Assembly (NCBI RefSeq): GCF_000739635.1
Contig: NZ_BATQ01000041.1
Location: 1 to 64,000, forward strand
DNA from: Verrucomicrobium sp. BvORR034
Lineage (GTDB): Bacteria > Verrucomicrobiota > Verrucomicrobiia > Verrucomicrobiales > Verrucomicrobiaceae
Reading direction: 5' to 3'
DNA length: 64,000 nucleotides
Under the pieces are notes generated by a model. It saw only the letters and a list, made by a program, of their open reading frames with translations. It was not told the origin of the DNA and made no database searches. The translations under genes and the position numbers were made by a program. Positions 1-64,000 of this stretch are shown here, piece by piece; position 1 is the stretch's first letter, and the number at the start of each line of letters is the position of its first letter.

Positions 1-117
1 TGGGTGCGGCAACCCACGCAGCACTGGGCGAAATCAAACTGGACAGGCGAGCTGCAGCCAACTCTGCCGCTCATGGTATGGGGCCAATGAAGCAGCAGGC
101 GTTTTACCTCGTCCCTG

Positions 118-341
118 AGAACCTGTTTGGATAAAAACATCCGGGGGTGGCAGGTTCAGTGAATGGGATGCGCGAAGAGCGGCTTCGCCGAGCCTGAGAA
201 CTGCCCCCTCCGGGTTGCGGTCCTTTTGAGCCTGGACTGCGTTGCTCATCGGTTGTGAATCTCGATTCACGCCCTCTTCGCGCCTTGTCCAGACTCAAAA
301 TGCCTCGCAACACACCCAGCGTTTTTATCCAAACAGGTTCT
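118..341. repeat. MITE-like element with 21-bp perfect terminal inverted repeats
   Basis: Positions 118-138 and 321-341 are perfect 21-bp inverted repeats (core GTTTGGATAAAAAC and its complement). They enclose about 180 bp that encodes nothing convincing. Size and termini fit a miniature inverted-repeat element. I could not identify a clear target-site duplication. No transposase with matching ends is visible in the window. Confidence 0.6.
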
Positions 342-742
342 AAGTGAACGATGTGACCGCAGGCCAGGCTCGCTGGTTTCACAGGGGAGAAGGTGGCTTC
401 ACGCCGAACGAGCTCTGCCGGGGCGGGCTCCTAACGTCCGAAACGACTTCCAGCGGAAGCCGCGTAGAAGCTACGCGGGCCTCGCGAGGACTTCAAGTGT
501 GGAAGCCCCTCCTCTGCGCGATCGGAGCAGGGAGGGGCTGCAGGAGCGACGACCACATCTCCGAGCCAGTCGAACGTCGCCCCCGGCATGCCAGGTGAAG
601 CCGGGCCCGTGGGGGAGGTTCACGTCTCCATGGGCTTGGTCAAGGTGTTCGTGTCTAGAGAAAAGTTCTTGCTGTCGAAAAAACAATCTTTGCCGGGTGC
701 GTCTCCGGATTGACGAATGGGCGATAGAGTGGACGATGGGGC
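342..742. other. Intergenic, no gene recognised
   Basis: This stretch of about 400 bases has open frames on both strands, but none has a credible ribosome-binding site or a recognisable product. It contains short GC-rich inverted repeats. I see nothing more in it. Confidence 0.5.
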
Positions 743-937
743 ATGGATTCCGTGCTCATCGAGAAACTGCCGACACGCAGGCAGACCTGGGAGGAAAGCA
801 TGGGGGAGCAGGGGCGGATTGGGGCGGCATTCCCCCGCGATGATGGCGAGAATTTTTACCAGTACGCGGAGTCGGATCAACGGATGATGCAGGGACTGCC
901 GGTGCTGTGGCCGCCGTGCCGGGATGATGAGCTGTGA
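743..937 (+). CDS. Possible 64-aa small protein upstream of the tail fibre gene
   Basis: A short open frame begins ATGGATTCC and ends shortly before the fibre leader. The peptide is polar and acidic in its second half and has no signal peptide, membrane segment or known motif. It runs in the same direction as the fibre genes and could be a small structural or chaperone gene at the end of a phage tail operon, or simply a chance open frame. No function can be assigned. Confidence 0.25.
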   Translation: MDSVLIEKLPTRRQTWEESMGEQGRIGAAFPRDDGENFYQYAESDQRMMQGLPVLWPPCRDDEL

Positions 938-1119
938 GATGAGAGGCGGGAATTTGGAATCTGGAATACGGGGTCTGCTGCGCAGGAGACAAAGACTTCA
1001 AGACAAGGTGCAAAACTTGATGCCTGGAGTGAGATGGTGTCGTGACGCAGGCTGGCAATCTGCTGTGCCGCCGATTGGCAGTCGGCAGTCCGTTCGAAGG
1101 CTCGGCATCGAGGTCAATT

Positions 1120-1160
1120 CCCCCTTGCTTGGAAATGGAGCTTAGCGCATCTTTTGCGCT
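1120..1160 (+). promoter_or_regulatory. Conserved fibre leader with hairpin before the start codon
   Basis: The 5' leader contains TTCCCCCTTG and then GGAAATGGAGCTTAGCGCA, and nearly the same string recurs before the second fibre gene (8730-8763). In this copy a perfect 6-bp hairpin (AGCGCA, loop TCTTT, TGCGCT; 1144-1160) lies directly between the GGAG at 1137-1140 and the ATG at 1161. Folding would bring a distant Shine-Dalgarno sequence close to the start. The second copy keeps the GGAG but not the hairpin. Confidence 0.45.
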
Positions 1161-2309
1161 ATGGCAGTCCAATCTGGCACGAGCGCCGCCATCTACACCG
1201 GCAACAACTCCACGGTCACGCCTTACCCGGTGCCGTTTCCCTACCTGCTACCGTCGGACATCTACGTGGCGGTGCAGGTCGGGGAGGGGGATCCGGCGAT
1301 CCTGGCTCAAGGCGCGGACTACACGCTGACGCCGACCAAAGACAGCAGCGGGAACATCGTGGGTGGCCAGGTGGTGACGAAGGTGGCGTACAACAACACC
1401 CGGACGCTCACGATCTTCCGCCAGGTGTCGCTCACCCAGCTCACGGAGCTGCCGGAGGCGGGGCCGATCTCCTCCCGCACGCTGGAAAAGGCGTACGACA
1501 AGGCGACGATGGCGCTGCAACAGATCCACCGTCGGGTGCTGGCGCTGGAGGGCATCGATGACGGCGGCAGCGTGATCGTCATTCCCGAGGGCTCTACGGG
1601 CGATGTGCTGCAGGATGTGCAGACCTTTGCGGATGCCACGACGCGTGGCAACGCCATTCCCAAGCGAGTGGGGCAGCTGGGCGTGCAGATCGACAACGGC
1701 AGCCTGTGGCGGTCCACCAGCACGGGGGCCGGCTCCTGGGCCCGGCAGACGGCGGAGGCGGTGGAGCAGGCGACGGCGATCGCGACGAGCACAGTTGCCT
1801 CCTATCTCCCGCCTGGGTGCATTGTGCCCTATGGGGGCACTGCCGCGCCTGCGGGGTGGCTCTTCTGCTACGGGCAGGCGGTGAGCCGCAGCACCTACGC
1901 GGCGCTGTATGCTGCCCTGGGGACGACGTACGGTGTGGGGGATGGGACGAGTACGTTCAATCTGCCGGACATGCGCGGTCGCGTGGCTGCAGGCCGGGAT
2001 GACATGGGGGGCAGCGCCGCCAGCCGCCTGACCAACGCCGGTACCGGGAATCCCGGAGTGAATGGCACCGTGCTCGGTGCCGCTGGCGGGGTCGACCGGC
2101 ACGTGCTGACGGTGGGGCAGATGCCGAGCCATACGCACAATATTACGAATGGCTTTAGCGTCTATCGGAACGTGGCGCCTCTGGCATTCGCCCCAGGCAG
2201 TTCCTTGTGGGGGCAGACAGCGAACTTGGCGATTGAGGCCACCGGGGGAGGTGAATCCCACCCGAACGTCCAGCCGATGATGGTGCTCAACTATATTGTG
2301 AGATGCTGA
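1161..2309 (+). CDS. Phage tail fibre with T7-like N-terminal domain and tail collar domain
   Basis: This 382-aa protein would bind the cell surface at the tip of a phage or phage-tail-like particle. Residues 1 to about 130 resemble the T7-type fibre N-terminal module that anchors fibres to the tail (PYPVPFPYLL near 21-30, TLTIFRQVSLTQLTELPEA near 82-100). Residues about 217-280 are a phage tail collar (microcystin-dependent) domain with GWLFCYGQAVSR and TFNLPDMRGRVAAGRD. The C-terminal third is Gly/Asn rich, as expected for a receptor-binding tip. Residues 1-195 are closely matched by the fibre encoded at 8773-9969, so the two arose by duplication with exchanged C-termini. The ATG at 1161 is supported by conservation with that second copy. 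Confidence 0.85.
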   Translation: MAVQSGTSAAIYTGNNSTVTPYPVPFPYLLPSDIYVAVQVGEGDPAILAQGADYTLTPTKDSSGNIVGGQVVTKVAYNNTRTLTIFRQVSLTQLTELPEAGPISSRTLEKAYDKATMALQQIHRRVLALEGIDDGGSVIVIPEGSTGDVLQDVQTFADATTRGNAIPKRVGQLGVQIDNGSLWRSTSTGAGSWARQTAEAVEQATAIATSTVASYLPPGCIVPYGGTAAPAGWLFCYGQAVSRSTYAALYAALGTTYGVGDGTSTFNLPDMRGRVAAGRDDMGGSAASRLTNAGTGNPGVNGTVLGAAGGVDRHVLTVGQMPSHTHNITNGFSVYRNVAPLAFAPGSSLWGQTANLAIEATGGGESHPNVQPMMVLNYIVRC

Positions 2310-2401
2310 TGTGCGGGTGGAAGCGAGCCCTAGCGAGGTTGCAGTGAGCAAAATGAACGCCTCCAAAGTGGAAGAGAGGGTAGCTTGCGGTAGGGTGGAC
2401 A

Positions 2402-4132
2402 ATGACTTTTGGGAAAAGGAAGGTGTTCGATGTTCTCTCACTTCTGGCGGCGGTTTGTGCGCTGGCGCTTATGGCGGCGGGTGTTTTTGCCAAGAGAGTG
2501 GGGGAAATTGCCCTTCGAACGGATCATTTTAAAGCCAGCAAGACTGAATCTGTGAGATTTGCACGGCTTCCGAAAGACCTTCGGGAAGCCTCTGCAAGAG
2601 GGCTTCCGGTCAGGCTGTGGCTTGATGGCGTGTTGGTCAAGGAAGCGGCATCGGTGGATGTTTTGACCTCGGTGGAGGATCCCCAGTATCGCGTCAAAGC
2701 CGGAACGATGATCTACGTTAACGGGCTGCTCTACGAAAAGGTGGCAACTGAGCGAGTCGTATTGGCGGCGGATCTACCGGGGAAACTTTCGGACTGGAGC
2801 AAATTGGCGGTCGCCCTGGCGTCGCTGTTCGTCATGTTCAGAATATTGGTGCCATTTCGCCCCCCGGTTGCGGTTTCCTCAGGTGCGGAAAGAAAAGGAC
2901 GCTTGGTGGTGCTGGACTCCTTACGCGGTATTGCCGCAATGATCGTGGTGCTGATGCATGCTGCAGGGACATTTTTGCCGGGGCATTGGCTAACGGATGT
3001 GGAGGTCACCAAAGCGTGGGCGGAAGTGCCCGGTTGGGCGAAACTCGTTCGCAACTCGCCGCTGGCCATCTTGCTGAATGGCTCTCTCATGGTGCATTTG
3101 TTCTGGGTGATGAGCGGGCTGGTTCTGGCTGCACCGCTCTTGAAGAACCAGTCTCATCAGCAGATAGCACGGTCGGCAGTCAAAAGGTACTTCCGGCTTA
3201 TGCCTTTGGCGTTCGTGACGACCATGGCATCCTACTTTCTTCACGTGGCCTCCTGGTATTCCGTGGAGGAGTTTAATTCGGTGACGAGGTTTGGAGTACC
3301 AATGTTGGTGTTTTCAGGCGGCTCTGAATTGAGCCTGGTTACGGCGGTAAGAGACGCATTTTTTTTGGGCAGCAGTTTCAACATGCCGCTGTGGACTATC
3401 AATTTTGAGTTTCTGGGATCCCTTTTCCTTTTTGGCGTTGTGGCGTGTACTCTTACTTTGGAGCGTCGTCGACTGGTGTGGTGTGTGGTTTTCGTCGTGC
3501 TAATGTTTGTGCCTGGGTGCCTCTATCTGGCAGATTTCATTGCCGGTCTGATCTTGGCAGATTCGTTGGTCGTAGGGATCCGGGCGGGAGCGTGTCCTCT
3601 GCGCAGAGTGCAGAGTGTCGCGATTGGCGTCGTCGCGGTGGCTCTTGGGGCTGTCAGTCCTGCGTGGGTGGCGTCACTGTTGGGCCCGGTTTCTGAACTG
3701 GAAAGTGTCCTGACAAAGTTTGTGCCAGCAGTGTTGTTCGTGTTTTTAGCCCTCAGATCCCAAGGCTTCGGAGCGGTCTTGAAAAGGGGTCCTTTGGTGT
3801 GGTTGGGAGAGAGATCGTTCGCTCTCTACGTGGTGCACTCGCTGACGGTCCACTTGTTTGGTCAGTGGGTGGCCGTGGCCTGTGTAAGGCAGGGATTGGG
3901 AGCGTTGACCAGCACCTTGCTCGGCTTCGTAGTATTTATCATCACAACTCTGGTGCTGTCTGACTGGCTGACGAAGTGGGTGGACATTCCAAGTACGAAC
4001 TTTGCCAACTTCGTGGGACGTTGGCTTGCGGGCGTGTCACCGGGCGAGCCTGCAAAAGTTTCCGTGATTGAGCCAATACCTGACACGCCTGAGACATCTG
4101 AAGAAGTCGCGATGCCAAGGGAAACCGCTTAA
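2402..4132 (+). CDS. Acyltransferase family 3 (OafA/YrhL-like) membrane O-acyltransferase
   Basis: A 576-aa polytopic membrane protein. Residues about 10-30 form a first membrane segment, followed by an extracytoplasmic stretch of about 100 residues and a second segment near 137-155. The acyltransferase-3 domain then starts at VVLDSLRGIAAM, and the conserved membrane His lies in IVVLMHAAG. HLFWVMSGLVLA matches the next conserved block, and about ten hydrophobic helices follow. Family members move acetyl groups from cytoplasmic acetyl-CoA to sugars on the outer side of the inner membrane. The gene sits between a fibre gene and a decayed fibre fragment, as O-antigen acetylases often do in prophages. 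The C-terminal 40 residues are polar and variable. The substrate is unknown. Confidence 0.8.
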   Translation: MTFGKRKVFDVLSLLAAVCALALMAAGVFAKRVGEIALRTDHFKASKTESVRFARLPKDLREASARGLPVRLWLDGVLVKEAASVDVLTSVEDPQYRVKAGTMIYVNGLLYEKVATERVVLAADLPGKLSDWSKLAVALASLFVMFRILVPFRPPVAVSSGAERKGRLVVLDSLRGIAAMIVVLMHAAGTFLPGHWLTDVEVTKAWAEVPGWAKLVRNSPLAILLNGSLMVHLFWVMSGLVLAAPLLKNQSHQQIARSAVKRYFRLMPLAFVTTMASYFLHVASWYSVEEFNSVTRFGVPMLVFSGGSELSLVTAVRDAFFLGSSFNMPLWTINFEFLGSLFLFGVVACTLTLERRRLVWCVVFVVLMFVPGCLYLADFIAGLILADSLVVGIRAGACPLRRVQSVAIGVVAVALGAVSPAWVASLLGPVSELESVLTKFVPAVLFVFLALRSQGFGAVLKRGPLVWLGERSFALYVVHSLTVHLFGQWVAVACVRQGLGALTSTLLGFVVFIITTLVLSDWLTKWVDIPSTNFANFVGRWLAGVSPGEPAKVSVIEPIPDTPETSEEVAMPRETA

Positions 4133-4156
4133 ACGTATGAAATGTGAAGCGGGCAC

Positions 4157-4381
4157 ATGCAAGTGGGGGATCCGGCGAATCTGGATCAAGTAGGGCAGTC
4201 TATACGCTGACGAAGTCGAAAGAAAACAGCAGGAACATCGTGGGTGGGCGGGTGACGAAGGTGATGTGCAAAATCATCACCTAGATGCTGACGATCTTCC
4301 GCCAGGTATCTGTCACGCAGCTCACAGAAATGCCAAGGGAGGGAAGTAGTTCCTCCAGAGTTCTAGAGAAGGCGACGATGG
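4157..4381 (+). pseudogene. Decayed fragment of the tail-fibre N-terminal module
   Basis: The nucleotide sequence matches fibre 1 (about 1272-1510) with many substitutions and small deletions, including a recognisable CTGACGATCTTCCGCCAGGT block. The frame is broken by stops, one being TAG at 4282-4284. It is the remains of a third copy of the fibre module, lying exactly between the two O-acetylation genes, and marks an old duplication or replacement event. Confidence 0.8.
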
Positions 4382-4461
4382 TGTATTTTGACGGATTGTC
4401 GGGGGGATCGCCTCGCACTTTGCAGAATGCAGGTGGGTGTGGTAGCGGATGTTCCTCGCCA

Positions 4462-5943
4462 ATGACTTTTCGTCGAATTTCCCCCCTGCTTTCGTTTCCT
4501 CTAGTTGCGGTACTGGGCTTTGCTGGCGGGGCTGTCTGGAAGGTCGGCTCGAATGGTGCCTCTTCAGCATCGCCAAATACCCCGGTCGAGACCCGAGACA
4601 AGGAAGCTGATGCAGCGCAAAAGCGGGCGATGAAGGATAAAAAGCGCGTGATGCTGGCCTTTCCCACGGTGGTGCAAGTGGTTTCGAACCCGCGCAATAT
4701 CCTGACCTCGCCCTACCAGGAGGGGCTCATGAAGGTGCGGTGCAAAGGCATGGAAGGGGATTTCTCGCGAGAGTTCATCGCAGTGTTCCGGTGCAAGGAA
4801 AAAGGGGCGCCCACGACTGCGGCCCAGTTGCAGAGGGGAATGCGCCTCAACATGAAGATGACAGAGTCGGACACGGTCCCTCCCGAACTGAAAGGGATGG
4901 CGACTGTCGATGAGGTGGATGATTTTACACTGCCCGTGTATTGGGTGCATTCTTACACGCACGACGAGGACCGGCTGCGGATTGCTGACAATCCTGGCAG
5001 GCTGAAGTTTGCGGACCAGTTGTCAGATTCAGTGGTGAAGGCACCCGTCCCCGTCGTGGCGGGTGATCAGGAGGTTCCGTTCTATTTTTTTGGGGGGGAT
5101 TGGGCGATCTACTCGCCTGGTGTCGAAGCAAAGTTCGCCGCCAGCCAGGAGGGCGGCGTGAGATCGTCGGTGCTGAAGATCGACAAGCTTGTTCGCAAGA
5201 ACGGAGGAAGGCTCATCTTTGTGCCTGTGCCCCAGTCGGCCAGTCTCTACCCAGATCTGGCGTTGGGAAGAAACGATGGCCGGGTGCTCAATGGGCCTCC
5301 GGGAAATACCGCGGTGCGGGAGTTGCTGCGTTTGCTTAAAGAGGATGGGGTGTCTGTGGTGGATCTGACAGAACACTTCAGGTCCAACCGGACGTACGAC
5401 TGCGAGGGGAAGGGGTATCCTGCCTGGCTGCCCAATGACACCCACTGGAGCTCATGGGCCGCGGCTGAATCTGCCAGGCTTGTGAAAGCGGAAGTGACCC
5501 GGGTCCTGAAGGAACCGGCAAGCTTCCTGGGATCGGACGGCAATCTTGCTGCTTCCGTGAAAGAGGTGCCGATAGGGCATCAGGGAGATGTGGGAAATCT
5601 TACGGTGGTGGAATCACTCGGAGTGCAAGTGGCTCCGGTGCCCACGGTTCTTTACCAATGCAATGCAATTGCTGGAGGCCGGACGGAGGCTGACGTTTCA
5701 GCGCCTGTGCACGTGATCGGAGATTCATACGCAATCATCTGGGAGAATAAGGGAGCTGGCTTCAGTTCGCACCTGGGCAACTTGCTCAACCAGCCCGTGT
5801 ACACGATGGCAGTGAGCGGTAGTGGCAACAGAGGGGCTCCGCATCAATGGCTGAAGCATGCCAGTAGCAACTCTCCACAAGTCTTGATCTGGCTCGTGGC
5901 GGAGCGAACCCTGGCGCAGTCAGACTGGTTTGAGCTGCCTTAG
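4462..5943 (+). CDS. AlgX/AlgJ-like SGNH O-acetyltransferase, membrane anchored
   Basis: A 493-aa protein. Residues about 8-28 form a signal anchor, so the catalytic part is outside the inner membrane. Two motifs define the AlgX/AlgJ group: NDTHWSSW near residue 325, giving the Asp-x-His pair, and HVIGDSYAI near 425, giving the nucleophilic Ser. Such proteins place acetyl groups on exopolysaccharide, taking them from a membrane acyltransferase. An upstream acyltransferase-3 gene (2402-4132) may be the functional partner, although AlgX usually pairs with an MBOAT protein. The frame stays open upstream to 4285, but that part is the fibre remnant. I therefore choose the ATG at 4462, which starts a normal signal sequence. 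Confidence 0.75.
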   Translation: MTFRRISPLLSFPLVAVLGFAGGAVWKVGSNGASSASPNTPVETRDKEADAAQKRAMKDKKRVMLAFPTVVQVVSNPRNILTSPYQEGLMKVRCKGMEGDFSREFIAVFRCKEKGAPTTAAQLQRGMRLNMKMTESDTVPPELKGMATVDEVDDFTLPVYWVHSYTHDEDRLRIADNPGRLKFADQLSDSVVKAPVPVVAGDQEVPFYFFGGDWAIYSPGVEAKFAASQEGGVRSSVLKIDKLVRKNGGRLIFVPVPQSASLYPDLALGRNDGRVLNGPPGNTAVRELLRLLKEDGVSVVDLTEHFRSNRTYDCEGKGYPAWLPNDTHWSSWAAAESARLVKAEVTRVLKEPASFLGSDGNLAASVKEVPIGHQGDVGNLTVVESLGVQVAPVPTVLYQCNAIAGGRTEADVSAPVHVIGDSYAIIWENKGAGFSSHLGNLLNQPVYTMAVSGSGNRGAPHQWLKHASSNSPQVLIWLVAERTLAQSDWFELP

Positions 5944-5978
5944 ATTTGCAGTACGGGACTCTTGCCAGAGGGCCGGCC

Positions 5979-8567
5979 TCAAGGCTTGGCTTCTGGTCCT
6001 GGCGTAGGTGTCCAGCTGAACCCGCCCCAGATGGCGCGGTCCTGGTAGTCGGTCGGGCCGGTCTCGGTGCGAAGGATGAGCCAGGGGGCCTCATTGGGAG
6101 GAAGGGTGACGGAGAAGGTCTTCTTCTCGCGGTCGGACTCCAGTTTCCCGGGATCGAGGAAATGATCGAGCAGCTTCTTTTCCTCGCCCTGGTGGCCTGC
6201 GGTGGCGATGACGAAGCGGACGCCATCGGTGGGCTTCTTCCGCTTCCAGCTGGCGCTCGGTACCCTGTAGGAGATCTGCAGGGTGCCGCCCCGCGGGTCA
6301 TTGCGCAGGATGATGGTGCTGGGCGCATCCAGGCGCAGGGCGGGGCGCCCGTTGATCTCTGTGTTGATCAGGGACTTGAGCGAGACCTGCATCATGTCGC
6401 CGGTCAGAGGCCCGCCCAGGAGTTCCTGCGCCCGACCGGGAAAGGGGATGCGGGATTGCAGGAGGAGGTCGCGGGACTTCTGCAGGGTGGGCTGGTCCCG
6501 TGCTGGCACTTCGGCAGTCTCCCACGTGTAGCTGTAGGTGGAGGCGAACTCCTTGTGACGCCCGTGCTCCGCGCGCAGGGTGATGCTGGAGGGTGTGCGC
6601 TGGAGGGTCTTGTCGTCCGCGTAGTAGGCGAGCAGGTCCACATTGGTGTGCAGGAAGGGTGCGAGGAGAATACCGGCCTCGATGGCACCCGGTACGATGC
6701 GGGTCGTCTCGGTGGTTCCGTCTGACATCCTGGTCACCATTTGCAATGCGTCTGGTTGGAAACCGGCTTTGGCCAGCTTGCCAAGGAACGATCTATGGAG
6801 CGTGGTGCGAAGTCGCAGGAACTTGCCGGGCGGTTGTGTGGGAAGGGGCAACGCTGCGCCGAACTCTGCCTGGCCTGTGCCCAGGGTGGACCACCGGGGC
6901 GTGTGTGTCTGTCGTCCGGAAGGGCTCAGGAGAATGAAATCCTTCTCGAGGGCTGCGGGCTTCAGGTTCGTCAGCCAGTGAGGCCAGCAGGCTGAATCAT
7001 CGCTGGAGCTCAGCCGCCAGTCCACGGACTCCATTCTGCAAATGAGATGCTGGGTGGCGGTACGTGTCTGCCAGTAGGTCTCATTCAGACGCATGAGTTC
7101 CTCGTTGCAGGCCTGATAGCTCTGGTAGACTGGGCGGGGCTGGTAGTTCAGGCCATTGGCGAAGGCCACAGACTGGAGGAAATTGAAGACGTCCACAGGC
7201 TGTTCCTTCACGAGGGCCTTGATGGCAGGAAGGCGGGACTGATCCAATTCGGGGGCTGTGGCCAGATTGAGAGGCAGGGCGCTGCCCGTTGGGGTCAGGA
7301 TATGCAATGCAGGTTGTTTCCTGGAAGACATTCCGAGGGTGTGAGAGAGAACGGATTCCGTGACGGTGGATCCCGAAATGGCAAATCGATCAGCCATGGC
7401 TCCGACCATGAGGGTAACCACGGTGATGAGGCCAGCAATACGAGCCCACCGCGACAGATCGCCGATACGCAGAGGCGAGAGGGCGAGGCAGCAGAGGAGA
7501 GGGGCCAGACTGCCGATCATGGTGAGGTGACCATCTGCGCGAGTGACGCTGTGCTTCCAGACAATGGCCAACAAACCCAAGCAGACCAGTGCAAGGAAGA
7601 GGTCCGAAGTGCGGCGCCTTTGTGTCTGCCACAGGGCCAGGGTGATCAGCAGCAGCAGGGCAAGGATGACGGTGCCGCCCGCGAGCCAGAGCGCGGCGGG
7701 ACTGACAACGATCAGCTGCATCGCATCCGCATAGGCTGAGGAAACGATCAATCCCCGGTGCAGCCACTGGGGGACCGCCGCCAGCGGTTGGCCGGCCGCA
7801 GTCCACAGGAAAGCAAACGTCGCGGTGGCGGCCAGCAGCGGGATGAGCGCCTGTTTCCAGGAGCGCTGGAAGACGACTGCGTGCCCCACCCATGCGGCCA
7901 TGACGGCCATGGCGGCCACGGTGTAGGTGAACTTGACGGTGCCCAGCACTGCCAGCCCGGCGGGGGCGACCAGAAGACTGAGGATGGTCCCGGTCAGTGG
8001 TGCCTTCTCCTGCCCGTGCTCGCGTTCCGGGGGCTTCATCGCCCACGCCAGCAGGGCAAGGGCTGCGTAGGGCGCGGCGTCGCCAGGCAGGAGGGCAAGC
8101 CAGAGCCAGCTGAGCACGGCCAGCAGACGGGGGAGATGCTGTGAGAGCCTCCACCACAGGACGATGAAGACGGAGGCCAGCCAGAGGACATAAGCCAGCC
8201 GCTCACTGTGGAAGTAGCCCGCGCCATTGTGCAAGTCTGTGCTCACCGGGGCCAGCGGGCCGAAGGTGAAGACGATGTCCTGCCCGTACACCAGCTTGTG
8301 GAGGGTGGCGTGCTCCAGGACCATCTGCCAGGATGGGTCCAGCCCATCGTTGACCGCCGCAGGCTGCGCCGCCCCGGCCATGAAAAGGCCCAGAAGCAAT
8401 GCACCAAGGGCGCGGAAGATCTCCGCCGTGCGGGAGAGCGTGCGCGGCCCCGCGGGGTCGAGATCTGCCGCACTGCGGGGGGCAAATCGCTGCCGCAAGA
8501 GCAGCAGCCATAGGGCGAGATTGAGGGCGAAGAGCGCGAGCAGACCGTAGTGGAGTGCGGGAATCAT
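5979..8567 (-). CDS. Large polytopic membrane protein of unknown function
   Basis: An 862-aa protein. The N-terminal half (to about residue 430) has around ten hydrophobic segments typical of glycosyltransferase- or polymerase-like membrane proteins. The C-terminal half is soluble and probably periplasmic. I recognise no catalytic motif. It is the only minus-strand gene in the fibre region and converges on the AlgX-like gene with a gap of about 35 bases. The context with two O-acetylation genes suggests a role in surface polysaccharide modification or transport, but this is inference only. The start at 8567 is the first Met directly before a membrane segment; the frame stays open to 8720. Confidence 0.6.
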   Translation of the reverse strand: MIPALHYGLLALFALNLALWLLLLRQRFAPRSAADLDPAGPRTLSRTAEIFRALGALLLGLFMAGAAQPAAVNDGLDPSWQMVLEHATLHKLVYGQDIVFTFGPLAPVSTDLHNGAGYFHSERLAYVLWLASVFIVLWWRLSQHLPRLLAVLSWLWLALLPGDAAPYAALALLAWAMKPPEREHGQEKAPLTGTILSLLVAPAGLAVLGTVKFTYTVAAMAVMAAWVGHAVVFQRSWKQALIPLLAATATFAFLWTAAGQPLAAVPQWLHRGLIVSSAYADAMQLIVVSPAALWLAGGTVILALLLLITLALWQTQRRRTSDLFLALVCLGLLAIVWKHSVTRADGHLTMIGSLAPLLCCLALSPLRIGDLSRWARIAGLITVVTLMVGAMADRFAISGSTVTESVLSHTLGMSSRKQPALHILTPTGSALPLNLATAPELDQSRLPAIKALVKEQPVDVFNFLQSVAFANGLNYQPRPVYQSYQACNEELMRLNETYWQTRTATQHLICRMESVDWRLSSSDDSACWPHWLTNLKPAALEKDFILLSPSGRQTHTPRWSTLGTGQAEFGAALPLPTQPPGKFLRLRTTLHRSFLGKLAKAGFQPDALQMVTRMSDGTTETTRIVPGAIEAGILLAPFLHTNVDLLAYYADDKTLQRTPSSITLRAEHGRHKEFASTYSYTWETAEVPARDQPTLQKSRDLLLQSRIPFPGRAQELLGGPLTGDMMQVSLKSLINTEINGRPALRLDAPSTIILRNDPRGGTLQISYRVPSASWKRKKPTDGVRFVIATAGHQGEEKKLLDHFLDPGKLESDREKKTFSVTLPPNEAPWLILRTETGPTDYQDRAIWGGFSWTPTPGPEAKP

Positions 8568-8729
8568 TGGAGAAATGTCGGGGGTCGGACGGACGAAAAT
8601 GGCAGGCTGGATTTCGCCCGAATCAGTGAAGTTGCAAGAACCAAGGGGAACTGCAGAAGCGCAGGCAGGAACTGTTCCGTCCCTTTTCGTAATCGACGGC
8701 AGGCCGAAGCGAAAAAACACCCCAGGACG

Positions 8730-8772
8730 GATTCCCCCTTGTCAGGAAATGGAGCTTAGCGCACATTTCCAC
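8730..8772 (+). promoter_or_regulatory. Second copy of the fibre leader
   Basis: ATTCCCCCTTG followed by GGAAATGGAGCTTAGCGCA repeats the leader of fibre 1. The GGAG at 8751-8754 is the likely ribosome-binding site, though it lies 18 bases from the ATG. The hairpin seen in copy 1 is lost here. In this copy an ATG inside the motif (8749) is in frame and would add eight residues. Confidence 0.4.
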
Positions 8773-9969
8773 ATGGCTGTCCAATCTGGCACGAGCGCTG
8801 CCATCTACACGGGTAACAACTCCACGGTCACACCCTACCCGGTGCCGTTCCCGTACCTTCTGGCCTCAGACATCTATGTCGCGGTGCAGCAGGGTGAGGG
8901 GGATGTGGCGATCCTGGCTCAAGGCGTGGATTACACGCTGACTCCGGTCACCGACAGCAATGACAACGTCACGGGCGGCGAGGTATTGACGGTGGAGGAG
9001 TACGACAACACCTGGACAGTGACGATCTTCCGCCAGGTCTCGCTCACCCAGCTCACGGAACTGCCCGAGGCTGGCCCCATCTCTTCGCGTTCGCTGGAAA
9101 AGGCGTATGACAAGACGACGATGGCCCTCCAGCAGATTCACCGCCGCGTGCTGGCGCTGGAGGGCATCGATGATGGCGGGAGTGTGGTGGTCATACCGGA
9201 AGGGTCCACCGGTGAAGCACTGCAGGACGTGCAGACCTTTGCCGATGCCACGGTGCGAGGCAACGCCATCCCCAAGCGCGTGGGGCAGCTCGGTGTGCAG
9301 CTCGACAGCGGCAGCCTGTGGCGGTCGAACGGTTCAGGGTCTGGGGCGTGGGCCCGGGCGATCACGCTGGCCCAACTGCAGGCTTCCGCCTCCCCGCGGC
9401 TCTTTGGGCGGAAGACGGGTGGTGCGGGAGAGGGTGAGGAAATTACGGTGGCGGAGCTGGTGGCCCTCTTCGGGCGGCCCATGAGCAAGACCGTGGCGCT
9501 GTTCCGCCCTGCGAACAACGAGCCGCCGACGACCAACTACGCGACGCTGGACACTCGCAACAGCCACTTGGTGCTGGACTTCGACACGGCCACGCAGGAG
9601 ACGGCCATCTTCAAAAGCCGAATTCCTGAAGGGGTCAGTCTAGCCAGTGGCGTGGTGGTTTTCATCCAATGGGCTGCCTCTACGGCCACCTCTGGCACCA
9701 TCGGCTGGGATGTCGCCTGGGAACGGATCGCAGACAGCGGCATGGATATCGATGCCGACAGCTTTGGCACGGTGCAAACGGTGACCGCTGCCTCCGTGCC
9801 GGTGACTAGCGGTGTGACCAAGGTCACGAGTGTGACTTTCACCCAGGCGCAGCTTCCCGCGAGCCTGGCCCCGGGCGATGCCTATCGGTTACGCGTGCGC
9901 CGGGATGTGGCGAACGACAACGCTGCCGGGGACGCGGAACTCTTACTGGTGGAGGTGCAGCTCGCGTAG
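8773..9969 (+). CDS. Phage tail fibre paralogue with a different C-terminal tip
   Basis: A 398-aa protein. Residues 1 to about 195 repeat fibre 1 almost residue for residue (MAVQSGTSAAIYTGNNST, TIFRQVSLTQLTELPEAGPI, NAIPKRVGQLGVQLD). The remaining 200 residues are unrelated to fibre 1 and lack the collar domain; they are rich in Thr, Val and Ala, as in a beta-structured tip domain. Conserved attachment plus variable tip is how fibres change host range. Two bases separate it from the LamG gene, so both are probably co-transcribed. The frame extends upstream to 8575, but the ATG at 8773 aligns with the start of fibre 1. Confidence 0.8.
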   Translation: MAVQSGTSAAIYTGNNSTVTPYPVPFPYLLASDIYVAVQQGEGDVAILAQGVDYTLTPVTDSNDNVTGGEVLTVEEYDNTWTVTIFRQVSLTQLTELPEAGPISSRSLEKAYDKTTMALQQIHRRVLALEGIDDGGSVVVIPEGSTGEALQDVQTFADATVRGNAIPKRVGQLGVQLDSGSLWRSNGSGSGAWARAITLAQLQASASPRLFGRKTGGAGEGEEITVAELVALFGRPMSKTVALFRPANNEPPTTNYATLDTRNSHLVLDFDTATQETAIFKSRIPEGVSLASGVVVFIQWAASTATSGTIGWDVAWERIADSGMDIDADSFGTVQTVTAASVPVTSGVTKVTSVTFTQAQLPASLAPGDAYRLRVRRDVANDNAAGDAELLLVEVQLA

Positions 9970-9971
9970 CT

Positions 9972-10595
9972 ATGGCACGGTCCTTCAACGGCGCGGAGTA
10001 CATCCAGCGCACCATTCCCGCCTTGAGTCCGCCTTTCACCCTGGCCGGATGGTTCAAGGCAAATTCCCTCGGTGGGAACCGCGCCGTCGTCGGCCTCGGC
10101 ATCAGCGGCACCTATCACCGGCACGATCTGACCATCGTCGGGAGTGCCGTCCGGTCCATCTCTACGGACGGTACCAACGGGCCTGCTGCCACCAGTTCCA
10201 CCACGGCCACTGTTGGCACCTGGAACCATGCCGCCGGTGTCTGGACCACCTCGACATCCCGCGCAGCCTACCTCAATGGCGGCGGGAAAGGCACGAACTC
10301 AGGTTTCAGCAACACGGCCGGCGTCACCACTGCGGCCATCGGGGCCATCATCTTCTTGTCCAGTTTTGGTGAGGGCATGGATGGGGACATAGGAGAGACT
10401 GCCATCTGGACGGTGGCGCTCACTGATGAGGAAGTGGCCACCCTCGCAAGGGGCGTCTCGCCCACCTTGGTCCGCCCCCAGAGCCTGCTCTACTACGTGC
10501 CTCTTGTGCGCGATCTCAAGGATCACAAGACGCCCGGGCTCCTCACGCCTTTGGGCACGACCATCACCCCACACTCGCGCATCATTCTGCCTTAG
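9972..10595 (+). CDS. LamG-like (concanavalin A-type) domain protein, fibre-associated
   Basis: A 207-aa protein with a LamG/jelly-roll pattern: FTLAGWFKAN near residue 23, TWNHAAGVW near 82, an SRAAYLNGG strand, and GDIGETAIWTVALTDEEVATLA near 137-158. This domain binds carbohydrate or acts as a structural decoration. The gene begins two bases after the fibre stop codon, so the product is probably a separate tip or decoration subunit of the same fibre. There is no signal peptide, which fits a virion protein assembled in the cytoplasm. Confidence 0.75.
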   Translation: MARSFNGAEYIQRTIPALSPPFTLAGWFKANSLGGNRAVVGLGISGTYHRHDLTIVGSAVRSISTDGTNGPAATSSTTATVGTWNHAAGVWTTSTSRAAYLNGGGKGTNSGFSNTAGVTTAAIGAIIFLSSFGEGMDGDIGETAIWTVALTDEEVATLARGVSPTLVRPQSLLYYVPLVRDLKDHKTPGLLTPLGTTITPHSRIILP

Positions 10596-10619
10596 GGAAT
10601 TCCGCGTCTTTATCTTAGC

Positions 10620-11129
10620 ATGAACTGGAACCTCTACGCCCTTGTCACCCCGGAGAACGCCCTCGCGAGCACTTCTCTGCAACAGGCTGAACTGCTCCCT
10701 GCCACCAAGCCTGGCTGGCGATGGATGCCCGTGGTAGAGGGGACGCTGCCGGATTTTCAACCTGCTACAGAGAGGCTCGTTCGCATCTTCGAAATCGGCG
10801 AGACCTTCGTCATCCATGGTTGGGAAGCAGTGCCTCTCACCAGCGGAGAGCAAAAGCACCAGGCTTTTTACCAGGGCGTCGTGTCCGGCTTCACCGTCCA
10901 GCCCGAGGGCTTCACCCTTCGCCTGGAGGACGCTGACCGGGCGGCTTTTGCCCAGATGCTGGCCCTGGTGAAGGAGGCGCTGGAGCTCGGCATGATCACC
11001 AGTGAGACCCCGCAGCTCATTGCCGGCCACACCGGCACGCGGCACGAGGTAACAACCCTGCGCTTCCGGCAGATCATGGTCGCCTACGGCCTCCACTACA
11101 AGAGCCTCTGGGACGCCCTTACCCCATGA
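10620..11129 (+). CDS. Phage-type protein of unknown function (169 aa)
   Basis: A soluble 169-aa protein with no membrane segment. It lies between the LamG gene and the small lysis-type genes, and its stop overlaps the next start by four bases (ATGA). The C-terminal half is helical. Genes in this place in tail operons are often fibre assembly proteins, which would fit, but I see no motif that proves it. Confidence 0.5.
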   Translation: MNWNLYALVTPENALASTSLQQAELLPATKPGWRWMPVVEGTLPDFQPATERLVRIFEIGETFVIHGWEAVPLTSGEQKHQAFYQGVVSGFTVQPEGFTLRLEDADRAAFAQMLALVKEALELGMITSETPQLIAGHTGTRHEVTTLRFRQIMVAYGLHYKSLWDALTP

Positions 11130-11251
11130 AATCCGCCCTCGCCATTCTCTTCATCCTCACCCTGTTGGCGCACCGCTGGTGGGAGTTCCTTTGTGCCCAT
11201 GCCCTGGGGGCTTTGATCCAGGGGCTTTGCAACCTTGGCTTTACCCCATGA
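11126..11251 (+). CDS. Tiny 41-aa hydrophobic protein in the lysis cluster
   Basis: ATG at 11126 overlaps the previous stop (ATGA), and its own stop at 11249-11251 overlaps the next ATG the same way, which strongly suggests translational coupling. The peptide starts with a hydrophobic segment (SALAILFILTLLAHRWW) and has a second amphipathic half. It could be a small holin-like or accessory lysis peptide. Confidence 0.5.
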   Translation: MKSALAILFILTLLAHRWWEFLCAHALGALIQGLCNLGFTP

Positions 11252-11568
11252 ACCTCGAAAACGCCCTGCTCACCGCCCTCACTGCCGTCACCTCCGGTCT
11301 CGTCTATGTCTGCCGCCTCATGTGGGTGAAGCAGGAGCAGTGCGAGAAGGACCGCTACGAACTCCGTGAGGAGATCGAGGAAATGAAGTCCCTGCACGGG
11401 GTCGCCACGGGCACGCTCAATGCCGTGCGACGCTGCCCGGTGCCGGGGTGCATGTTCCGGGATCCGCCGGGAAGTCTGCCTGGTCTGGTCTATACGCCCG
11501 GCCCCTCGCCTGCACCTGGTCCCGTGCCAGCGGCGACTTCCATCCTGGGAAAGGAGGCTTCTGCGTGA
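11248..11568 (+). CDS. Small membrane protein with coiled coil (106 aa), holin/spanin-like position
   Basis: The ATG at 11248 overlaps the stop of the 41-aa gene. The product has one membrane segment (about residues 7-25), then a charged helix (EQCEKDRYELREEIEEM) able to form a coiled coil, then a Pro-rich tail. Single-pass proteins of this kind next to other small membrane genes often serve in phage lysis or as inner-membrane spanin subunits. The frame is open further upstream, but the ATGA overlap supports this start. Confidence 0.5.
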   Translation: MNLENALLTALTAVTSGLVYVCRLMWVKQEQCEKDRYELREEIEEMKSLHGVATGTLNAVRRCPVPGCMFRDPPGSLPGLVYTPGPSPAPGPVPAATSILGKEASA

Positions 11569-11831
11569 TCATCCGCTCTTTCATCCTCCTGGCCTTTGGC
11601 CTCTTCATCGGCTGGGCCGCGGCCGTCAAGCAGGCGCACAATCCGGCGCGGAAGAAGTGCCAGCACCAGCCCGGCGCGGCGTGCACCTGTGCGGGAGTTC
11701 GAGGAGAGCACGTGTACGGCTGTGAATGCTGCGCGGCCTCTCCTTGCCGGCCTCAGGCCGATCTCCAGCTTGAAAAAATCCTCAAGGCCGAGCGCGCTGC
11801 CGCCCGGGCTGATCACGCCAAAATACCATGA
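11565..11831 (+). CDS. Small membrane-anchored Cys-rich protein (88 aa), GTG start
   Basis: A strong ribosome-binding site AAGGAGG (11551-11557) lies seven bases before a GTG at 11565, and the GTG overlaps the previous stop (GTGA). The product has an N-terminal membrane segment (IIRSFILLAFGLFIGWA), a middle part with seven Cys residues, and a charged C-terminal helix. Together with the overlapping downstream lipoprotein this resembles an inner/outer spanin pair, but the Cys-rich centre is unusual. Confidence 0.5.
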   Translation: MIIRSFILLAFGLFIGWAAAVKQAHNPARKKCQHQPGAACTCAGVRGEHVYGCECCAASPCRPQADLQLEKILKAERAAARADHAKIP

Positions 11832-12037
11832 AAACCCCGCCATCCTCCCCCTTCTCGCGCGGCTCCAGCCGCCTGTTCCTCGTCCTCGCGCTTGCCCTCA
11901 CCGCCAGTCTGGCGGGTGTTGGTTGCCGGCAGTTGGACGGCTACAAGCGCACCTACAGCCTCAACTACGTCACCCCGCAGGGCCAGCCCGTGGGCGTGGG
12001 TGTCACGTTGGATCCCGTGAAGCGATCCGGGAAATAA
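11828..12037 (+). CDS. Small lipoprotein (69 aa), possible outer-membrane spanin subunit
   Basis: Start ATG at 11828 overlaps the previous stop. A signal peptide of type II ends in the lipobox LAGVGC (Cys near residue 33), leaving a mature lipoprotein of under 40 residues. A tiny lipoprotein directly after a single-pass membrane protein in a lysis cluster is the typical arrangement of Rz/Rz1 spanins. Sequence alone does not prove that role. Confidence 0.55.
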   Translation: MKTPPSSPFSRGSSRLFLVLALALTASLAGVGCRQLDGYKRTYSLNYVTPQGQPVGVGVTLDPVKRSGK

Positions 12038-12073
12038 CCACAGCAGTCATTCAACCTGTACCCCCTTTTTTTG

Positions 12074-12343
12074 ATGAAACCTGTCCTTCATGTGTTTGCC
12101 GGCTGGCTTCTTGGTCTCGTACTCGCTTTCCTCGTCTTCTGTCTGGGAGGGGCCGTGTGGGACTACTGCGCCGCTCCCCATCCCGTCAATGCCATGGTGG
12201 GGCATGCGCCAGGCGGCATCACCTATGGCGGCTTCGCGCTGCTGTGCTGGCTGATCCCGTGCTTCGGGCCGCTCTGCCTGCTGGCCGTGTTTGCCGTTCT
12301 GCTGGTCGCCGTCATCGCCGGCGATGCCCTCTTGCGCAGGTAG
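12074..12343 (+). CDS. Two-pass small membrane protein (89 aa), possible holin
   Basis: Two long hydrophobic segments (about residues 4-28 and 55-82) are joined by a short loop with Cys and His, and the C-terminus is positive (LLRR). Size and topology match small holins, and the gene lies between spanin-like genes and the endolysin-like gene. A TTG three bases upstream could also serve as start. Confidence 0.45.
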   Translation: MKPVLHVFAGWLLGLVLAFLVFCLGGAVWDYCAAPHPVNAMVGHAPGGITYGGFALLCWLIPCFGPLCLLAVFAVLLVAVIAGDALLRR

Positions 12344-12429
12344 CCTGCGCGCGGTCCGGGCGGGCAGTGGCGGCCGCCCAGAGATCGCGACACCACCCAT
12401 CCGCCGGATCAACTGACGCATCGGATTCG

Positions 12430-12873
12430 ATGAAATCACTTGCACAACCCCTTCTCGTTCCCATTCGCGCCCCGGGTGACGACCCGCTCTACCGCGTGGT
12501 CCAGCCGTGGCACTACCACTGGGAGCTGCCTGGCTGGCCCCCGCAGCGCCTCACCGTGCCCCGCGACTTCGAGGTCGACGGGGCCAGCGTACCCCGCTTC
12601 TTGTGGACCCTCACCGGCATCACGCCCGATGGTCTGCATCGCGCTGCCGCGCTCGCGCATGACAGTCTCTACCGCTACGCCGGTCACCTGCCGGCCGGGG
12701 CTCACCAGATCCAGCTGGCAGACGGCTGGGCGGATAGCGGGCACCTCTGGACGAGAGAAGAGGCCGACCGGCTCTTCGCCCGCATCCTCCGCGAGTGCGG
12801 TGTCGGACGGACCCGAAGGAGGCTCATGTACCTCGGCGTCCGCCTGGGTGGCTGGCGCTCGTGGCGACGGTGA
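12430..12873 (+). CDS. DUF1353 family phage-associated protein
   Basis: A 147-aa protein with the DUF1353 pattern: TVPRDFEVDGASVPRFLWTL near residues 40-60, then AAALAHDSLYRYAG near 73-86 and REEADRLFARILRECGV near 110-126. DUF1353 proteins are common in phages and prophages, usually near tail or lysis genes; their biochemical role is not established. The gene is followed by the peptidoglycan hydrolase-like gene in the same direction. Confidence 0.75.
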   Translation: MKSLAQPLLVPIRAPGDDPLYRVVQPWHYHWELPGWPPQRLTVPRDFEVDGASVPRFLWTLTGITPDGLHRAAALAHDSLYRYAGHLPAGAHQIQLADGWADSGHLWTREEADRLFARILRECGVGRTRRRLMYLGVRLGGWRSWRR

Positions 12874-12879
12874 AGAGGC

Positions 12880-12985
12880 GAAACTTCAAGCGCCAAACTT
12901 CAAAGTTCACATCTCAAACGATGTGGCCCCGGGCCCGGAATTCCGGCTGAAAAACTTGAAACTTAATACTGAAAACTTCCCTCCC
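12880..12985 (+). repeat. AACTTCAA-type short repeats between DUF1353 and hydrolase genes
   Basis: The spacer contains several variants of AAACTTCAA (GAAACTTCAAG, CAAACTTCAAAG, AAACTTGAAACTT). The complementary unit TTGAAGTT occurs in tandem at 15158-15186, so this is a dispersed short repeat rather than a gene. Confidence 0.45.
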
Positions 12986-13402
12986 ATGTCCCAAACTCTC
13001 TACGATCTCGCCCTTCGTTACCTCGGTGTTGCCGAGACTCCAGGTCCCAAGACGCATCCGCTGATTGCGGAGATGTTCAAGACCGCCCCGTCCTGGCTGG
13101 ATCGGGACGACAGCAAGACCGCCTGGTGCGGCATCTTCCGCGGCTACCTGGGCCTGTGGAGCGGCACCGGCGTGCCCAAGGAGCACTACCGGGCAAAACA
13201 ATGGCTCACTTGGGGCCAGGAGGTGGCGCTCAAGGTAGCGCAGCGCGGCGATACCGTCGTGACCCATCGCGAAGGCGGGCATCATGTGGCGCTGTTTGAC
13301 CACGTGGAAGGCGGGCGCGTCTATCTGCTGGGCGGCAACCAGGGGAATCGGGTAAGCATTGCCCCGTTTTTGCCTGGGGTGGTGGTGGGGGTGCGGCGGT
13401 GA
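12986..13402 (+). CDS. TIGR02594/CHAP-like peptidoglycan hydrolase (endolysin candidate)
   Basis: A 138-aa protein with the layout of TIGR02594 proteins. LALRYLGVAETPG near the N-terminus is followed by TAWCGIF (Cys nucleophile near residue 48), by GGHHVALF (His near 101) and by GGNQGN (Asn near 115). These would form a CHAP-type Cys/His/Asn site cutting peptide bonds in peptidoglycan. No signal peptide is present, so export would depend on a holin, in line with the small membrane genes upstream. It closes the fibre-lysis gene group. Confidence 0.7.
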   Translation: MSQTLYDLALRYLGVAETPGPKTHPLIAEMFKTAPSWLDRDDSKTAWCGIFRGYLGLWSGTGVPKEHYRAKQWLTWGQEVALKVAQRGDTVVTHREGGHHVALFDHVEGGRVYLLGGNQGNRVSIAPFLPGVVVGVRR

Positions 13403-13631
13403 GTGGTGAGAGGTGCGTGGATTCGCGCGGTGTTCAATTGTGCAAGCATGGCTCCAATCTCCTGCATCCGCTGTTCGGGAACACGCCCCGGAAGGAAGCA
13501 TAGGTCGCCGCTCCGACCCTCTGCTTAGGTGGAAAATAGGGGGTGATGAGCACGCTCGAGAGGAAGGCTCTCCAAAGTATATCGAATTGGTATAGTAATT
13601 TTATTGAACTCCATGAGAGCGCAATGCACTA

Positions 13632-14387
13632 TTAGGGTATGAACATTCCTTGGCTCATCGCAGCATCCACGGCTGCCGCTGGCTCCGAGCAAGTTCGCGC
13701 ATCGGCCGAAGGCTGGTGGCCATTGATGTGGGTGGCGTTATTCTTTATCGCCTCCATAGCTCTTGCTGCCTTGGTGCTGTTACCTGATTTTGTCCGATCC
13801 TTCCGGAAGTAATCGACAGAGCTCCCATCTGACAAAACTACACGGCGGACTGAGGGGACATGTTTTGGTGTGTGCTGTACGAACGCTCCACAGTAGAGGA
13901 TGAGGGCGCCGAACAAAAACTGACACGAATACGTGAGCACGAATGCTACCCGGTAGGATAGCAATTTGCTTCGCCAGCCTTTTGTATTTTCACTATCTCG
14001 CCTGGATAATCGTGCAGCAACTGGCCAACCGGCGTTGACCTCAATTGCCTGTAGGCCTTCTCGAGCAACGCTTAGAAGTTGGAGATTCCGTCGTTCGATG
14101 ATCAAGAACAGGACCGGAACAAGTATGTGGAATCCTCCACAGATCATGTAAGCCTGCATCTGAAACGCCCTATCGATCATCGCCATTGTCGCTGCGACTG
14201 ATGCGGCCAACAGGATCGCATAAAAATTGAAAGTCTTGAGGCGCTGATCTGCAATGAAGGTGAAATGCTTCATTGCATAGTCCATTTGGTCTTTGAGAAG
14301 CAGCGGCTCGCTCACCCTGATTTTTGACGCCTCATCGAGAACCTTCCCAAAACGCTCCTCCTCCGGGTTTTGACTGACAAGAACCAT
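13632..14387 (-). CDS. Membrane protein of unknown function (251 aa)
   Basis: An N-terminal helical part (EPLLLKDQMDYAMKHFTFIADQRLKTFNF) leads into a hydrophobic pair near residues 57-95, and a third membrane segment follows near 150-170. The pattern of a soluble helix, two adjacent transmembrane helices and a later third recalls small membrane sensors or effectors such as SLATT-type proteins, but I cannot confirm a family. It stands alone on the minus strand next to the phage-like region. Confidence 0.55.
   Translation of the reverse strand: MVLVSQNPEEERFGKVLDEASKIRVSEPLLLKDQMDYAMKHFTFIADQRLKTFNFYAILLAASVAATMAMIDRAFQMQAYMICGGFHILVPVLFLIIERRNLQLLSVAREGLQAIEVNAGWPVAARLSRRDSENTKGWRSKLLSYRVAFVLTYSCQFLFGALILYCGAFVQHTPKHVPSVRRVVLSDGSSVDYFRKDRTKSGNSTKAARAMEAIKNNATHINGHQPSADARTCSEPAAAVDAAMSQGMFIP
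13639..13812 (+). CDS. Possible 57-aa membrane peptide antisense to the next gene
   Basis: An open frame from ATG 13639 to TAA 13812 encodes a peptide with one clear hydrophobic helix (WVALFFIASIALAALVLL) followed by a positive tail (RSFRK). It lies wholly opposite the 3' end of the minus-strand gene 13632-14387, whose C-terminal 60 residues look low in information. One of the two readings is probably a shadow. I cannot decide which. Confidence 0.3.
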   Translation: MNIPWLIAASTAAAGSEQVRASAEGWWPLMWVALFFIASIALAALVLLPDFVRSFRK

Positions 14388-14610
14388 GAACGCACCTGAA
14401 CCAGCAACACGTCAGTTGTAAAGGGGCAACCTCAGCAAGTTGGAGAAAAAAATGTCCGAGTGTCTTTCAGGCCGAAAATCATCGCTTCACACACTCGTCA
14501 CAAACACCACAAGATCAACATCGTACGAGAGACAGGGCTCGAGGTTGGTCCTCAGCTTCATCATGCAACGGAGTTGATCGCTCTGCCCAATCTTTTCCCT
14601 GATGGCATTG

Positions 14611-14640
14611 GCTTTTAAGCGGTACTCCAACCCTGCCGCG
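14611..14640 (-). repeat. REP-like palindrome, family with core GGTTGGAGTACCG
   Basis: CTTTTAAGCGGTACTCCAACCCTGCCGCG is the complement of the element repeated near 25.8, 26.1, 26.2, 26.4, 53.7 and 60.4-60.7 kb. It lies in a 325-base non-coding stretch (14388-14712) in which I see no gene. Confidence 0.65.
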
Positions 14641-14712
14641 GAACTCGTTGGGGGTCCGGGAGCAGAGGAGCGCTGTTCGGGCGCTTAGCCCATAACCCTT
14701 AACGTCCAACCC

Positions 14713-15099
14713 CTAACCTTTCACCCGCTTTGCCGCCTGCTTCTTCGCGGGAGCTTTCTTCGCCGCAGCCTTTTTCGCTGTCTGCTTCTTCTTCGTCGCC
14801 TTGGTCGCTACTGCGTCCTTTGCCCCCTCTGCGGTCGCGGCAGAGGCGGCCAGTGCGGCGGCTTTTTTCCGGGCCCGGGACTTGCGCATGCGTTCGCGGT
14901 TGTACTCGCGGTATTCGTCCGGGTGGTTCTCGCGCCACTTCTTCACCCCGGCGCGGTTGCCTTTGACGCCTTCCTCGGTCTTGCGATGGGCCTGGCGGGC
15001 CTCCAGCTTGCGCTCCCGGAACTCCGCGTCCTCGGCATAACGACGACGCTGGGCGGCGTTGATGGCGGCACGTTGTTTCTCGGGGTCGGCGTAGGGCAT
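14713..15099 (-). CDS. Basic protein with Lys/Ala-rich histone-H1-like tail
   Basis: A 128-aa protein. The first 80 residues are very rich in Arg, Lys and Glu, with MPYADPEKQRAAINAAQRRR and KKWRENHPDEYREYNRERM resembling the N-terminal helices seen in some phage DNA-binding and HNH-associated proteins. The last 45 residues alternate Ala and Lys (KKAAAKKAPAKKQAAKRVKG), like bacterial histone H1-type tails. A nucleic-acid binding role is likely; the partner is unknown. Confidence 0.65.
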   Translation of the reverse strand: MPYADPEKQRAAINAAQRRRYAEDAEFRERKLEARQAHRKTEEGVKGNRAGVKKWRENHPDEYREYNRERMRKSRARKKAAALAASAATAEGAKDAVATKATKKKQTAKKAAAKKAPAKKQAAKRVKG

Positions 15100-15157
15100 G
15101 CCGGATCATATTGACCCTCAACGGGTCCGCAAGGAAAACGGAGGGGAGGGTGCCTGG

Positions 15158-15186
15158 TGCTTGAAGTTTGAAGTTTGAAGTTTGAA
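15158..15186. repeat. Tandem TTGAAGTT octamer repeat
   Basis: About three to four head-to-tail copies of TTGAAGTT lie upstream of the basic-protein gene. Related single units occur at 12880-12985. Confidence 0.7.
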
Positions 15187-15771
15187 GATTGGTTGGTCGG
15201 CGGGCAGCTCGCGCCTCCCGAAGTCCCCATGGGGTGGGCGTTGTTTCAATAAACCCGCCAAAATTTCACACAAATCTTCAACTTCTCTCTTCTCATCCTG
15301 AAAAAATGTGTAGAATGGCGGAGTGCAAATTCGTTGCACCGCTCGGTAACACGAATGTATCTGAACTGACAAAGGTTTATCACAACTGACACACCTTGTT
15401 CATTCAGAGCGCATTCCAGATGCCGGGTGATTCCAACAGAAATCGCGCTGCCTGAAAGCGCAAAACAGCGCCTTCAAAAAATACCTGATGACGCTGTTGG
15501 GAAAAGTCCTATAATGGACCTGAGGCAAAGCCTGAAGGGCAAATTTGCCAAAGCCCGATAAATCTCCAGCCTCATGGTGAAAATGTGTCGCACCAATGTT
15601 GTAAGGTGTGTGTCATGGAGTGGAGCAAAATGAGTGCGTTAATCCTTGATGTCTAGGGGCTTTGTGAACTGGGAAATTCCTTATGATGAGCGTTTTAGGC
15701 TGCTTGATGTGTGTGTCGATACTGTAACAAGCTGTTAGTTCTAAGATTGCGATTTTAGGTAATTACAAAGC
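15187..15771 (+). other. Non-coding leader region of the PEP-CTERM gene
   Basis: This stretch of about 585 bases has no convincing gene and is visibly richer in A and T than its surroundings. It is the only space available for promoters of the PEP-CTERM gene and the cassette behind it. I found no clear Shine-Dalgarno motif before the ATG at 15772. Confidence 0.4.
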
Positions 15772-18216
15772 ATGCCCTCACGCTTTGTAGTTATTCTTTC
15801 CATCTTGAGCCTGCTGCCAGCATCGCTTTATTCGGACACGATTGTGGCCAAAGGCAGTGGCAACTGGCATGATCCTCTCATCTGGGATCCTGAATTCAGA
15901 CCGATGACGGGCACGAACGGAAGTGACAGTGTTCTGATCGGCACCGATGAGAACGGGGTGGCGCGGATCGTGACCTGGGTGGGCGGCACCGCGGGTGGAG
16001 TGGGCAACGTCACTTACACGAATGGGGCGAGCGCTGACTTCGGTGTCGATAACGGCAATACCATCACCGTGGATGGCGGGATACTGGCCCATACCAAGGG
16101 CACGAACTGGGTGCGCATCGGCAACTGGGGTGAAGGCACTCTGGACATCAAGAACGGCAAGGTTTTTTTCCCCGTGGGCGAGGTCCAGATTGGCACGCAC
16201 GGAACTGCGGCGAATGGGATCGTCCGCATCGGTGACGGCACAGGAGCGGCGGGTTCCGCAGTGATGAACTTGTGGGCCACCGCGGATGGCAATTGGAGTG
16301 GCCAGACCACGGCGCTGAACCTGGGAAAGCAGCAGAACAACACCTTCTATGGCAGCGCGGGATTCATCACCATTGAGTCCGACGGCCTGCTGGAAGGCGG
16401 GGCGCATACGACAACTCCGAACGGTTCAGCCTGGAACTACAACCAGAGCGTCACCCGCATCGGTTACTACCCCTCCTTGGTGGAGAGCGTGTTGCTGATC
16501 AAGGCCGGAGGGCGGTTCAACGCCCATGGTACGGTGGAGATGGGGTCGTCCGGGATATTGAACGGGATGACGTCAAAAGGACTTCTCCACCTGGATGGGG
16601 AGGGCGCGTTGATGACGATGGACTTTGGCGAATTCAACATTGGGCGTGATGGCGTCGGGCGCATGATCATCGAGAACTCCGCCCAGTTCATCAAGAGTAC
16701 CAACGCCCTGGACGCCACCAGCGGGGTGATTCCGAAGGGATTTGGAAACAACTTGGGCAGGGCCGCCTCAGGGGTGGGTACGCTCACCATCCGTACCAAC
16801 GGCAAGTTCATCCGCGATACCGGCGGGAACGTGGGGGATCTCTACATCGGCGCGAGCGGGCAGGGGACCATTTACGTTGAAACCGGTGGGGAGCTCATCA
16901 ACCGGTCCACCAACTGGGACTGGATCGGCGTGGCGGCAGGCAGCGTGGGCAAGGTGTATGTGAGTTCGGGCGGTCTCTACAGCGTGGTCACCACCGCCCA
17001 GATCGTAGTGGGTCGCGATGCGGCCAATGCCACGCTGGGGGCGGCCACGGGATTGATCGAAATCAACGGCGGCTCCATGGTGAGCAACGGGGATGTACAC
17101 ATCGGACAGGACGGGAGCGGCACCCTTCGTCTGATCTCCGGCCGTGCGGAGATGCTCAAGCTCTCCATGGGCCGCGGTGCGGGCACTGGCCTGGTGGAGG
17201 TGATGAGTGGGGAGATGCTGATCAAGGGCAACTCCTACATCGGTGGGGACACGGGCGACTACGCTGCGAACACGAGCCTGGGCACGGCCACCTTCAACCA
17301 GAGCGGAGGCATCGTCACGGCCACGAACGCGATCTCCATTGGCTTGGGCACGAACCACACCGGCACCGTGAACATCACCGGCGGCGAGTTCTATCACAAG
17401 GTGAGCGACGTGAGCGTGGGGGAGAAGGGTACCGGCTATCTCTACATCGGCAAGGATGCGAAGTTCTATGAACAAGCCACCGCCAGCGATGCCTATCTGT
17501 TCGTCGGCCGGTTGAATGGCTCCCAGGGCACCATGATTGTGGATGGCTATCTGGAGAAGCAGAATGCCAGCGTCCGCGTGGGCCACGGCAATGATGCTGC
17601 CGGCTCGGAGAACAACACCACCGGCCGCGGCACCCTGGGTGGCTCCGGCACCATCAACTCCCAGGGCGGCGTGTATGTGGGCAGCTACGGCACTCTCACC
17701 GGCGGCACCATGACCTCCGTGGGCGCACTCACCATCCAGGGCAACCTGAACCTTGTGACCAACACGGGCGCGGCCTCGCAGAGCACGCTTTTTGTGAACT
17801 TCGACCGCTCCAGCCCGCTGGGCGCAGACCGCATCATCGTCACCGGTGAGATTTATGTGGACGGTGCCCGCATCGACGGCACCTGGGGTGGCGGCGAGAC
17901 TGGTCTGGAGAGCCGCTACTGGATCGTGCTCAGTGATACCGGCCTGGGTCTCTCTGACTTCTTCACGAACATGGTGTGGGACTCTGACCACTACCTCGCC
18001 TCCGACTACTGGAACATGGGCGCGGACGGTTTCGTCAACATCGGCGGCATGGACTTCGCCATGTTCTACCAGGCCGACTTTGACACCGGTGCCCTCACGG
18101 GAGGGAATGACCTCATGCTCTCCGCCATGGGGGCTGTGCCTGAGCCGGGTATCTCCTCGCTCGCCTTCCTGGGCTTCACCTGCCTCTTCATGCGCCGCCG
18201 CCGCACCCGCCGGTAA
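15772..18216 (+). CDS. PEP-CTERM protein with autotransporter-like beta repeats
   Basis: An 814-aa secreted protein. A signal peptide covers residues 1-20. Most of the protein is made of repeats of the T5SS/PEP-CTERM-associated type (G-x-L-x-I-G, GSGTLRLISG, GTGYLYIGKDA), which fold as a beta-helix. The end carries a complete PEP-CTERM sorting signal: VPEPG near residue 789, a hydrophobic segment and the basic cluster RRRRTRR. Such proteins are held in the membrane, processed by an exosortase and delivered to the cell surface or matrix. It lies about 40 bases upstream of the Verru_Chthon cassette, an association known in this phylum. Confidence 0.9.
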   Translation: MPSRFVVILSILSLLPASLYSDTIVAKGSGNWHDPLIWDPEFRPMTGTNGSDSVLIGTDENGVARIVTWVGGTAGGVGNVTYTNGASADFGVDNGNTITVDGGILAHTKGTNWVRIGNWGEGTLDIKNGKVFFPVGEVQIGTHGTAANGIVRIGDGTGAAGSAVMNLWATADGNWSGQTTALNLGKQQNNTFYGSAGFITIESDGLLEGGAHTTTPNGSAWNYNQSVTRIGYYPSLVESVLLIKAGGRFNAHGTVEMGSSGILNGMTSKGLLHLDGEGALMTMDFGEFNIGRDGVGRMIIENSAQFIKSTNALDATSGVIPKGFGNNLGRAASGVGTLTIRTNGKFIRDTGGNVGDLYIGASGQGTIYVETGGELINRSTNWDWIGVAAGSVGKVYVSSGGLYSVVTTAQIVVGRDAANATLGAATGLIEINGGSMVSNGDVHIGQDGSGTLRLISGRAEMLKLSMGRGAGTGLVEVMSGEMLIKGNSYIGGDTGDYAANTSLGTATFNQSGGIVTATNAISIGLGTNHTGTVNITGGEFYHKVSDVSVGEKGTGYLYIGKDAKFYEQATASDAYLFVGRLNGSQGTMIVDGYLEKQNASVRVGHGNDAAGSENNTTGRGTLGGSGTINSQGGVYVGSYGTLTGGTMTSVGALTIQGNLNLVTNTGAASQSTLFVNFDRSSPLGADRIIVTGEIYVDGARIDGTWGGGETGLESRYWIVLSDTGLGLSDFFTNMVWDSDHYLASDYWNMGADGFVNIGGMDFAMFYQADFDTGALTGGNDLMLSAMGAVPEPGISSLAFLGFTCLFMRRRRTRR

Positions 18217-18256
18217 GGATCCTGAGGAGTATTTGAAATAACTTTACCCCTGCTTG

Positions 18257-21200
18257 ATGAAGACCCCCTTCTCACATCCGGATCTCAAATGTCCGCACCC
18301 GCCGCGTGGCATCGCCCTCATCATGGTGCTGGTGGCCGTGGCCGTGGTGGCCATGCTGGTGCTCGCCTTCATGGCCGAGGTGCGCACCGAGCACCGCTCC
18401 GCCTCCGCTTATTCGAACATCACCGAGGCCCGCACCCTCTCCGAGCTGCCGGTGAACATGGCCATTGGCCAGATCCGCCGCGCCACGGAGCAGAACGGCC
18501 TGGAGAAGACCTGGGCTTCCCAGCCCGGCATGATCCGCGTGTTCGGCACCGAGTCCGATGTGCAGAACGCCAGCGTCCGGGCCAAGACGGTGGCGCTGTA
18601 CAAGCTCTACTCAGACGACGCCATGGTCGTCACCCAGCCCAATGCCACCGGCACCGCCAATGGCATGGCGCTGAATGTGGTGAAGTCGGCCATCAACACC
18701 GACGTCAGCGACCTCTCCACCTGGCAGACCGTGCCCGGCCTGTATGTGGATATGAATGAACCCGCCGCCGTCATGGCCGCCGGGGCGGATCGCGTGCAGA
18801 CCGTGTTTCCCATCAGCGATCCCCGCGCGGTCTTCGCCCGCAATGGCGGACTCCCCGTGGATGGCTACAAGGTGAACAGCGTCGCGGTGCCCGGCACCGT
18901 GGCTCCCACGAGTGTGGATGATGTGGGCACCCGCCTGCCCATGCCGGTGAAGTGGATGTATGTGCTGGCAGATGGCCAGGTGCTCGCGCCCACGGGCGGG
19001 AACAAGGATGACGGCCTCACCTTTGGAGCGAATGGCGCAGCCGCTCCCACGAAGCAGAACCCCATCGTCGGGCGTGTCGCCTTCTGGACGGATGATGAGA
19101 GCACCAAGATCAATGTGAACACCGCCACAGAAGGCTCCGCATGGGATGTGCCCCGCTTCTTCAATGGCTCCACGGCCAAGTTCGCCCGCTTCCAGCCTGC
19201 GCAGAATGAATACTCCCGCTACCCCGGGCATCCTGCGCAGACGGCGCTCAGCCCCGTGTTCCAGGCCTTTGGCCAGCAGCTCGTGGTCAGCCCCACGCTC
19301 AGTGATACCCAGCTCGCCACCGTGCTGCAGCGTTATCACCAGATCAGCCCGCGGGTGCCGTGGGGCGGCAGTTATGGCGGGACGAAGATGCCCGCCGTCG
19401 CACTCGTGCCGGACAAGGACGACCGCCTCTACACCACGCTGGATGAGCTTGTTTTCAACCGGAACCGCGGCATGCAGGATCCCGCGCTCACCCAGCAGGA
19501 CATCGCCACCGCGCGGTTTTTCCTCACACCGCACAGCCGCGCCCCGGAGCTGAACCTCTTCAACCAGCCGCGCGTCATGCTCTGGCCCATCTCCGCAGAG
19601 CCCACCGAGCGCAACGCGAAGGACAAGCTCCTCGCCTTCGTCGGCACCGGCGGTGGCAAGCCGTGGTACTTCACCCGGCTGAAGAACTTCAAGAGCGTGG
19701 ATGACGCCGGCACCGGGCAGAAGATCCGTGGCGATCTGGACCTGGACAGCTCCTCAGTGAGCGGCGCTCTGGCGCGGAACCGCCAGCTCTATGAGAACCA
19801 CCTCGTCCCGCTCACCGGCGGCACCAACAGCGGCGGCCAGGCACGGGACATCCCCGGCTTCGGCGGGAACTTCGCGGCCAAGTACTCCGTGCCGCGTCGT
19901 AACCAGATCCTCACTGAGATGGTGGACTTCATGCGCTGGTCCGTGAACAGCTACAGCACCGGGCTGGCCCCCACCTACACCTACCTGCCGCCGCGCGTGG
20001 GCGACCGCCGGGGCGAGTCCTCCGCCGTGCCGCTGGTTCCAGGAAATGATACCAAGGGCTTCGGCCGATTCAACACCATCTCGGAGGTCGCCCTCGTCTT
20101 CATGGCGACCAACAAGAACCCCACCAACGGAGCCACCACGCGCATGCAGGCCTTCCTCGCGCTGGAGCCGTTCAACCCCACCAGCGGCGCCCCGGGCGTG
20201 ACGTCGAACGTGCGCTACCGCATCACCGGGCTCGATTCCCTGGGCGTGAACGGCCGCTCCATGGCCTTCCCCGCGGTGGACACCATCCGCTGCAGCACCG
20301 CCGCTGGTTATCTGGACTCCGCCGGCGCCACCGCGTTCTCCGGCTTCGCCTCCCAGTTCAAGAAGGCCAACCTCAGCTCCGCCGCCGCCGACCAGTTCGC
20401 CACCGCCACGCGCCAGATGGCGCGGAACAACGAGGACAACAACTTCCCCTTCTACAGCGGCTACGTCACCACCGGCACGGCCACGGAGTTCACCTTCGAT
20501 GGCGGCAGCTTCACCATCGAGGTCCTGAGTGGTTTCCCGAAACTCGAGGAGGCCGAGGTCATCCAGACCCTGCACGTCACCTTCCCGCCCGCCACGCTCA
20601 AGGTGCCCCGCCTGGTGAATGAAGACTTCAACAACCTCACGAAGCGCACCCAGGGCGACGCGAACAACTTTGTGAAGACGCTCATCCAGGACGGCGACAT
20701 CACCCGCAGTGTGGAGATTGATGTGAACGGCCCGACGAAAGGGGACCTGCGCATCCTCTCCGCCATGCGGGACGTGCCTGCCTCCTGGTACACCCCGCAC
20801 CCGCGCTATGCGGACAAGACCGTGGAGCGCCTCCACTTCCTGCGCCAGGGCAACCAGATGGTGTACGGCCAGTTCGGCCCGGGTGATGCTGCAGACGGTC
20901 CGCTGGGCCTCTCCCGCAACGACCTGCGCGCTGCCACCGTGAACACTGCCGGCACTTTGGTGAAAGGCGTCTGGTATGGCCGCGACTCCATCCCGGCGGT
21001 CCTGCGCGGGCAGGACGGCGTGTCCAACAGCCTCGGACGTCCCGGTGACTTTGACAACGGTGCCGGCCGCGTGGAGGACGGCCCCTACATCAACAAGGCG
21101 GATGAGAACAACGTGGTTTCCAATAACCAGGCGGCGGACGGTGATCTCGGCTACTTCAGCCGGCACGGCTTCGGCGTGGAGAACGGGCTGAGCTTCAGCC

Positions 21201-22189
21201 CGAACCGCCAGATCACCTCCGCCGTGGCCTTTGGCTCGCTGCCCTCCGGCATCAATGGCAGCCAGGCCACCCCGTCGGATCCGCACAAGCCCTGGCAGAC
21301 GCTCCTCTTCTGCCCCAATCCGGCCTCCCGCTCGACTCCCGCGGGGATGGAGCCGGATGAGCAGGATCACGAGGGCTTCAAGGGCCCGCGGGACCACCTT
21401 TGGCTGGACCTCTTCTGGATGCCCGTGGTGGAGCCCTACGCCATCAGCGAGTCCTTTGCCACCGCCGGCAAGATCAACATGAACACCCAGATGCTGCCCT
21501 TCCGCCACATCGAGCGCAACACCGGCCTCCATGCCGTGCTCAAGCCGGTGCAGCTCAGCGCCATCTCGCCGAACTCCGTGGGCGGCACCACGCCCAACGG
21601 GTACAACAGCGCCGGCGGCACGAACTACAAGGAGGGCGCGGTGCACCGCTACGAGTTGTACTACGATGTGAACCGCAACGAGACGCTGAAGGGCTTCACC
21701 AAGCGGTTCGAGACCGGCGACGTCTTCCGCTCCGCCTCGGAGATCTGCGAGATTTTCCTCGTACCCCAGCGGCGCAACGGCGTGGTGTACAACTCGGACG
21801 CCGCCCCGCCCCCCACCACCTATGAAGACATGGTGACCTGGTGGAACGGCGCCCTGAATGCGGCAGATGCCTTTGAGCCCACTGGGGACAACAGCCGAGA
21901 GGCCCCGTACAACCAGCTCTACCCGCGTCTCACCACCCGGTCGAACACCTTCACCGTCCACTTCCGTGTGGAGACGTTGCAAAAGGCGCGCAGCACCGCT
22001 GTGGACCGCTGGGTGGAGGGTGCGGACCTTTCCACCTCCAGCCACCGCGGCTCCGCCACGCTGGAGCGTTACCTCGATCCCCAGGATCCGGAGCTGGCCG
22101 AGCTCACGAACAGCACGCCCAGCCACAGTCAGAGCTGGGACCGCTACTACCGCTTCCGCATCATCGAACGCAAGACTTTTGCCCCATGA
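18257..22189 (+). CDS. Verru_Chthon cassette protein A
   Basis: A 1310-aa protein. The N-terminus has a hydrophobic helix after a basic stretch (RGIALIMVLVAVAVVAMLVLAF), like PilX or GspK-type large minor pseudopilins. The rest is a long extracytoplasmic part of the TIGR02600 type. The gene is the first of the A-B-C-D cassette seen in Verrucomicrobium and Chthoniobacter, usually in several copies per genome. Its stop overlaps the start of gene B by four bases. I take the ATG at 18257; a TTG directly before it is also possible. The molecular role is unknown, but the set resembles the minor pseudopilins of type II secretion. Confidence 0.9.
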   Translation: MKTPFSHPDLKCPHPPRGIALIMVLVAVAVVAMLVLAFMAEVRTEHRSASAYSNITEARTLSELPVNMAIGQIRRATEQNGLEKTWASQPGMIRVFGTESDVQNASVRAKTVALYKLYSDDAMVVTQPNATGTANGMALNVVKSAINTDVSDLSTWQTVPGLYVDMNEPAAVMAAGADRVQTVFPISDPRAVFARNGGLPVDGYKVNSVAVPGTVAPTSVDDVGTRLPMPVKWMYVLADGQVLAPTGGNKDDGLTFGANGAAAPTKQNPIVGRVAFWTDDESTKINVNTATEGSAWDVPRFFNGSTAKFARFQPAQNEYSRYPGHPAQTALSPVFQAFGQQLVVSPTLSDTQLATVLQRYHQISPRVPWGGSYGGTKMPAVALVPDKDDRLYTTLDELVFNRNRGMQDPALTQQDIATARFFLTPHSRAPELNLFNQPRVMLWPISAEPTERNAKDKLLAFVGTGGGKPWYFTRLKNFKSVDDAGTGQKIRGDLDLDSSSVSGALARNRQLYENHLVPLTGGTNSGGQARDIPGFGGNFAAKYSVPRRNQILTEMVDFMRWSVNSYSTGLAPTYTYLPPRVGDRRGESSAVPLVPGNDTKGFGRFNTISEVALVFMATNKNPTNGATTRMQAFLALEPFNPTSGAPGVTSNVRYRITGLDSLGVNGRSMAFPAVDTIRCSTAAGYLDSAGATAFSGFASQFKKANLSSAAADQFATATRQMARNNEDNNFPFYSGYVTTGTATEFTFDGGSFTIEVLSGFPKLEEAEVIQTLHVTFPPATLKVPRLVNEDFNNLTKRTQGDANNFVKTLIQDGDITRSVEIDVNGPTKGDLRILSAMRDVPASWYTPHPRYADKTVERLHFLRQGNQMVYGQFGPGDAADGPLGLSRNDLRAATVNTAGTLVKGVWYGRDSIPAVLRGQDGVSNSLGRPGDFDNGAGRVEDGPYINKADENNVVSNNQAADGDLGYFSRHGFGVENGLSFSPNRQITSAVAFGSLPSGINGSQATPSDPHKPWQTLLFCPNPASRSTPAGMEPDEQDHEGFKGPRDHLWLDLFWMPVVEPYAISESFATAGKINMNTQMLPFRHIERNTGLHAVLKPVQLSAISPNSVGGTTPNGYNSAGGTNYKEGAVHRYELYYDVNRNETLKGFTKRFETGDVFRSASEICEIFLVPQRRNGVVYNSDAAPPPTTYEDMVTWWNGALNAADAFEPTGDNSREAPYNQLYPRLTTRSNTFTVHFRVETLQKARSTAVDRWVEGADLSTSSHRGSATLERYLDPQDPELAELTNSTPSHSQSWDRYYRFRIIERKTFAP

Positions 22190-22743
22190 CCCCCCGCCCC
22201 CACACAGCCATCAACACTGCATCCACCCGCCACGCCCAGGGCTTCTCCCTGCCGGAAGTCGCCCTCGCCATGGGCATCGCCGCCACCGCGCTGCTCACGC
22301 TCATCTCCCTGCTGCCCTTTGGCCTGGACACTCTGCGTGACTCCAGCAACAAGCAGGCGGAGGCCCGCATCCTCCAGACCGTGATGGACCGCTACCAGAC
22401 CGGCGTCTGGCTGGATGAGTCTGCCACCGGCGGCAACCGCAACGTGCAGATGCAGGACTGCACCCTCTTCTTCGACCAGACCGGCGCTGAGGTGCCAGAT
22501 GCCACCGGGCTGGACTGCAACTACGCCGTGCAGGTGAAGGTCGGCACCGAGCCCTCCCTCCAGGGCGACAACGAGGCCAACCCCTACCTGCGCCAGCTCC
22601 GCGTGCGCGTGACGGACCGCCTGAACAACTACACGCAGTCCCTGGCGGACGGTTCCGGGAAATACCGGGAACGCAGCGTGTGGATCGCCCTGCTTGAACA
22701 AACCGGCCCGCTGACGGGTGCTGCCGCCGTCTCCTCCCTGTGA
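22186..22743 (+). CDS. Verru_Chthon cassette protein B, pseudopilin-like
   Basis: A 185-aa protein with a prepilin-type leader: GFSLPEVALAMGI after a short basic N-terminus, where a prepilin peptidase would cut after the Gly and methylate the new N-terminus. Glu at position +5 is kept. It overlaps gene A at ATGA and gene C at GTGA, so translation of A, B and C is coupled. By position and size it resembles the minor pseudopilin GspI (inference); the named family is TIGR02598. Confidence 0.88.
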   Translation: MTPRPHTAINTASTRHAQGFSLPEVALAMGIAATALLTLISLLPFGLDTLRDSSNKQAEARILQTVMDRYQTGVWLDESATGGNRNVQMQDCTLFFDQTGAEVPDATGLDCNYAVQVKVGTEPSLQGDNEANPYLRQLRVRVTDRLNNYTQSLADGSGKYRERSVWIALLEQTGPLTGAAAVSSL

Positions 22744-23822
22744 ACGCACGATTGAAAAAGCCCTCCCCCCCGTTGTCCACCGCCTTCACCCTCGTGGAGG
22801 TGCTGGTGTCCGTCTCCGTCCTGGCCGTGATGATGACCATCATGGCGGACCTGATGGTGCGCACGCAGGACACCATCAGCCGCGCCAGCGCGCACGCCAC
22901 GGAGTTTCAGGAAGCACGCCGCGTCATGGATGCCGTGGGCAACGCCCTCTCCCAGTCCACCATGGACGCGGTTTGGGCCTACCGCCGCTCCGCACAGGAT
23001 GCCTCCTCCCCCACGGGCTATGAGCGCATTTCAGACCACCACTTCGTTCTGGGGCCGTCCAGTGAGCTCCTCACCAGCGGTGCCGAGGCCGGGCAGGCGG
23101 TCTTCTTCCAGGCCCCGCTGGGCCGGTCAGAGAGTGCCGACCGCCGCCGCCTGCATGATCTGGTAAACTGCTGCGGCTTCTACGTCCAGTATGGGAGCGA
23201 CCTCGCCATACGCCCCGGCTTCCTTCAGAACGGCCAGCCCGCCGTGGTCAATCCGGAGCGCAACCGCTTCCGCCTCATGCAGTACGTGCAGCCGGCGGAG
23301 GACAGCATCCTCTACGGGGACTCGAGCAAGCTCGGCCTGAACAATCTCACCAGCCGCACCCAGGCCCTGCGCTGGTACCAGCAGGATTTAGGAGCCAACT
23401 CCCGCCCGCTGGCGGACAACATCCTGGCCCTGGTGCTCACCCCTCATGCCACCCAGACGGATGGCGGCCGCACCACCGTGGTGCCGGACCCCCAGTACCG
23501 CTATGACAGCCGCGACTTCCAGTGGAACGGGCTGAATGCCATCAACAAATCCCGCCGCCACCAGCTGCCCGTCATGGTCGGCGTCACCCTCGTCGCGGCG
23601 GATGAGACCAGCTACGAGGCCCTCGTGCACAAGCTGGGGGAAAAGCCCGCCGGCGAGGCCGTGCGCGCCGTGCTGGCAGGCAAGTTCGTCCGGTATGCCC
23701 AGCTCAAGGATGACATCGCCGCTGTGCAGCAGGGCCTGAGCGCCCTGCCGCTCCATCACAAGGTGCTCAGCAGCAGCGTCACCCTGCGTGGCTCCAAATG
23801 GATCTCTGAAGATGAGCTGTAG
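22740..23822 (+). CDS. Verru_Chthon cassette protein C, pseudopilin-like
   Basis: A 360-aa protein starting at GTG 22740, which overlaps the stop of gene B. AFTLVEVLVSVSVLAVMMT is a classical type IV prepilin N-terminus with Glu at +5. The middle part is probably a pseudopilin-type globular domain. The family is TIGR02599. By size and place in the set it is comparable with GspJ of type II secretion (inference). Confidence 0.88.
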   Translation: MNARLKKPSPPLSTAFTLVEVLVSVSVLAVMMTIMADLMVRTQDTISRASAHATEFQEARRVMDAVGNALSQSTMDAVWAYRRSAQDASSPTGYERISDHHFVLGPSSELLTSGAEAGQAVFFQAPLGRSESADRRRLHDLVNCCGFYVQYGSDLAIRPGFLQNGQPAVVNPERNRFRLMQYVQPAEDSILYGDSSKLGLNNLTSRTQALRWYQQDLGANSRPLADNILALVLTPHATQTDGGRTTVVPDPQYRYDSRDFQWNGLNAINKSRRHQLPVMVGVTLVAADETSYEALVHKLGEKPAGEAVRAVLAGKFVRYAQLKDDIAAVQQGLSALPLHHKVLSSSVTLRGSKWISEDEL

Positions 23823-23847
23823 TAGTTGCAATGATCTCCTGAAACCC

Positions 23848-24465
23848 ATGCGCCGCCCTGTCCATCCTTCCGCATCACGTGCCGGCTTCACCCTGGTGGA
23901 GATGCTCGTGGTCGTGGCCCTGCTCAGCATGCTGGTCACCATGGCCGCGATGTCCGTGCCCGCTGCCCTGGGCAGCCAGCGTCTCTCCGGTGCCGCCCGC
24001 CAGCTTTCCGCCGATCTCAACCAGGCCAGCCTCCTGGCGAGGAAGGAGGACAAGCTCGTGGAGCTGCGCTTCTTTGAACTGCTCCCCACCTCCCGCCAGG
24101 GCACCCTGGGCTACCGCGCCTACCAGTTCGGTCTGGTCACCGGCTGGTCCACCGACGGCAAACCCCAGGTCACCTTCTCCGGCGAGCTCCAGCGCCTGCC
24201 GGATGACGTGCTGCTCATGCCGGATGCCAAGTACAACACCCTGAAGAGCCAGACCGTCCACTCCGACGGCACCGCCGGTGCGGAGCTGAATGTGAGCTAC
24301 GTGAGTTATTTCCTGCACGTCAACGGCTCCACCACCCTCCCGGCCGGCCAGCCCGCCGTCCTCACCCTGGTGCGCGAGACCCCCAAAGGTGTGCCCTCCG
24401 ATCTGCCTGCCGACTTCCGCTCCATCGTGATCGATCCCGAGACGCATCAGACGAGGGTGTACTAG
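23848..24465 (+). CDS. Verru_Chthon cassette protein D, pseudopilin-like
   Basis: A 205-aa protein with the prepilin motif GFTLVEMLVVVALLSMLV near residues 12-27. The family is TIGR02596. The start is uncertain: I choose the ATG at 23848, 25 bases after gene C, because it gives a leader of normal length. ATG codons at 23812 and 23788 lie inside gene C. It ends the cassette, and a purine-rich non-coding stretch follows (24466-24540). Confidence 0.85.
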   Translation: MRRPVHPSASRAGFTLVEMLVVVALLSMLVTMAAMSVPAALGSQRLSGAARQLSADLNQASLLARKEDKLVELRFFELLPTSRQGTLGYRAYQFGLVTGWSTDGKPQVTFSGELQRLPDDVLLMPDAKYNTLKSQTVHSDGTAGAELNVSYVSYFLHVNGSTTLPAGQPAVLTLVRETPKGVPSDLPADFRSIVIDPETHQTRVY

Positions 24466-24686
24466 GGAGAGGGAAAAGGGGAAAGGGAAGAGGGATAAGG
24501 GGGTGAGTGGGTAGAGGTAAATGGTAAATGGTGAGCAGCGGGGTGGGATGCTCTTCAGTCGATGGAGGTCCGCGGCAGGGTTGGAGCGGCACGAGGAAAC
24601 AAAAAACGGGAAGCCGTCAACCAGCCTCCCGTCTTCCAAGTCACCCTCCACTGACGTGCTGACGCACTGCCCACTGACGCACCGGC
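24466..24686. repeat. Purine-rich tract and repeat fragments
   Basis: GGGAGAGGGAAAAGGGGAAAGGG and related purine runs are followed by a partial REP element (GCAGGGTTGGAG near 24575) and by a GACGCACTGCCCACTGACGCAC stretch (about 24658-24682) belonging to the repeat family also found at 27.3, 31.3, 46.6, 50.2 and 51.7 kb. No gene is visible. Confidence 0.55.
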
Positions 24687-25712
24687 TCAATGTCCCAGCA
24701 CCTCCGTGCTCGGCGCGGCATTGCGCACGGCGGCGTGATCCGTCACGATGACGGTCGTGCCAGGGGCGATGGTGTCATACAGCTTGGTGGCGAATTCCGG
24801 GTTCACGGTCAGTCGCTTGCCGAGGTCGTCCACATCCATCTTCGGGCCGCTGCTGGTCACGCGCATCCACGGGCGGGCGGTGCGGCCGGGGGCCCAGAAG
24901 CTGGGCTTGTCGGTCGTGCCCTCCAGCAGGGTGAAGACGTGGTTGCCCAGTTCTTTGCGCGTGCCAAAGAGGCCGCCATCGCTGATCTGGACGGAGGCGC
25001 GGCCGATGGGGTTGCCATTGCGAAAGACGTAGAGGGCCTTGTCCGCCGCGCTCACCACGATCGTGATGGGGCCGCTGGCGCTGCGCTCCGGCAGCCAGGT
25101 GTAGTCGTTTGCGCCCTGGGGTTTCAGCATCTCGGGGTTGAAGTCCTTCGGGGCCAGCATCAGCCCGGGGTTGGCGGCCAGATGCGGCGTGGGTGTCTTG
25201 CCATCGCCGATCACCACCGTGCCGCCCTTGGCCGTGAGCTTGAAGAGCGCCAGGGAAAAGTCATACGGCAGCCGGATGCAGCCGTGGCTGGCGGGATGAC
25301 CAGGAAGGTTCCCGGAGTGCATGGCGATGCCGTCCCACGTGAGGCGCTGCATATTCGGCATGGGCGCGTTGTTGTAAGTCTTGGAGCGGTGCGTCTGCCG
25401 CTTCTCCAGGATGGTGAAGACCCCGCCCGGCGTGGCATGGCCCTTCGTGCCCGTGCTCACCGTGGAGCGGCCAATGAGGACGCCGTTGCGGTACACATGC
25501 AGGATCTGGTTGGGCACACTCACCAGCACCATGATGGGGCCACTGGGGGAAATCTCCGGGTGCCACCAGTACTCACCCGGCTGCAAGGGGCCATCTGGAG
25601 TGCCCGTGGGCGTGCCCTTCGTGTGGAAGGAGGGCATCTCCATGGCGGAGGTGGTAGCGGTGGGGGTGGCAACGGCGAGCAACAAGAGGGCGAGGGCTGG
25701 CAGGAGTCGCAT
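24687..25712 (-). CDS. L,D-transpeptidase (YkuD) with a degenerate second domain
   Basis: A 341-aa secreted protein. A signal peptide covers residues 1-23. Domain 1 (about 58-165) is a YkuD catalytic domain with His132 and SHGCIRLP, where Cys145 is the nucleophile that forms 3-3 crosslinks in peptidoglycan or attaches lipoproteins. From about residue 215 a second copy of the fold begins (PITIVVSAADKALYVFRNG mirrors the start of domain 1) but lacks the SHGC motif, so it is probably inactive. The gene stands alone, converging on the Verru_Chthon cassette. Confidence 0.85.
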   Translation of the reverse strand: MRLLPALALLLLAVATPTATTSAMEMPSFHTKGTPTGTPDGPLQPGEYWWHPEISPSGPIMVLVSVPNQILHVYRNGVLIGRSTVSTGTKGHATPGGVFTILEKRQTHRSKTYNNAPMPNMQRLTWDGIAMHSGNLPGHPASHGCIRLPYDFSLALFKLTAKGGTVVIGDGKTPTPHLAANPGLMLAPKDFNPEMLKPQGANDYTWLPERSASGPITIVVSAADKALYVFRNGNPIGRASVQISDGGLFGTRKELGNHVFTLLEGTTDKPSFWAPGRTARPWMRVTSSGPKMDVDDLGKRLTVNPEFATKLYDTIAPGTTVIVTDHAAVRNAAPSTEVLGH

Positions 25713-25802
25713 GGTGAGCAGGGGAAAGTTAGATGTTATGTGTTAGACGTTAGATGAAAAGCAGAGAACAGCGAGAGGGATTTGTGTCGATGAAAAGTCG
25801 TT

Positions 25803-26397
25803 CGCGGCAGGGTTGGAGTACCGTCCCGCATGCGGGACGGAATCAGTCGCAGGTCTCCCGACGTCTCTCCACGCCTCGACCGCCCCTTTTACCCGGCGCG
25901 CAAGGTTTGTCCATTGGATCATCCGTGGAGGTTGCAAATTATCCGGAGGATCGATCAGGTCGCCACTCCCGCCCCAGCGCCGCCACCGCCGCGTCCTGCT
26001 CAGCAGAAGGCTGTGATGTGCCGCAAGCGGTACGTTGAGACGCTGCGCTGGTTGAGGAGGGGAGCCGCGGAATGCCGCTGCTCTTATCACATACCACGTT
26101 CGCACCGGAGTTGGAGTACCGACTTTAGTCGGCTCAGAGAAGTTGTTCGTAGTTCAAACTTTAGTTTGCTGTATTCCGCTTGGCATCGAGTAAAGGTCGC
26201 AACAGACTTTCCTCGATCCCTCGCCTGACCTGACCCGTCCCGCATGCGGGACGGAACTCCAACCCTGCTGCGAACGATCAGGTGGGGGAAATACGCACCG
26301 TCCCGCTGCTCCCGTTCCTTCTCCATGACCAGCGGCGGAGTACTTCCCAATTCCCATACGCATCCGCGCCGACGTTGGAGTTCCGCCTTTAGGCGGT
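25803..26397. repeat. Cluster of four REP-like palindromes
   Basis: Copies at about 25803-25856, 26104-26135, 26234-26275 and 26373-26397 share GGTTGGAGTNCCG followed by a hairpin (CGTCCCGCATGCGGGACGG, CGACTTTAGTCGG or CGCCTTTAGGCGG). They face both directions. A TAGTTCAAACTT half-element is near 26150. The surrounding non-coding stretch (25713-26736) shows no convincing gene. Confidence 0.75.
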
Positions 26398-26736
26398 CAC
26401 CTTACAAACGTCCCAAGACACCCTTATTCTCGACGAGTTCCCGTATGTCCGCGGAATTACCGTCTGCACGTCTCTGTCGGCGGGAGAATGCCGTCACGGT
26501 CTTCAGCGTGGTGGGACTGGCTTCCTCGGCTAAATCAGGGCAGCCCATCGACGTTAGAGGGGGGCTTGAGCCTGCGTTGCAGGTGCGATAAAGAGCTTCC
26601 TCCACCGGTAGGTCATTTGCCGGATGCCGGATTTCGAGGAAGAGGGCCCTGGCTGGAGGATCAAAGTCTGTCCGGCGGAGTGGAAATCCTGAAAATTCCT
26701 GCACGTAAACCGCCGCCATGCTCCGTAGATGAAAAC

Positions 26737-27300
26737 ATGAAACCGGCCGTCCTTCCCGTCGTCGTGTCCCTCGCAGTGTTTCAGATGGTTTCCGCAGCGC
26801 CGGATGCCGCGGCCCCGCCTTCGCAGCCGCAGCCCTCCTCACCGGCCCCGCATGCCAAGGCCGTGCAGGCCGCTCTGGTGAAGGTGGACAAGGAGATCAA
26901 ACCCGAGCACTACGACCTGGTGGAAGTAGATCTGGATGAAGACGGGCGGAAGGACGTGCTGGCCCTCATGAACAGCCAGAGCACCTACAGCGGAACCGGT
27001 GGCAGCACCTTGTTCCTCCTGCGTGCGTGCAAGGAGGACGGGAAGTACACCAAAGTAGGATCAGTGAGCGTGGTGCACGCGCCCATCTACCTGCGCGCCA
27101 GCCGCCACCACGGCCTGCGGGATCTCCTCGTCAGCGTGCGCGGCGGCGGGGCCGAGCCCGGGACTGCCGTGCTCGCCTTTGACGGCAAGTGCTACCCCAA
27201 GAGCCCCGGCGAAGCGACCGCCAAGGTGGAGGAAAAGGACAAGGTGCTCTTCGCCGATGCGCGGGAGGGTCAGGGGCGGTTGGAGGCTGGATCGCGGTGA
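26737..27300 (+). CDS. Secreted protein with VCBS/FG-GAP-like motif (187 aa)
   Basis: A signal peptide covers residues 1-21 and is followed by a Pro/Ala-rich linker. The sequence EVDLDEDGRKDVLALM near 70-85 matches the Asp-rich calcium loop of VCBS/FG-GAP or dockerin-like repeats, and TLFLLRACKEDGKYTKVGSV continues this type of fold. The protein probably acts in the periplasm or outside the cell. No close neighbour suggests a pathway. The ATG at 26737 starts the signal sequence. Confidence 0.6.
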   Translation: MKPAVLPVVVSLAVFQMVSAAPDAAAPPSQPQPSSPAPHAKAVQAALVKVDKEIKPEHYDLVEVDLDEDGRKDVLALMNSQSTYSGTGGSTLFLLRACKEDGKYTKVGSVSVVHAPIYLRASRHHGLRDLLVSVRGGGAEPGTAVLAFDGKCYPKSPGEATAKVEEKDKVLFADAREGQGRLEAGSR

Positions 27301-28407
27301 GGCATGGTGGGGAGGTATTGCGTCAGGGGCTTCGGATCCCAGTGCGTCAGTGGGCAGTGCGTCAGTGCGTCAAGGTCTTGAGGATCGAGTTGTACGGCGT
27401 CCAGGCTTCGGCCTACGGATACTGGCAGGCGACAGGACGGACGCAGTCATGGGTGGTGCTTGCGGCGCGGTGCGTCGGTAGGCAGTGCGTCAAGTATCAG
27501 GGGCGTTGCGGATGCTGGTGTCCCCTCCCTGCGATGGCGCTCATCGAAGCTCATCCCAGAATGGGATGTCTACCACAGCCCAGCGGTTGGACGAGCCCTA
27601 AGCGAGTCAACCCTGGGTACCCGTCCCGCAAGGGATCAGGTGTGGAGGGTGATGATGTTTCCTTGAACTATTCCGCCCTCATCGAAGCCCAAGATCATCT
27701 CGCTTCGTGGGGTCCAGGCAATGTCTCAACTCCGCCTGCGCTCGCCAACCTTAGGCTTGTGGCCGAATCCGCTTCGCAGAAGAGGTTCGACTGGACGGAG
27801 GCAAAGACTAGATGGTTCCTAGGTGACCGCTTCGACAGCCAGTCATTAAAGGGAGGGAGGGACATTCTTGTCCCGGTCCTGTGCAAGCGTCCCATGACGC
27901 CGCCCTGCCGCCTCGTGCCCAATGGATTTGGGCCATCCGGGTTTTGATGAGCGCCTCGGGTGGCACAAATGAAAAATGCGGCCACGGGATTGCCTATCCG
28001 AATTCCGAAAAAATCAGTCTGCGCCAGCACCTCGCGCAGGCGTCAGCGCACCCGGAATCGATGCGATGAACCGGTTCAACGCCTTGTTTGATCTGCCTGA
28101 AATGCCGCGCTGTTTTCCAGTCGCCGGCAGCCTCGCCGAGCACTTCTTGAAACTTGCGTGTGAGGTCGTCCACAAGCTGCGTGCCCTGTTGATTCTCAGG
28201 CATTTCTAAAACCGATCAAAATCGCTGCTGCAGAGCCGTTGTGGTCGGTGCAGTGGTTTTAGGGGATAATAGATCCCTCCATTTGCAACCCGGCTCAGGC
28301 AGGCTTAATCCCGGGAGGATGTTGTCGGAAATTTGGTCTACAGGGGAGTGAAGGCAGGGCGGTGAATAGCATTGACCACCCGGGCGGCTGAGGTGTAAAA
28401 CCTGCTT
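27301..28407. other. Non-coding region with dispersed repeats and one doubtful small frame
   Basis: From 27330 to 27420 it holds an inverted copy of the GCGTCAGTGGGCAGTGCGTCAGTGCGTCAAGG repeat family with the TCCAGGCTTCGGCC palindrome. At 27994-28203 on the minus strand a 69-aa frame (MPENQQGTQLVDDLTRKFQE) looks protein-like in its first 45 residues and may be the remnant of a gene. Nothing else is recognisable in these 1.1 kb. Confidence 0.4.
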
Positions 28408-28908
28408 ATGAACCGTAGAAACTCCATAATCGCGGGACTGTCAGCCATTGGTGCCGTCGCCGCGCTCAAGTCCACGGTCCAGGCCGCGGAGACCCCGTCC
28501 ACCAACCCGGAGCTGGAAAAGATCCGGGCCGTGCTCAAGGCCCATGATGACGCCATGACTTCTCATGATCTCCCGGGCGTGCTCGCGGTGCTCTCGCCCA
28601 AGGCGATGATCCTCGGTACCGGCCCGGGCGAGGTCTGGTCCGGCACGGAGGAGATCAAGGATGCCTACACCCATTTCTTTGAGGGGTTCGACAAGGGGCA
28701 GCAGGACTTCACCTACTATGTGAAGCACGGCGAGCTGTCTGCGGAGATGGGCTGGCTGCTGGCGTCGGGCGAGGTGAAGGGGAAGAAGGATGGAAAGGAC
28801 ATCGCCTTCCCGCTGAACCTCTCGCTTACCGTCTCGAAAGCCTCTGGCAACTGGCTGATTGCCGCCATGCACTTCTCCACCCTGACCGGCGACCAGGCCG
28901 GCAAGTAA
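28408..28908 (+). CDS. Secreted SnoaL/DUF4440-like protein, first gene of the RiPP operon
   Basis: A 166-aa protein. The N-terminus MNRRNSIIAGLSAIGAVAAL has a twin Arg before a hydrophobic stretch and AQA-type residues near 25, so it may use the Tat pathway. Residues 36-160 follow the SnoaL/NTF2-like cone fold (IRAVLKAHDDAMTSHDLPGVLAVL, then LGTGPGEVWSGTEEI and YVKHGELSAEMGWLLASGEV). Family members bind small molecules or act as isomerases and hydrolases. It lies 27 bases before the RiPP precursor gene, suggesting a joint role, perhaps binding or finishing the exported product. Confidence 0.65.
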   Translation: MNRRNSIIAGLSAIGAVAALKSTVQAAETPSTNPELEKIRAVLKAHDDAMTSHDLPGVLAVLSPKAMILGTGPGEVWSGTEEIKDAYTHFFEGFDKGQQDFTYYVKHGELSAEMGWLLASGEVKGKKDGKDIAFPLNLSLTVSKASGNWLIAAMHFSTLTGDQAGK

Positions 28909-28935
28909 CCCCTGCACCCCCACCATTTTCAGACC

Positions 28936-29259
28936 ATGAGCGACTCACTGCCCGAAGATATGCCGCCCCATGCTGAGGGCGAAGATCAACAAGATCGCCG
29001 GCTCTTCCTCCAGGGAATGGGCAAGTGGTCCGGCGCGGCCATCGCTGCGGCGGTGGCAGGCAGCTGGATCGGCACCTCAAGGGAAGCCAGGGCTGGCTGG
29101 CTCAACCGCCGCATTGGCGGCGGCGGCTGGGTCAATCGCGTTGGCGGAGGAGGGGCCTGGGTCAATCGTGTCGGTGGCGGAGGCTGGATCAACCGCGTGG
29201 GCGGTGGCGGCTGGATCAACCGGCGCGTTGGCGGAGGTTCGTGGATCAACCGCTACTAG
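28936..29259 (+). CDS. RiPP precursor: Tat signal plus six W-x-N repeats
   Basis: A 107-aa protein. Residues 1-20 are acidic; DRRLFLQ (20-26) is a twin-arginine motif, followed by a hydrophobic stretch and a cleavage site ARA (51-53). The remaining 54 residues are nothing but repeats of the type GGGG-W-x-N-R. W-x-N occurs at 55-57, 65-67, 75-77, 84-86, 93-95 and 103-105, with x being Leu, Val or Ile. W-x-N is a motif crosslinked into three-residue cyclophanes by radical SAM/SPASM enzymes of the triceptide type (XyeB, GrrM, FxsB). Such an enzyme is encoded two genes downstream. I infer that the repeats are the modified core and that the leader doubles as an export signal. Confidence 0.8.
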   Translation: MSDSLPEDMPPHAEGEDQQDRRLFLQGMGKWSGAAIAAAVAGSWIGTSREARAGWLNRRIGGGGWVNRVGGGGAWVNRVGGGGWINRVGGGGWINRRVGGGSWINRY

Positions 29260-29274
29260 GCCGGGAGCTTTTGC
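29260..29274 (+). promoter_or_regulatory. Ribosome-binding site deciding a TTG start
   Basis: GGGAG at 29263-29267 lies seven bases before TTG at 29275, which is a better fit than the GTG at 29284. Confidence 0.5.
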
Positions 29275-30095
29275 TTGCATCCTGTGTCTGAGGACCCCGC
29301 TGCCACTCTCGTCTTCCTGCGGGCCGGGCTCGCAGAGGAGTGTCGAGAGCACGCCTACATCGTCATCGTGCGCACCCGGGAGGAGCTCGCCCGCTGGTTG
29401 AGCGATCCCAAGCCCGGGGCGGAGGGGCTGCAGGTGGAGGGACTCATTGGCGATCCCGACGCGTGGGCGCTCGCCGCCCAGGGATCGAAGGCCATCCCGC
29501 TCGATGTGGTGCTGCAGGATCCGGCTTCAGAGTTCTCTGCCCTCTATAGGCTGGCAGATGTGCGCGCCGTGCGGGTCACCCTGCCGGTGAAACCCGGGTT
29601 CATGAAGGCCCTGCGACTGGCCGCTTCCCTCCAGCTTCCCGTGCGCCTGCTCCCAGGTCAGCCGGAGCCCGCGGTGCTGCCAGAGCTGCGAGAGGCCGCG
29701 CGCTTCTACCTGCATGATCCCATGGTGGAGGCCCCGGTGGAGTTCTTCCACTCGGTGTTTGCCGCCTTCCGCGGCTCCCCCCAGGGCACCCTCTGGGAAA
29801 TCCTCGAGCAGGATCCCGCCATCTTCTCCCACCGCGATGACGAAGGCCGCGCGCTGCATCCTCCGGATTTTGTCGAAAGGCATCTCTCGGCCCTCATCCA
29901 GGATGGCACCGCGTGTGCCACCTGCCGCTGGCAGCCGCTCTGTGCAGGTTATTTCAAGTACCCCGACCCCCGGTATGATTGCACGGGGGTGAAGCAGCTC
30001 TTTGCCGCCCTGGAGTCCGCCGCCGACGATATCAGCCGTGATCTCGCCAGCCAGGAGGAGGAGAACCCCGCTGCCTGGTCCACCCTTTCCACCCG

Positions 30096-30099
<4 letters not shown>
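29275..30099 (+). CDS. Radical-SAM partner with SPASM-like Cys cluster but no CxxxCxxC
   Basis: A 274-aa protein. The first 200 residues have the alternating strands and helices of a barrel-like fold (residues 97-125 read RAVRVTLPV, then a helix, then LPVRLLPG). Near the C-terminus it has C214-x2-C217-x5-C223-x12-C236 within ATCRWQPLCAGYFKYPDPRY, close to the CxxCxxxxxC pattern of SPASM domains. The iron-sulfur motif for SAM cleavage is absent. It overlaps the radical SAM gene by four bases. It may be a leader-binding or electron-transfer partner of that enzyme, or a degenerate paralogue. I do not know a family name for it. Confidence 0.6.
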
Positions 30100-31277
<1,178 letters not shown>

Positions 31278-31790
31278 GCCTTCGGCCCAGTGCGTCAGTG
31301 GGCAGTGCGTCAGTGCGTCAAGGTGTTGGGGGTGGAGTTGTACGGAGTCCAGGCTTTAGCCTGCCGGGTCGTGGAGTGATGGAGTGATCGGGCGTATGTT
31401 ATGTCATGAACCACGAGTGCAGAGAGCTTGGCGAGCGAAACCCGTGGCATGGTGCCCCGGCGAATCCACCAAGGCACGCCGCCCCGAGTCAGTCGTAGCT
31501 GCGTTCGTGAGAACGCGGAAGGGTCCATGCGTTCTTCAGAGACCAGTAGCACCCACGGCGGTGACCGTTTGGAGCCGTATGCTGCAGCCCTTGATCAGCC
31601 CTTGCGGTCACGGCCTTCCATTCTCACCGCCAGAAGCGAGGGGACTACAGGCAGACTCCTGTCTCAGGGGTGCGAACCAACTTGAATTGAGTGGATCCTG
31701 TCACTTCGATTGCGGTGGAGGAGGCCAGGTCCATATTCAGAAAATTAGCTCCCTGCTGCCGGCGGATTGTCGTTTCCTCCATCCGGTCCG
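31278..31790. repeat. Dispersed repeats after the RiPP operon
   Basis: 31287-31362 is an inverted copy of the GACGCACTGCCCACTGACGCAC repeat with the AGGCTTTAGCCT palindrome. 31495-31530 is an inverted copy of the GGACCGCGTTTTTACAAACGCAGC element. No gene is seen in these 510 bases. Confidence 0.6.
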
Positions 31791-32234
31791 TCATCCACCA
31801 ACTGCCTTGATCGTGACCGTGCATTTCTGAAATCCACTCCCATCCGCCAGAGGCAACTCAAAGGTCATGGACTTGGGGACCTTGAAGAACCTGGCCTCGC
31901 CGATTCTGTAGAACTTGCCGGCCTCGTCTTTCAAGTCTTCAGCCGCAGACAGTGAGAGGGTGCAATGCAGCGCCCCATTTTTGGGATAAATCACCCCGGC
32001 AATGACTCCCATGGTGTACCCTTCCTTCAAAGGTGCGTCATCCAGGAAAAGGTGGAAATCCTCTCTGAAGCCAACCGTCCGGTTCCATTTGTACAACAAC
32101 TCCTTTTTGCCCTCCTTGTAACCTGTTTGCTCAAAGAGCAGGCTTATCTTGTATTTCGAAGCGAACTGTCCCTGCGCCATCGAAGTGACGGACAGACACA
32201 GGAGGAGGAGAGTGAGCTGGATCAGGCGGTTCAT
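31791..32234 (-). CDS. Secreted hypothetical protein (147 aa)
   Basis: A signal peptide covers residues 1-20 (MNRLIQLTLLLLCLSVTSMA). The mature part of about 125 residues alternates short strands and lacks Cys pairs or known motifs. It is the last gene of the long minus-strand island. The gene upstream (32280-32732) ends 45 bases away, so the two may share a transcript. Confidence 0.6.
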   Translation of the reverse strand: MNRLIQLTLLLLCLSVTSMAQGQFASKYKISLLFEQTGYKEGKKELLYKWNRTVGFREDFHLFLDDAPLKEGYTMGVIAGVIYPKNGALHCTLSLSAAEDLKDEAGKFYRIGEARFFKVPKSMTFELPLADGSGFQKCTVTIKAVGG

Positions 32235-32279
32235 GTTGGGGCTCCTGCGCTTTGTTCGGCCTTCATGACATCATCGGCT

Positions 32280-32732
32280 TCATGTGGTCCATTCTACAGA
32301 TAACAGGTGAGCTTCAGGGCTGCAAGACGCCATCGGCCAAATGCTGTACCCGTCCCAATCCAGTTCCGGGTCAAAAAAGAGCTCGACCACGCCAGTGGAC
32401 TCAAATCTGACTTCGCGCAGTATGAGGCGGTTCGGGAGGGGGTGCCGTGGTGACCCATTGGGCGGGGTCAGCATCGCGAGGGCAGATCCCGTGAGTGAAA
32501 CAAGCTTTGGGAAAAACACATCGAGGAGCTTCTTCTGCTCCTCGGTCGGCGCAGCCGACCTGCCGCAAATTTGAATTTCTCTGCCCTGTAGTCTCCGGAT
32601 CGCCGTCCAAAGACCCGTGCCTGAATAGTAGGTGTATTCGCCAATATCGGCGTCGGAATGCGTCGTCATCGTAGGGGGCACATAGCCGCTCTGAATTCTG
32701 AAGACATGCTGGATGAAACTGCGGAGGCTCAT
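32280..32732 (-). CDS. Hypothetical island protein (150 aa)
   Basis: A soluble protein with no signal or membrane segment. The mix of acidic loops and aromatic strands (GEYTYYSGTGLWTAIRRLQG, VELFFDPELDWDGYSIWP) resembles small immunity-type proteins, but I recognise no family. It is a minus-strand member of the accessory island. Confidence 0.5.
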   Translation of the reverse strand: MSLRSFIQHVFRIQSGYVPPTMTTHSDADIGEYTYYSGTGLWTAIRRLQGREIQICGRSAAPTEEQKKLLDVFFPKLVSLTGSALAMLTPPNGSPRHPLPNRLILREVRFESTGVVELFFDPELDWDGYSIWPMASCSPEAHLLSVEWTT

Positions 32733-32847
32733 GGCGCTGCGAAGTCGGCAGGAAAAGTTGGCCGATCAGCGAGCGGGACGCAACATAGCCGTTTGCTTTC
32801 GCGCATGATCAGGCATGAATGTGCAGGAGAGACCTTGTGCGAGCGCG

Positions 32848-33114
32848 TCAGTTGCGGTGCGGTCCACTCTGACCGTGCTCGCGGAAATCGGCGCGCCAAA
32901 TCTGCCGGGCCTCCGCGATAGAAACTCCATTCCATCGCTCTGCGAGCCATGCGGGAAGGATGCGACAGCAGTCGGCGCAAACTATCCGTGACAACGCTCT
33001 GCTCCACCGGGTGGTATCGGTCGGGGAAGGGCTGATCTGCATCCGATCGGCTGGCGTTATGCCACCGCACTCGGGACAGATGAAACTCTGTGATTGCGTT
33101 TCATCATTCATCAT
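32848..33114 (-). CDS. Small zinc-ribbon protein (88 aa)
   Basis: FICPECGG near residue 12 and VCADCC near 51 give two CxxC pairs able to hold one zinc ion. A helix ending in ISAEARQIWRADF-like residues follows. The frame extends upstream, but the paired ATGATG at 33109-33114 starts the part that looks coding. It is probably a cytoplasmic protein; the role is unknown. Confidence 0.45.
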   Translation of the reverse strand: MMNDETQSQSFICPECGGITPADRMQISPSPTDTTRWSRALSRIVCADCCRILPAWLAERWNGVSIAEARQIWRADFREHGQSGPHRN

Positions 33115-33199
33115 TCGTTCTCGGGAGTGGCGTGGGTGGGGTTCTTCTGTTGTTTTGTGTTTGATCCCCAGGTGCGGACCACACCACGAGGCTCCAAAG

Positions 33200-33478
33200 T
33201 CAGGACTGCTCGTGTTCGTAAAAGCAGGCGTAGGCCTCAGGGAGCTTCTCCTTAATCCATGCATGCAACTCAGGAAGAGACGAAATGAAACGATCTCCTT
33301 CGATTTCAATGCGCTTGCCTGCGCTCAACGGTTTGTCGAGATCGCCAAGCCAACTCTTAAGGACGCACATGGATGAAACATTCCCATAGCATTCTGCATC
33401 GAAGAGGCGTTGAAAAGCCTCCTTGCTGACGTAGCCCGCACGAAGCTGCTCGTTCATTTCGCGTGGCGATAGCTCCAT
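33200..33478 (-). CDS. Hypothetical island protein (92 aa)
   Basis: A small acidic, helical soluble protein (EMNEQLRAGYVSKEAFQRLF, LPELHAWIKEKLPEAY). The start at 33478 begins MELSPREM; the longer frame upstream is Arg/Ala-rich and looks non-coding. It has no recognised motif. The next gene upstream ends 57 bases away. Confidence 0.5.
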   Translation of the reverse strand: MELSPREMNEQLRAGYVSKEAFQRLFDAECYGNVSSMCVLKSWLGDLDKPLSAGKRIEIEGDRFISSLPELHAWIKEKLPEAYACFYEHEQS

Positions 33479-33534
33479 ATTTGTCCAAAAGTGGTTGCCC
33501 CGCCGCGGCCTCTTGCCAGGCGGAGCGACTATTG

Positions 33535-34050
33535 CTACTTCCAAATCTGCCACCACGCCTTCGGCTTTGGCTGCTGCTGTGCATGCTCGTCGCTGATCTC
33601 GTTGAACTGAAGCGCCTGCACGCCGCCGCAAAGGGGACAAAAGCTCGTGAACGCTTCCATCACCGCACCCTCCGGGAGGTTTGGGAACACGACTCGCATC
33701 AAATCCGAAGGCGCGTCAAACAACTCCGTGAGGCCGCACTTATGGCAGGGATGAATGGTCCACGCCGACCTCTCGTGTAAATACTTGTCGGTCACGAGAA
33801 TCGGATGCTCGCTGTCCGCTGGCAGGAGGAATCGAATCTGCTGGCCCTGCTGAACCGTGCGGAGCTGCGACGGCTGATTGAGGGCACACCCAGTGAAGAT
33901 ATCGCCATCACAACCGGTGACGGTAACCCACACTGCCTCTGGTCGCTTGTCGGTAGTACGTGGTCCTCCGTCATGGACAATGACCTGAAGATCGTCAGGA
34001 TGCTCCGGAAGGAATCGTCCTTTTAGCTTTGGATGAGTGCGCCAGTGCAT
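33535..34050 (-). CDS. Hypothetical protein with two Cys pairs (171 aa), DUF2314/DUF2185-like
   Basis: The first half follows a pattern seen in small regulatory or immunity proteins: EAVWVTVTGCDGDIFTGCALNQP, then GQQIRFLLPADSEHPI. The second half has HPCHKCG and SFCPLCGG, together a likely zinc site. The start at 34050 is chosen because upstream codons look non-coding. Similarity to the DUF2314 or DUF2185 group is my impression only. Confidence 0.45.
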   Translation of the reverse strand: MHWRTHPKLKGRFLPEHPDDLQVIVHDGGPRTTDKRPEAVWVTVTGCDGDIFTGCALNQPSQLRTVQQGQQIRFLLPADSEHPILVTDKYLHERSAWTIHPCHKCGLTELFDAPSDLMRVVFPNLPEGAVMEAFTSFCPLCGGVQALQFNEISDEHAQQQPKPKAWWQIWK

Positions 34051-34275
34051 GTGATCTATAGCAAGCTGCCCGACGTTACAACCCAGCAACCCAGTCAGCA
34101 AGAGCGTTCGATGTGCAATGGCTGCCTGCGATTGCTTGATTCGCTTCCCGCGCAAGTTCAGTCGGTGAGGGCATGATCATGGACGAAATCGAGCCCGGAA
34201 AAAGCATTGATACAAGCCGGTGCACAATGCCTCCAGGCCCTCCTGCGGGAAGTCACCAGGAGAGCCCGTCACCTC

Positions 34276-34465
34276 AAGTCCCGGAGGGACATCGGACTGT
34301 AGCCGGTGGTGACAACCACCGGGCTGGTGGCCCCCGACGTTCTTGCGTCCCGGAGGGATGCCGGAAAGCCTGCGCGAGGAGGTGTCTTCCCGCCCCAACC
34401 GCAACTGAACCGGCGGGACGCCGGTACCGCGCACGCACCGGCTGGAAGCCCGTGTCACTTGGACC
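34276..34465. repeat. Composite of two palindromic repeat families
   Basis: 34276-34362 carries GTCCCGGAGGGAC units with GCCGGTGGT/ACCACCGG palindromes, the family also found at 56811-57040. 34398-34460 carries ACCGGCGGGACGCCGGT and CACCGGCTGGAAGCC, the family also found at 38.9, 50.0 and 51.6 kb. The stretch 34051-34617 contains no gene that I trust. Confidence 0.65.
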
Positions 34466-34617
34466 GCAAACCCGCATGGATCAATGCTTGTCCTGATCTT
34501 CCAGAGAGCTGGACCAAATGAAAAATCAAAAGATGTTTCGACACCAACGCGTCGTACAAATTGTCCCAAGGTTGAGCGCCCACCCCGTTCTGCCGCACCC
34601 CCTTCCGCGATGGTGGA

Positions 34618-35226
34618 TCACGGTGCGGGATCCTCACCTCTGATGCCTAGTCGTTTCTCGAGCTCCCGCTCCCACTCCTGATTTTCGCGGATCATCTCGA
34701 CGTAGGCTGCCTCATCGTGGATCACCCACTCGCCACCATACAGCCCGTGCATCCAACTCAAGTACGGGTAAAAACTATCGCTCCAGTCCTTATTGCCGTG
34801 AAGCGCAAAGAATCCGGGATCCTCTGTGAACTTCACCAAATGAACTCTCTCGGGTGGCGGTACGAGGCAGTCCCTGTTGGTACAAGAGTTGGGGCCGATG
34901 ATTTCTGCGACAACCCGGGGCACGCGGTGGGCATGCTCCTCCAGCAGCTCAAAGAAGCGGTCAAAGGCATCCTCTTCAGATTTGGTGGTGGCGACAATCA
35001 TGTTGCACCAGCCTGTCGTCGACTCTTGAAAGTGCGTGCGATAGGCAACCCAATCGTGGAAGTCAGGTGGAATCCTAAGCCCAAGGCGATCGTCCTCAAT
35101 CTGATGAAAACCGCAGGCCATTTGATATCCATTGAGGAATTGGTGGAGCGCCGTGAGCGACTTCACTCCCAAGTACATCCCCGGGCGGCGTCTAATGACA
35201 TCAATCACTGTGGTGGTGTCGCTCAT
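34618..35226 (-). CDS. Hypothetical island protein (202 aa)
   Basis: It begins MSDTTTVIDVIRRRPGMYLG, a motif (RPxMYLG) that recurs in a family of small proteins found near immunity genes. The rest is acidic and rich in aromatic residues, with no membrane segment. A cytoplasmic role is likely. It precedes 33535-34050 in the minus-strand order, separated by a repeat block. Confidence 0.5.
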   Translation of the reverse strand: MSDTTTVIDVIRRRPGMYLGVKSLTALHQFLNGYQMACGFHQIEDDRLGLRIPPDFHDWVAYRTHFQESTTGWCNMIVATTKSEEDAFDRFFELLEEHAHRVPRVVAEIIGPNSCTNRDCLVPPPERVHLVKFTEDPGFFALHGNKDWSDSFYPYLSWMHGLYGGEWVIHDEAAYVEMIRENQEWERELEKRLGIRGEDPAP

Positions 35227-35276
35227 CGCATTTGATTCAGAGAACTTCAAGTGGGGCGTTTGGGATTGGCACTTCG

Positions 35277-35690
35277 CTATGACTCATACGCTGTCTCGTC
35301 CTCACCCACCACCTCCGCCCGCAGAAGCCGGGCCAGCGCTTGCGCGGCAGCCCACACTGGGTGGGACTCGCCTGACAGTGTCTCGGGGACACTCTCAAAA
35401 GTGACGACGCCAAGGTCCGGTTCCGGTCGTTGGTGCCAGTAGAAGGCGCGTCTCCAACAGCCTTCATCAGGGAGATACACCTCGGCGTCTTCTACGCGAT
35501 CCGGCAGGTCGTGGAACTGCTGCCCGGGCTCGCCGGCGGGATTTACCCAATAACCCATCCAGTCCCCGAGGTCGTGTTGCGCTGCTGGAGCCAACCGCAC
35601 TCCCGGCACCGCCGCGACCGCGGCCCGCCACTCTGCCAGGGTCAGGTGGGAGCGTGCGCCATCGCGCTCAAAGTAGAAGGCATGGATCAT
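35277..35690 (-). CDS. Hypothetical island protein (137 aa)
   Basis: A soluble protein with conserved-looking aromatic positions (HDLGDWMGYWVNPAGE, GCWRRAFYWHQ). Its ATG overlaps the stop of the next gene upstream (35687-36652) by four bases, so the two are translationally coupled and probably work together. Family unknown; size and composition fit an immunity protein. Confidence 0.55.
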   Translation of the reverse strand: MIHAFYFERDGARSHLTLAEWRAAVAAVPGVRLAPAAQHDLGDWMGYWVNPAGEPGQQFHDLPDRVEDAEVYLPDEGCWRRAFYWHQRPEPDLGVVTFESVPETLSGESHPVWAAAQALARLLRAEVVGEDETAYES

Positions 35691-36652
35691 AGTGCGAATT
35701 CACCTGCCAGCTTGTCTAAAGTTCTGAGCTTCTCCTCTTCGGTCCCAACCGATCCGCGGGCTTCATCCGTCATCGGGTTTAACTCGGTGGCATTCAACCT
35801 GCTGGCCAGTTCACGTGCCGGGTTTTGGCCTTCCCGGTGACAACGGTGTCGGAGTTGCTCGATGATTGCTCGACAGAGGCTGGCAGCATCACGCACAGGA
35901 AGCTGGATATCGATCTTGGCAGCCTCCAGCTGGCGTTCGAAGGCATCCCGAAGCCAGACCACCTCCCAACCAGGCCACGCACTGGCCACGCGCTCTTCAG
36001 CGGCGGTGGTAGGACGGGCAGACCAGAATTCGAGCTTCTTCTCGTCGGCGTCCACGTGCACGCCGAAAGTGGGCATCTCGCCTGTCCAGGTGAGCGCCGG
36101 TGTCATCTCGAACTCGAAGATTCTATGCAATTGGGAACTTCCCATCTGCAGCGCCTCCTCGTCTCCGCACATGCGACTCACCAGGGTGATGCCATTCCGC
36201 CGGACGGTGATGAGCGCGTTGTTGTCATCCGGGTAAGCGTCGTTCCACTCAAACCAAGCCTCAGGGGTTTTTGCCACCAGGAACATGGATGCCGGGGCGC
36301 CTACCTTCGCCCCCAGCTCCAATATGCCACCGTGAGCCCAGTCAATCTGCCAGTCACCCCACTGAGTTCGCATCAGTTCGAGGTGAGCCCGGCGAAGCGG
36401 GATGTCATACTCGATGTCCTCGCCACCAAACCAAGTCAGCGTGCGAGTGTTCGCGTCCAGTATCGCACCTCCCTCACACCAAACCTCGTCAAGCCAGCCC
36501 TCTGGCCCCACCGGCCTGAGCTGTTGAATGAAAGCCTCTGCCTTGTTTGGACCCCAGAACAACTCCACGTCGAGCCGGTTTGCGCACCAGTGGTCGTAAT
36601 AGACGCGTGCATCCGAACCTCTGATGATGATCAAGTTTGCACGTTGTCCCAT
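35687..36652 (-). CDS. Hypothetical MGQRANL-type island protein (321 aa)
   Basis: The N-terminus MGQRANLIIIRGSDARVYY is a distinctive start that I associate with a group of uncharacterised bacterial proteins. YDHWCANRLDVELFWGP follows. The middle is rich in Trp (WGDWQIDWAHGG), and the last 90 residues are helical and charged. It has no signal or membrane segment. It is coupled to the downstream 137-aa gene by a four-base overlap, suggesting a two-gene unit inside the island. Confidence 0.55.
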   Translation of the reverse strand: MGQRANLIIIRGSDARVYYDHWCANRLDVELFWGPNKAEAFIQQLRPVGPEGWLDEVWCEGGAILDANTRTLTWFGGEDIEYDIPLRRAHLELMRTQWGDWQIDWAHGGILELGAKVGAPASMFLVAKTPEAWFEWNDAYPDDNNALITVRRNGITLVSRMCGDEEALQMGSSQLHRIFEFEMTPALTWTGEMPTFGVHVDADEKKLEFWSARPTTAAEERVASAWPGWEVVWLRDAFERQLEAAKIDIQLPVRDAASLCRAIIEQLRHRCHREGQNPARELASRLNATELNPMTDEARGSVGTEEEKLRTLDKLAGEFAL

Positions 36653-36838
36653 GGCTTCGCTGAAGCTGTTCGTTTAACGATTGATGTAACTTAATTCTAC
36701 TGGTCGAGACGCGGGTTGCAAGCAGGGTGTTTCGGCGCCAAGAGCGTCACCCATGATAGTCCCGCGACTGCGCCCACGCGTCAGGCTGAGAGCCCAACGC
36801 GCCCAGTTACCGATTCAACATCGTGACACCACAAGATC

Positions 36839-37001
36839 CAAGGAGCGGCGGTTTGTGCTTGCACAACCGCCGGTGGTTACCGGAGGAAGGGCACTTTCAA
36901 GCATGTCGGCCATGGCTAGACATCATAGGGTGGAGGATGTTTGACGATCGAGCGCTCCGCTTCCCCTCGGCGGTTGTGCGAGCACAAACCGCCGCTCCTT
37001 G
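36839..37001. repeat. Pair of facing palindromes forming a 34-bp inverted repeat
   Basis: 36839-36872 and 36968-37001 are inverted copies with one mismatch; each arm is itself a hairpin (GCGGCGGTTTGTGC then GCACAACCGCCG). They lie in a 368-base gap (36653-37020) with no gene and form a BIME-like pair. Confidence 0.75.
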
Positions 37002-37020
37002 AGAGCACTCGCTCCGCTGT

Positions 37021-37341
37021 TCACCATTCGGCCTCATCCACGGGAATAAGCCGGAAGTTTGCGAGGAGAGGACGAAGCGCCTCGGTAGCCGCACCCATCT
37101 CCACGACCATCTCCACGACCATCTCAATAAGATCTTCCCCCTCGTAGTGAACCATCACGATGCTGCCGTCTTCTCGAGATTCCCACGCGGAACTGCCGGC
37201 GGTGAGGTTGAGGTAGTGCCAGTCGGATGCCGGGAACTGATGCCAAAGGGCCGCCGTCAGCGCTGGACTGTCTTTGAACACAGCCCAACCGCCAACAGGT
37301 GTAAAGTGCCGGCACTCTGGATCAGGTAACTTCCACTCCAT
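37021..37341 (-). CDS. Hypothetical island protein (106 aa)
   Basis: It starts MEWKLPDPECRHFTPVGGWA. Small, acidic and without a membrane segment. The run DLIEMVVEMVVEMG comes from a short nine-base duplication in the gene. Its start lies 20 bases inside the 3' end of the gene at 37322-37639, so the two form one transcript. No family recognised. Confidence 0.5.
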   Translation of the reverse strand: MEWKLPDPECRHFTPVGGWAVFKDSPALTAALWHQFPASDWHYLNLTAGSSAWESREDGSIVMVHYEGEDLIEMVVEMVVEMGAATEALRPLLANFRLIPVDEAEW

Positions 37342-37639
37342 ATTCGTCGTTAAGATTGAGCAGACGGTGGCCAAACACAGATCGCTTTCGCAGATCGAGA
37401 ACGATCACCATGAAGATATTCTTGTCGTCAGTGTCGACGAGAACGTGCTGAAAGCGCCCTGTTGCGTCGGTCCATGCATGGCTGACACTGCCCACAGAGC
37501 TATCATGTCCAGCAAACTGATCCGTAGGAATGGCATCGAAGTAGTCCCAAAACGGAACGGGCGGTTCAGTGTCCAGCGCGACCCGCTGCATCGGGCCCGC
37601 GAAGGTCGCGCGGAATTCAGATTCGGTAAGATGCTTCAT
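37322..37639 (-). CDS. Hypothetical island protein (105 aa)
   Basis: MKHLTESEFRATFAGPMQRV starts a soluble protein with strands in the middle (FQHVLVDTDDKNIFMVIVLDL) that looks like a beta-sheet immunity or adaptor fold. It overlaps the downstream 106-aa gene. No family recognised. Confidence 0.55.
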   Translation of the reverse strand: MKHLTESEFRATFAGPMQRVALDTEPPVPFWDYFDAIPTDQFAGHDSSVGSVSHAWTDATGRFQHVLVDTDDKNIFMVIVLDLRKRSVFGHRLLNLNDEYGVEVT

Positions 37640-37728
37640 TCAGTGGGCGGGGACTGAAGTTGGAGAGTTGGATGCCATGCTCCCCATGAAGAGCAGGGCG
37701 CATGCTAGCGGCATTTCAGTTGGTTTTG

Positions 37729-38136
37729 CTAGTCGAAGATGGCCCCCGGATTCAATTCAGTCGGTGAGTACCAAGTGATGCCCTTCGCAGCAAGCCGGTC
37801 CTTCATGTGCCGCCACATCAGATGACAGGTTCCAAGTGGCCAGTCTCTCAGGTGCGTATCCTGCCCGGCTGCCCTGCGCTCTTCGTTCTCGAGAGCGAGC
37901 TCTTCTCTCACTTCTTTCTCGATCGTCTCCCGAAGTGCTTCGATCATCTCTTTGTAGTCGGGATGATCCTCGATTGGGTCATGAAGCGTGTCCGCTCCGG
38001 GTTGCTTTTCACCTGCTTCCAAGATGCGCTCGCACAGTTCAGGACTCTCGGTTGTGAGAAAGTGCTTCGATGCCATCCAGCCCATTCTTGTGGCCTTCCG
38101 GAACCGCTTCACGACGTCTGCTTTGGGTGCGGGCAT
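37729..38136 (-). CDS. Hypothetical helical protein (135 aa)
   Basis: Highly charged and helical (IEALRETIEKEVREELALENEER), with no signal or membrane segment. The gene is clearly coding by composition. No motif is recognised. About 90 bases separate it from the next downstream gene. Confidence 0.5.
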   Translation of the reverse strand: MPAPKADVVKRFRKATRMGWMASKHFLTTESPELCERILEAGEKQPGADTLHDPIEDHPDYKEMIEALRETIEKEVREELALENEERRAAGQDTHLRDWPLGTCHLMWRHMKDRLAAKGITWYSPTELNPGAIFD

Positions 38137-38185
38137 GGTTTGTTGGCCAGTTTAATGTTTCAAGCTCATCGACCCTGCCTAGCCG

Positions 38186-38842
38186 TTATTGGTTTGTGGT
38201 CGAAGCAGGCCCCACATGAGGGACTCGAGAAGGATACAAATAGCCTGATTCTAGCAAGCGGATTCTGCTATGGGGGGGCTCATCGTGCTTAACGGAGTTG
38301 GCGTACGAAAATCCAGGGGTCCCGGCCAGGACGACATGTCGCCTCATCTTCTTGGCCCGCTCGACGGTCATTTGGAGAAGCCAGAAGAAATGACGGGCGT
38401 GGATGTTCTCAAATTCAATGTCACTCGCTGTGATTCGCCGGTTGAAGGATGCGAGCACTTTACCGGTGTCATCCATCAGGTTATTCTCGCCGACCGATGC
38501 AAGCTCGGGGTGCCAAATCGCAAAGGCCGAGTTGTGAAATTCACCTTCCAGCCGTTTGTGCTGCACACATCGGGGCAAAACAGAAAACGCAATAGGAAAG
38601 GGTGTCCATGCAGGTGCCATCGTGAGAGGCGCGGAAGGCAGAATGTAGCGTTTGATCAGCGGGCATCGCTTTTGCGTCTGCCTGACGGTGTCAGATTGTT
38701 CCTCCACGTTCAGGAGCCACTCAAACTCGTCAGTGAAGAAGTCCGGGCGAAGGTCGGATTCCTTTGGCACCTTTTTCAGGACTCCAAGCAGGTAGCAGAA
38801 TGAGTAACCTGTTTCATTACAAAGCTCGTGGAAAGCATACAT
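38186..38842 (-). CDS. Hypothetical island protein (218 aa)
   Basis: It begins MYAFHELCNETGYSFCYLLG. A soluble protein with acidic and aromatic patches and a possible nucleotide-independent alpha/beta fold; no catalytic motif. A Met 16 codons upstream is an alternative start. The gap to the next gene upstream holds the MITE-like element at 38990-39175. Confidence 0.45.
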   Translation of the reverse strand: MYAFHELCNETGYSFCYLLGVLKKVPKESDLRPDFFTDEFEWLLNVEEQSDTVRQTQKRCPLIKRYILPSAPLTMAPAWTPFPIAFSVLPRCVQHKRLEGEFHNSAFAIWHPELASVGENNLMDDTGKVLASFNRRITASDIEFENIHARHFFWLLQMTVERAKKMRRHVVLAGTPGFSYANSVKHDEPPHSRIRLLESGYLYPSRVPHVGPASTTNQ

Positions 38843-38905
38843 GGCGGCTATCGGGCGAACATACAGGTTGTTTGCAAAAGTGCAGTACAAAACGCCCGCA
38901 GGGGC

Positions 38906-38965
38906 TGCGCCGGAACCGGCGGTACGCCGATACCACGCACCGCCTGGAAGCCGATGTCACTTGGA
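38906..38965 (+). repeat. Palindromic repeat, ACCGGCGG...CCGGTGTCACT family
   Basis: GAACCGGCGGTACGCCGATACCACGCACCGCCTGGAAGCCGATGTCACTTGG (shown here only as a degenerate copy of the family) lies next to a MITE-like element. Other copies are at 34398-34460, 49976-50028 and 51569-51600. Confidence 0.6.
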
Positions 38966-38989
38966 TTCGGAGCTGCCGCTTGCATCTCG

Positions 38990-39175
38990 ACGCCAACGGC
39001 GTCATACAAAAAAGCCCAGGGTCAGGCGAGGCACGAGCCGCCACCCTGGGTACACGGGCATTCGGACCAGAACTCCCTTGGAGTTCCAGCGCGTTCCCAT
39101 CGATACCCGGGGTGGCGACCGCTTCGCGGTCTGATCCCGCGACTGCGGGACTGTTTTGTATCACGCCGTTGGCGT
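38990..39175. repeat. MITE-like element with 22-bp terminal inverted repeats
   Basis: 38990-39011 and 39154-39175 are inverted repeats with a single mismatch (core ACGCCAACGGCGT, then CATACAAAA). About 140 bp of palindrome-rich DNA lies between them. The element sits in a gap without genes (38843-39248). No matching transposase is present in the window. Confidence 0.65.
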
Positions 39176-39248
39176 GGGGGACGCAATCGTGAACGTGGAG
39201 GTGAGCACGTAGTGTCTCCCAGTGGCAACATCCCAGCCGCCCCCAAAT

Positions 39249-39929
39249 CTAATAAAACTCTCTCTGCTCCTTGGGAGTCAGTCCAGTGATTTTGAGCAGG
39301 TAGGTTCCGAGTCTCTTGTACGCATCAAAGTCCCGAATGTTGGGGACGCTCATGCCGTTCTTCCGGATCATTGAATTCAGATCGGGTGCGCAGATCAGGT
39401 TCAATGAAACACGTTTCCCTGCGGCCAGACGCTCGAAGAACCATTGGGAGCCGTCTCTCACCAAGGGGATGGCCTGCTTCTCTGCCTGAGTGAGGGGAGT
39501 CCAGAATACCTTTCCTCCCATCAAGCGGGACACCTCAGTCCATTCTTCGGGCTTGAGATCCCGCGTCGTGTCTTCAGCGATCGGGCCCGGTCCGTACTCG
39601 ATTGGCTTCTTCATGCGCACGGCCCTCATCTTGTAGCTCGAACCCGTGCGCCAGATCCGGATGGAGATGGGATCGTGAAACGATCTCAACCAGAAGAACC
39701 GGAGCGCAAACTCCTCTGAATTGCCCTTGGTGGGAACCAATGAGGGCTCGGCCATGGCGGCCAGCCATTGGTCAGCGGATGTGTCGTATTCGCGACCTGC
39801 CGGATCTTTCGGCGGATGGTAAGTGTCATCCTCTTCAGCCTGGGCGTGGGCGATTCCCGTGACCGCCAGCAACAGCACAACAAGCGCGAACGCCAGCCAT
39901 GGGGACCTTCTTGGGTGATCCTTCATCAT
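39249..39929 (-). CDS. Secreted hypothetical protein (226 aa)
   Basis: A signal peptide near residues 8-30 (PWLAFALVVLLLAVTGIAHA) leads to a soluble mature protein of about 195 residues. Its C-terminal part (KRLGTYLLKITGLTPKEQREF) is helical. An alternative GTG start at 39962 would overlap the stop of the upstream gene by four bases. No family recognised. Confidence 0.55.
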   Translation of the reverse strand: MMKDHPRRSPWLAFALVVLLLAVTGIAHAQAEEDDTYHPPKDPAGREYDTSADQWLAAMAEPSLVPTKGNSEEFALRFFWLRSFHDPISIRIWRTGSSYKMRAVRMKKPIEYGPGPIAEDTTRDLKPEEWTEVSRLMGGKVFWTPLTQAEKQAIPLVRDGSQWFFERLAAGKRVSLNLICAPDLNSMIRKNGMSVPNIRDFDAYKRLGTYLLKITGLTPKEQREFY

Positions 39930-39958
39930 CGTACGGGTTGGTCGTTGTTCTTGGGCAA

Positions 39959-40510
39959 TCACTTCCGTCTCGGCTCATATCGCATGGCCACCGCCCCGGA
40001 GCGGAACTCCACCCGGTCCACGAGCTTCAAGTCGATCGGCTTCGACAAGCCGGCGAACAACGTGGGGCCGTAGCCTGCCAGTTTGGGGTGCACGATGAAC
40101 TCGTATTCGTCGATGAGACCTAGCTCTGCCAAGGCCAGCGGGAGCTTCACGCCCCCCACGAGCAGGCCCTTGCCCGGCTGCTGCTTGAGCTGCTGCACGG
40201 CCTCCTCCAAGTCACCGCGCAGGAGCTCCGCGTTCCAATCCACCTGGTCCAAGGTGCTGGAGACGACGTACTTCTTTGCCGAGTCGATCGTGTTGCGGAA
40301 GGATTCCATCCAGTCGGGCATCGCACCCGTCCACGCCGGTCGAAACGCCACCTCCATCATCTCATAGATCACCCGCCCAAAGAGGAGGGCATCGGCCCGG
40401 TTGAGGTTCGCCACCGCGTGACGGTGCAATTCCTCGTCCGGCGCAATGCCGGCGTTATGATCGCAGCACCCGTCCAGGGTGACGTTGATGGTGTAGCGGA
40501 GGGGTCGCAT
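39959..40510 (-). CDS. Dihydrofolate reductase family protein (RibD C-terminal type)
   Basis: A 183-aa protein matching stand-alone RibD C-terminal/DHFR-like oxidoreductases: RYTINVTLDGCCDH at the start, NRADALLFGRVIYEMM near 37-52, PGKGLLVGGVKLPLALAELGLIDEY near 112-136, and GPTLFAG near 147. Such proteins bind NADPH; their substrate is usually unknown. The protein stands out in the island as a clear enzyme. Confidence 0.85.
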   Translation of the reverse strand: MRPLRYTINVTLDGCCDHNAGIAPDEELHRHAVANLNRADALLFGRVIYEMMEVAFRPAWTGAMPDWMESFRNTIDSAKKYVVSSTLDQVDWNAELLRGDLEEAVQQLKQQPGKGLLVGGVKLPLALAELGLIDEYEFIVHPKLAGYGPTLFAGLSKPIDLKLVDRVEFRSGAVAMRYEPRRK

Positions 40511-40607
40511 GGTGTATTGTGAGTGAGTGTGCCAGTGAAGGCTGGGGGGGGCGGCGGCCAGTGCCGCCTCTGGGCTAAGCCCTGCTCAAAGCCATGGGCT
40601 GTAGCGT

Positions 40608-41027
40608 CTAGTTGGCGTGTCGTGCGAATTGGTCAGTAACGTCATCGATGGATTTGGCAATGACGAATCCTGCAAACCCGATGGAGGAACTGATCTCCCA
40701 GGCACATAGCCCTTGTGACTCAAGCTTGCGCTGATAGCTGGCAGGATCGGCGTAACCCCAGTGCTGTATTCCAAACTGGTTGGCCCAGACTTGAATGCGG
40801 TCCCCAAATTCTTGGAAGACTTGTGACAGCGGAATCTCAGCGATGTCGAGGATGATGGCGCCGCCGGTATGGACAAAGTGGTAAAGCTCCACGCTCTGAA
40901 ACCGGATGTGAGACTCCTCGCGCGGACACGACGGATAGTCATAGAGGAGATGCAGCACGATCTCGCTCCCGGACTTGCGCACATCATAGCCAGTTAGATG
41001 GAAGTCATGGTAACGCAACGCGCTCAT
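40608..41027 (-). CDS. Hypothetical immunity-type protein (139 aa)
   Basis: A soluble protein that begins MSALRYHDFHLTGYDVRKSG and continues with alternating strands (IVLHLLYDY, IRFQSVELYHFV, AIILDIAEIPL) and a helix (LSQVFQEFG). This resembles families of small immunity proteins found in polymorphic toxin loci, but I cannot name the family with confidence. Confidence 0.55.
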   Translation of the reverse strand: MSALRYHDFHLTGYDVRKSGSEIVLHLLYDYPSCPREESHIRFQSVELYHFVHTGGAIILDIAEIPLSQVFQEFGDRIQVWANQFGIQHWGYADPASYQRKLESQGLCAWEISSSIGFAGFVIAKSIDDVTDQFARHAN

Positions 41028-41152
41028 TCGTCTGGTGTCAGAGTATTTTGACAGAACCAGCCCAACGTATGACTGCGGGAGACCTGGCCCACGAGACGCA
41101 CTGATACAGATTGCAATCGGGACATGATGGTCGCCCCGTCACCCTTCCGGCC

Positions 41153-41344
41153 TCAGCCCGCTGCCCTCACACTCTTGCGGTACCCGGCCCAAGCTGAGCC
41201 ATAAGCGACGCCGCCGGAAACCACGGCCGCGAAGATGATGGCCACGAGGAGGTCAGGCCGGGACATGCCTGCCAGATGGCAACCCAGGCCGGTCAGGGTC
41301 GTGCTGATGACGAACGGGAAAGTCGGGGCGATGAGGTGTTTCAT
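41153..41344 (-). CDS. Small membrane protein (63 aa), copy 1 of a duplicated unit
   Basis: MKHLIAPTFPFVISTTLTGLG begins a two-helix membrane peptide ending YRKSVRAAG. A near-identical gene lies at 43194-43385, and the flanking bases up to about 41420 are also duplicated. The start is chosen at the Met shared by both copies. Function unknown. Confidence 0.6.
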   Translation of the reverse strand: MKHLIAPTFPFVISTTLTGLGCHLAGMSRPDLLVAIIFAAVVSGGVAYGSAWAGYRKSVRAAG

Positions 41345-41418
41345 AGGCGCGTAGCGGCAATTGGCCTGACGATCCCTAGGATCGACCACCGCTTAGGGAG
41401 TGGCAAGTGTGAAATTTG
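41153..41418. repeat. Duplicated gene unit, copy 1
   Basis: About 265 bases, from the stop codon of the small membrane gene to GTGTGAAATTT upstream of it, are repeated with few differences at 43194-43458 in the same direction. Confidence 0.85.
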
Positions 41419-41639
41419 GGGCGGAGGATTATGGGAGCGGTTCATGCGCCAGAGTGATTCATGAAAGCTGCCGGAATAGGTTGCATGGCATTGTCAGATC
41501 CTTTCTCGTTGTCTTCATGCTCTGTTCTCTCGAAATATCGACGTAGCGATGCCCCAAACGTCTTGTCTCGGCTTCAAAATGGAAGATTCGCCTTAAAGTG
41601 AAGTGGCAGCATGACGCAAAAAACTGAGCCTGCTGCCGT

Positions 41640-42377
41640 TCATCGGTGAATCTTCAGTGCTCCCGTCGTCAGTGCTCGCCACTCTGCCAGAAGTGAATCC
41701 GTAGCGGAAGCATCAATGGCCGCGATGAGTGCCTGAGCACGCTCGATGCACACCGGAGCCCAATGGTCGGCAGTGGGATGCTGTGCGCGGAATGAAGCGA
41801 GGATACTCTCGAACTCAGAAAGTGCCCGCATTGCGTGAAGTCTGGCAGCGTGGAAGTCACCAGCGGAAACGTGGCCGCAAGCGAGAGTCATGGCGGTGTG
41901 ACCGTTGTGGACGAGAGCGGGAGGTTGCGCAGAACAATGAGTGGAGAAAGTGCCGAGGAATCCCGGAAGAGTCTCAGATGCTCGAAACCAATCCACGAGG
42001 GCGGGAATGGCGGCGCGAACCTGCGTCATGGATTGCTCTAACTTCTCAGACGTATCGGCTCGATACCATGTGCCATGCGAGCCGACCGGAAAGCGTCCGC
42101 CATGCTCCAAGCTGTAGTGAGTGTGCGGCACGCTTATCAGAAACGCACAATACTCGATCATGAACTCTCGCCGAATGCGTGACTCAACGTGGAGGAAGAT
42201 GACCTGAATAATGTCTCCGACCAAGCGCCTGAACTGCTTGGTTCCATTCGGAGTAAATCCAAGCGCGATCAGATCTGGTGCGACGAGCTGGCTAAATTGT
42301 TTTGTTACGGATGGAGGAGACACGGGATGCGTGCGGGGTCGCAATTGTACCAATAAGTATCCACCCTCCGCTGCCAT
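41640..42377 (-). CDS. DUF4304-type protein (245 aa)
   Basis: The N-terminal half fits DUF4304: LVAPDLIALGFTPNGTKQFRRLVGDIIQVIFLHVES, then FMIEYCAFLISVP. This domain is common in immunity and uncharacterised island genes. The C-terminal half is helical (TAMTLACGHVSAGDFHAARLHAMRAL resembles a TPR-like pair). Cytoplasmic; no membrane segment. Confidence 0.65.
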   Translation of the reverse strand: MAAEGGYLLVQLRPRTHPVSPPSVTKQFSQLVAPDLIALGFTPNGTKQFRRLVGDIIQVIFLHVESRIRREFMIEYCAFLISVPHTHYSLEHGGRFPVGSHGTWYRADTSEKLEQSMTQVRAAIPALVDWFRASETLPGFLGTFSTHCSAQPPALVHNGHTAMTLACGHVSAGDFHAARLHAMRALSEFESILASFRAQHPTADHWAPVCIERAQALIAAIDASATDSLLAEWRALTTGALKIHR

Positions 42378-42382
42378 TTCGC

Positions 42383-42450
42383 GTAGCGCAGACAGAGGTG
42401 CAATATCCGCGATGCAGGAGTGGGTCCGGTTGAAATCTTGCGCATGGGCT
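42383..42450. repeat. Recurrent intergenic module, copy A
   Basis: GCAGACAGAGGTGCAATATC and GGAGTGGGTCCGGTTGAAATC match GCGGGCAGAGGTGCAATGCC and GGAGTGGATCCGGTTGAGAATC at about 48757-48822. The module is non-coding in both places. It lies in a 356-base gap (42378-42733) without a gene. Confidence 0.6.
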
Positions 42451-42733
42451 CAATCTTGTCACGGGATTTTGCCAGGCTCGATTGAATGGTTGCCGAGGGC
42501 CCTGGGCTTGGTCGCTACGTGTCGTCTGTTGCTTTCTGACGATCGTTGTTCCAGCATTTGCCCATGGCGAGTGAAGTCCGCACTGGGCGACAGGCGGCAA
42601 CTAGTTGGCCTGACGTCAAAGATCAGGCGCCGGCGCAACACGATTTCGCCCTCCCCTTTTTGTTCGGGCTTGTTAGGAGGTCGGGTGCTTGTTTGTGGAT
42701 CATCTTTGTACGCTGCTTGGCGGGGCATTTAGC

Positions 42734-42985
42734 TCACGGAGCGTCTGCGTCCCATGCTTTGGCACTTTGAACATCGACGATATTCTCAGGTTCATCTTCA
42801 ATCTCTTCGTCGAGGGGGCATTCGTCGATGCCGTATCCATACTTGTAACCTGTCTCGGTCGACACCCTCCTCGCGGCTATCTTGGCTTGTTTCAACGTCG
42901 AAAACACGCCAATGACATAGGAGTGATTCTGGCGACTGGAAAGCCGATAGGCAGTAGCGACGTAGAATTTGGCTTGGCCTGACAT
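42734..42985 (-). CDS. Hypothetical island protein (83 aa)
   Basis: A small protein, MSGQAKFYVATAYRLSS, with a strand-rich start and an acidic tail (DECPLDEEIEDEPENIVD). It has no membrane segment. The pattern YVIGVFSTLKQAKIAA is like small SPOR/immunity folds, but the family is not identified. Confidence 0.5.
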   Translation of the reverse strand: MSGQAKFYVATAYRLSSRQNHSYVIGVFSTLKQAKIAARRVSTETGYKYGYGIDECPLDEEIEDEPENIVDVQSAKAWDADAP

Positions 42986-43193
42986 AGTAATTCGCCGCCA
43001 ACGGGCGCTTCAAGCTGATGTGCAGATTTCCAATGACAATCTCATGCGGAGCGAGTCGCTCCAGCGCAGATATCACGAATGGGGTGGTGCGAGTACAGTG
43101 ATGGACGCGCGCTCGGACATTGTCCGACCTTCGCCACCATCACTCAGAGACGGCCTCACCTCAAGGGTGTCAACTTTGAGTCACCCTCCGGCC

Positions 43194-43385
43194 TCAGCCC
43201 GCAGCCCTCACACTCTTGCGGTACCCCGCCCAGGCGGTGCCATAAGCGACGCCGCCGGAAACCACGGCCGCGAAGATGATGGCCACGACCAGATCGGGCC
43301 GGGACATGCCTGCCAGATGGCAACCCAGGCCGGTCAAGGTCGTGCTGATGACGAACGGGAAAGTCGGGGCGACGAGGTGTTTCAT
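43194..43385 (-). CDS. Small membrane protein (63 aa), copy 2 of a duplicated unit
   Basis: Near-identical to the protein encoded at 41153-41344, differing by a few residues in the two membrane segments (LLVAIIFAAVV versus LVVAIIFAAVV). Most of the changes are silent or conservative, suggesting that both copies are still under selection. Confidence 0.6.
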   Translation of the reverse strand: MKHLVAPTFPFVISTTLTGLGCHLAGMSRPDLVVAIIFAAVVSGGVAYGTAWAGYRKSVRAAG

Positions 43386-43458
43386 GGGCGTGTAGGGGCA
43401 ATTGGCCTGACGATCCCTATGATCGACCACCGCTTAGGGAGTGGCAAGTGTGAAATTT
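43194..43458. repeat. Duplicated gene unit, copy 2
   Basis: Same unit as 41153-41418. Two genes (41640-42377 and 42734-42985) lie between the copies, so it is a spaced direct duplication. Confidence 0.85.
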
Positions 43459-43622
43459 TCGTGCAGATCACTATGGGGGGCGGGTGCCGTTAGCGGTGGC
43501 GCTCGGTCAGGCACGCGCAGTTCATTGGTCTTGAAGTCAGTGGATAACCCACGAGGCAATCCAGCCTGCGATGGCGCGCAGTCCGTGAACCAAGGAATCA
43601 ATGGAGGGCATCGTTGACATGG

Positions 43623-43904
43623 TCAGGCGGCTGGTTGCTCATGCAATCTCTCGGTCTTAGTCTCGGACGCCAACTGCTCATAGAACCAATACGGCTCAAA
43701 CTGGCGCGGCGCATTCGTCTCCACGACGTAAACAAACTCGTAGCGGTGACGATGCCACTCCGTCCTAACCACGCGACGCAACCTGTCCGGCTTGCCGCGC
43801 AACCTGACGAGTGCTCCGCAAGAGAGACTCGGGTGCTCTCCCGGAGTGGGCTCCCGCGGTTTTCGTGACTCAATCTTTGGGAACTGCATCCACCATTTGT
43901 TCAT
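43623..43904 (-). CDS. Hypothetical island protein (93 aa)
   Basis: It begins MNKWWMQFPKIESRKP. Basic in the middle (KPDRLRRVVRTEWHRHRYEFVYVVE) with a WFYEQL helix near the end. The 5' end overlaps the 3' end of the gene at 43870-44298 by about 35 bases, so both are probably on one transcript. No family recognised. Confidence 0.5.
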   Translation of the reverse strand: MNKWWMQFPKIESRKPREPTPGEHPSLSCGALVRLRGKPDRLRRVVRTEWHRHRYEFVYVVETNAPRQFEPYWFYEQLASETKTERLHEQPAA

Positions 43905-44298
43905 GACGTGTGGAGTTCCCATCGAGATGGGTGGTTTGAGGTTGTTCGTCCGGCCAGTCTGCTCCTAGGCAGCGCGCGGTCCAGTCCCAGTATAGCTGCG
44001 TGTCGAATGGCTCAACGGGCAACTCAATTCCGTTCTGAACAAGGCGAAGACCGTCGATGCAGATTTGGTCATGCAGGTGAACAAGCGCGTCGTGAATACC
44101 TCCGTCCCGAGCCTGCGCCGCAATGTCAGCGACGACTTCGCGTTGCTCGGGCGTTAGCTGCGCCAATAGTTCGTTGAACTTTTGGTTTTCGGGGAGCTCG
44201 GGCCAGCCTCGATCTCGAATCCACATGCCAAGAACATCTGTTCGAATCGAAACTAGCCCGTCCAGAAGCTTCTTATAGAGTTGCAGGGGTGTGCTCAT
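43870..44298 (-). CDS. DUF6547-like island protein (142 aa)
   Basis: MSTPLQLYKKLLDGLVSIRTDV is followed by GMWIRDRGWPELPEN and by RDGGIHDALVHLHDQI, LVQNGIELPVEPFDT and YWDWTARCLGADWPDE. I associate this sequence of motifs with an uncharacterised family, probably DUF6547, often found next to immunity genes. Soluble and helical; no catalytic motif. The downstream gene overlaps it. Confidence 0.55.
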   Translation of the reverse strand: MSTPLQLYKKLLDGLVSIRTDVLGMWIRDRGWPELPENQKFNELLAQLTPEQREVVADIAAQARDGGIHDALVHLHDQICIDGLRLVQNGIELPVEPFDTQLYWDWTARCLGADWPDEQPQTTHLDGNSTRHEQMVDAVPKD

Positions 44299-44424
44299 TG
44301 GCTTTGAGAGTGGCGTTCGTTCACGTGTGGCGCGAGGAAATGCCAATGAAAGGTCGATCTGTGCTTGGGGGTAAAGCTAAAAGCATTGTCCGCCGTCGCC
44401 CTTTCGCTGTTGTTCGCTCTACAC

Positions 44425-44853
44425 TCAGGATTCATTCGGGTCGACTTTGGACATTTTGTCCGTGATGAGTCCGATTCTGTGGGCGAAGCTTCCTTGGCAG
44501 GCAGATTCTGCAATCTGTATGAGTCGCTCAAAAGTATTCTCCATCACGGATCTACGGCCCTCCGGGGGCTCATTTCCCGCGCTGCGGTGGTAGGCAGCCC
44601 AGCGCTCCGTGAAAGGGCCAAACAAGGGGCGAATCTCATCGGGCTCAGGGGAGGAATTGACCAAGCCGCGTTCATGCATGGCTGAGAGAACCTCGCAGAG
44701 GACAAAAAGTTCGTCATGGGCGTACTCGTCATACTCGTGACCGTTCTCGCTCTGCAACGTGTCTGTGATGCGACGAAAGTAATCGTCGGAAAGATCCGCG
44801 AGCATGTCCTGTGCGGTGTCATTCTCGGTGTTTCCGTGTCCCCAAGCTCCCAT
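44425..44853 (-). CDS. DUF4259 family protein (142 aa)
   Basis: The start MGAWGHGNTENDTAQDMLADL is the hallmark of DUF4259 (MGAWG...NDTA..W/L). A helical, acidic body follows (RRITDTLQSENGHEYDEYAHDELFVLCEVLSAM is the usual second block). DUF4259 proteins occur widely in immunity-gene neighbourhoods. Cytoplasmic. Confidence 0.8.
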   Translation of the reverse strand: MGAWGHGNTENDTAQDMLADLSDDYFRRITDTLQSENGHEYDEYAHDELFVLCEVLSAMHERGLVNSSPEPDEIRPLFGPFTERWAAYHRSAGNEPPEGRRSVMENTFERLIQIAESACQGSFAHRIGLITDKMSKVDPNES

Positions 44854-44914
44854 GGTGTTTGTTGGTTTGGATTGTAGTCAGCGGCCGCGTGCCGCGTTCG
44901 TTGTAGACTTCTGG

Positions 44915-45298
44915 TTAGCTCCAGTCATCAAGTCCTGTCGTGTTATACAAGCTCGTCCATCCGGACTCCACAACTTCAATATGGTCTTCCAAGCGTCTGA
45001 TCTCGCCGCACATCCGGAAGCCATGAAAACCGGTCGGTTCGTGTTTCGGGATGAGTGCTTGAACGCGGAAAACATCCCTCGCAGGGGCAAACGTGTGACG
45101 CACGATCAACCTGACCATCCAATAGCCATCTGTGGCTCCAAATGTCTCCACGTCTTGGCCCCGAACTCGGATGACCCCACGAAATGACTGCGGACGTCCG
45201 GTCTCTTTGGCGCTCGCAGCAACCCGTGGCAGCACGGCCTTCAAGATAATCTCGTCTCTCACGCTGTGCGGCGGAACGTGCTCGTCACTGGCTGGCAT
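44915..45298 (-). CDS. Hypothetical island protein (127 aa)
   Basis: A soluble protein with strand-rich middle (SFRGVIRVRGQDVETFG, YWMVRLIVRHTF) and no signal or membrane segment. The gene sits 24 bases downstream of the SMI1/KNR4 gene and is probably in the same transcript. No family recognised. Confidence 0.5.
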   Translation of the reverse strand: MPASDEHVPPHSVRDEIILKAVLPRVAASAKETGRPQSFRGVIRVRGQDVETFGATDGYWMVRLIVRHTFAPARDVFRVQALIPKHEPTGFHGFRMCGEIRRLEDHIEVVESGWTSLYNTTGLDDWS

Positions 45299-45322
45299 GG
45301 GCGAAAGGGGGGACGCTCATGG

Positions 45323-45691
45323 TCAGGCGGCTTCTGGTTGCGTCTCATCGAGGAATGCTGAAAACGATGAGAACTGCTCCCGAAACACGTAGCCCTCCAT
45401 GTAATGGATCTGTCCAAGTTTGCCGTCAGAAACATCCGTGTAAAGGTAACCGCCCAACAGATTCTCACCGATATGCATCAGCGACTTTTCCGGAATGCCA
45501 ATCCGCTTCTGATCGTCATTCTGCAAAATGTCATCAGCGGTCAGAAGGGAATCGACGACACCTGAGCGGGGCGGGAGGAAAAGCCGGGCGTGATCGAGGA
45601 AGCTATCGGTATGAACCGCCAGAAAACTCCGATAGTCCTCTGGCAGACGAATGCCCAGTCGCTTTTCAAGTTCCAGAACAGAGTTACTCAT
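45323..45691 (-). CDS. SMI1/KNR4 (SUKH) family protein (122 aa)
   Basis: LEKRLGIRLPEDYRSFLAVH near residues 7-26 is the typical SMI1/KNR4 start (E..LG..LP.dY..FL). LLTADDILQN and GENLLGGYLYTD follow as in SUKH proteins. Family members are the most frequent immunity proteins against secreted nuclease toxins. Its ATG overlaps the stop of the upstream gene (45688-46287), so the pair is coupled. Confidence 0.8.
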   Translation of the reverse strand: MSNSVLELEKRLGIRLPEDYRSFLAVHTDSFLDHARLFLPPRSGVVDSLLTADDILQNDDQKRIGIPEKSLMHIGENLLGGYLYTDVSDGKLGQIHYMEGYVFREQFSSFSAFLDETQPEAA

Positions 45692-46287
45692 GAGTTGGCA
45701 GTGGCGCAGGGGCAGGTGTGTTTCGTACTGGGAGATGCATGAAAAACTTGAATCGTCTCGAATGCCAGTCCCTCAAGGAGGATCGCCGCAATGGGTAGCA
45801 AGCGTTCCCATCCATCTACAATTTCTATGTTGCCAGAATCCGAGACCTCGACCAAGGGCCGTTCGTCGTTGCGGATAACGTCCCGAAGCCCTTTCTTCTT
45901 CCAATTTCGGTAGTGCCGAATCTGCCGATCATCTCGTTGGGACGTAAAATATCCGCGATCAAGACAGATTCTCGCAAGCGTCCCGAGTCGTTGGGTGAAT
46001 GGGGACGGCACCAGCTCGCGCTCTTGCATCCACTTGTCGTTGGGCATGTATTCATGGACGAGAAGGTTCTCGATCTCTTCCCGGCTCGTGAATGCCGCGA
46101 TACACACGTGCGAGTTCCTGGGGCGTGGTAGCTTGTAGGAGTGCTTCACGCGAAGTGCTTCCACTGGGTCTGCGCCGCGCTCGATGTCTGCAAAGGTGTG
46201 AATGCCATCCTGGTTGCCTTTCTCGCTTTCCCGACGCCAGAACTGCCTTGCATACTCCTGTACTGTGGAATGATCCAAGATGGTCAT
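45688..46287 (-). CDS. Hypothetical island protein (199 aa), coupled to the SMI1/KNR4 gene
   Basis: It begins MTILDHSTVQEYARQFWRRE. A soluble protein with mixed charge and a helical C-terminus; no catalytic signature is evident. The four-base overlap with the SMI1/KNR4 gene suggests that the two work together, either as a toxin-like and immunity pair or as two immunity proteins. I see no toxin domain. Confidence 0.5.
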   Translation of the reverse strand: MTILDHSTVQEYARQFWRRESEKGNQDGIHTFADIERGADPVEALRVKHSYKLPRPRNSHVCIAAFTSREEIENLLVHEYMPNDKWMQERELVPSPFTQRLGTLARICLDRGYFTSQRDDRQIRHYRNWKKKGLRDVIRNDERPLVEVSDSGNIEIVDGWERLLPIAAILLEGLAFETIQVFHASPSTKHTCPCATANS

Positions 46288-46514
46288 GGGTTCATTCTTT
46301 GTGGTCAATCGACGCGTAGATGGTTGAGAGTTTGGCGCATGAGCCTCTTTTGTCACGGGTTTTTGCCGACGGTTCACCGCTAGGGCATTGGCATTTCATC
46401 CTTCTGGAAAGGGGAACTCCTGCCTTTGCTGGCAGTACTCCTGTCTGACGTCATCGCGCAGGGGATTGCTGGCGACTGCTAGCGCATGTGCTGCCTCCCG
46501 GCAACCCAGTCCTG

Positions 46515-46635
46515 ACCGCGTTTTTATAAACGCAGTTCAACCTCCCGTCGCCAAACATCCGCAGGCTGAAGCCTGGACTGCGTACAACTCCCGGCCCAAC
46601 ACCTTGACGCACTGCCCACCGACGCACTGAAGCAC
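46515..46635. repeat. Two dispersed repeat families in a 365-base gap
   Basis: 46515-46537 is a copy of the GACCGCGTTTTTATAAACGCAG element. 46558-46632 is a copy of CCGCAGGCTGAAGCCTG... ACACCTTGACGCACTGCC. No gene is seen between 46288 and 46652. Confidence 0.65.
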
Positions 46636-46652
46636 TGGCCCGAAGTGGCCGC

Positions 46653-46850
46653 TCACCTGTTTGTGTCATTGGAGCCAAGCAACTCAAACCGCAGCTTCAA
46701 GTTGTCTTCCACTCGCTGGAGACGCTCCTCTGTCGTCTTGAACCGGTGCTCCAGCGTCTGGACCCGGCCAGTCGTGTAGATGCTGTAGCACAGCAGCGCC
46801 ACGGCCACCATGGTTATGCCGGGAAGAACAAGTGTGCGCAAGGTTTTCAT
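46653..46850 (-). CDS. Small membrane-anchored coiled-coil protein (65 aa)
   Basis: It starts MKTLRTLVLPGITMVAVALL, a single membrane helix near residues 8-27, followed by a coiled coil (TLEHRFKTTEERLQRVEDNLKL). It is too small for a known enzyme. The longer frame upstream is unlikely to be coding. Confidence 0.5.
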   Translation of the reverse strand: MKTLRTLVLPGITMVAVALLCYSIYTTGRVQTLEHRFKTTEERLQRVEDNLKLRFELLGSNDTNR

Positions 46851-47212
46851 TTTGGGTGGTTGGACGTTCTTGTTATGGCGTTGGCTCGGAGGCAGTCGCC
46901 AGCAGGATGACGATGGGGAGACATTGCTCACGACGTGCGAGAGCGCCGAGCGAGCATTATTCCAACATTTTTCAAGCTCGTCTCCCGTCTGGCCGATCGG
47001 AACGAGGGGGCACTACGGCGAGCTTGAAATCGACCCCCGCGGTTGACAGTGTCGCCAGGAAATCGGGACCGCGTTTTGCAAACGCAGCTACGCATGCTCC
47101 TCCTGCGCTAGGCAGGTACAGGCGGCAGAAAGGGGCTGCCCCAAAAACACAAGCCGGGCTAGTTCAACCAAGGTTGCTGTTGCTGGCTCGCAATCTCGCA
47201 GGACGGCACCTT
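46851..47212. other. Non-coding gap with a GACCGCG...AAACGCAGC element
   Basis: 47068-47093 is a copy of the GGGACCGCGTTTTGCAAACGCAGC element. CTCCCGTCTGGCCGATCGGA (46982-47001) recurs in similar form at 49896-49920. Otherwise no gene is visible. Confidence 0.5.
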
Positions 47213-47533
47213 CTATTGATTGGCTGAGCCGTCATTTGAGTTCGTCGAATGCCACGTTTTGACAAGGAATTCCACGAATGCCGAAAGCGAGATCGTTCGG
47301 TCGTCATGCACTTTCAGTATGGCAAAGGCCTCTTCCGTGACTCTCTCGTCGGCGTGCATCAATGCCTTTTCAGCGCGTCGATCATGCAGGGGAAGTAGCG
47401 GCGGAAACTGGGCACGTTCATCGTCGAGGTGCATAAAGGCCTCTCGACATCGTGCGCATTTCAAAAACAACGCCCAGTAGGTTGGAAATGTGCGGACGGT
47501 TTCCAGCGAATTGCCGCAATTGGGGCAGTGCAT
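47213..47533 (-). CDS. Zinc-ribbon hypothetical protein (106 aa)
   Basis: It begins MHCPNCGNSLETV, with a second pair LKCARCREAF near residues 25-34, giving a zinc-ribbon at the N-terminus. A helical domain with SLSAFVEFLVKTW follows. Probably cytoplasmic; role unknown. Confidence 0.6.
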   Translation of the reverse strand: MHCPNCGNSLETVRTFPTYWALFLKCARCREAFMHLDDERAQFPPLLPLHDRRAEKALMHADERVTEEAFAILKVHDDRTISLSAFVEFLVKTWHSTNSNDGSANQ

Positions 47534-47658
47534 CGTTTGATAACGTTTGAGGATTTTCGCCGACTGCCGGGAGTGCGCGCTCGATGTGAGATGGAGGATG
47601 GGTCAAGGGGGAGTCGATTGAATTCCGGGCCGGGCAGCCGTAGGTCTCCATGCGCTTG

Positions 47659-48270
47659 TCATCCCGTTGTTGGTCGTTCGATCGCGATGACGTGGTCGGG
47701 GTGAAAGCACAGCTCTGCCCCGCTTGAAACGGTCTTGTGAAACTGCGGGTCGTTGTCAAGAGTGCCCTTCCAGTGCCCATTGCAAGCCTCCTTCGCGATC
47801 ACCCACATGCGTTCGCAATCGTAGTCCTTTGGTTCCTGCCCCTCGGGAATGAATGAGAACATCAGCTTAACCCAATCGCCTTCCTTGATTGCCAACCGTT
47901 CGTCCTCCGGCGGGATCAAAAATGTGTCTGGGAATAACCTTTCCCGCTCAGCGGCATTATCTAGATAGTATCCGTGCTCCGTGAATGTGGGATACGGGTG
48001 ATTCAGCGAGCGCCTCCATGTGCCGCTTGAATTGGCGCGGAGGGCTCGCCATCCATACTCGAGGTCGTGCAACTCGCCAATGGATGGGTCGCGTCGATAG
48101 ATCTCTTCGAGTGCCACAAGAGCGGGTTCTCCAGTGTCTGCGGCATGGAACTGCCAACCACCATCCTCGTAGTCGTGGTAAACCTCCAGAATCGGCGATC
48201 CGCCCAGCACTGCGTGCGTCGTGAAGCAGACAACGTTGCGCGGCTCGTCGAATGGCCAGTCGTTAAGCAT
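47659..48270 (-). CDS. Hypothetical DUF2314/DUF2185-like island protein (203 aa)
   Basis: MLNDWPFDEPRNVVCFTTHAV begins a domain with YHDYEDGGWQFHAAD, similar to DUF2185-like segments. The second half has EGDWVKLMFSFIPEG and ERMWVIAKEACNGHWKGTLDNDP, the pattern of DUF2314 (a motif E-x-MWV). Both domains are frequent in immunity-type genes. Assignment by eye only. Confidence 0.5.
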   Translation of the reverse strand: MLNDWPFDEPRNVVCFTTHAVLGGSPILEVYHDYEDGGWQFHAADTGEPALVALEEIYRRDPSIGELHDLEYGWRALRANSSGTWRRSLNHPYPTFTEHGYYLDNAAERERLFPDTFLIPPEDERLAIKEGDWVKLMFSFIPEGQEPKDYDCERMWVIAKEACNGHWKGTLDNDPQFHKTVSSGAELCFHPDHVIAIERPTTG

Positions 48271-48303
48271 CGGTTCGCTGCGGTGCATGGCTATGCCTTG
48301 CGG

Positions 48304-48678
48304 TCATTTGGGAATGGGGTCGATGAGGTGAGCGAAGTTCCGGTCGGCAACCATCCGGGCGAACTCCTCGGGTGTGAGAGCAACTCCTGCCTGCTGTGCT
48401 AGCTGCTGGTTGGTGGCCCACATTTGGCGAAGAGACTCGTCCAGAGAGTCGCCGAGATGCAATGTGCTTCGGAGCGTAGAACGCCAATCGCCATCGCCGC
48501 CGAAGACGCGCTGAGTAAGTGATGCCGCCAACTGCTCTTTGTCTGGAGCGAGGGTGCCGATGGCGCTCATAACGTAGTTCTCAAGCAGGATGAGCAATGG
48601 GCGACCGTAGTATCGGTCGGTCGTCGAGGAGGGGCCGACTGACTTGCTGCGTCTGGAAAAGAAATCGAAAAGACCCAT
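48304..48678 (-). CDS. Hypothetical MGLFDFF-type protein (124 aa)
   Basis: The start MGLFDFFSRRSKSVG is common to a range of small cytoplasmic proteins. The body is helical (LLILLENYVMSAIG, LDESLRQMWATNQQLAQQ). No family or catalytic residues recognised. It ends 33 bases from the downstream DUF2314-like gene. Confidence 0.5.
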   Translation of the reverse strand: MGLFDFFSRRSKSVGPSSTTDRYYGRPLLILLENYVMSAIGTLAPDKEQLAASLTQRVFGGDGDWRSTLRSTLHLGDSLDESLRQMWATNQQLAQQAGVALTPEEFARMVADRNFAHLIDPIPK

Positions 48679-48756
48679 GACTCAAGAACGGCGAGCGACA
48701 TCTGACGGGTGACTTACATCAACAAATCCCCATCCATCTCGGCCGTCGGACGTTGC

Positions 48757-48822
48757 GCGGGCAGAGGTGCAATGCCAGTGATGCCCGGAGTGGATCCGGT
48801 TGAGAATCTTGCACATGAACTC
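48757..48822. repeat. Recurrent intergenic module, copy B
   Basis: Matches the module at 42383-42450 (GCAGAGGTGCAATGCC and GAGTGGATCCGGTTGAGAATC). A weaker relative may exist at about 49715-49800. It contains the hairpin CGGGCA/TGCCCG. Confidence 0.55.
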
Positions 48823-48936
48823 GTTTTTTGAATTGGACTGACGACCCGGACTCATCGAACCGGCCTGCGGGCCATGATGACAAAACACGGCATCGTCCCG
48901 GGTTCTCCGCAGCGTTTGGTTGGCGCAACGGCGAGT

Positions 48937-49275
48937 TCAATGCTGAGCGCGTCCTTGCATTTGGAGGATGACCAGTGCGACGTAAAAGCCGACCACCGTA
49001 CCGATGATCCGGCCCCACGACCACACCTGCTTGTCTTTGTAGCACCAAATAGCCGTGGCCACTGTTGCCACCAAGCATGACATGAGGGTGTAAGTTGCGC
49101 GATAAGCTATGTTCTGCGATCCACTGATGAAGATCATACCAAGGATGGCAGCATAGAGAACTCCACCGCCGGTGAACGCTTTGAGAAAGGGTCTTTCGGT
49201 TTTAGCAGCTTTGCCTGTCTCTCGTCCTGGCAGCGGTGGGGGGGAGCTTTGGGAATCTGCAGGTGGTAATTCCAT
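48937..49275 (-). CDS. Small membrane protein (112 aa)
   Basis: After a Pro-rich start there are three hydrophobic segments (about residues 34-52, 59-78 and 88-105), and the C-terminus is cytoplasmic. Function unknown. The next gene upstream (49286-49669) ends 11 bases away, so the two are probably co-transcribed. Confidence 0.5.
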   Translation of the reverse strand: MELPPADSQSSPPPLPGRETGKAAKTERPFLKAFTGGGVLYAAILGMIFISGSQNIAYRATYTLMSCLVATVATAIWCYKDKQVWSWGRIIGTVVGFYVALVILQMQGRAQH

Positions 49276-49285
49276 AGATGTGAGA

Positions 49286-49669
49286 TTAGTCGCCCAACGA
49301 ACCCAAGCTCAACGATCCCGTCAAGCCGGGATTTGCTACAGTGCATGGTAGGGCAGCGTGTGTTGTAATCTGGTTGCTGAATACCTCAAACTGTGTCTCT
49401 CCGCTCTTGGCCTCAACACCCCAGGGACGCTCCGTGCTGATGATGCAACGTCCGTGGCCAAGCTCGTCAGTCCACTCGCGCACAATCTCACACGCGACAA
49501 CGCCGAGCTGAGGATAACTGCTGGCCTCATCCAAAGATGCATTGGTGAAAATCGAGACCTTGTCGACAAGCAGCCACTCCCGCCCCGATGCATCTCTGAG
49601 CACGCTCTCAACCCAACCGGGCTGTGATGTGTCGGTGAATCGAACAATCTGGACGCTGATGGTATGCAT
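49286..49669 (-). CDS. Hypothetical island protein (127 aa)
   Basis: It begins MHTISVQIVRFTDTSQPGWVE, with further strands (WLLVDKVSIF, GVVACEIVREW, FEVFSNQI) suggesting a small beta-barrel-like fold. Soluble. It resembles small immunity proteins in size and type, but no family is recognised. Confidence 0.5.
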   Translation of the reverse strand: MHTISVQIVRFTDTSQPGWVESVLRDASGREWLLVDKVSIFTNASLDEASSYPQLGVVACEIVREWTDELGHGRCIISTERPWGVEAKSGETQFEVFSNQITTHAALPCTVANPGLTGSLSLGSLGD

Positions 49670-49975
49670 GACACTGAGCCGCCTAACAGGTGCTTATTCC
49701 AACACATTCCCGGCCATTCCGGCAACCGGAAGTTGCGCAGGCAGGGGAGCTTGCCTGTGACCCTCGACGTGGATACGGTCGATAGGTTGGCACAAGGGTC
49801 CGTTTCGTCTCGATTTTTTTCACCTGTTGCCGGCATGAACACGGGGGTGAATAATGTCCGATTCGAGGATGTTATACCTATGGTTGACTTCCGTCTCCCG
49901 TCTGATTGGCCGGTCGGACCGAGTGAACGCAAGGAGGGAGGCTGCCCAATTGCACCGGCAACAGGCGATGCCCCG

Positions 49976-50196
49976 ACTGAACCGGCGGGACGCCGGTAAC
50001 ACGCACCGGCTGGAAGCCGGTGTCACTGCCGAACAGTTCGGACCGCGCCTTTACAAGCGCAGCTATGAAGCACCAATTCGCTGCGGTGGGGCGGGAGCAT
50101 TTCGCGAAAAGCCTCCGCAGGCTGAAGCCTGTACTCCGAACAGCTCCAGGTCCAACACCATGACACACTTCCTACTGACGCACTGACGCACTGGGC
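49976..50196. repeat. Composite of three dispersed repeat families
   Basis: In order: ACCGGCGGGACGCCGGT/CACCGGCTGGAAGCCGGTG (49976-50028), GGACCGCGCCTTTACAAGCGCAGC (50040-50063), and CCGCAGGCTGAAGCCTGTAC... (50115-50196). The same order occurs at 51569-51775. The stretch 49670-50218 has no gene. Confidence 0.75.
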
Positions 50197-50218
50197 CGCA
50201 GGCTGTATCGAGAGCGTG

Positions 50219-50764
50219 TCAACGAATGTAGAAGGTGAAGCACTGCAAGGCAATGACCGCCACCGCAGTGGCAGTGCCAAAAATGGGTGAAATCAAAAAC
50301 AGGGCGGTGAAGTCCATGCTCGCCCTCCTGGTCTTCAAGAACGCAGCCACATCCGCCACCAAATAGAGAAGCGTCATCAGGATCGCGAGGGTAATCGCCA
50401 CTCGATGAAATGGCAGTCGCAGTATCACCCACGACAACAATACGATACTCTCAAGCAGGAAGCCACCCGCCACAAAAGTCATTGCTCGCGCTGACGTCGG
50501 CATGTACGCCTCCGCGAGCTTGACAAAGCGTTCGGTCTCAAGCGGACTCACCCAATCGTGACCGTCTCGCAAAGCGACATGCTGGGGAAAGCACCAAAGT
50601 CGAATGCGCATGTTGCGGCGCGGAACCCCGATGAGAAGTCCCGCGAGGTAGTGACCCAGTTCGTGGACTGTGACAATGGAGAAGTAGGCACCACTCCACA
50701 CCGCGATCAACGTAGCCCACTCAATGATATCAGGCATAGGCGACGGAAGTTTTTTGCTGCTCAC
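50219..50764 (-). CDS. M50-like membrane metalloprotease (181 aa)
   Basis: VTVHELGHYLAGLLIGVP near residues 31-48 is a zinc HExxH motif inside a membrane helix, as in site-2 protease relatives. Four or five hydrophobic segments follow. The protein is short for the family, and I see no second Asp motif (NxxPxxxxDG). It may therefore be a minimal M50-like protein or have lost activity. Its GTG start at 50764 overlaps the stop of the secreted protein gene upstream. Confidence 0.6.
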   Translation of the reverse strand: MSSKKLPSPMPDIIEWATLIAVWSGAYFSIVTVHELGHYLAGLLIGVPRRNMRIRLWCFPQHVALRDGHDWVSPLETERFVKLAEAYMPTSARAMTFVAGGFLLESIVLLSWVILRLPFHRVAITLAILMTLLYLVADVAAFLKTRRASMDFTALFLISPIFGTATAVAVIALQCFTFYIR

Positions 50765-51309
50765 TCGTTTGCCCCATACCGTTTTACCTCCTCTGAAAGC
50801 TTTTTCGCCTCCTTCTTCTGAAGTGCCACCTGCACAACAGCTGTTCCCTCATAGCCGCTGTCACCTGCTTTTCCCGCGTGTGGCCCACTGATCTTCAGGT
50901 GCAAGGTGTGGTTCGCCTTCCAATCAATCGGATAGATCCAGGGATTGTCTTCTTCTCTGGCAATCTCGGGCATCGGGATCTGTTGAAAGCCTTTGCCGTC
51001 CCAAGCGAAAAGGTAAGTCCGGAACAACTTTGAATATCCGGCCGAAATCGCGAGAATACGCGAGTCCGGGCTCCATCGAAGGTGCTCAGGATAGAATTCA
51101 AGAAGGTCGGTTCCGTCGATATTTGGTGGGGAGGAGAAAAGGATCTTCCCGTCCTTGCCTCTGATCTCCAGTCGCCCCGTGTTCGTGTCGCCCAACTTGG
51201 CGACGATCACCTGGAATTCACCATCTGGAGATGCGGTGCGCACATTTTTTGGCCCTTCTCCTGCGAAGAGCGATCCTGTCAGAGCAAGGATGGTGAGCGT
51301 CGTTTTCAT
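50761..51309 (-). CDS. Secreted hypothetical protein (182 aa)
   Basis: It starts MKTTLTILALTGSLFAGEG, a signal peptide. The body has WSPDSRILAISAGYSKLFRTYLF, similar to a WD40/beta-propeller blade. The C-terminus is charged. Translationally coupled to the M50-like gene by a four-base overlap, so the two may work together in the envelope. Confidence 0.55.
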   Translation of the reverse strand: MKTTLTILALTGSLFAGEGPKNVRTASPDGEFQVIVAKLGDTNTGRLEIRGKDGKILFSSPPNIDGTDLLEFYPEHLRWSPDSRILAISAGYSKLFRTYLFAWDGKGFQQIPMPEIAREEDNPWIYPIDWKANHTLHLKISGPHAGKAGDSGYEGTAVVQVALQKKEAKKLSEEVKRYGANE

Positions 51310-51568
51310 TGTTTGACCATACGGTAAGGGGTAGGCGTAGGGAACGTCAGCTGCCTTGATCCACTTGTTCGGGCGCTGCTTGATAGTCTGGTTGGGGGTT
51401 CCGATAATTGTCTTTGGGTGGGGATGAAGCCCGACAAGGCGCTTCATGGCAGACGACAGAATAAAAATACTGCTGAAAAAATCAATGTGCTCAAAATGGC
51501 TTGCTCAAATGCTCATTCAAAAGCTGCGAAGGAGAGGCTGACCATTTGCTCCGGCGATTGGCGACGCC

Positions 51569-51775
51569 CCAACTGAACCGGCTGGAAGCCGGTGTCACTG
51601 CCGAACAATCCGGACCGCGTTTTTACAAACGCAGCTACGAACTACCCCTCCGGGCCCGCCCAGAGCCCCCGCAGGCTGAAGCCTGTACTCCTTACAGCTC
51701 CGGCCCCCAACACCTTGACGCACTGCCCACTGCCCACTGACGTACTGGGCCGCAGGCACTGACGCACCGCGCCGA
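51569..51775. repeat. Composite of three dispersed repeat families, second copy
   Basis: CCGGCTGGAAGCCGGTG (51580-51596), GGACCGCGTTTTTACAAACGCAGC (51612-51635) and CCGCAGGCTGAAGCCTGTAC... (51668-51775) follow in the same order as at 49976-50196. No gene is present between 51310 and 51967. Confidence 0.75.
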
Positions 51776-51837
51776 CCGAGGGCGAGAACAGGTAGCAATG
51801 GTCGAAAAATAGCCGCTTTTGGTCTAAATATCACAAA

Positions 51838-51860
51838 TTCTTGTCCAATATGCACAAGAA
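51838..51860. promoter_or_regulatory. Candidate operator palindrome upstream of the repressor
   Basis: TTCTTGT (51838-51844) and ACAAGAA (51854-51860) form a perfect 7-bp inverted repeat spaced by nine bases, 108 bases before the repressor start. This is the usual shape of a site bound by dimeric HTH repressors, perhaps the protein itself. Confidence 0.4.
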
Positions 51861-51967
51861 AAACTATCCATTTGGGTAGATGATTCGTTGTACGGTGCGG
51901 TGGGGCATGAGGCGAATCCTTATGTCTTGCCCGCCTCCACTGAGACTCATGCCCTGATGCTTTCGTC

Positions 51968-53266
51968 ATGACTTCTGCGCCCCGCTCCCTCCGGCTGACC
52001 CCCCACCAACGCCAGACCATGGCCGCTCTGGCGGAGAAGCTGGACCCCGTGCCGCAGAGCGGTAGCACCGTCCTGACCGAGACAGAGGAGACCCTCTCCA
52101 AACGGGCCAAGGCCATCCTCATGATGGAATCCGGGCGGGATCGCGCCGAGATCTGCCGCGAGCTCAATCTGGGCCACACAGAGCTCACCCGCGTGCGGCA
52201 CCGCTTTCTGCTTCTGGGGCTCTCCGGGCTGCACGATGTCAGCTCCCTGCCGCCGTATCGCCCGCTTGTGACAGGGACGATCAGCCGGACGGCTGCCCCT
52301 GTTTTGACGCCTCCCCGGTCCATCGCCGGGCTCAACGTGGGCACGCCGGGGCCACTTTCAGCATCGGTACCGGTCCCAGTAACCGTGCCCGCGTCCGCAA
52401 CGTCATCTGCTCACGGCCCTGCCTCCCCCCGCGGCCCTCGTCCCATCCAAGCTCTTCCAGCCACCATCATGCCGCACCTCCGCTCCGATAAAATGAATGC
52501 CGCCAACGCGGCCGGGCGCTTCCAGGCCCTGCGGGCGTGTCTGGGCATCAGCCGTCCGCAGCTTGCCCAGTGGTTGGGGGTTACGCGACAGTACATCACC
52601 AAGATCGAAGGCGGCATGCCCCCCTCCAAGCCCGTGATGCTGTTGGTGGAGCGGCTCGAGCAAGAGGCCAGCCAGAACTCCGAGCTCAATGGCAAACCCC
52701 GCGACGTGGAGCCCGTCTCCCACGGCTTCGCCCTCGCCGGCGCTGCCCTGGAAAACCTCTCCCGCGCGCAAGTTGCCGCGCGTCAAAAATCCAGCGGTGC
52801 CCATGCCGCTCCGCCCTCGGCCCCGCCATCCCGCGCCAACGGCGTCCACCTGGAGGCGCCCGTCTTTGCGGCCCGCTCCGTGCCGCTGCTCGCCATGCAT
52901 GAGGCCGCCGATCTGCCTTCCCCAGAAGAAGCCGCCCATCGCGGGCGTCAGCACCTCGCCTTTGTGGTGGAGGACGAGCAGGCCTTCGCCGTTCGCATCA
53001 CCGGCGAGGCCATGGCCCCGCATTATCCCGAGGGCAGCATTGCCATCGTCTGCCCCGGCCTCGCCAGTCGCAACGGGGATCTCGTCCTCGCCCGGCTTAA
53101 AGACGAGCGCGGCGGCGGCACCATGCTCCGCCTCGTCCACTTCATCCAGGATGGCGAAAGCCTCGTGCTCACCAGCACCCATGCGGCGTATCCTCCGCTC
53201 ACCGTGCAGAAGGAGGATCTGCTCTGGCTGGCACCGGTGACGGTGAGTTTGCGGCATTTGAGATAA
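51968..53266 (+). CDS. Repressor-like protein with two HTH segments and an S24-like domain lacking Ser/Lys
   Basis: A 432-aa protein. Residues about 40-85 contain a helix-turn-helix similar to transposase N-termini (AKAILMMESGRDRAEICREL, then NLGHTELTRVRHRF). A Pro/Ala linker follows. At about 182-232 lies an XRE-type HTH (LGISRPQLAQWLGVTRQYIT). The C-terminus (about 330-425) has the LexA/CI S24 fold. Where LexA has GDSM with the nucleophilic Ser, this protein has GEAMAP, and the catalytic Lys position appears to be Arg (TMLRLV). Self-cleavage is therefore unlikely. A DNA-damage-insensitive regulator is inferred. Confidence 0.7.
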   Translation: MTSAPRSLRLTPHQRQTMAALAEKLDPVPQSGSTVLTETEETLSKRAKAILMMESGRDRAEICRELNLGHTELTRVRHRFLLLGLSGLHDVSSLPPYRPLVTGTISRTAAPVLTPPRSIAGLNVGTPGPLSASVPVPVTVPASATSSAHGPASPRGPRPIQALPATIMPHLRSDKMNAANAAGRFQALRACLGISRPQLAQWLGVTRQYITKIEGGMPPSKPVMLLVERLEQEASQNSELNGKPRDVEPVSHGFALAGAALENLSRAQVAARQKSSGAHAAPPSAPPSRANGVHLEAPVFAARSVPLLAMHEAADLPSPEEAAHRGRQHLAFVVEDEQAFAVRITGEAMAPHYPEGSIAIVCPGLASRNGDLVLARLKDERGGGTMLRLVHFIQDGESLVLTSTHAAYPPLTVQKEDLLWLAPVTVSLRHLR

Positions 53267-53368
53267 GGGGAGCGGTTCGGTAAGGGGTAAGTGGTTAGAG
53301 GTAAGTGGTGGACTTAGCCGGCTTGTCTGGTGTTGGTTGAGGATCTAGGAAATGTGTTTGCGCTGGGT

Positions 53369-53416
53369 TCCTGCGACTGATTCCGTCCCGCATGCGGGAC
53401 GGAATCAGTCGCAGGA
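53369..53416. repeat. 48-bp perfect palindrome
   Basis: The sequence reads the same on both strands around a GCATGC centre (arms contain CTGCGACTGATTCCGTCCC). Part of it (CCGTCCCGCATGCGGGACGG and GGAATCAGTCGCAGG) also occurs at 25821-25855. Confidence 0.9.
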
Positions 53417-53477
53417 GTTGAAGATCCGCTCCAATCCCATCCGCGCTCTCCCCACCCTTCGCGCCCTCCGTAGCAGC

Positions 53478-53549
53478 TGCTTGTAGTTCAAACTTTTGCT
53501 CAGTTGATCTGCCGTGACGCGAACTGAGCAAGAGTTTGAACTACAAGCA
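53478..53549. repeat. Inverted repeat with 28-bp arms (TTGTAGTTCAAAC family)
   Basis: 53478-53505 and 53522-53549 pair with one mismatch around a 16-base loop. A looser copy lies at about 60290-60350, and a half copy near 26150. Confidence 0.8.
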
Positions 53550-53699
53550 AAGACTTGCAGCCTTGGGCATCTCTTCATTGAAACCCACTGCCCGGTATCT
53601 TGGCAACTGATGCCGATTGCCAATCTGCGCTACCTCTTCTCCCCGACTGGCCCAATCAAGTTCCTCATCTCAGCTTCGCAGCAGGGTTGGAGTACCGCT

Positions 53700-53915
53700 T
53701 TTAAGCGGAATCACGCTCCACACGTCCCATGACGTCCATCCCCACCCGCTTGGGTACGTGCCACCGAGAGCAAAGCCAAGCTCCCCACACCTCCTGATTC
53801 CATCGCAGGCTACTTTTACGCGGACTTCACCAGCCGCCACGTCCATGGCGACATCCGTCACCTTCCAAGGCTGGCTCAAGCCCAGCAACCGCTCATAAAA
53901 CTCTGTGTCCTGCAT
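53700..53915 (-). pseudogene. Remnant of an ISL3-like transposase N-terminus
   Basis: MQDTEFYERLLGLSQPWKVTDV, then VRVKVACDG, is like the start of ISL3-family transposases. The homology is lost after about 40 residues, and the frame ends in a REP element (53682-53712). Only a degraded fragment is left. Confidence 0.45.
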
Positions 53916-54101
53916 GAGGTGCAATCTACTCAGCTCAACGAAAAATCCCACGCTCGATTACGAAGAGCCGACTTTTCACGGCCCATTCACCCCATCCCTG
54001 ACCTCAGGTCTGGCGTCTTGATCCCCCCTTACGCACCCCACCCAACCCTGGATTCCTTCTATTAGCGTTCCATCAGTGTTCATAAGTGGTTTCTCCCCGC
54101 T

Positions 54102-54132
54102 GCTTGACAACTTATCCATTCATGTTATCCAT
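54102..54132 (+). promoter_or_regulatory. Possible sigma-70-type promoter before the EF-G gene
   Basis: TTGACA at 54103-54108 is a perfect -35-like box. An acceptable but weak -10-like TTATCC or ATCCAT lies 16-17 bases downstream. Position about 250 bases before the EF-G gene. Prediction only. Confidence 0.3.
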
Positions 54133-54266
54133 TCCCATCCACGTATGAAACCCCGTGTCCTGAAAATAATTCAGTCAGCCCTGCTTCGGCAAGGGCTCGG
54201 GATGACGTGGTCATTCTCCTGAGAGAGAATTCGGACACTGTCAGATTAGGTTGCTTACCCCCGGGA

Positions 54267-54300
54267 GCCCTGCCGCAAGACGCGTCAGGGCCTTTTTATT
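54267..54300 (+). terminator. Rho-independent terminator or attenuator in the EF-G leader
   Basis: GCCCTGCCGC, loop AAGAC and GCGTCAGGGC form a 10-bp stem with one mismatch, followed by CTTTTTATTT. It lies between the candidate promoter and the EF-G start, so it could attenuate transcription of that gene or end a short leader RNA. Confidence 0.55.
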
Positions 54301-54382
54301 TCCCCACCTAAACCGTGCTTTCGGGATCCTGTAGGATCCTGCCGGGGGAGCAGCGCCAACTGTCAGTGAACTCTCTTCAGTT

Positions 54383-56500
54383 ATGAGTGCCCGATTCAAA
54401 GATCAACTCAGTGCCCAAAACACGAGCCCGAACGCAACTCAGGCGATGGAAAACCTGCGCAACATCGGCATTGCCGCCCACATCGATGCCGGCAAGACCA
54501 CGCTGACCGAGCGCATCCTCCTTCACTCCGGAGCGATTCACTCGGCTGGCGAGGTGCATGATGGCAACACGACGACCGACTTCTCCGACATCGAACGCGA
54601 CAAGGGAATCACCATTTCCTCTGCGGCGGTGCCCGTTCACTGGACGCCGCAGGCAGAGGGGGGCGTGAACCCGCTTCATGCGGGTGAGCGTCTTCGTCTC
54701 AACGTCATCGACACCCCGGGCCATGTGGACTTCACCGCGGAGGTGGAGCGCTCCCTGCGTGTGCTGGACGGCATGATCGCCGTCTTCTGCAGCGTGGGTG
54801 GCGTGCAGCCCCAGAGTGAAACCGTGTGGCGACAGGCCGACCGCTACGGCGTGCCCCGTCTCGCGTTCATCAACAAGATGGACCGTGCCGGAGCCAGCTT
54901 CGAGCGCGTGGTGCAGGAGCTTCGTGAGAAGCTCGGTGCCAACGCCTGGCCCATCGTGCTGCCCGACGGCAGCGAGTCCGCACTTCGAGGCCAGCTCGAC
55001 GTGATCCATGAACGTGCCCTCGTGACGCAACCGGGATCGCCTCCCACTCAAACGGTGGAAGCGCTCACGGAAGCTCAGCAGGCGCTCGTTCAGATCGCCC
55101 GGGCGAATCTCGTCGAGGCCCTTGCGAGCCTGGATGATGAGGTGGCTGCCCTGTGGCTGGAAGGCCATGCGGTACCCGCTCTCGTCCTGCAGCAGGCCGT
55201 GCGTCGTCAGACCCTGGCCGGGCGCTTCCTGCCCGTTCTGGGCGGCAGTGCCTACCGTCATGTGGGGGTCACTTCCTTGCTGAACGCCGTGGTGGACTAT
55301 CTGCCCTCTCCGGCGGACATGGCCGTGTTGCGTCCGGTGCCTGCAGAGGTGCCGGTGGCGGCGTTGGCGTTCAAGGTCGTGCGTCATCCCCAGGCAGGTC
55401 GCCTCGTTTACGTTCGCGTTTACAACGGCAGCCTGCACAAGGGCATGGAGCTCTACAATCCTCGTACCCGCAAAACAGAGCGTCTCGGCCGGTTGCTGCG
55501 TTTGTTCGCTGACCGTCGTGACGAACTGGATGCCGTGGGTGCGGGCGACATCTGTGCGGTGGTGGGCCTGCAGAGCGTGGGCACAGGGGACACCCTGTGT
55601 CTGCCCGGTGCCGGTCGCGAGATCCTTCTCGAGCCCCCGCAGTTTCCTGAACCGGTGGTCAGCATGGCCATCGAGGCCGCTCATTCCAACGATCAAACCC
55701 GGCTGGCGACGGCGCTGGCCCGACTTAGCGATGAAGATCCTACCTTCCAGGTTCGCACTCATGAAGAAACCGGCCAATGTCTCATTGCCGGCATGGGTGA
55801 GCTGCACCTTGAGATCATCCGGGAGAAACTGTCCCGTGAGCACGGCGTGGAAACCCGCGCCGGCGCTCCCGAGATTGCGTGTCGCGAGACAATCCGGCAG
55901 ACGGCCGTGGCCGACCATGAGCTCAAAAAGCAAAATGGTGGCTCCGGCATGTATGCCCGCGTCAAACTGGCTGTCCAGCCCGTGGAGCGCGGCGTTGGGT
56001 TGTCGGTGGAAGACGCCGTCTCGGGCGGCACCATCCCGACCAAGTTCCTCACGGCTGTCCATCGGGGAATCGCCGAGGCCGCCCGCAATGGCGTCCTCAA
56101 CGGCAGCCCTGTGGTGGACGTGCAGGTGCGGATCCTGGACGGCGCTGCGCATGTGAAAGACTCCAACGAGCAGGCCTTCCGGCTTGCCGCGGCGGAAGCC
56201 TTCCGTGCAGCCCTGCGGGAAGCCAGCCCGGTACTCCTCGAACCCGTCATGCGGGTCCAGGTCACCGTGCCGGAAGCCCACCAGGGCGACATCCTGGGTG
56301 ATTTGAACCGCCGCCGCGCCCGCATCACGGGCATGGAAGGTGGCACCGATGCCCAGGCTCTGGCCGTCGTTACTGCCGAAGTTCCCTTGGCAGAGATGTT
56401 CGGCTACGCCGGTGCCATCCGCAGCCTTTCCAAAGGCCGCGCTTCGTACTCCATGACCCCGTCAGGATACGAACCCGCCCCGGAAGGTGCAGTGAGGTGA
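54383..56500 (+). CDS. Elongation factor G paralogue
   Basis: A 705-aa five-domain translational GTPase. AAHIDAGKTT (31-40), DTPGHVD (110-116) and NKMD (164-167) are the nucleotide-binding motifs. GITI is kept in switch I, but the usual ME-QERERGIT block reads FSDIERDKGIT. Domain IV (GGTIPTKFLTAVHRGI) and the C-terminal domain (YAGAIRSLSKGRASYSM) are complete. The protein moves tRNA and mRNA on the ribosome or, as a second EF-G, may act in recycling or under stress. It stands alone without rpsL, rpsG or tuf, which suggests an extra copy rather than the main fusA. Confidence 0.9.
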   Translation: MSARFKDQLSAQNTSPNATQAMENLRNIGIAAHIDAGKTTLTERILLHSGAIHSAGEVHDGNTTTDFSDIERDKGITISSAAVPVHWTPQAEGGVNPLHAGERLRLNVIDTPGHVDFTAEVERSLRVLDGMIAVFCSVGGVQPQSETVWRQADRYGVPRLAFINKMDRAGASFERVVQELREKLGANAWPIVLPDGSESALRGQLDVIHERALVTQPGSPPTQTVEALTEAQQALVQIARANLVEALASLDDEVAALWLEGHAVPALVLQQAVRRQTLAGRFLPVLGGSAYRHVGVTSLLNAVVDYLPSPADMAVLRPVPAEVPVAALAFKVVRHPQAGRLVYVRVYNGSLHKGMELYNPRTRKTERLGRLLRLFADRRDELDAVGAGDICAVVGLQSVGTGDTLCLPGAGREILLEPPQFPEPVVSMAIEAAHSNDQTRLATALARLSDEDPTFQVRTHEETGQCLIAGMGELHLEIIREKLSREHGVETRAGAPEIACRETIRQTAVADHELKKQNGGSGMYARVKLAVQPVERGVGLSVEDAVSGGTIPTKFLTAVHRGIAEAARNGVLNGSPVVDVQVRILDGAAHVKDSNEQAFRLAAAEAFRAALREASPVLLEPVMRVQVTVPEAHQGDILGDLNRRRARITGMEGGTDAQALAVVTAEVPLAEMFGYAGAIRSLSKGRASYSMTPSGYEPAPEGAVR

Positions 56501-56589
56501 GTAAATAGGAAATACGAGGAACCGCTGACTGGCGCTCACGAACTCTCATGGTGAAAGCCTGAGGGTTCGAGGTGTTGGTCAGCGGTTCT

Positions 56590-57040
56590 TTTTCTTCGTA
56601 GCGCAGATTGTTAATCTGCTTTGCCGCCGATTGGCAATCGGCACCGGTCGCTAACGCGAAAGACGTTTGTTCTCACACGAAGGCACAAAGGCACGAAGGT
56701 TTGAGATCCCGGATGTTCCTAAAGGAGGCGGGAGCGCAGCCTCGCTCAATGATCGTAGCACCACTGACTTTTCGGATTCTATCTCATGCGCATCTCGGCT
56801 GTGTCTGTGTCCCGGAGGGACGATGGACATTAGCCGGTGGTGCCAACCACCGGGTAGGGTGTATGAAGTGAATTTGCGTCCCGCAGGGGACGCCGGAATT
56901 CCCGCTGACCGACTGCTTCCACACAATCATTCCGCGCTCCTCTCCAGCGTCCCTCCGGGACGCGACACCTATGCGGGGATGCAATCCGGTGGTTGGCACC
57001 ACCCGCTAATATCCGCCGTCCCTCCGGGACGAATGCTTTG
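56590..57040. repeat. Palindromic repeat cluster (GTCCCGGAGGGAC family)
   Basis: CCGATTGGCAATCGGCA (56627-56643), then several GTCCCGGAGGGAC/GTCCCTCCGGGAC units and CCGGTGGTTGGCACCACC palindromes between 56811 and 57040. These are the same families as at 1066-1086 and 34276-34362. The stretch 56501-57350 holds no gene. Confidence 0.7.
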
Positions 57041-57350
57041 ACCATCCTGCCGCATCAACCAAACACCCAAGCAGCTCATGCTGGGCAGAGGTGACACCGG
57101 CGTCTTGCCGGTGAGCTTCCCCAATGCCTCCCTGACCACCTTGAGGTCATAAAGGAGGCGAGGGCTCCCAGTCTCGCTCAGTCTCCCCACCGAGCAGGTG
57201 CAAAATACCCAGATCCAACTTACGCTCCTTCCGCCCGCCAATCGGACTCCACGCCGAAGGCATCCCAGAAGGTAGACGCCATGATGGCGGGATCAGCAAA
57301 CAACAGGCAACATGCCTGGTGCCACGCGAAAGGCACTGACCCACACCATC

Positions 57351-58564
57351 ATGACTACCTATACTTTGCACACCCCCGTCCCTTGTCACGCTGCGATCTG
57401 CAAGGCCCTCAATCTTGCCGGCCAGGAACGCCGTGTCACCCTGGGCCTGGACCTGGAGCTAAACACTCCCGCCGGAGCCCTGATCGTCGCTGGAGGCCAA
57501 CCGCTCAATCTGGGCAAGCATCCTCGCAGCCTCTGGGTTGAACTGGTTGGCTGGCTCATCAAGCAAGGCTGTGAAGTCCATTGCGTGCAGGAGGCTTGTG
57601 GCTTCGGCTGGGAGTTCCACCGTGAGTTGGAAGGGGCCGGAGCCGGCAGCATGGTGGTTGCTCCCCAGGAGCTCAGTGGCAAACGCAAGACCGACAAACG
57701 CGATGCCCGCATGCTGGCCTCCCTCTCTGGGACTATGTGAGCCGGGGCAACCGGGCCTGTCTGCGCCCGGTCAGGGTCCCCTCGGTGGAGAAGCAGCAGC
57801 AACGAGGGTATCACCGTCGCCGGTCTCAGGTGATCAAGATGCGTTGTCAGATTGCGGCTCAGGGGCGCAGCCTGTTGTGGGACCATGGCTGGTTGAAGCA
57901 ACTCAAGAGCTGGTGGACGCCCAAGAACTGGGAGCAGCTCAGAGCCGATTTGCTCGCCGCTGGCTGCAGGTGGCTGGTGGGCATGATTGAGCCCATGCAG
58001 AAAATGTGCCTGCAATTGAACGGGTATGGCAACGAGCTTGAAAAGAAGGCCGTCAGCGAAGTCAAGCCGCCGAAGGCTGCCACCAGGAAGTCCGAATCTG
58101 GCTTGCCCTTGAATGCGGCCCAATCTCCCGCGGCGTCAGAGGCCGCCCCGACAGGCAAAGTTCGCCCCAAAGGACTGGGTGAACTCAGCTATGCCATTAT
58201 CACTTCGGAAGTGGGTGACTGGAACCGGTTCAAGAACCGGGGTCAGCCCGGCTCCTTCATCGGCTGCTGCCCCAGTGAGTACAGCAGCGGAGAAAGTCAA
58301 AAGATGGGGGAGATTGACCGGATGGGCAGCTCGCGGATCCGCACGACGCTGGTGGAAGCGGCGTGGAGGATCTGCAGGCTCAATCCGAACTGGAGGGGGG
58401 TGAGGAAATATCCCGAGGAACTGGGGCCTGAGGCTACGGTCCGAGGAGCCAGGAAGCGCAAGGCCATCGTGGCATGCGCCCGGATGCTGATGATCGATCT
58501 TTGGAGATTGCATGTAGGTACGGCAACGTTGGAAGGCCTGGGCTTGGAGCCAGCCACCACCTGA
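57351..58564 (+). pseudogene. IS110/IS1111-type transposase, frameshifted
   Basis: The first part (57351-57740) has GLDLEL with the first catalytic Asp, VQEACGFGW with Glu, and KTDKRDARMLASL with the next Asp, the DEDD pattern of IS110 RuvC-like domains. The second part (57737-58564) continues in another frame with LRPVRVPSVEKQQQRGYHRR and ends with the transposase_20 block (FIGCCPSEYSSG, RIRTTLVEAAWR). The break lies in CTCTCT at about 57725, where two extra bases would explain the loss of frame. Inactive unless frameshifting occurs. Confidence 0.8.
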
Positions 58565-58994
58565 GAGCCGCCCTGCTGAAACACTTTCAGTCGGAGAATC
58601 TGATCGACCCCTGGCTTGGTCGCCGCAAGGCTTAGCCCGCAGTAGTAGAATGATCGATTCCTGACTGATCCTTGGAGCCCGCAAGGGCGCGATGCACGGC
58701 CCTGAGGGCCTGTGCGGATAGGAGCATGAGAGCAGGAGTAAAGCTGCTCAACAGCGCGTGTCGTAGACCGGGCTGCATCAAGGATCAGACGACAGAAAGA
58801 ATCACGACGAACCCTTCACCCTCAAAGAGCAGCAACGCCGAAGAAAACCGCAAGTCACCTCACAAACCAATTGACCCGCCTCATAGGAGCCAGGGGCCGG
58901 GCGAGTTTGACGAGCCCTGTCCCTTGAAAGTGTAAAGAGAGGATCGCACCCTGAAGGGGTGCCAGACAGTCATCACCACAGAGCTCGCGTCCCA
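58565..58994. mobile_element. Probable non-coding 3' part of the IS110-type element
   Basis: No gene is visible in these 430 bases. IS110-family elements typically carry a long non-coding end that encodes a guide-like RNA, so this stretch may belong to the element. I could not place the exact ends. Confidence 0.35.
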
Positions 58995-60144
58995 TTACTT
59001 CTCAACTTCCTTCCGAGTCGCCTTGGACGCCCGCTTTCCCTCCCACTTCTTCAATCCCTCCGACCTTTCCTCATCCCGTTTCGTCATATCTGCCTTGGGC
59101 GTGAACGAGAACACTTCCGGCTCCACCTTGTGCAGCGAGGAAAGCGCCACATCACAGACCCGCGGTGACTTGGGCCAGCCGTAAGCCACCATGCCGATGA
59201 CGGGCGATGCATCCCCCAGGGCGCTGATCAGCAGCTGCAACGCCGTCTCTCTGCTCGCCTCATCCCGATGCACCAGAGAAGGCCCATCAGATCGGATCGG
59301 TCCGTGATTTTCTGCCGCCAGCATCTCGGGGAGACGTGTGATCACAGCGGCGCGTATTCCGGAAGGCAAAGCATCCCATCTCCCCTGCAACGCACGGAGC
59401 GCACTGGAGTCGCCACATCTGGCAAGGAAGCTGGCGTAGCCGCTCATTTCCGGATAGGAGCGCGCTGCGGCATGGGAACCAGGTAGTTTCTCGAACTCAA
59501 CGAGTGCTGCCGGCAGGGCCTCCGGATGTTGCCGGTCCCAGAGTTTCTGAATGGCCAGGAGCTTTGAATCAGAGTTCGGCACCTGACGCAGCAGGTCCAG
59601 CAGAGTGTCGTCTACCAGATGATCACGGTTGATGCGGACCAGAGCTTCGGTCAGGTCGTCGAAGTAGGGTTGAGATTGAGTGTTACGAAGCCCGGCGACC
59701 AGTGCAGCCTCCAGAGAGCGAGGGTACTTGCTGTCGAGCACTTGTGCCAGTTCGCGGGGTGGCCAGTTTCCAGAAGACAAGGCATCCACCAAGGTCTTCT
59801 CCTCACCCTTCGCCTGGACCTCCTGCCACCAGTCGTTGAGCAGTTTGTTGTCGATAGGAGTGAGCCTGTCCCTGATGCTGCCGAATCTGAAGGGGCGCAG
59901 ATTTCTGCCCGAGATCTTTCCGGCCAATGACAAATGCGGGAAAATAGTTACCTTTGCTCGGCTCACTGCCGATGTTCGTTCCATCCGGAATCCACACCTG
60001 CACCCAATTCGCCTCCTTGAGCTCGGGATATCCCAATGAGTTGAACCATTCAAAATCAGCCTTGGCCTCCGGGGAGAGCGGGGCTGCCGCAGCCGCGGCA
60101 AGGGCCAGCGCGTACAGGAACGAGGCGATGAGGAAGGGTTTCAT
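58995..60144 (-). pseudogene. Secreted helical-repeat protein with a frameshift
   Basis: The start at 60144 gives a signal peptide (MKPFLIASFLYALALAAAAAA) followed by FNSLGYPELKEANWVQVWIPDG. At about 59930 the reading frame changes; the second frame continues with DNKLLNDWWQEVQAKGEEKTLV and about 280 residues of helical, HEAT-like repeats to a Lys-rich end. Both parts look like normal coding sequence, so a single-base change or sequencing error at about 59925-59940 is likely. The function is unknown. Confidence 0.6.
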
Positions 60145-60259
60145 GGCGGCCTGGAGAATACCGCAGACAGGGCAGAAGCGGCAAGGGGAGAGAAGGGGGC
60201 GCTCGGGTGTTCCTTCCCAGAGCGGCATGGCATTGCATGTCTAAAAAGCAAGGAAACAA

Positions 60260-60745
60260 CTAATTCAGCAGTTGTTGGAGGTTGTTTTGTTCAAACTTTT
60301 TGCTCAGTACGTGCTACCCCCGTGAGCTGAGGCAAACTGATGTTTGAACTACGAGCAGGGCCTCGCTGGCATCATCAGGGGGGATGATGAACTTGCTCGT
60401 TTGATTGGGCCTATTGTGGCCGTTGTTGAAGGGTGTTGTTTGCTTAGGCGACTGAGCCGACTAAAGTCGGTACTCCAACCCCGGTGCGAAGGTTGCTTGG
60501 AGGTTGGAGAGGGGTTCGCGCTGTTGGGTGGGCATGGGGAATTTGAGCCGCGAGGTGGGTTTTTTCAGTTGATGAAGCGTTCGTGGCAGGGTTGGAGTTC
60601 CGCCTTCACGCGGTGTGTTGGAGGGGGGCGCGGGACGGTTCTAGGAGGTTGTGATGAGGGGCGTGTGGCGTGTTAATCGGGGGAGGGCGTTTTCTCCTCC
60701 GGCGACTGAGCCGCCTAAAGGCGGAACTCCAACCCCGGTGCGAAA
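60260..60745. repeat. Cluster of REP-like palindromes
   Basis: 60290-60350 is a loose copy of the TAGTTCAAAC inverted repeat. 60448-60490, 60586-60622 and 60700-60742 are copies of the GGTTGGAGTNCCG/CTTTAGTCGG family in both directions. No gene is visible from 60145 to 60914. Confidence 0.75.
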
Positions 60746-60823
60746 GCGGTCTGGAGATTGAAGATGGTTTGGCGCTGTTGGCGTGATGGTCGTGTGCTGA
60801 ATGCTGTCGTCAGACGCAGCCGC

Positions 60824-60862
60824 AAAAAAACCGGGGCGTCCTCGTGGAGAGAACGCCCCGGT
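60824..60862 (-). terminator. Rho-independent terminator of the VWA gene
   Basis: On the minus strand ACCGGGGCGT pairs perfectly with ACGCCCCGGT around a 13-base loop and is followed by seven T. It lies about 50 bases after the VWA stop codon. Confidence 0.85.
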
Positions 60863-60914
60863 CTGGGGTTGTTTATTTAGGGTGGGGTCTTTTGAAAGGG
60901 TGCGGACCGCTTGC

Positions 60915-63752
60915 TTACTGCGGACGGTCGGTGACAATGCCGCGGGCCTTGTCGATGAGTTGGAGGAACTCGCCGCGATAGCCCAGGTCATCGGAGCCTT
61001 TGCCCGCGAGGGCAAGCTGCCGGATTTGTTCCCAGGTGAGTTCGCCGGTGTGTTGGGAATTGCGGAGCATCATCCCAAATCCTGCGACGGACGCGGCGAA
61101 TTTGAAGTCACCGGGGGCGTCGGCCATTTTCTTCTCCTTGTCCACCACGGGCACCTCCATCAACACGCTGGTGTCGGCAAGCGGTTGCTTGTAGCGGAGC
61201 TTTACGGTCATGGTTTCATTGCTGGCGGGGGCGGATTTGGCGGCTTCGGCAGGCATGGCTGCAGGGGCCGCCGGATTGTTGGCGTATTTGAGGTCATCCA
61301 CCAGGGGGCGTCCGTCGGGGAACTTCACGTTGGAGGGAACGATCTCATAGAGGGCGGTGACGGTGTGGCCTTCGCCGATCTCGCCGGCATCCTTGCGGTC
61401 GTTGTTGAAGTCCTGCTTGGCCAGCACGCGATTCTCGTAGCCGAGGAGGCGGTAGGCCTGCACCTGGGCGGGGTTGAACTCCACCTGGATCTTCACGTCC
61501 TTGGCGATGGTCACGAGGGTGGCGTTCATCTGCTCCACCAGCACCTTGCGGGCCTCGCTGAGGCTGTCGATGTAGGCGTAGTTTCCGTTACCCTTGTCGG
61601 CCAGGGTCTCCATGGTGCGGTCCTTGAGGTTGCCGGTGCCGAAGCCCAGCACGCTGAGGAACACCCGGGACTTGGCCTTTTCCTCGATCAGCTTCTGCAG
61701 CTCCTCGGGGCTGCTGATGCCGACGTTGAAGTCGCCATCGGTGCACAGGATCACGCGGTTCACCCCTTCTTTCTGGAAGTGCTGTTGCGCCTGCTCGTAG
61801 GCCAGGCGGATGCCGCCGGCACCGTTGGTGGAGCCTCCCGCTCCCAGGCCGTCAATCGCCTCGATGATCCTGGACTTCTCCGTGCCTGCCGTGGAAGACA
61901 GGGTGACGGCGGTGGAGCCTGCATAAGTGACGATGGCGACGCGATCCTTCGTGGAAAGGCGCTCCGTGAGCATGCGCAGGGACTGCTTCACCAGGGGGAG
62001 TTTGTCGGGTTCGTCCATCGAACCTGACACATCCACCAGGAAGACAAAGTTGGCCGGGGCGCGCTCTTGCTGGTTCACACGACCTTTGATGGCGATGCGG
62101 GCCAGACGGTGCTCGGGTTTCCAGGGGGCCTCCGCCATGTCCACCTGCACGGCGAAGGGCTTGTCGTCTGCGGGAGGTTCGTAGGCATAGGGGAAATAAT
62201 TGATGAGCTCCTCCAGGCGCACCGCGTCAGCAGGCGGGCGCTGGCCGCTGTTGAGGAAGCGGCGGACGTTGGCGTAGGAGGCCGTGTCCACATCGATGGA
62301 GAAGGTGGACAGAGGCTCCTGGGCCACGGCCTGGAAGGGGTTCTCGTAGATCGGGGTGTAGGTTTCGCCCGCGGAGGCACTTTCTCTCCGGCGGAGGGCC
62401 TCCGTGCCATCCTTATCCGGTGCCTCCAAGTACGAGCCTGCAAAGGCCCCGGCGGGTTTGCTCTTGTCAGTCTTCGTGAGATCTGTCCCCACGTAGAAGT
62501 TTGATCCTGCTGTGATCGTCACCCCTGATTGCGGCTGTGCACCTGCAGCAGGTTGGGCTGGCTGACGGGCTCTCAAGGAAGCTCCATCTGCCGGCATATC
62601 CAGTTGGGGGACGGCATCCAGCATGGCTGGCGCTGCTGCCAAAGGGTCCGGATTGGACGGTGCTGCGGGAGCGGCTGGTGCAGCTGCTGGTGCTGGTGAG
62701 GCACCCGCCGCCGCAACGCCGCCGGTGGTGCGGGTGGAGGGGACCATCTTGGCAAGAGGCTTGGCCGGAGCCGGGGCGGGGGCCTTGCTTGCGGTGGTGA
62801 GGGCTGGTGTGGCTGGCGTGGTTGGAGAGGATGAGGTTGGGGCGGCGGCGGCTGTCTGCTTGGCGCGCTCCATCGGATCCACGGGCATTTCGGAGAGCTG
62901 CGCTTCTTTGGCTTTGAAGGTGCGTGCCGGGGCCTGGGAATCCAGCATGTAGCCCGCAACGCCAGATGGCGGGGGGCTTGGGGCCACGGAGCCAGCGGAT
63001 TCTGGCGCAGGCGCGGTATTGGCCTTCCACCCTCCTTTTTCAGACTGCTCCTTTTTACTTTCGACGGCCCCCAAGCCGCTGCCAGATCCAGCGCCTCTGC
63101 CACCCGTTGCGGGCTGAGGCGCGGAGATGGGAGCAGGAGGCGGGGTGGGGAGCGCCAAAGGCGCTGCCGGAACGTCGCCCAGGAGCGATTTCCTGCCCGC
63201 TCCCTCCGCATCGGTAGTACCCATGAACCGATCATCCTGGAGCTCGACCTTGTCAGCGACGCTGGATGAGCGCGCCTCCGCGGGGAGCGTGCGGTTCTTC
63301 TGCTTCACGGCTGACTCCAAGTCTTTGAGCGCCGGTTCCGCACGCGTCACCGTGATTTCCTCGGACGCATTGGACCGGGCGGCCGCTTCAGGCATGTCCT
63401 GCTTGCGCTCAATGAGCACACCACTGGGGACCAGCAGTGTCAGAGCCAGGCCCGCAGCGATGGCGGTGGAAATGAACTCGGCCCGCTTCCAGAAGGGAGG
63501 GCGCACGACTTTGCGAGGTGTGTTGAGGAACGCCTTGAGCACCTGATTGCGTTGATCGCCGGTCAGTTCCTCTTGCTCGGGTGCGGATTGACCGGTGTGT
63601 TCCCCCACCTGCTCCTTGAGGAGGCTGCAAAAGACCTTCATGGCTTCGGCTTCCTCACGCAGGGCGGGGTCCAGGGTCATCTGCTGCTCCAGAGCTGCCC
63701 GTTCGTCCGGAGGCAGTTCATTGAGCGCGTAGGCAGTGAGTTTTTCGTTCAT
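60915..63752 (-). CDS. VWA-domain membrane protein with anti-sigma-like N-terminus (YfbK-like)
   Basis: A 945-aa protein. Residues 1-45 (MNEKLTAYALNELPPDERAA) look like a cytoplasmic anti-sigma helix bundle. A membrane helix follows at about 93-114, then 300 residues of Pro/Ala/Gly linker. From about 465 the YfbK-type N-terminal block (PLSTFSIDVDTASYANVRRF) precedes a von Willebrand A domain with the metal site DVSGS near 570, and DUF3520 closes the protein. The ECF sigma gene lies 28 bases upstream. I infer that the outer VWA part senses a signal and the N-terminus holds the sigma factor. The start at 63752 is chosen because it gives the standard anti-sigma beginning. Confidence 0.85.
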   Translation of the reverse strand: MNEKLTAYALNELPPDERAALEQQMTLDPALREEAEAMKVFCSLLKEQVGEHTGQSAPEQEELTGDQRNQVLKAFLNTPRKVVRPPFWKRAEFISTAIAAGLALTLLVPSGVLIERKQDMPEAAARSNASEEITVTRAEPALKDLESAVKQKNRTLPAEARSSSVADKVELQDDRFMGTTDAEGAGRKSLLGDVPAAPLALPTPPPAPISAPQPATGGRGAGSGSGLGAVESKKEQSEKGGWKANTAPAPESAGSVAPSPPPSGVAGYMLDSQAPARTFKAKEAQLSEMPVDPMERAKQTAAAAPTSSSPTTPATPALTTASKAPAPAPAKPLAKMVPSTRTTGGVAAAGASPAPAAAPAAPAAPSNPDPLAAAPAMLDAVPQLDMPADGASLRARQPAQPAAGAQPQSGVTITAGSNFYVGTDLTKTDKSKPAGAFAGSYLEAPDKDGTEALRRRESASAGETYTPIYENPFQAVAQEPLSTFSIDVDTASYANVRRFLNSGQRPPADAVRLEELINYFPYAYEPPADDKPFAVQVDMAEAPWKPEHRLARIAIKGRVNQQERAPANFVFLVDVSGSMDEPDKLPLVKQSLRMLTERLSTKDRVAIVTYAGSTAVTLSSTAGTEKSRIIEAIDGLGAGGSTNGAGGIRLAYEQAQQHFQKEGVNRVILCTDGDFNVGISSPEELQKLIEEKAKSRVFLSVLGFGTGNLKDRTMETLADKGNGNYAYIDSLSEARKVLVEQMNATLVTIAKDVKIQVEFNPAQVQAYRLLGYENRVLAKQDFNNDRKDAGEIGEGHTVTALYEIVPSNVKFPDGRPLVDDLKYANNPAAPAAMPAEAAKSAPASNETMTVKLRYKQPLADTSVLMEVPVVDKEKKMADAPGDFKFAASVAGFGMMLRNSQHTGELTWEQIRQLALAGKGSDDLGYRGEFLQLIDKARGIVTDRPQ

Positions 63753-63780
63753 GGCTGGAAAAGGGTGGTGAAGGTTCGCC

Positions 63781-64000
63781 TCAGGCATTCAGGGCGAGCC
63801 AGCGTTCGCGGAGGTTGGCCACTCCGAGGTGGATGAGGGTTCCGACGTTTCCGACGCTGGTCTTGAGAGCCTCGCTGATCTCCTTGTAGCTGAGATCTGC
63901 TTCAAATTTGAGCCGGACGGCCTCCCGTTGCTTCTCGGGAAGCTGGTGGAGCCACTGGCGCAACTGCTGCGCCAGCTCCTTCTGCTCCAGCTCTGCAGAG
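63781..64000 (-). CDS. ECF sigma factor, partial (C-terminal region 4)
   Basis: The visible 72 residues are the region 4 HTH of an ECF sigma factor: WLHQLPEKQREAVRLKFEAD, then LSYKEISEALKTSVGNVGTL. The gene runs off the right edge, so the N-terminal part with region 2 is missing here. It is followed after 28 bases by its probable anti-sigma/VWA partner. Confidence 0.85.
   Translation of the reverse strand, partial: SAELEQKELAQQLRQWLHQLPEKQREAVRLKFEADLSYKEISEALKTSVGNVGTLIHLGVANLRERWLALNA

Follow-up and report, generated by a model that had tools for sequence, protein, structure and literature searches.

A LexA/CI-Type Repressor Domain without Its Self-Cleavage Residues Marks a Clade of Verrucomicrobiaceae Proteins Related to Prophage Repressors

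Introduction

The CI protein of phage 186 is a prophage repressor that is not known to be cleaved and is released by the antirepressor Tum. The Gifsy repressors are not cleaved, yield to small antirepressors and appear to be without the C-terminal domain (PMC3121763). A phage-type S24 repressor can also be taken over by its host. FddR of Francisella was co-opted across the genus, autoregulates through a palindrome, keeps both the Ser-Lys dyad and the Ala-Gly bond, and runs a DNA-damage response (PMC13148647). In the LexA of Synechocystis sp. PCC 6803, the nucleophilic Ser is replaced by Asp and the scissile Ala-Gly by Gly-Gly, and the protein is probably no longer an SOS regulator (PMC3091678).

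Here, we analyzed a gene at 51968-53266 (+ strand) of a 64,000-nucleotide stretch of DNA from Verrucomicrobium sp. BvORR034, called the window below. The gene encodes a protein of 432 aa composed of an IS630-type helix-turn-helix (HTH), a linker, an XRE-type HTH, a second linker and a catalytically dead C-terminal domain of the LexA/CI type. An earlier note on this DNA had called a repressor of this kind an unusual design, which is fair, but a LexA without nucleophile and scissile bond was already on record (PMC3091678). The window protein and the Synechocystis LexA are both LexA-fold repressors lacking these two features. The latter, however, is the LexA of its species, whereas the genome of the window also has an intact LexA; moreover, the window protein is a relative of XRE/CI type, carries one HTH more and is dead across a clade. 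It would resemble FddR as a recruited prophage-type S24 repressor that autoregulates through a palindrome, but unlike FddR it has lost all three catalytic features. With phage 186 CI and the Gifsy repressors it would share repression without self-cleavage, although those serve prophages and are released by antirepressors. In the dead clade, a co-option like that of FddR and a catalytic death like that of Synechocystis LexA come together, and an HTH swap is added. No report of this clade was found in the open-licence PMC literature on Verrucomicrobia S24/LexA proteins or on dead, non-cleavable or domesticated S24 repressors.

Results

Domain Architecture and Predicted Fold

The C-terminal domain (residues 303-428; 52874-53251, + strand) was recognized in Pfam by Peptidase_S24 (PF00717) at residues 332-423, with 46.1 bits against a cut-off of 23.3. 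The first HTH (residues 45-92; residues 46-92 at 52103-52243, + strand) matched HTH_29 with 32.1 bits (cut-off 28.1) and HTH_28 with 26.6 bits (cut-off 25). Residues 45-92 also aligned to positions 1-48 of the 299 positions of the IS630 transposase model. This match reached 20.2 bits against a cut-off of 100, and by the full-length model the protein is not an IS630 transposase but carries the N-terminal HTH only. The XRE-type HTH (residues 178-238; 52499-52681, + strand) is supported by Pfam, alignment, structure model and dN/dS. Its HTH_31 match at residues 183-218 (25.5 bits) was slightly below the cut-off of 27, and XRE-type models exceeded their cut-offs in the relatives L007, L009, L011 and L016. 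The recognition-helix region reads RQYITKIE, which is approximately RQY[IV]T[KN][ILV]E in the aligned clade members. The two HTH segments seen in the earlier note, the first of them transposase-like, are both present. The orthologue in another Verrucomicrobium genome (G003) also has the IS630-type first HTH; in the remaining full-length clade members that were scanned (L007, L009, and L011), both HTHs are of the XRE type, and the paralogue L016 has a single XRE-type HTH.

An AlphaFold2 model built on a 22-row alignment had a mean pLDDT of 67.5. The confident parts were residues 40-83, 178-238, and 303-428, with low-confidence linkers between them; pLDDT was about 90 in the first HTH and about 91 in the C-terminal domain. 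The model of the C-terminal domain matched Thermotoga LexA (3k2z_B; Z 14.5, rmsd 2.3 over 117 residues), lambda CI (8gmu; Z 14.4), and phage 186 CI (2fkd; Z 11.5), the last of which shares the fold and serves a prophage. Model residues 303-432 superposed on LexA 73-197, the cleavage-site region included. This comparison with LexA, which the earlier note had proposed, and the PF00717 score bear out the LexA/CI fold. In addition, residues 174-417 matched the transcriptional repressor family phrog_4 (E 5.9e-12), while the NCBIfam LexA equivalog TIGR00498 gave 17.1 bits against a cut-off of 110.95, so that by this model the protein is not a LexA. An XRE-type HTH joined to an S24-like C-terminal domain is the architecture of a CI-type prophage repressor.

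The linker residues 84-174 and 248-299 had pLDDT values below 50, and long linkers of this kind are natural protease targets. That a protease of the host, either of Clp type or a metallopeptidase of IrrE/ImmA type, inactivates the protein in place of self-cleavage is nonetheless improbable in our judgment, since Pfam recognized no peptidase in the ten neighboring ORFs.

Loss of Three Catalytic Features

The catalytic positions were located in an alignment of 16 homologues, with the family profile as the link to lambda CI. The Ser position of GDSM is occupied by Ala348 (GCC; 53009-53011, + strand), and the position of the general base Lys by Arg388 (CGC; 53129-53131, + strand). Both replacements, reported in the earlier note, are confirmed by the alignment and the lambda CI match. 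Furthermore, Ala313-Ala314 (52904-52909, + strand) replaces the scissile Ala/Cys-Gly, which stands in a QAG or QCG context in the intact relatives. This third loss is new beyond the earlier note. In the codon check, Ala was encoded by GCC in all six genes, and Arg by CGC in five and CGA in one. As three features are lost at the sequence level, the protein is predicted to be unable to cleave itself on RecA filaments. The suggested lock against RecA-type induction is thus well founded in the sequence: with the dyad absent, the protein is very probably not RecA-inducible by autoproteolysis.

A Dead Clade within Verrucomicrobiaceae

The dyad loss is real, but it is not confined to the one gene in which it was noticed; it marks a clade over four genera of Verrucomicrobiaceae. 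We typed 90 distinct domains (89 relatives and the genome's own LexA) by nucleophile and base. Ser/Lys was found in 65, Ala/Arg in 14, Ser/Arg in six, and Cys/Arg in two; Pro/Arg, Ala/Lys and Ala/Cys each occurred once, the last in a 125-aa frame that is probably misaligned. The main tree, which is unrooted, comprised 48 of the 90 rows and was based on the XRE-type HTH and the C-terminal domain with six trait columns removed. In this tree, 17 distinct proteins formed one clade with a support of 100/100. Besides the window protein and its two orthologues, the clade contains a paralogue pair and further Verrucomicrobiaceae proteins, among them those of Prosthecobacter type. Arg stands at the Lys position in all 17. 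The nucleophile position holds Ala in 14, Ser in two (L137 and L026) and Pro in one (L016), and the scissile Gly is lost in 15, the paralogues L016 and L026 retaining Ala-Gly. The Ser kept in L137 and the Ala-Gly kept in L016/L026 indicate that the losses were not all simultaneous. L137 (L137:1498-2568, - strand), with the Ser of GDSM, Arg for Lys and no scissile Gly, is a possible intermediate or reversal.

Self-cleavage retained or regained through other residues would find some support in Ser398 and Ser403, which are kept in 15 of the 17 members, and in the Ser at the nucleophile position of L137. However, the C-terminal domain of the window protein has just two Lys, 378 and 415, and each is present in only 3 of the 17, which leaves no conserved Lys for a substitute dyad; a different Ser/Lys pair, the possibility that the earlier note had named as fatal to its claim, was not apparent. 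As the scissile Gly is also gone in 15 of 17, we consider such cleavage extremely unlikely.

In the 36-row tree (36 of the 57 rows of the C-terminal-domain tree with trait columns), 15 rows grouped with a support of 98/94. The C-terminal domain alone with the trait columns kept (57 rows) gave the dead clade 93/78; without them (138 columns, 54 of the 57 rows, LexA, L075, and L078 being omitted), a single dead clade was not recovered. With the 36-row set, the 13 Ala/Arg rows without the paralogues formed no clade in the best tree, yet this grouping was not rejected (AU p 0.12). A change from intact to dead is the direction suggested, in an unrooted tree, by the commonness of Ser/Lys outside the clade.

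Clade-strength matches (E<1e-50) were found in 16 of the 68 Verrucomicrobiaceae genomes and in four of the 11 genera; with 52 genomes lacking one, the regulator is not universal in the family. The class sample gave matches in 27 of 384 genomes (E up to 1e-10) and the phylum sample in 24 of 387 (E up to 1e-6), the genome of the window included in both. Matches without a given locus were left untyped, and among the typed loci of these two samples none outside Verrucomicrobiaceae was of the Ala/Arg type. Six proteins outside the clade (L060, L063, L083, L148, L169, and L170) are Ser/Arg or Cys/Arg and all keep Ala-Gly, so Arg has also replaced Lys in proteins that retain the scissile bond. A paralogue (219 aa from MPHLR) is present in the window's genome (G000) and in G002 (L033:4653-5441, - strand, and L037:3909-4676, + strand). 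Its XRE-type HTH is joined to a dead S24-like domain that is more degenerate, and its dN/dS is 0.09; at the paralogue-like match, G003 has an open frame of only 125 aa.

Intact Relatives on Viral Contigs

The closest other relatives in Verrucomicrobiaceae are Ser/Lys-intact. The XRE-S24 prophage repressors L012, L013, L017, L025, L034, L035, and L101-L109 have the same C-terminal domain as the window protein but, unlike it, keep Ser, Lys and Ala/Cys-Gly. Several of them are on viral contigs: L012, L017, L025, and L035 match ORFs of the IMG/VR viral contigs L101, L106, L107, and L109 residue for residue over their full length. Neighbors of L012 (L045) matched a DNA transposition protein, a head maturation protease and a major head protein, a neighbor of L017 (L046) matched a terminase large subunit, and a neighbor of L034 gave a weak transposase match. 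The single neighbors tested on L036 and L035 had no match, nor had three others of the ten neighbors in all. In a tblastn search of 50,697 phage records, the hits were the cI proteins of two E. coli phages, at 30% identity, and the dead profile, run against viral contigs, picked up five distant repressors, each of them Ser/Lys. Neither these phage records nor the viral contigs yielded a viral member of the dead clade.

Chromosomal Setting and Selection

The chromosomal locus of the gene is syntenic between three Verrucomicrobium genomes (G000, G002, and G003), the window from 37 to 53 kb being collinear with 1.550-1.564 Mb of G003 and with 62-74 kb of C125 of G002. PHROG matches among nine neighboring ORFs were a small ORF of an unknown-function PHROG, an EF-G family and a transposase family; head, tail, terminase and integrase families were not found among them. 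Given the syntenic chromosome and the lack of phage structural or integrase neighbors among these nine ORFs, the gene is not prophage-encoded. In Pfam, the matches among ten neighboring ORFs were EF-G, an IS110 transposase and a sub-threshold DUF2314, and the window ORFs downstream of the gene had no match to the G003 stretch compared. An intact LexA (GDSM, Lys) is encoded elsewhere in the same genome, which makes the SOS switch independent of the dead repressor.

Several other features were recorded around the locus and its relatives. For the ORFs of at least 80 aa at 45800-50200, the G002 and G003 regions compared contained no counterpart at E 1e-15. An IS110-type transposase extends across two overlapping ORFs at 57312-58564, and an Acido-Lenti-1 RNA match (39.6 bits, gathering 37) lies at 56808-56853 (- strand). 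In G003, a long tandem repeat with a GSGQWAV-type reading is located upstream of the gene (L032:8689-9456). The G002 copy falls into two frames, with the break in linker 1 close to a run of C in a draft contig (L031:2060-2720), and its halves are otherwise open. Clade members elsewhere are set among Ser/Thr kinase, NadA, iron-sulfur and 2-hydroxyacid dehydrogenase genes, and two Prosthecobacter-type members (L038:6160-7884 and L041:8679-10445) are divergent from a Ser/Thr kinase gene.

The dN/dS ratios were calculated by the Nei-Gojobori method with our own script. Between G000 and G003, the ratio was 0.072 in the C-terminal domain, 0.071 in the XRE-type HTH and 0.143 in the first HTH, compared to 0.474 and 0.289 in the linkers. 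Between G000 and G002, it was 0.048 in the C-terminal domain, 0.083 in the XRE-type HTH and 0.170 in linker 2. The dead C-terminal domain is under strong purifying selection (0.05-0.07), which indicates that it still does some job. A functionless, decaying remnant of a dead prophage would agree with the kinship to prophage repressors, with the frame break in the G002 copy and with the 125-aa open frame in G003. But dN/dS values of 0.05-0.08 in both conserved domains, the conserved promoter-region block described below, the synteny in three genomes and the presence of the clade in four genera disfavor such a remnant, and we regard it as very unlikely.

The constrained surface (dN/dS 0.05-0.07) could also be a protein interface. 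An antirepressor or corepressor might bind the dead domain and free the DNA, as for the Gifsy repressors, which are uncleaved and inactivated by small antirepressors (PMC3121763); the likeness of the model to the C-terminal domain of phage 186 CI (Z 11.5) points the same way. However, no partner gene was recognized in the ten neighboring ORFs, whose matches are those listed above, and no downstream window ORF matched the compared G003 stretch. Such a partner switch is in our view rather unlikely.

A Candidate Operator

An exact inverted repeat, TTCTTGT-N9-ACAAGAA, at 51838-51860 is a candidate autoregulatory operator, and its arms are invariant in the three genomes. It is part of a conserved promoter-region block (51838-51875, + strand) in which 36 of 38 positions are invariant in these genomes by an eye count, the two variable positions both lying inside the palindrome spacer. 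Such a repeat was present in 2 of 300 mononucleotide shuffles of the 160 upstream bases. Within the window, the palindrome was the sole match at up to two mismatches (at least one such match occurred in 14 of 100 shuffles). The exact palindrome is present in one copy per genome in G000, G002, and G003, upstream of the repressor gene. When the spacer was specified and up to three mismatches were permitted, one site per genome was found, compared to none for the reversed-pattern control. When one mismatch was allowed, the further places numbered 1 in G000, 1 in G003 and 2 in G002, against 3, 2, and 1 for the reversed control, which counts against the operator reading. No -35/-10 sigma-70 consensus was found in the promoter region. 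Half-site pairs like TTCTTGT/ACAAGAA upstream of eleven non-orthologue clade members were no better than shuffles, and the operator claim therefore rests on three genomes.

The DNA that the earlier note had picked out here is thus a plausible operator, judged by an exact and conserved inverted repeat. Its proposal of a silencer of the neighboring island was not supported. The exact palindrome occurs once per genome, at the gene's own promoter, which fits self-repression and argues against island silencing; furthermore, the locus is syntenic chromosome, and the nine neighbors match just an unknown PHROG, EF-G and a transposase.

Two other candidates were rejected. LexA control of the gene was considered with TGTTC-N4-GAACA, which we take to be the LexA motif; no match was found nearby, and the window contained one one-mismatch match compared to 1.6 expected. 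A palindrome of 21 bases, CTGCTGATTTGTnATCAGCAG, lies upstream of the paralogue and has a further one-mismatch site in three genomes. The further sites proved to be the anticodon arm of the tRNA-Thr(tgt) gene, and its reading as an operator of the paralogue was dropped; the palindrome is possibly an attachment-site remnant.

Discussion

We propose that the window protein is a domesticated relative of prophage repressors, a host repressor that does not cleave itself, regulates its own gene and retains its peptidase domain for dimerization, and we assign this reading a probability of about 0.6. The protein would be a chromosomal transcription repressor that shares its ancestry with the CI-type repressors of Verrucomicrobiaceae prophages. 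Lacking nucleophile, general base and scissile Gly, it is predicted not to cut itself on RecA filaments, and its fold and the selection on it suggest that the dead domain was retained as a dimerization or oligomerization module. Dimers may bind the palindrome at 51838-51860 through the XRE-type HTH and repress the gene's own promoter, as the conserved footprint and the genome-wide uniqueness of the site would suggest, and the IS630-type HTH of Verrucomicrobium would probably provide a second DNA contact. Derepression would then proceed via concentration, a ligand, a partner protein or host proteolysis, and not via SOS self-cleavage.

More tentatively, the regulator may have been put together from two DNA-binding parts of selfish elements, a disarmed CI-type repressor and, in Verrucomicrobium, a transposase-type HTH, with the dead S24 domain acting as a sensor or scaffold. 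The order of events that goes with it is likewise a doubtful suggestion: Lys to Arg would have been fixed at the base of the clade, and most members would have lost Ser and the scissile Gly. If this were true, the self-destruct domain, once a fuse, would now serve as a new sensor or scaffold.

For annotation, the clade calls for caution, as PF00717 matches are not always peptidases. For the host, the sequence features suggest a probable role of the protein as a durable regulator that is not turned off by DNA damage. Moreover, the S24 domains of one family make up a natural series that starts with intact prophage repressors, passes through the Ser/Arg form and ends in triple-dead and strongly selected domains. 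This series makes testable what a LexA-type domain is for once self-cutting is lost, and by which route a viral repressor becomes an SOS-insensitive host regulator.
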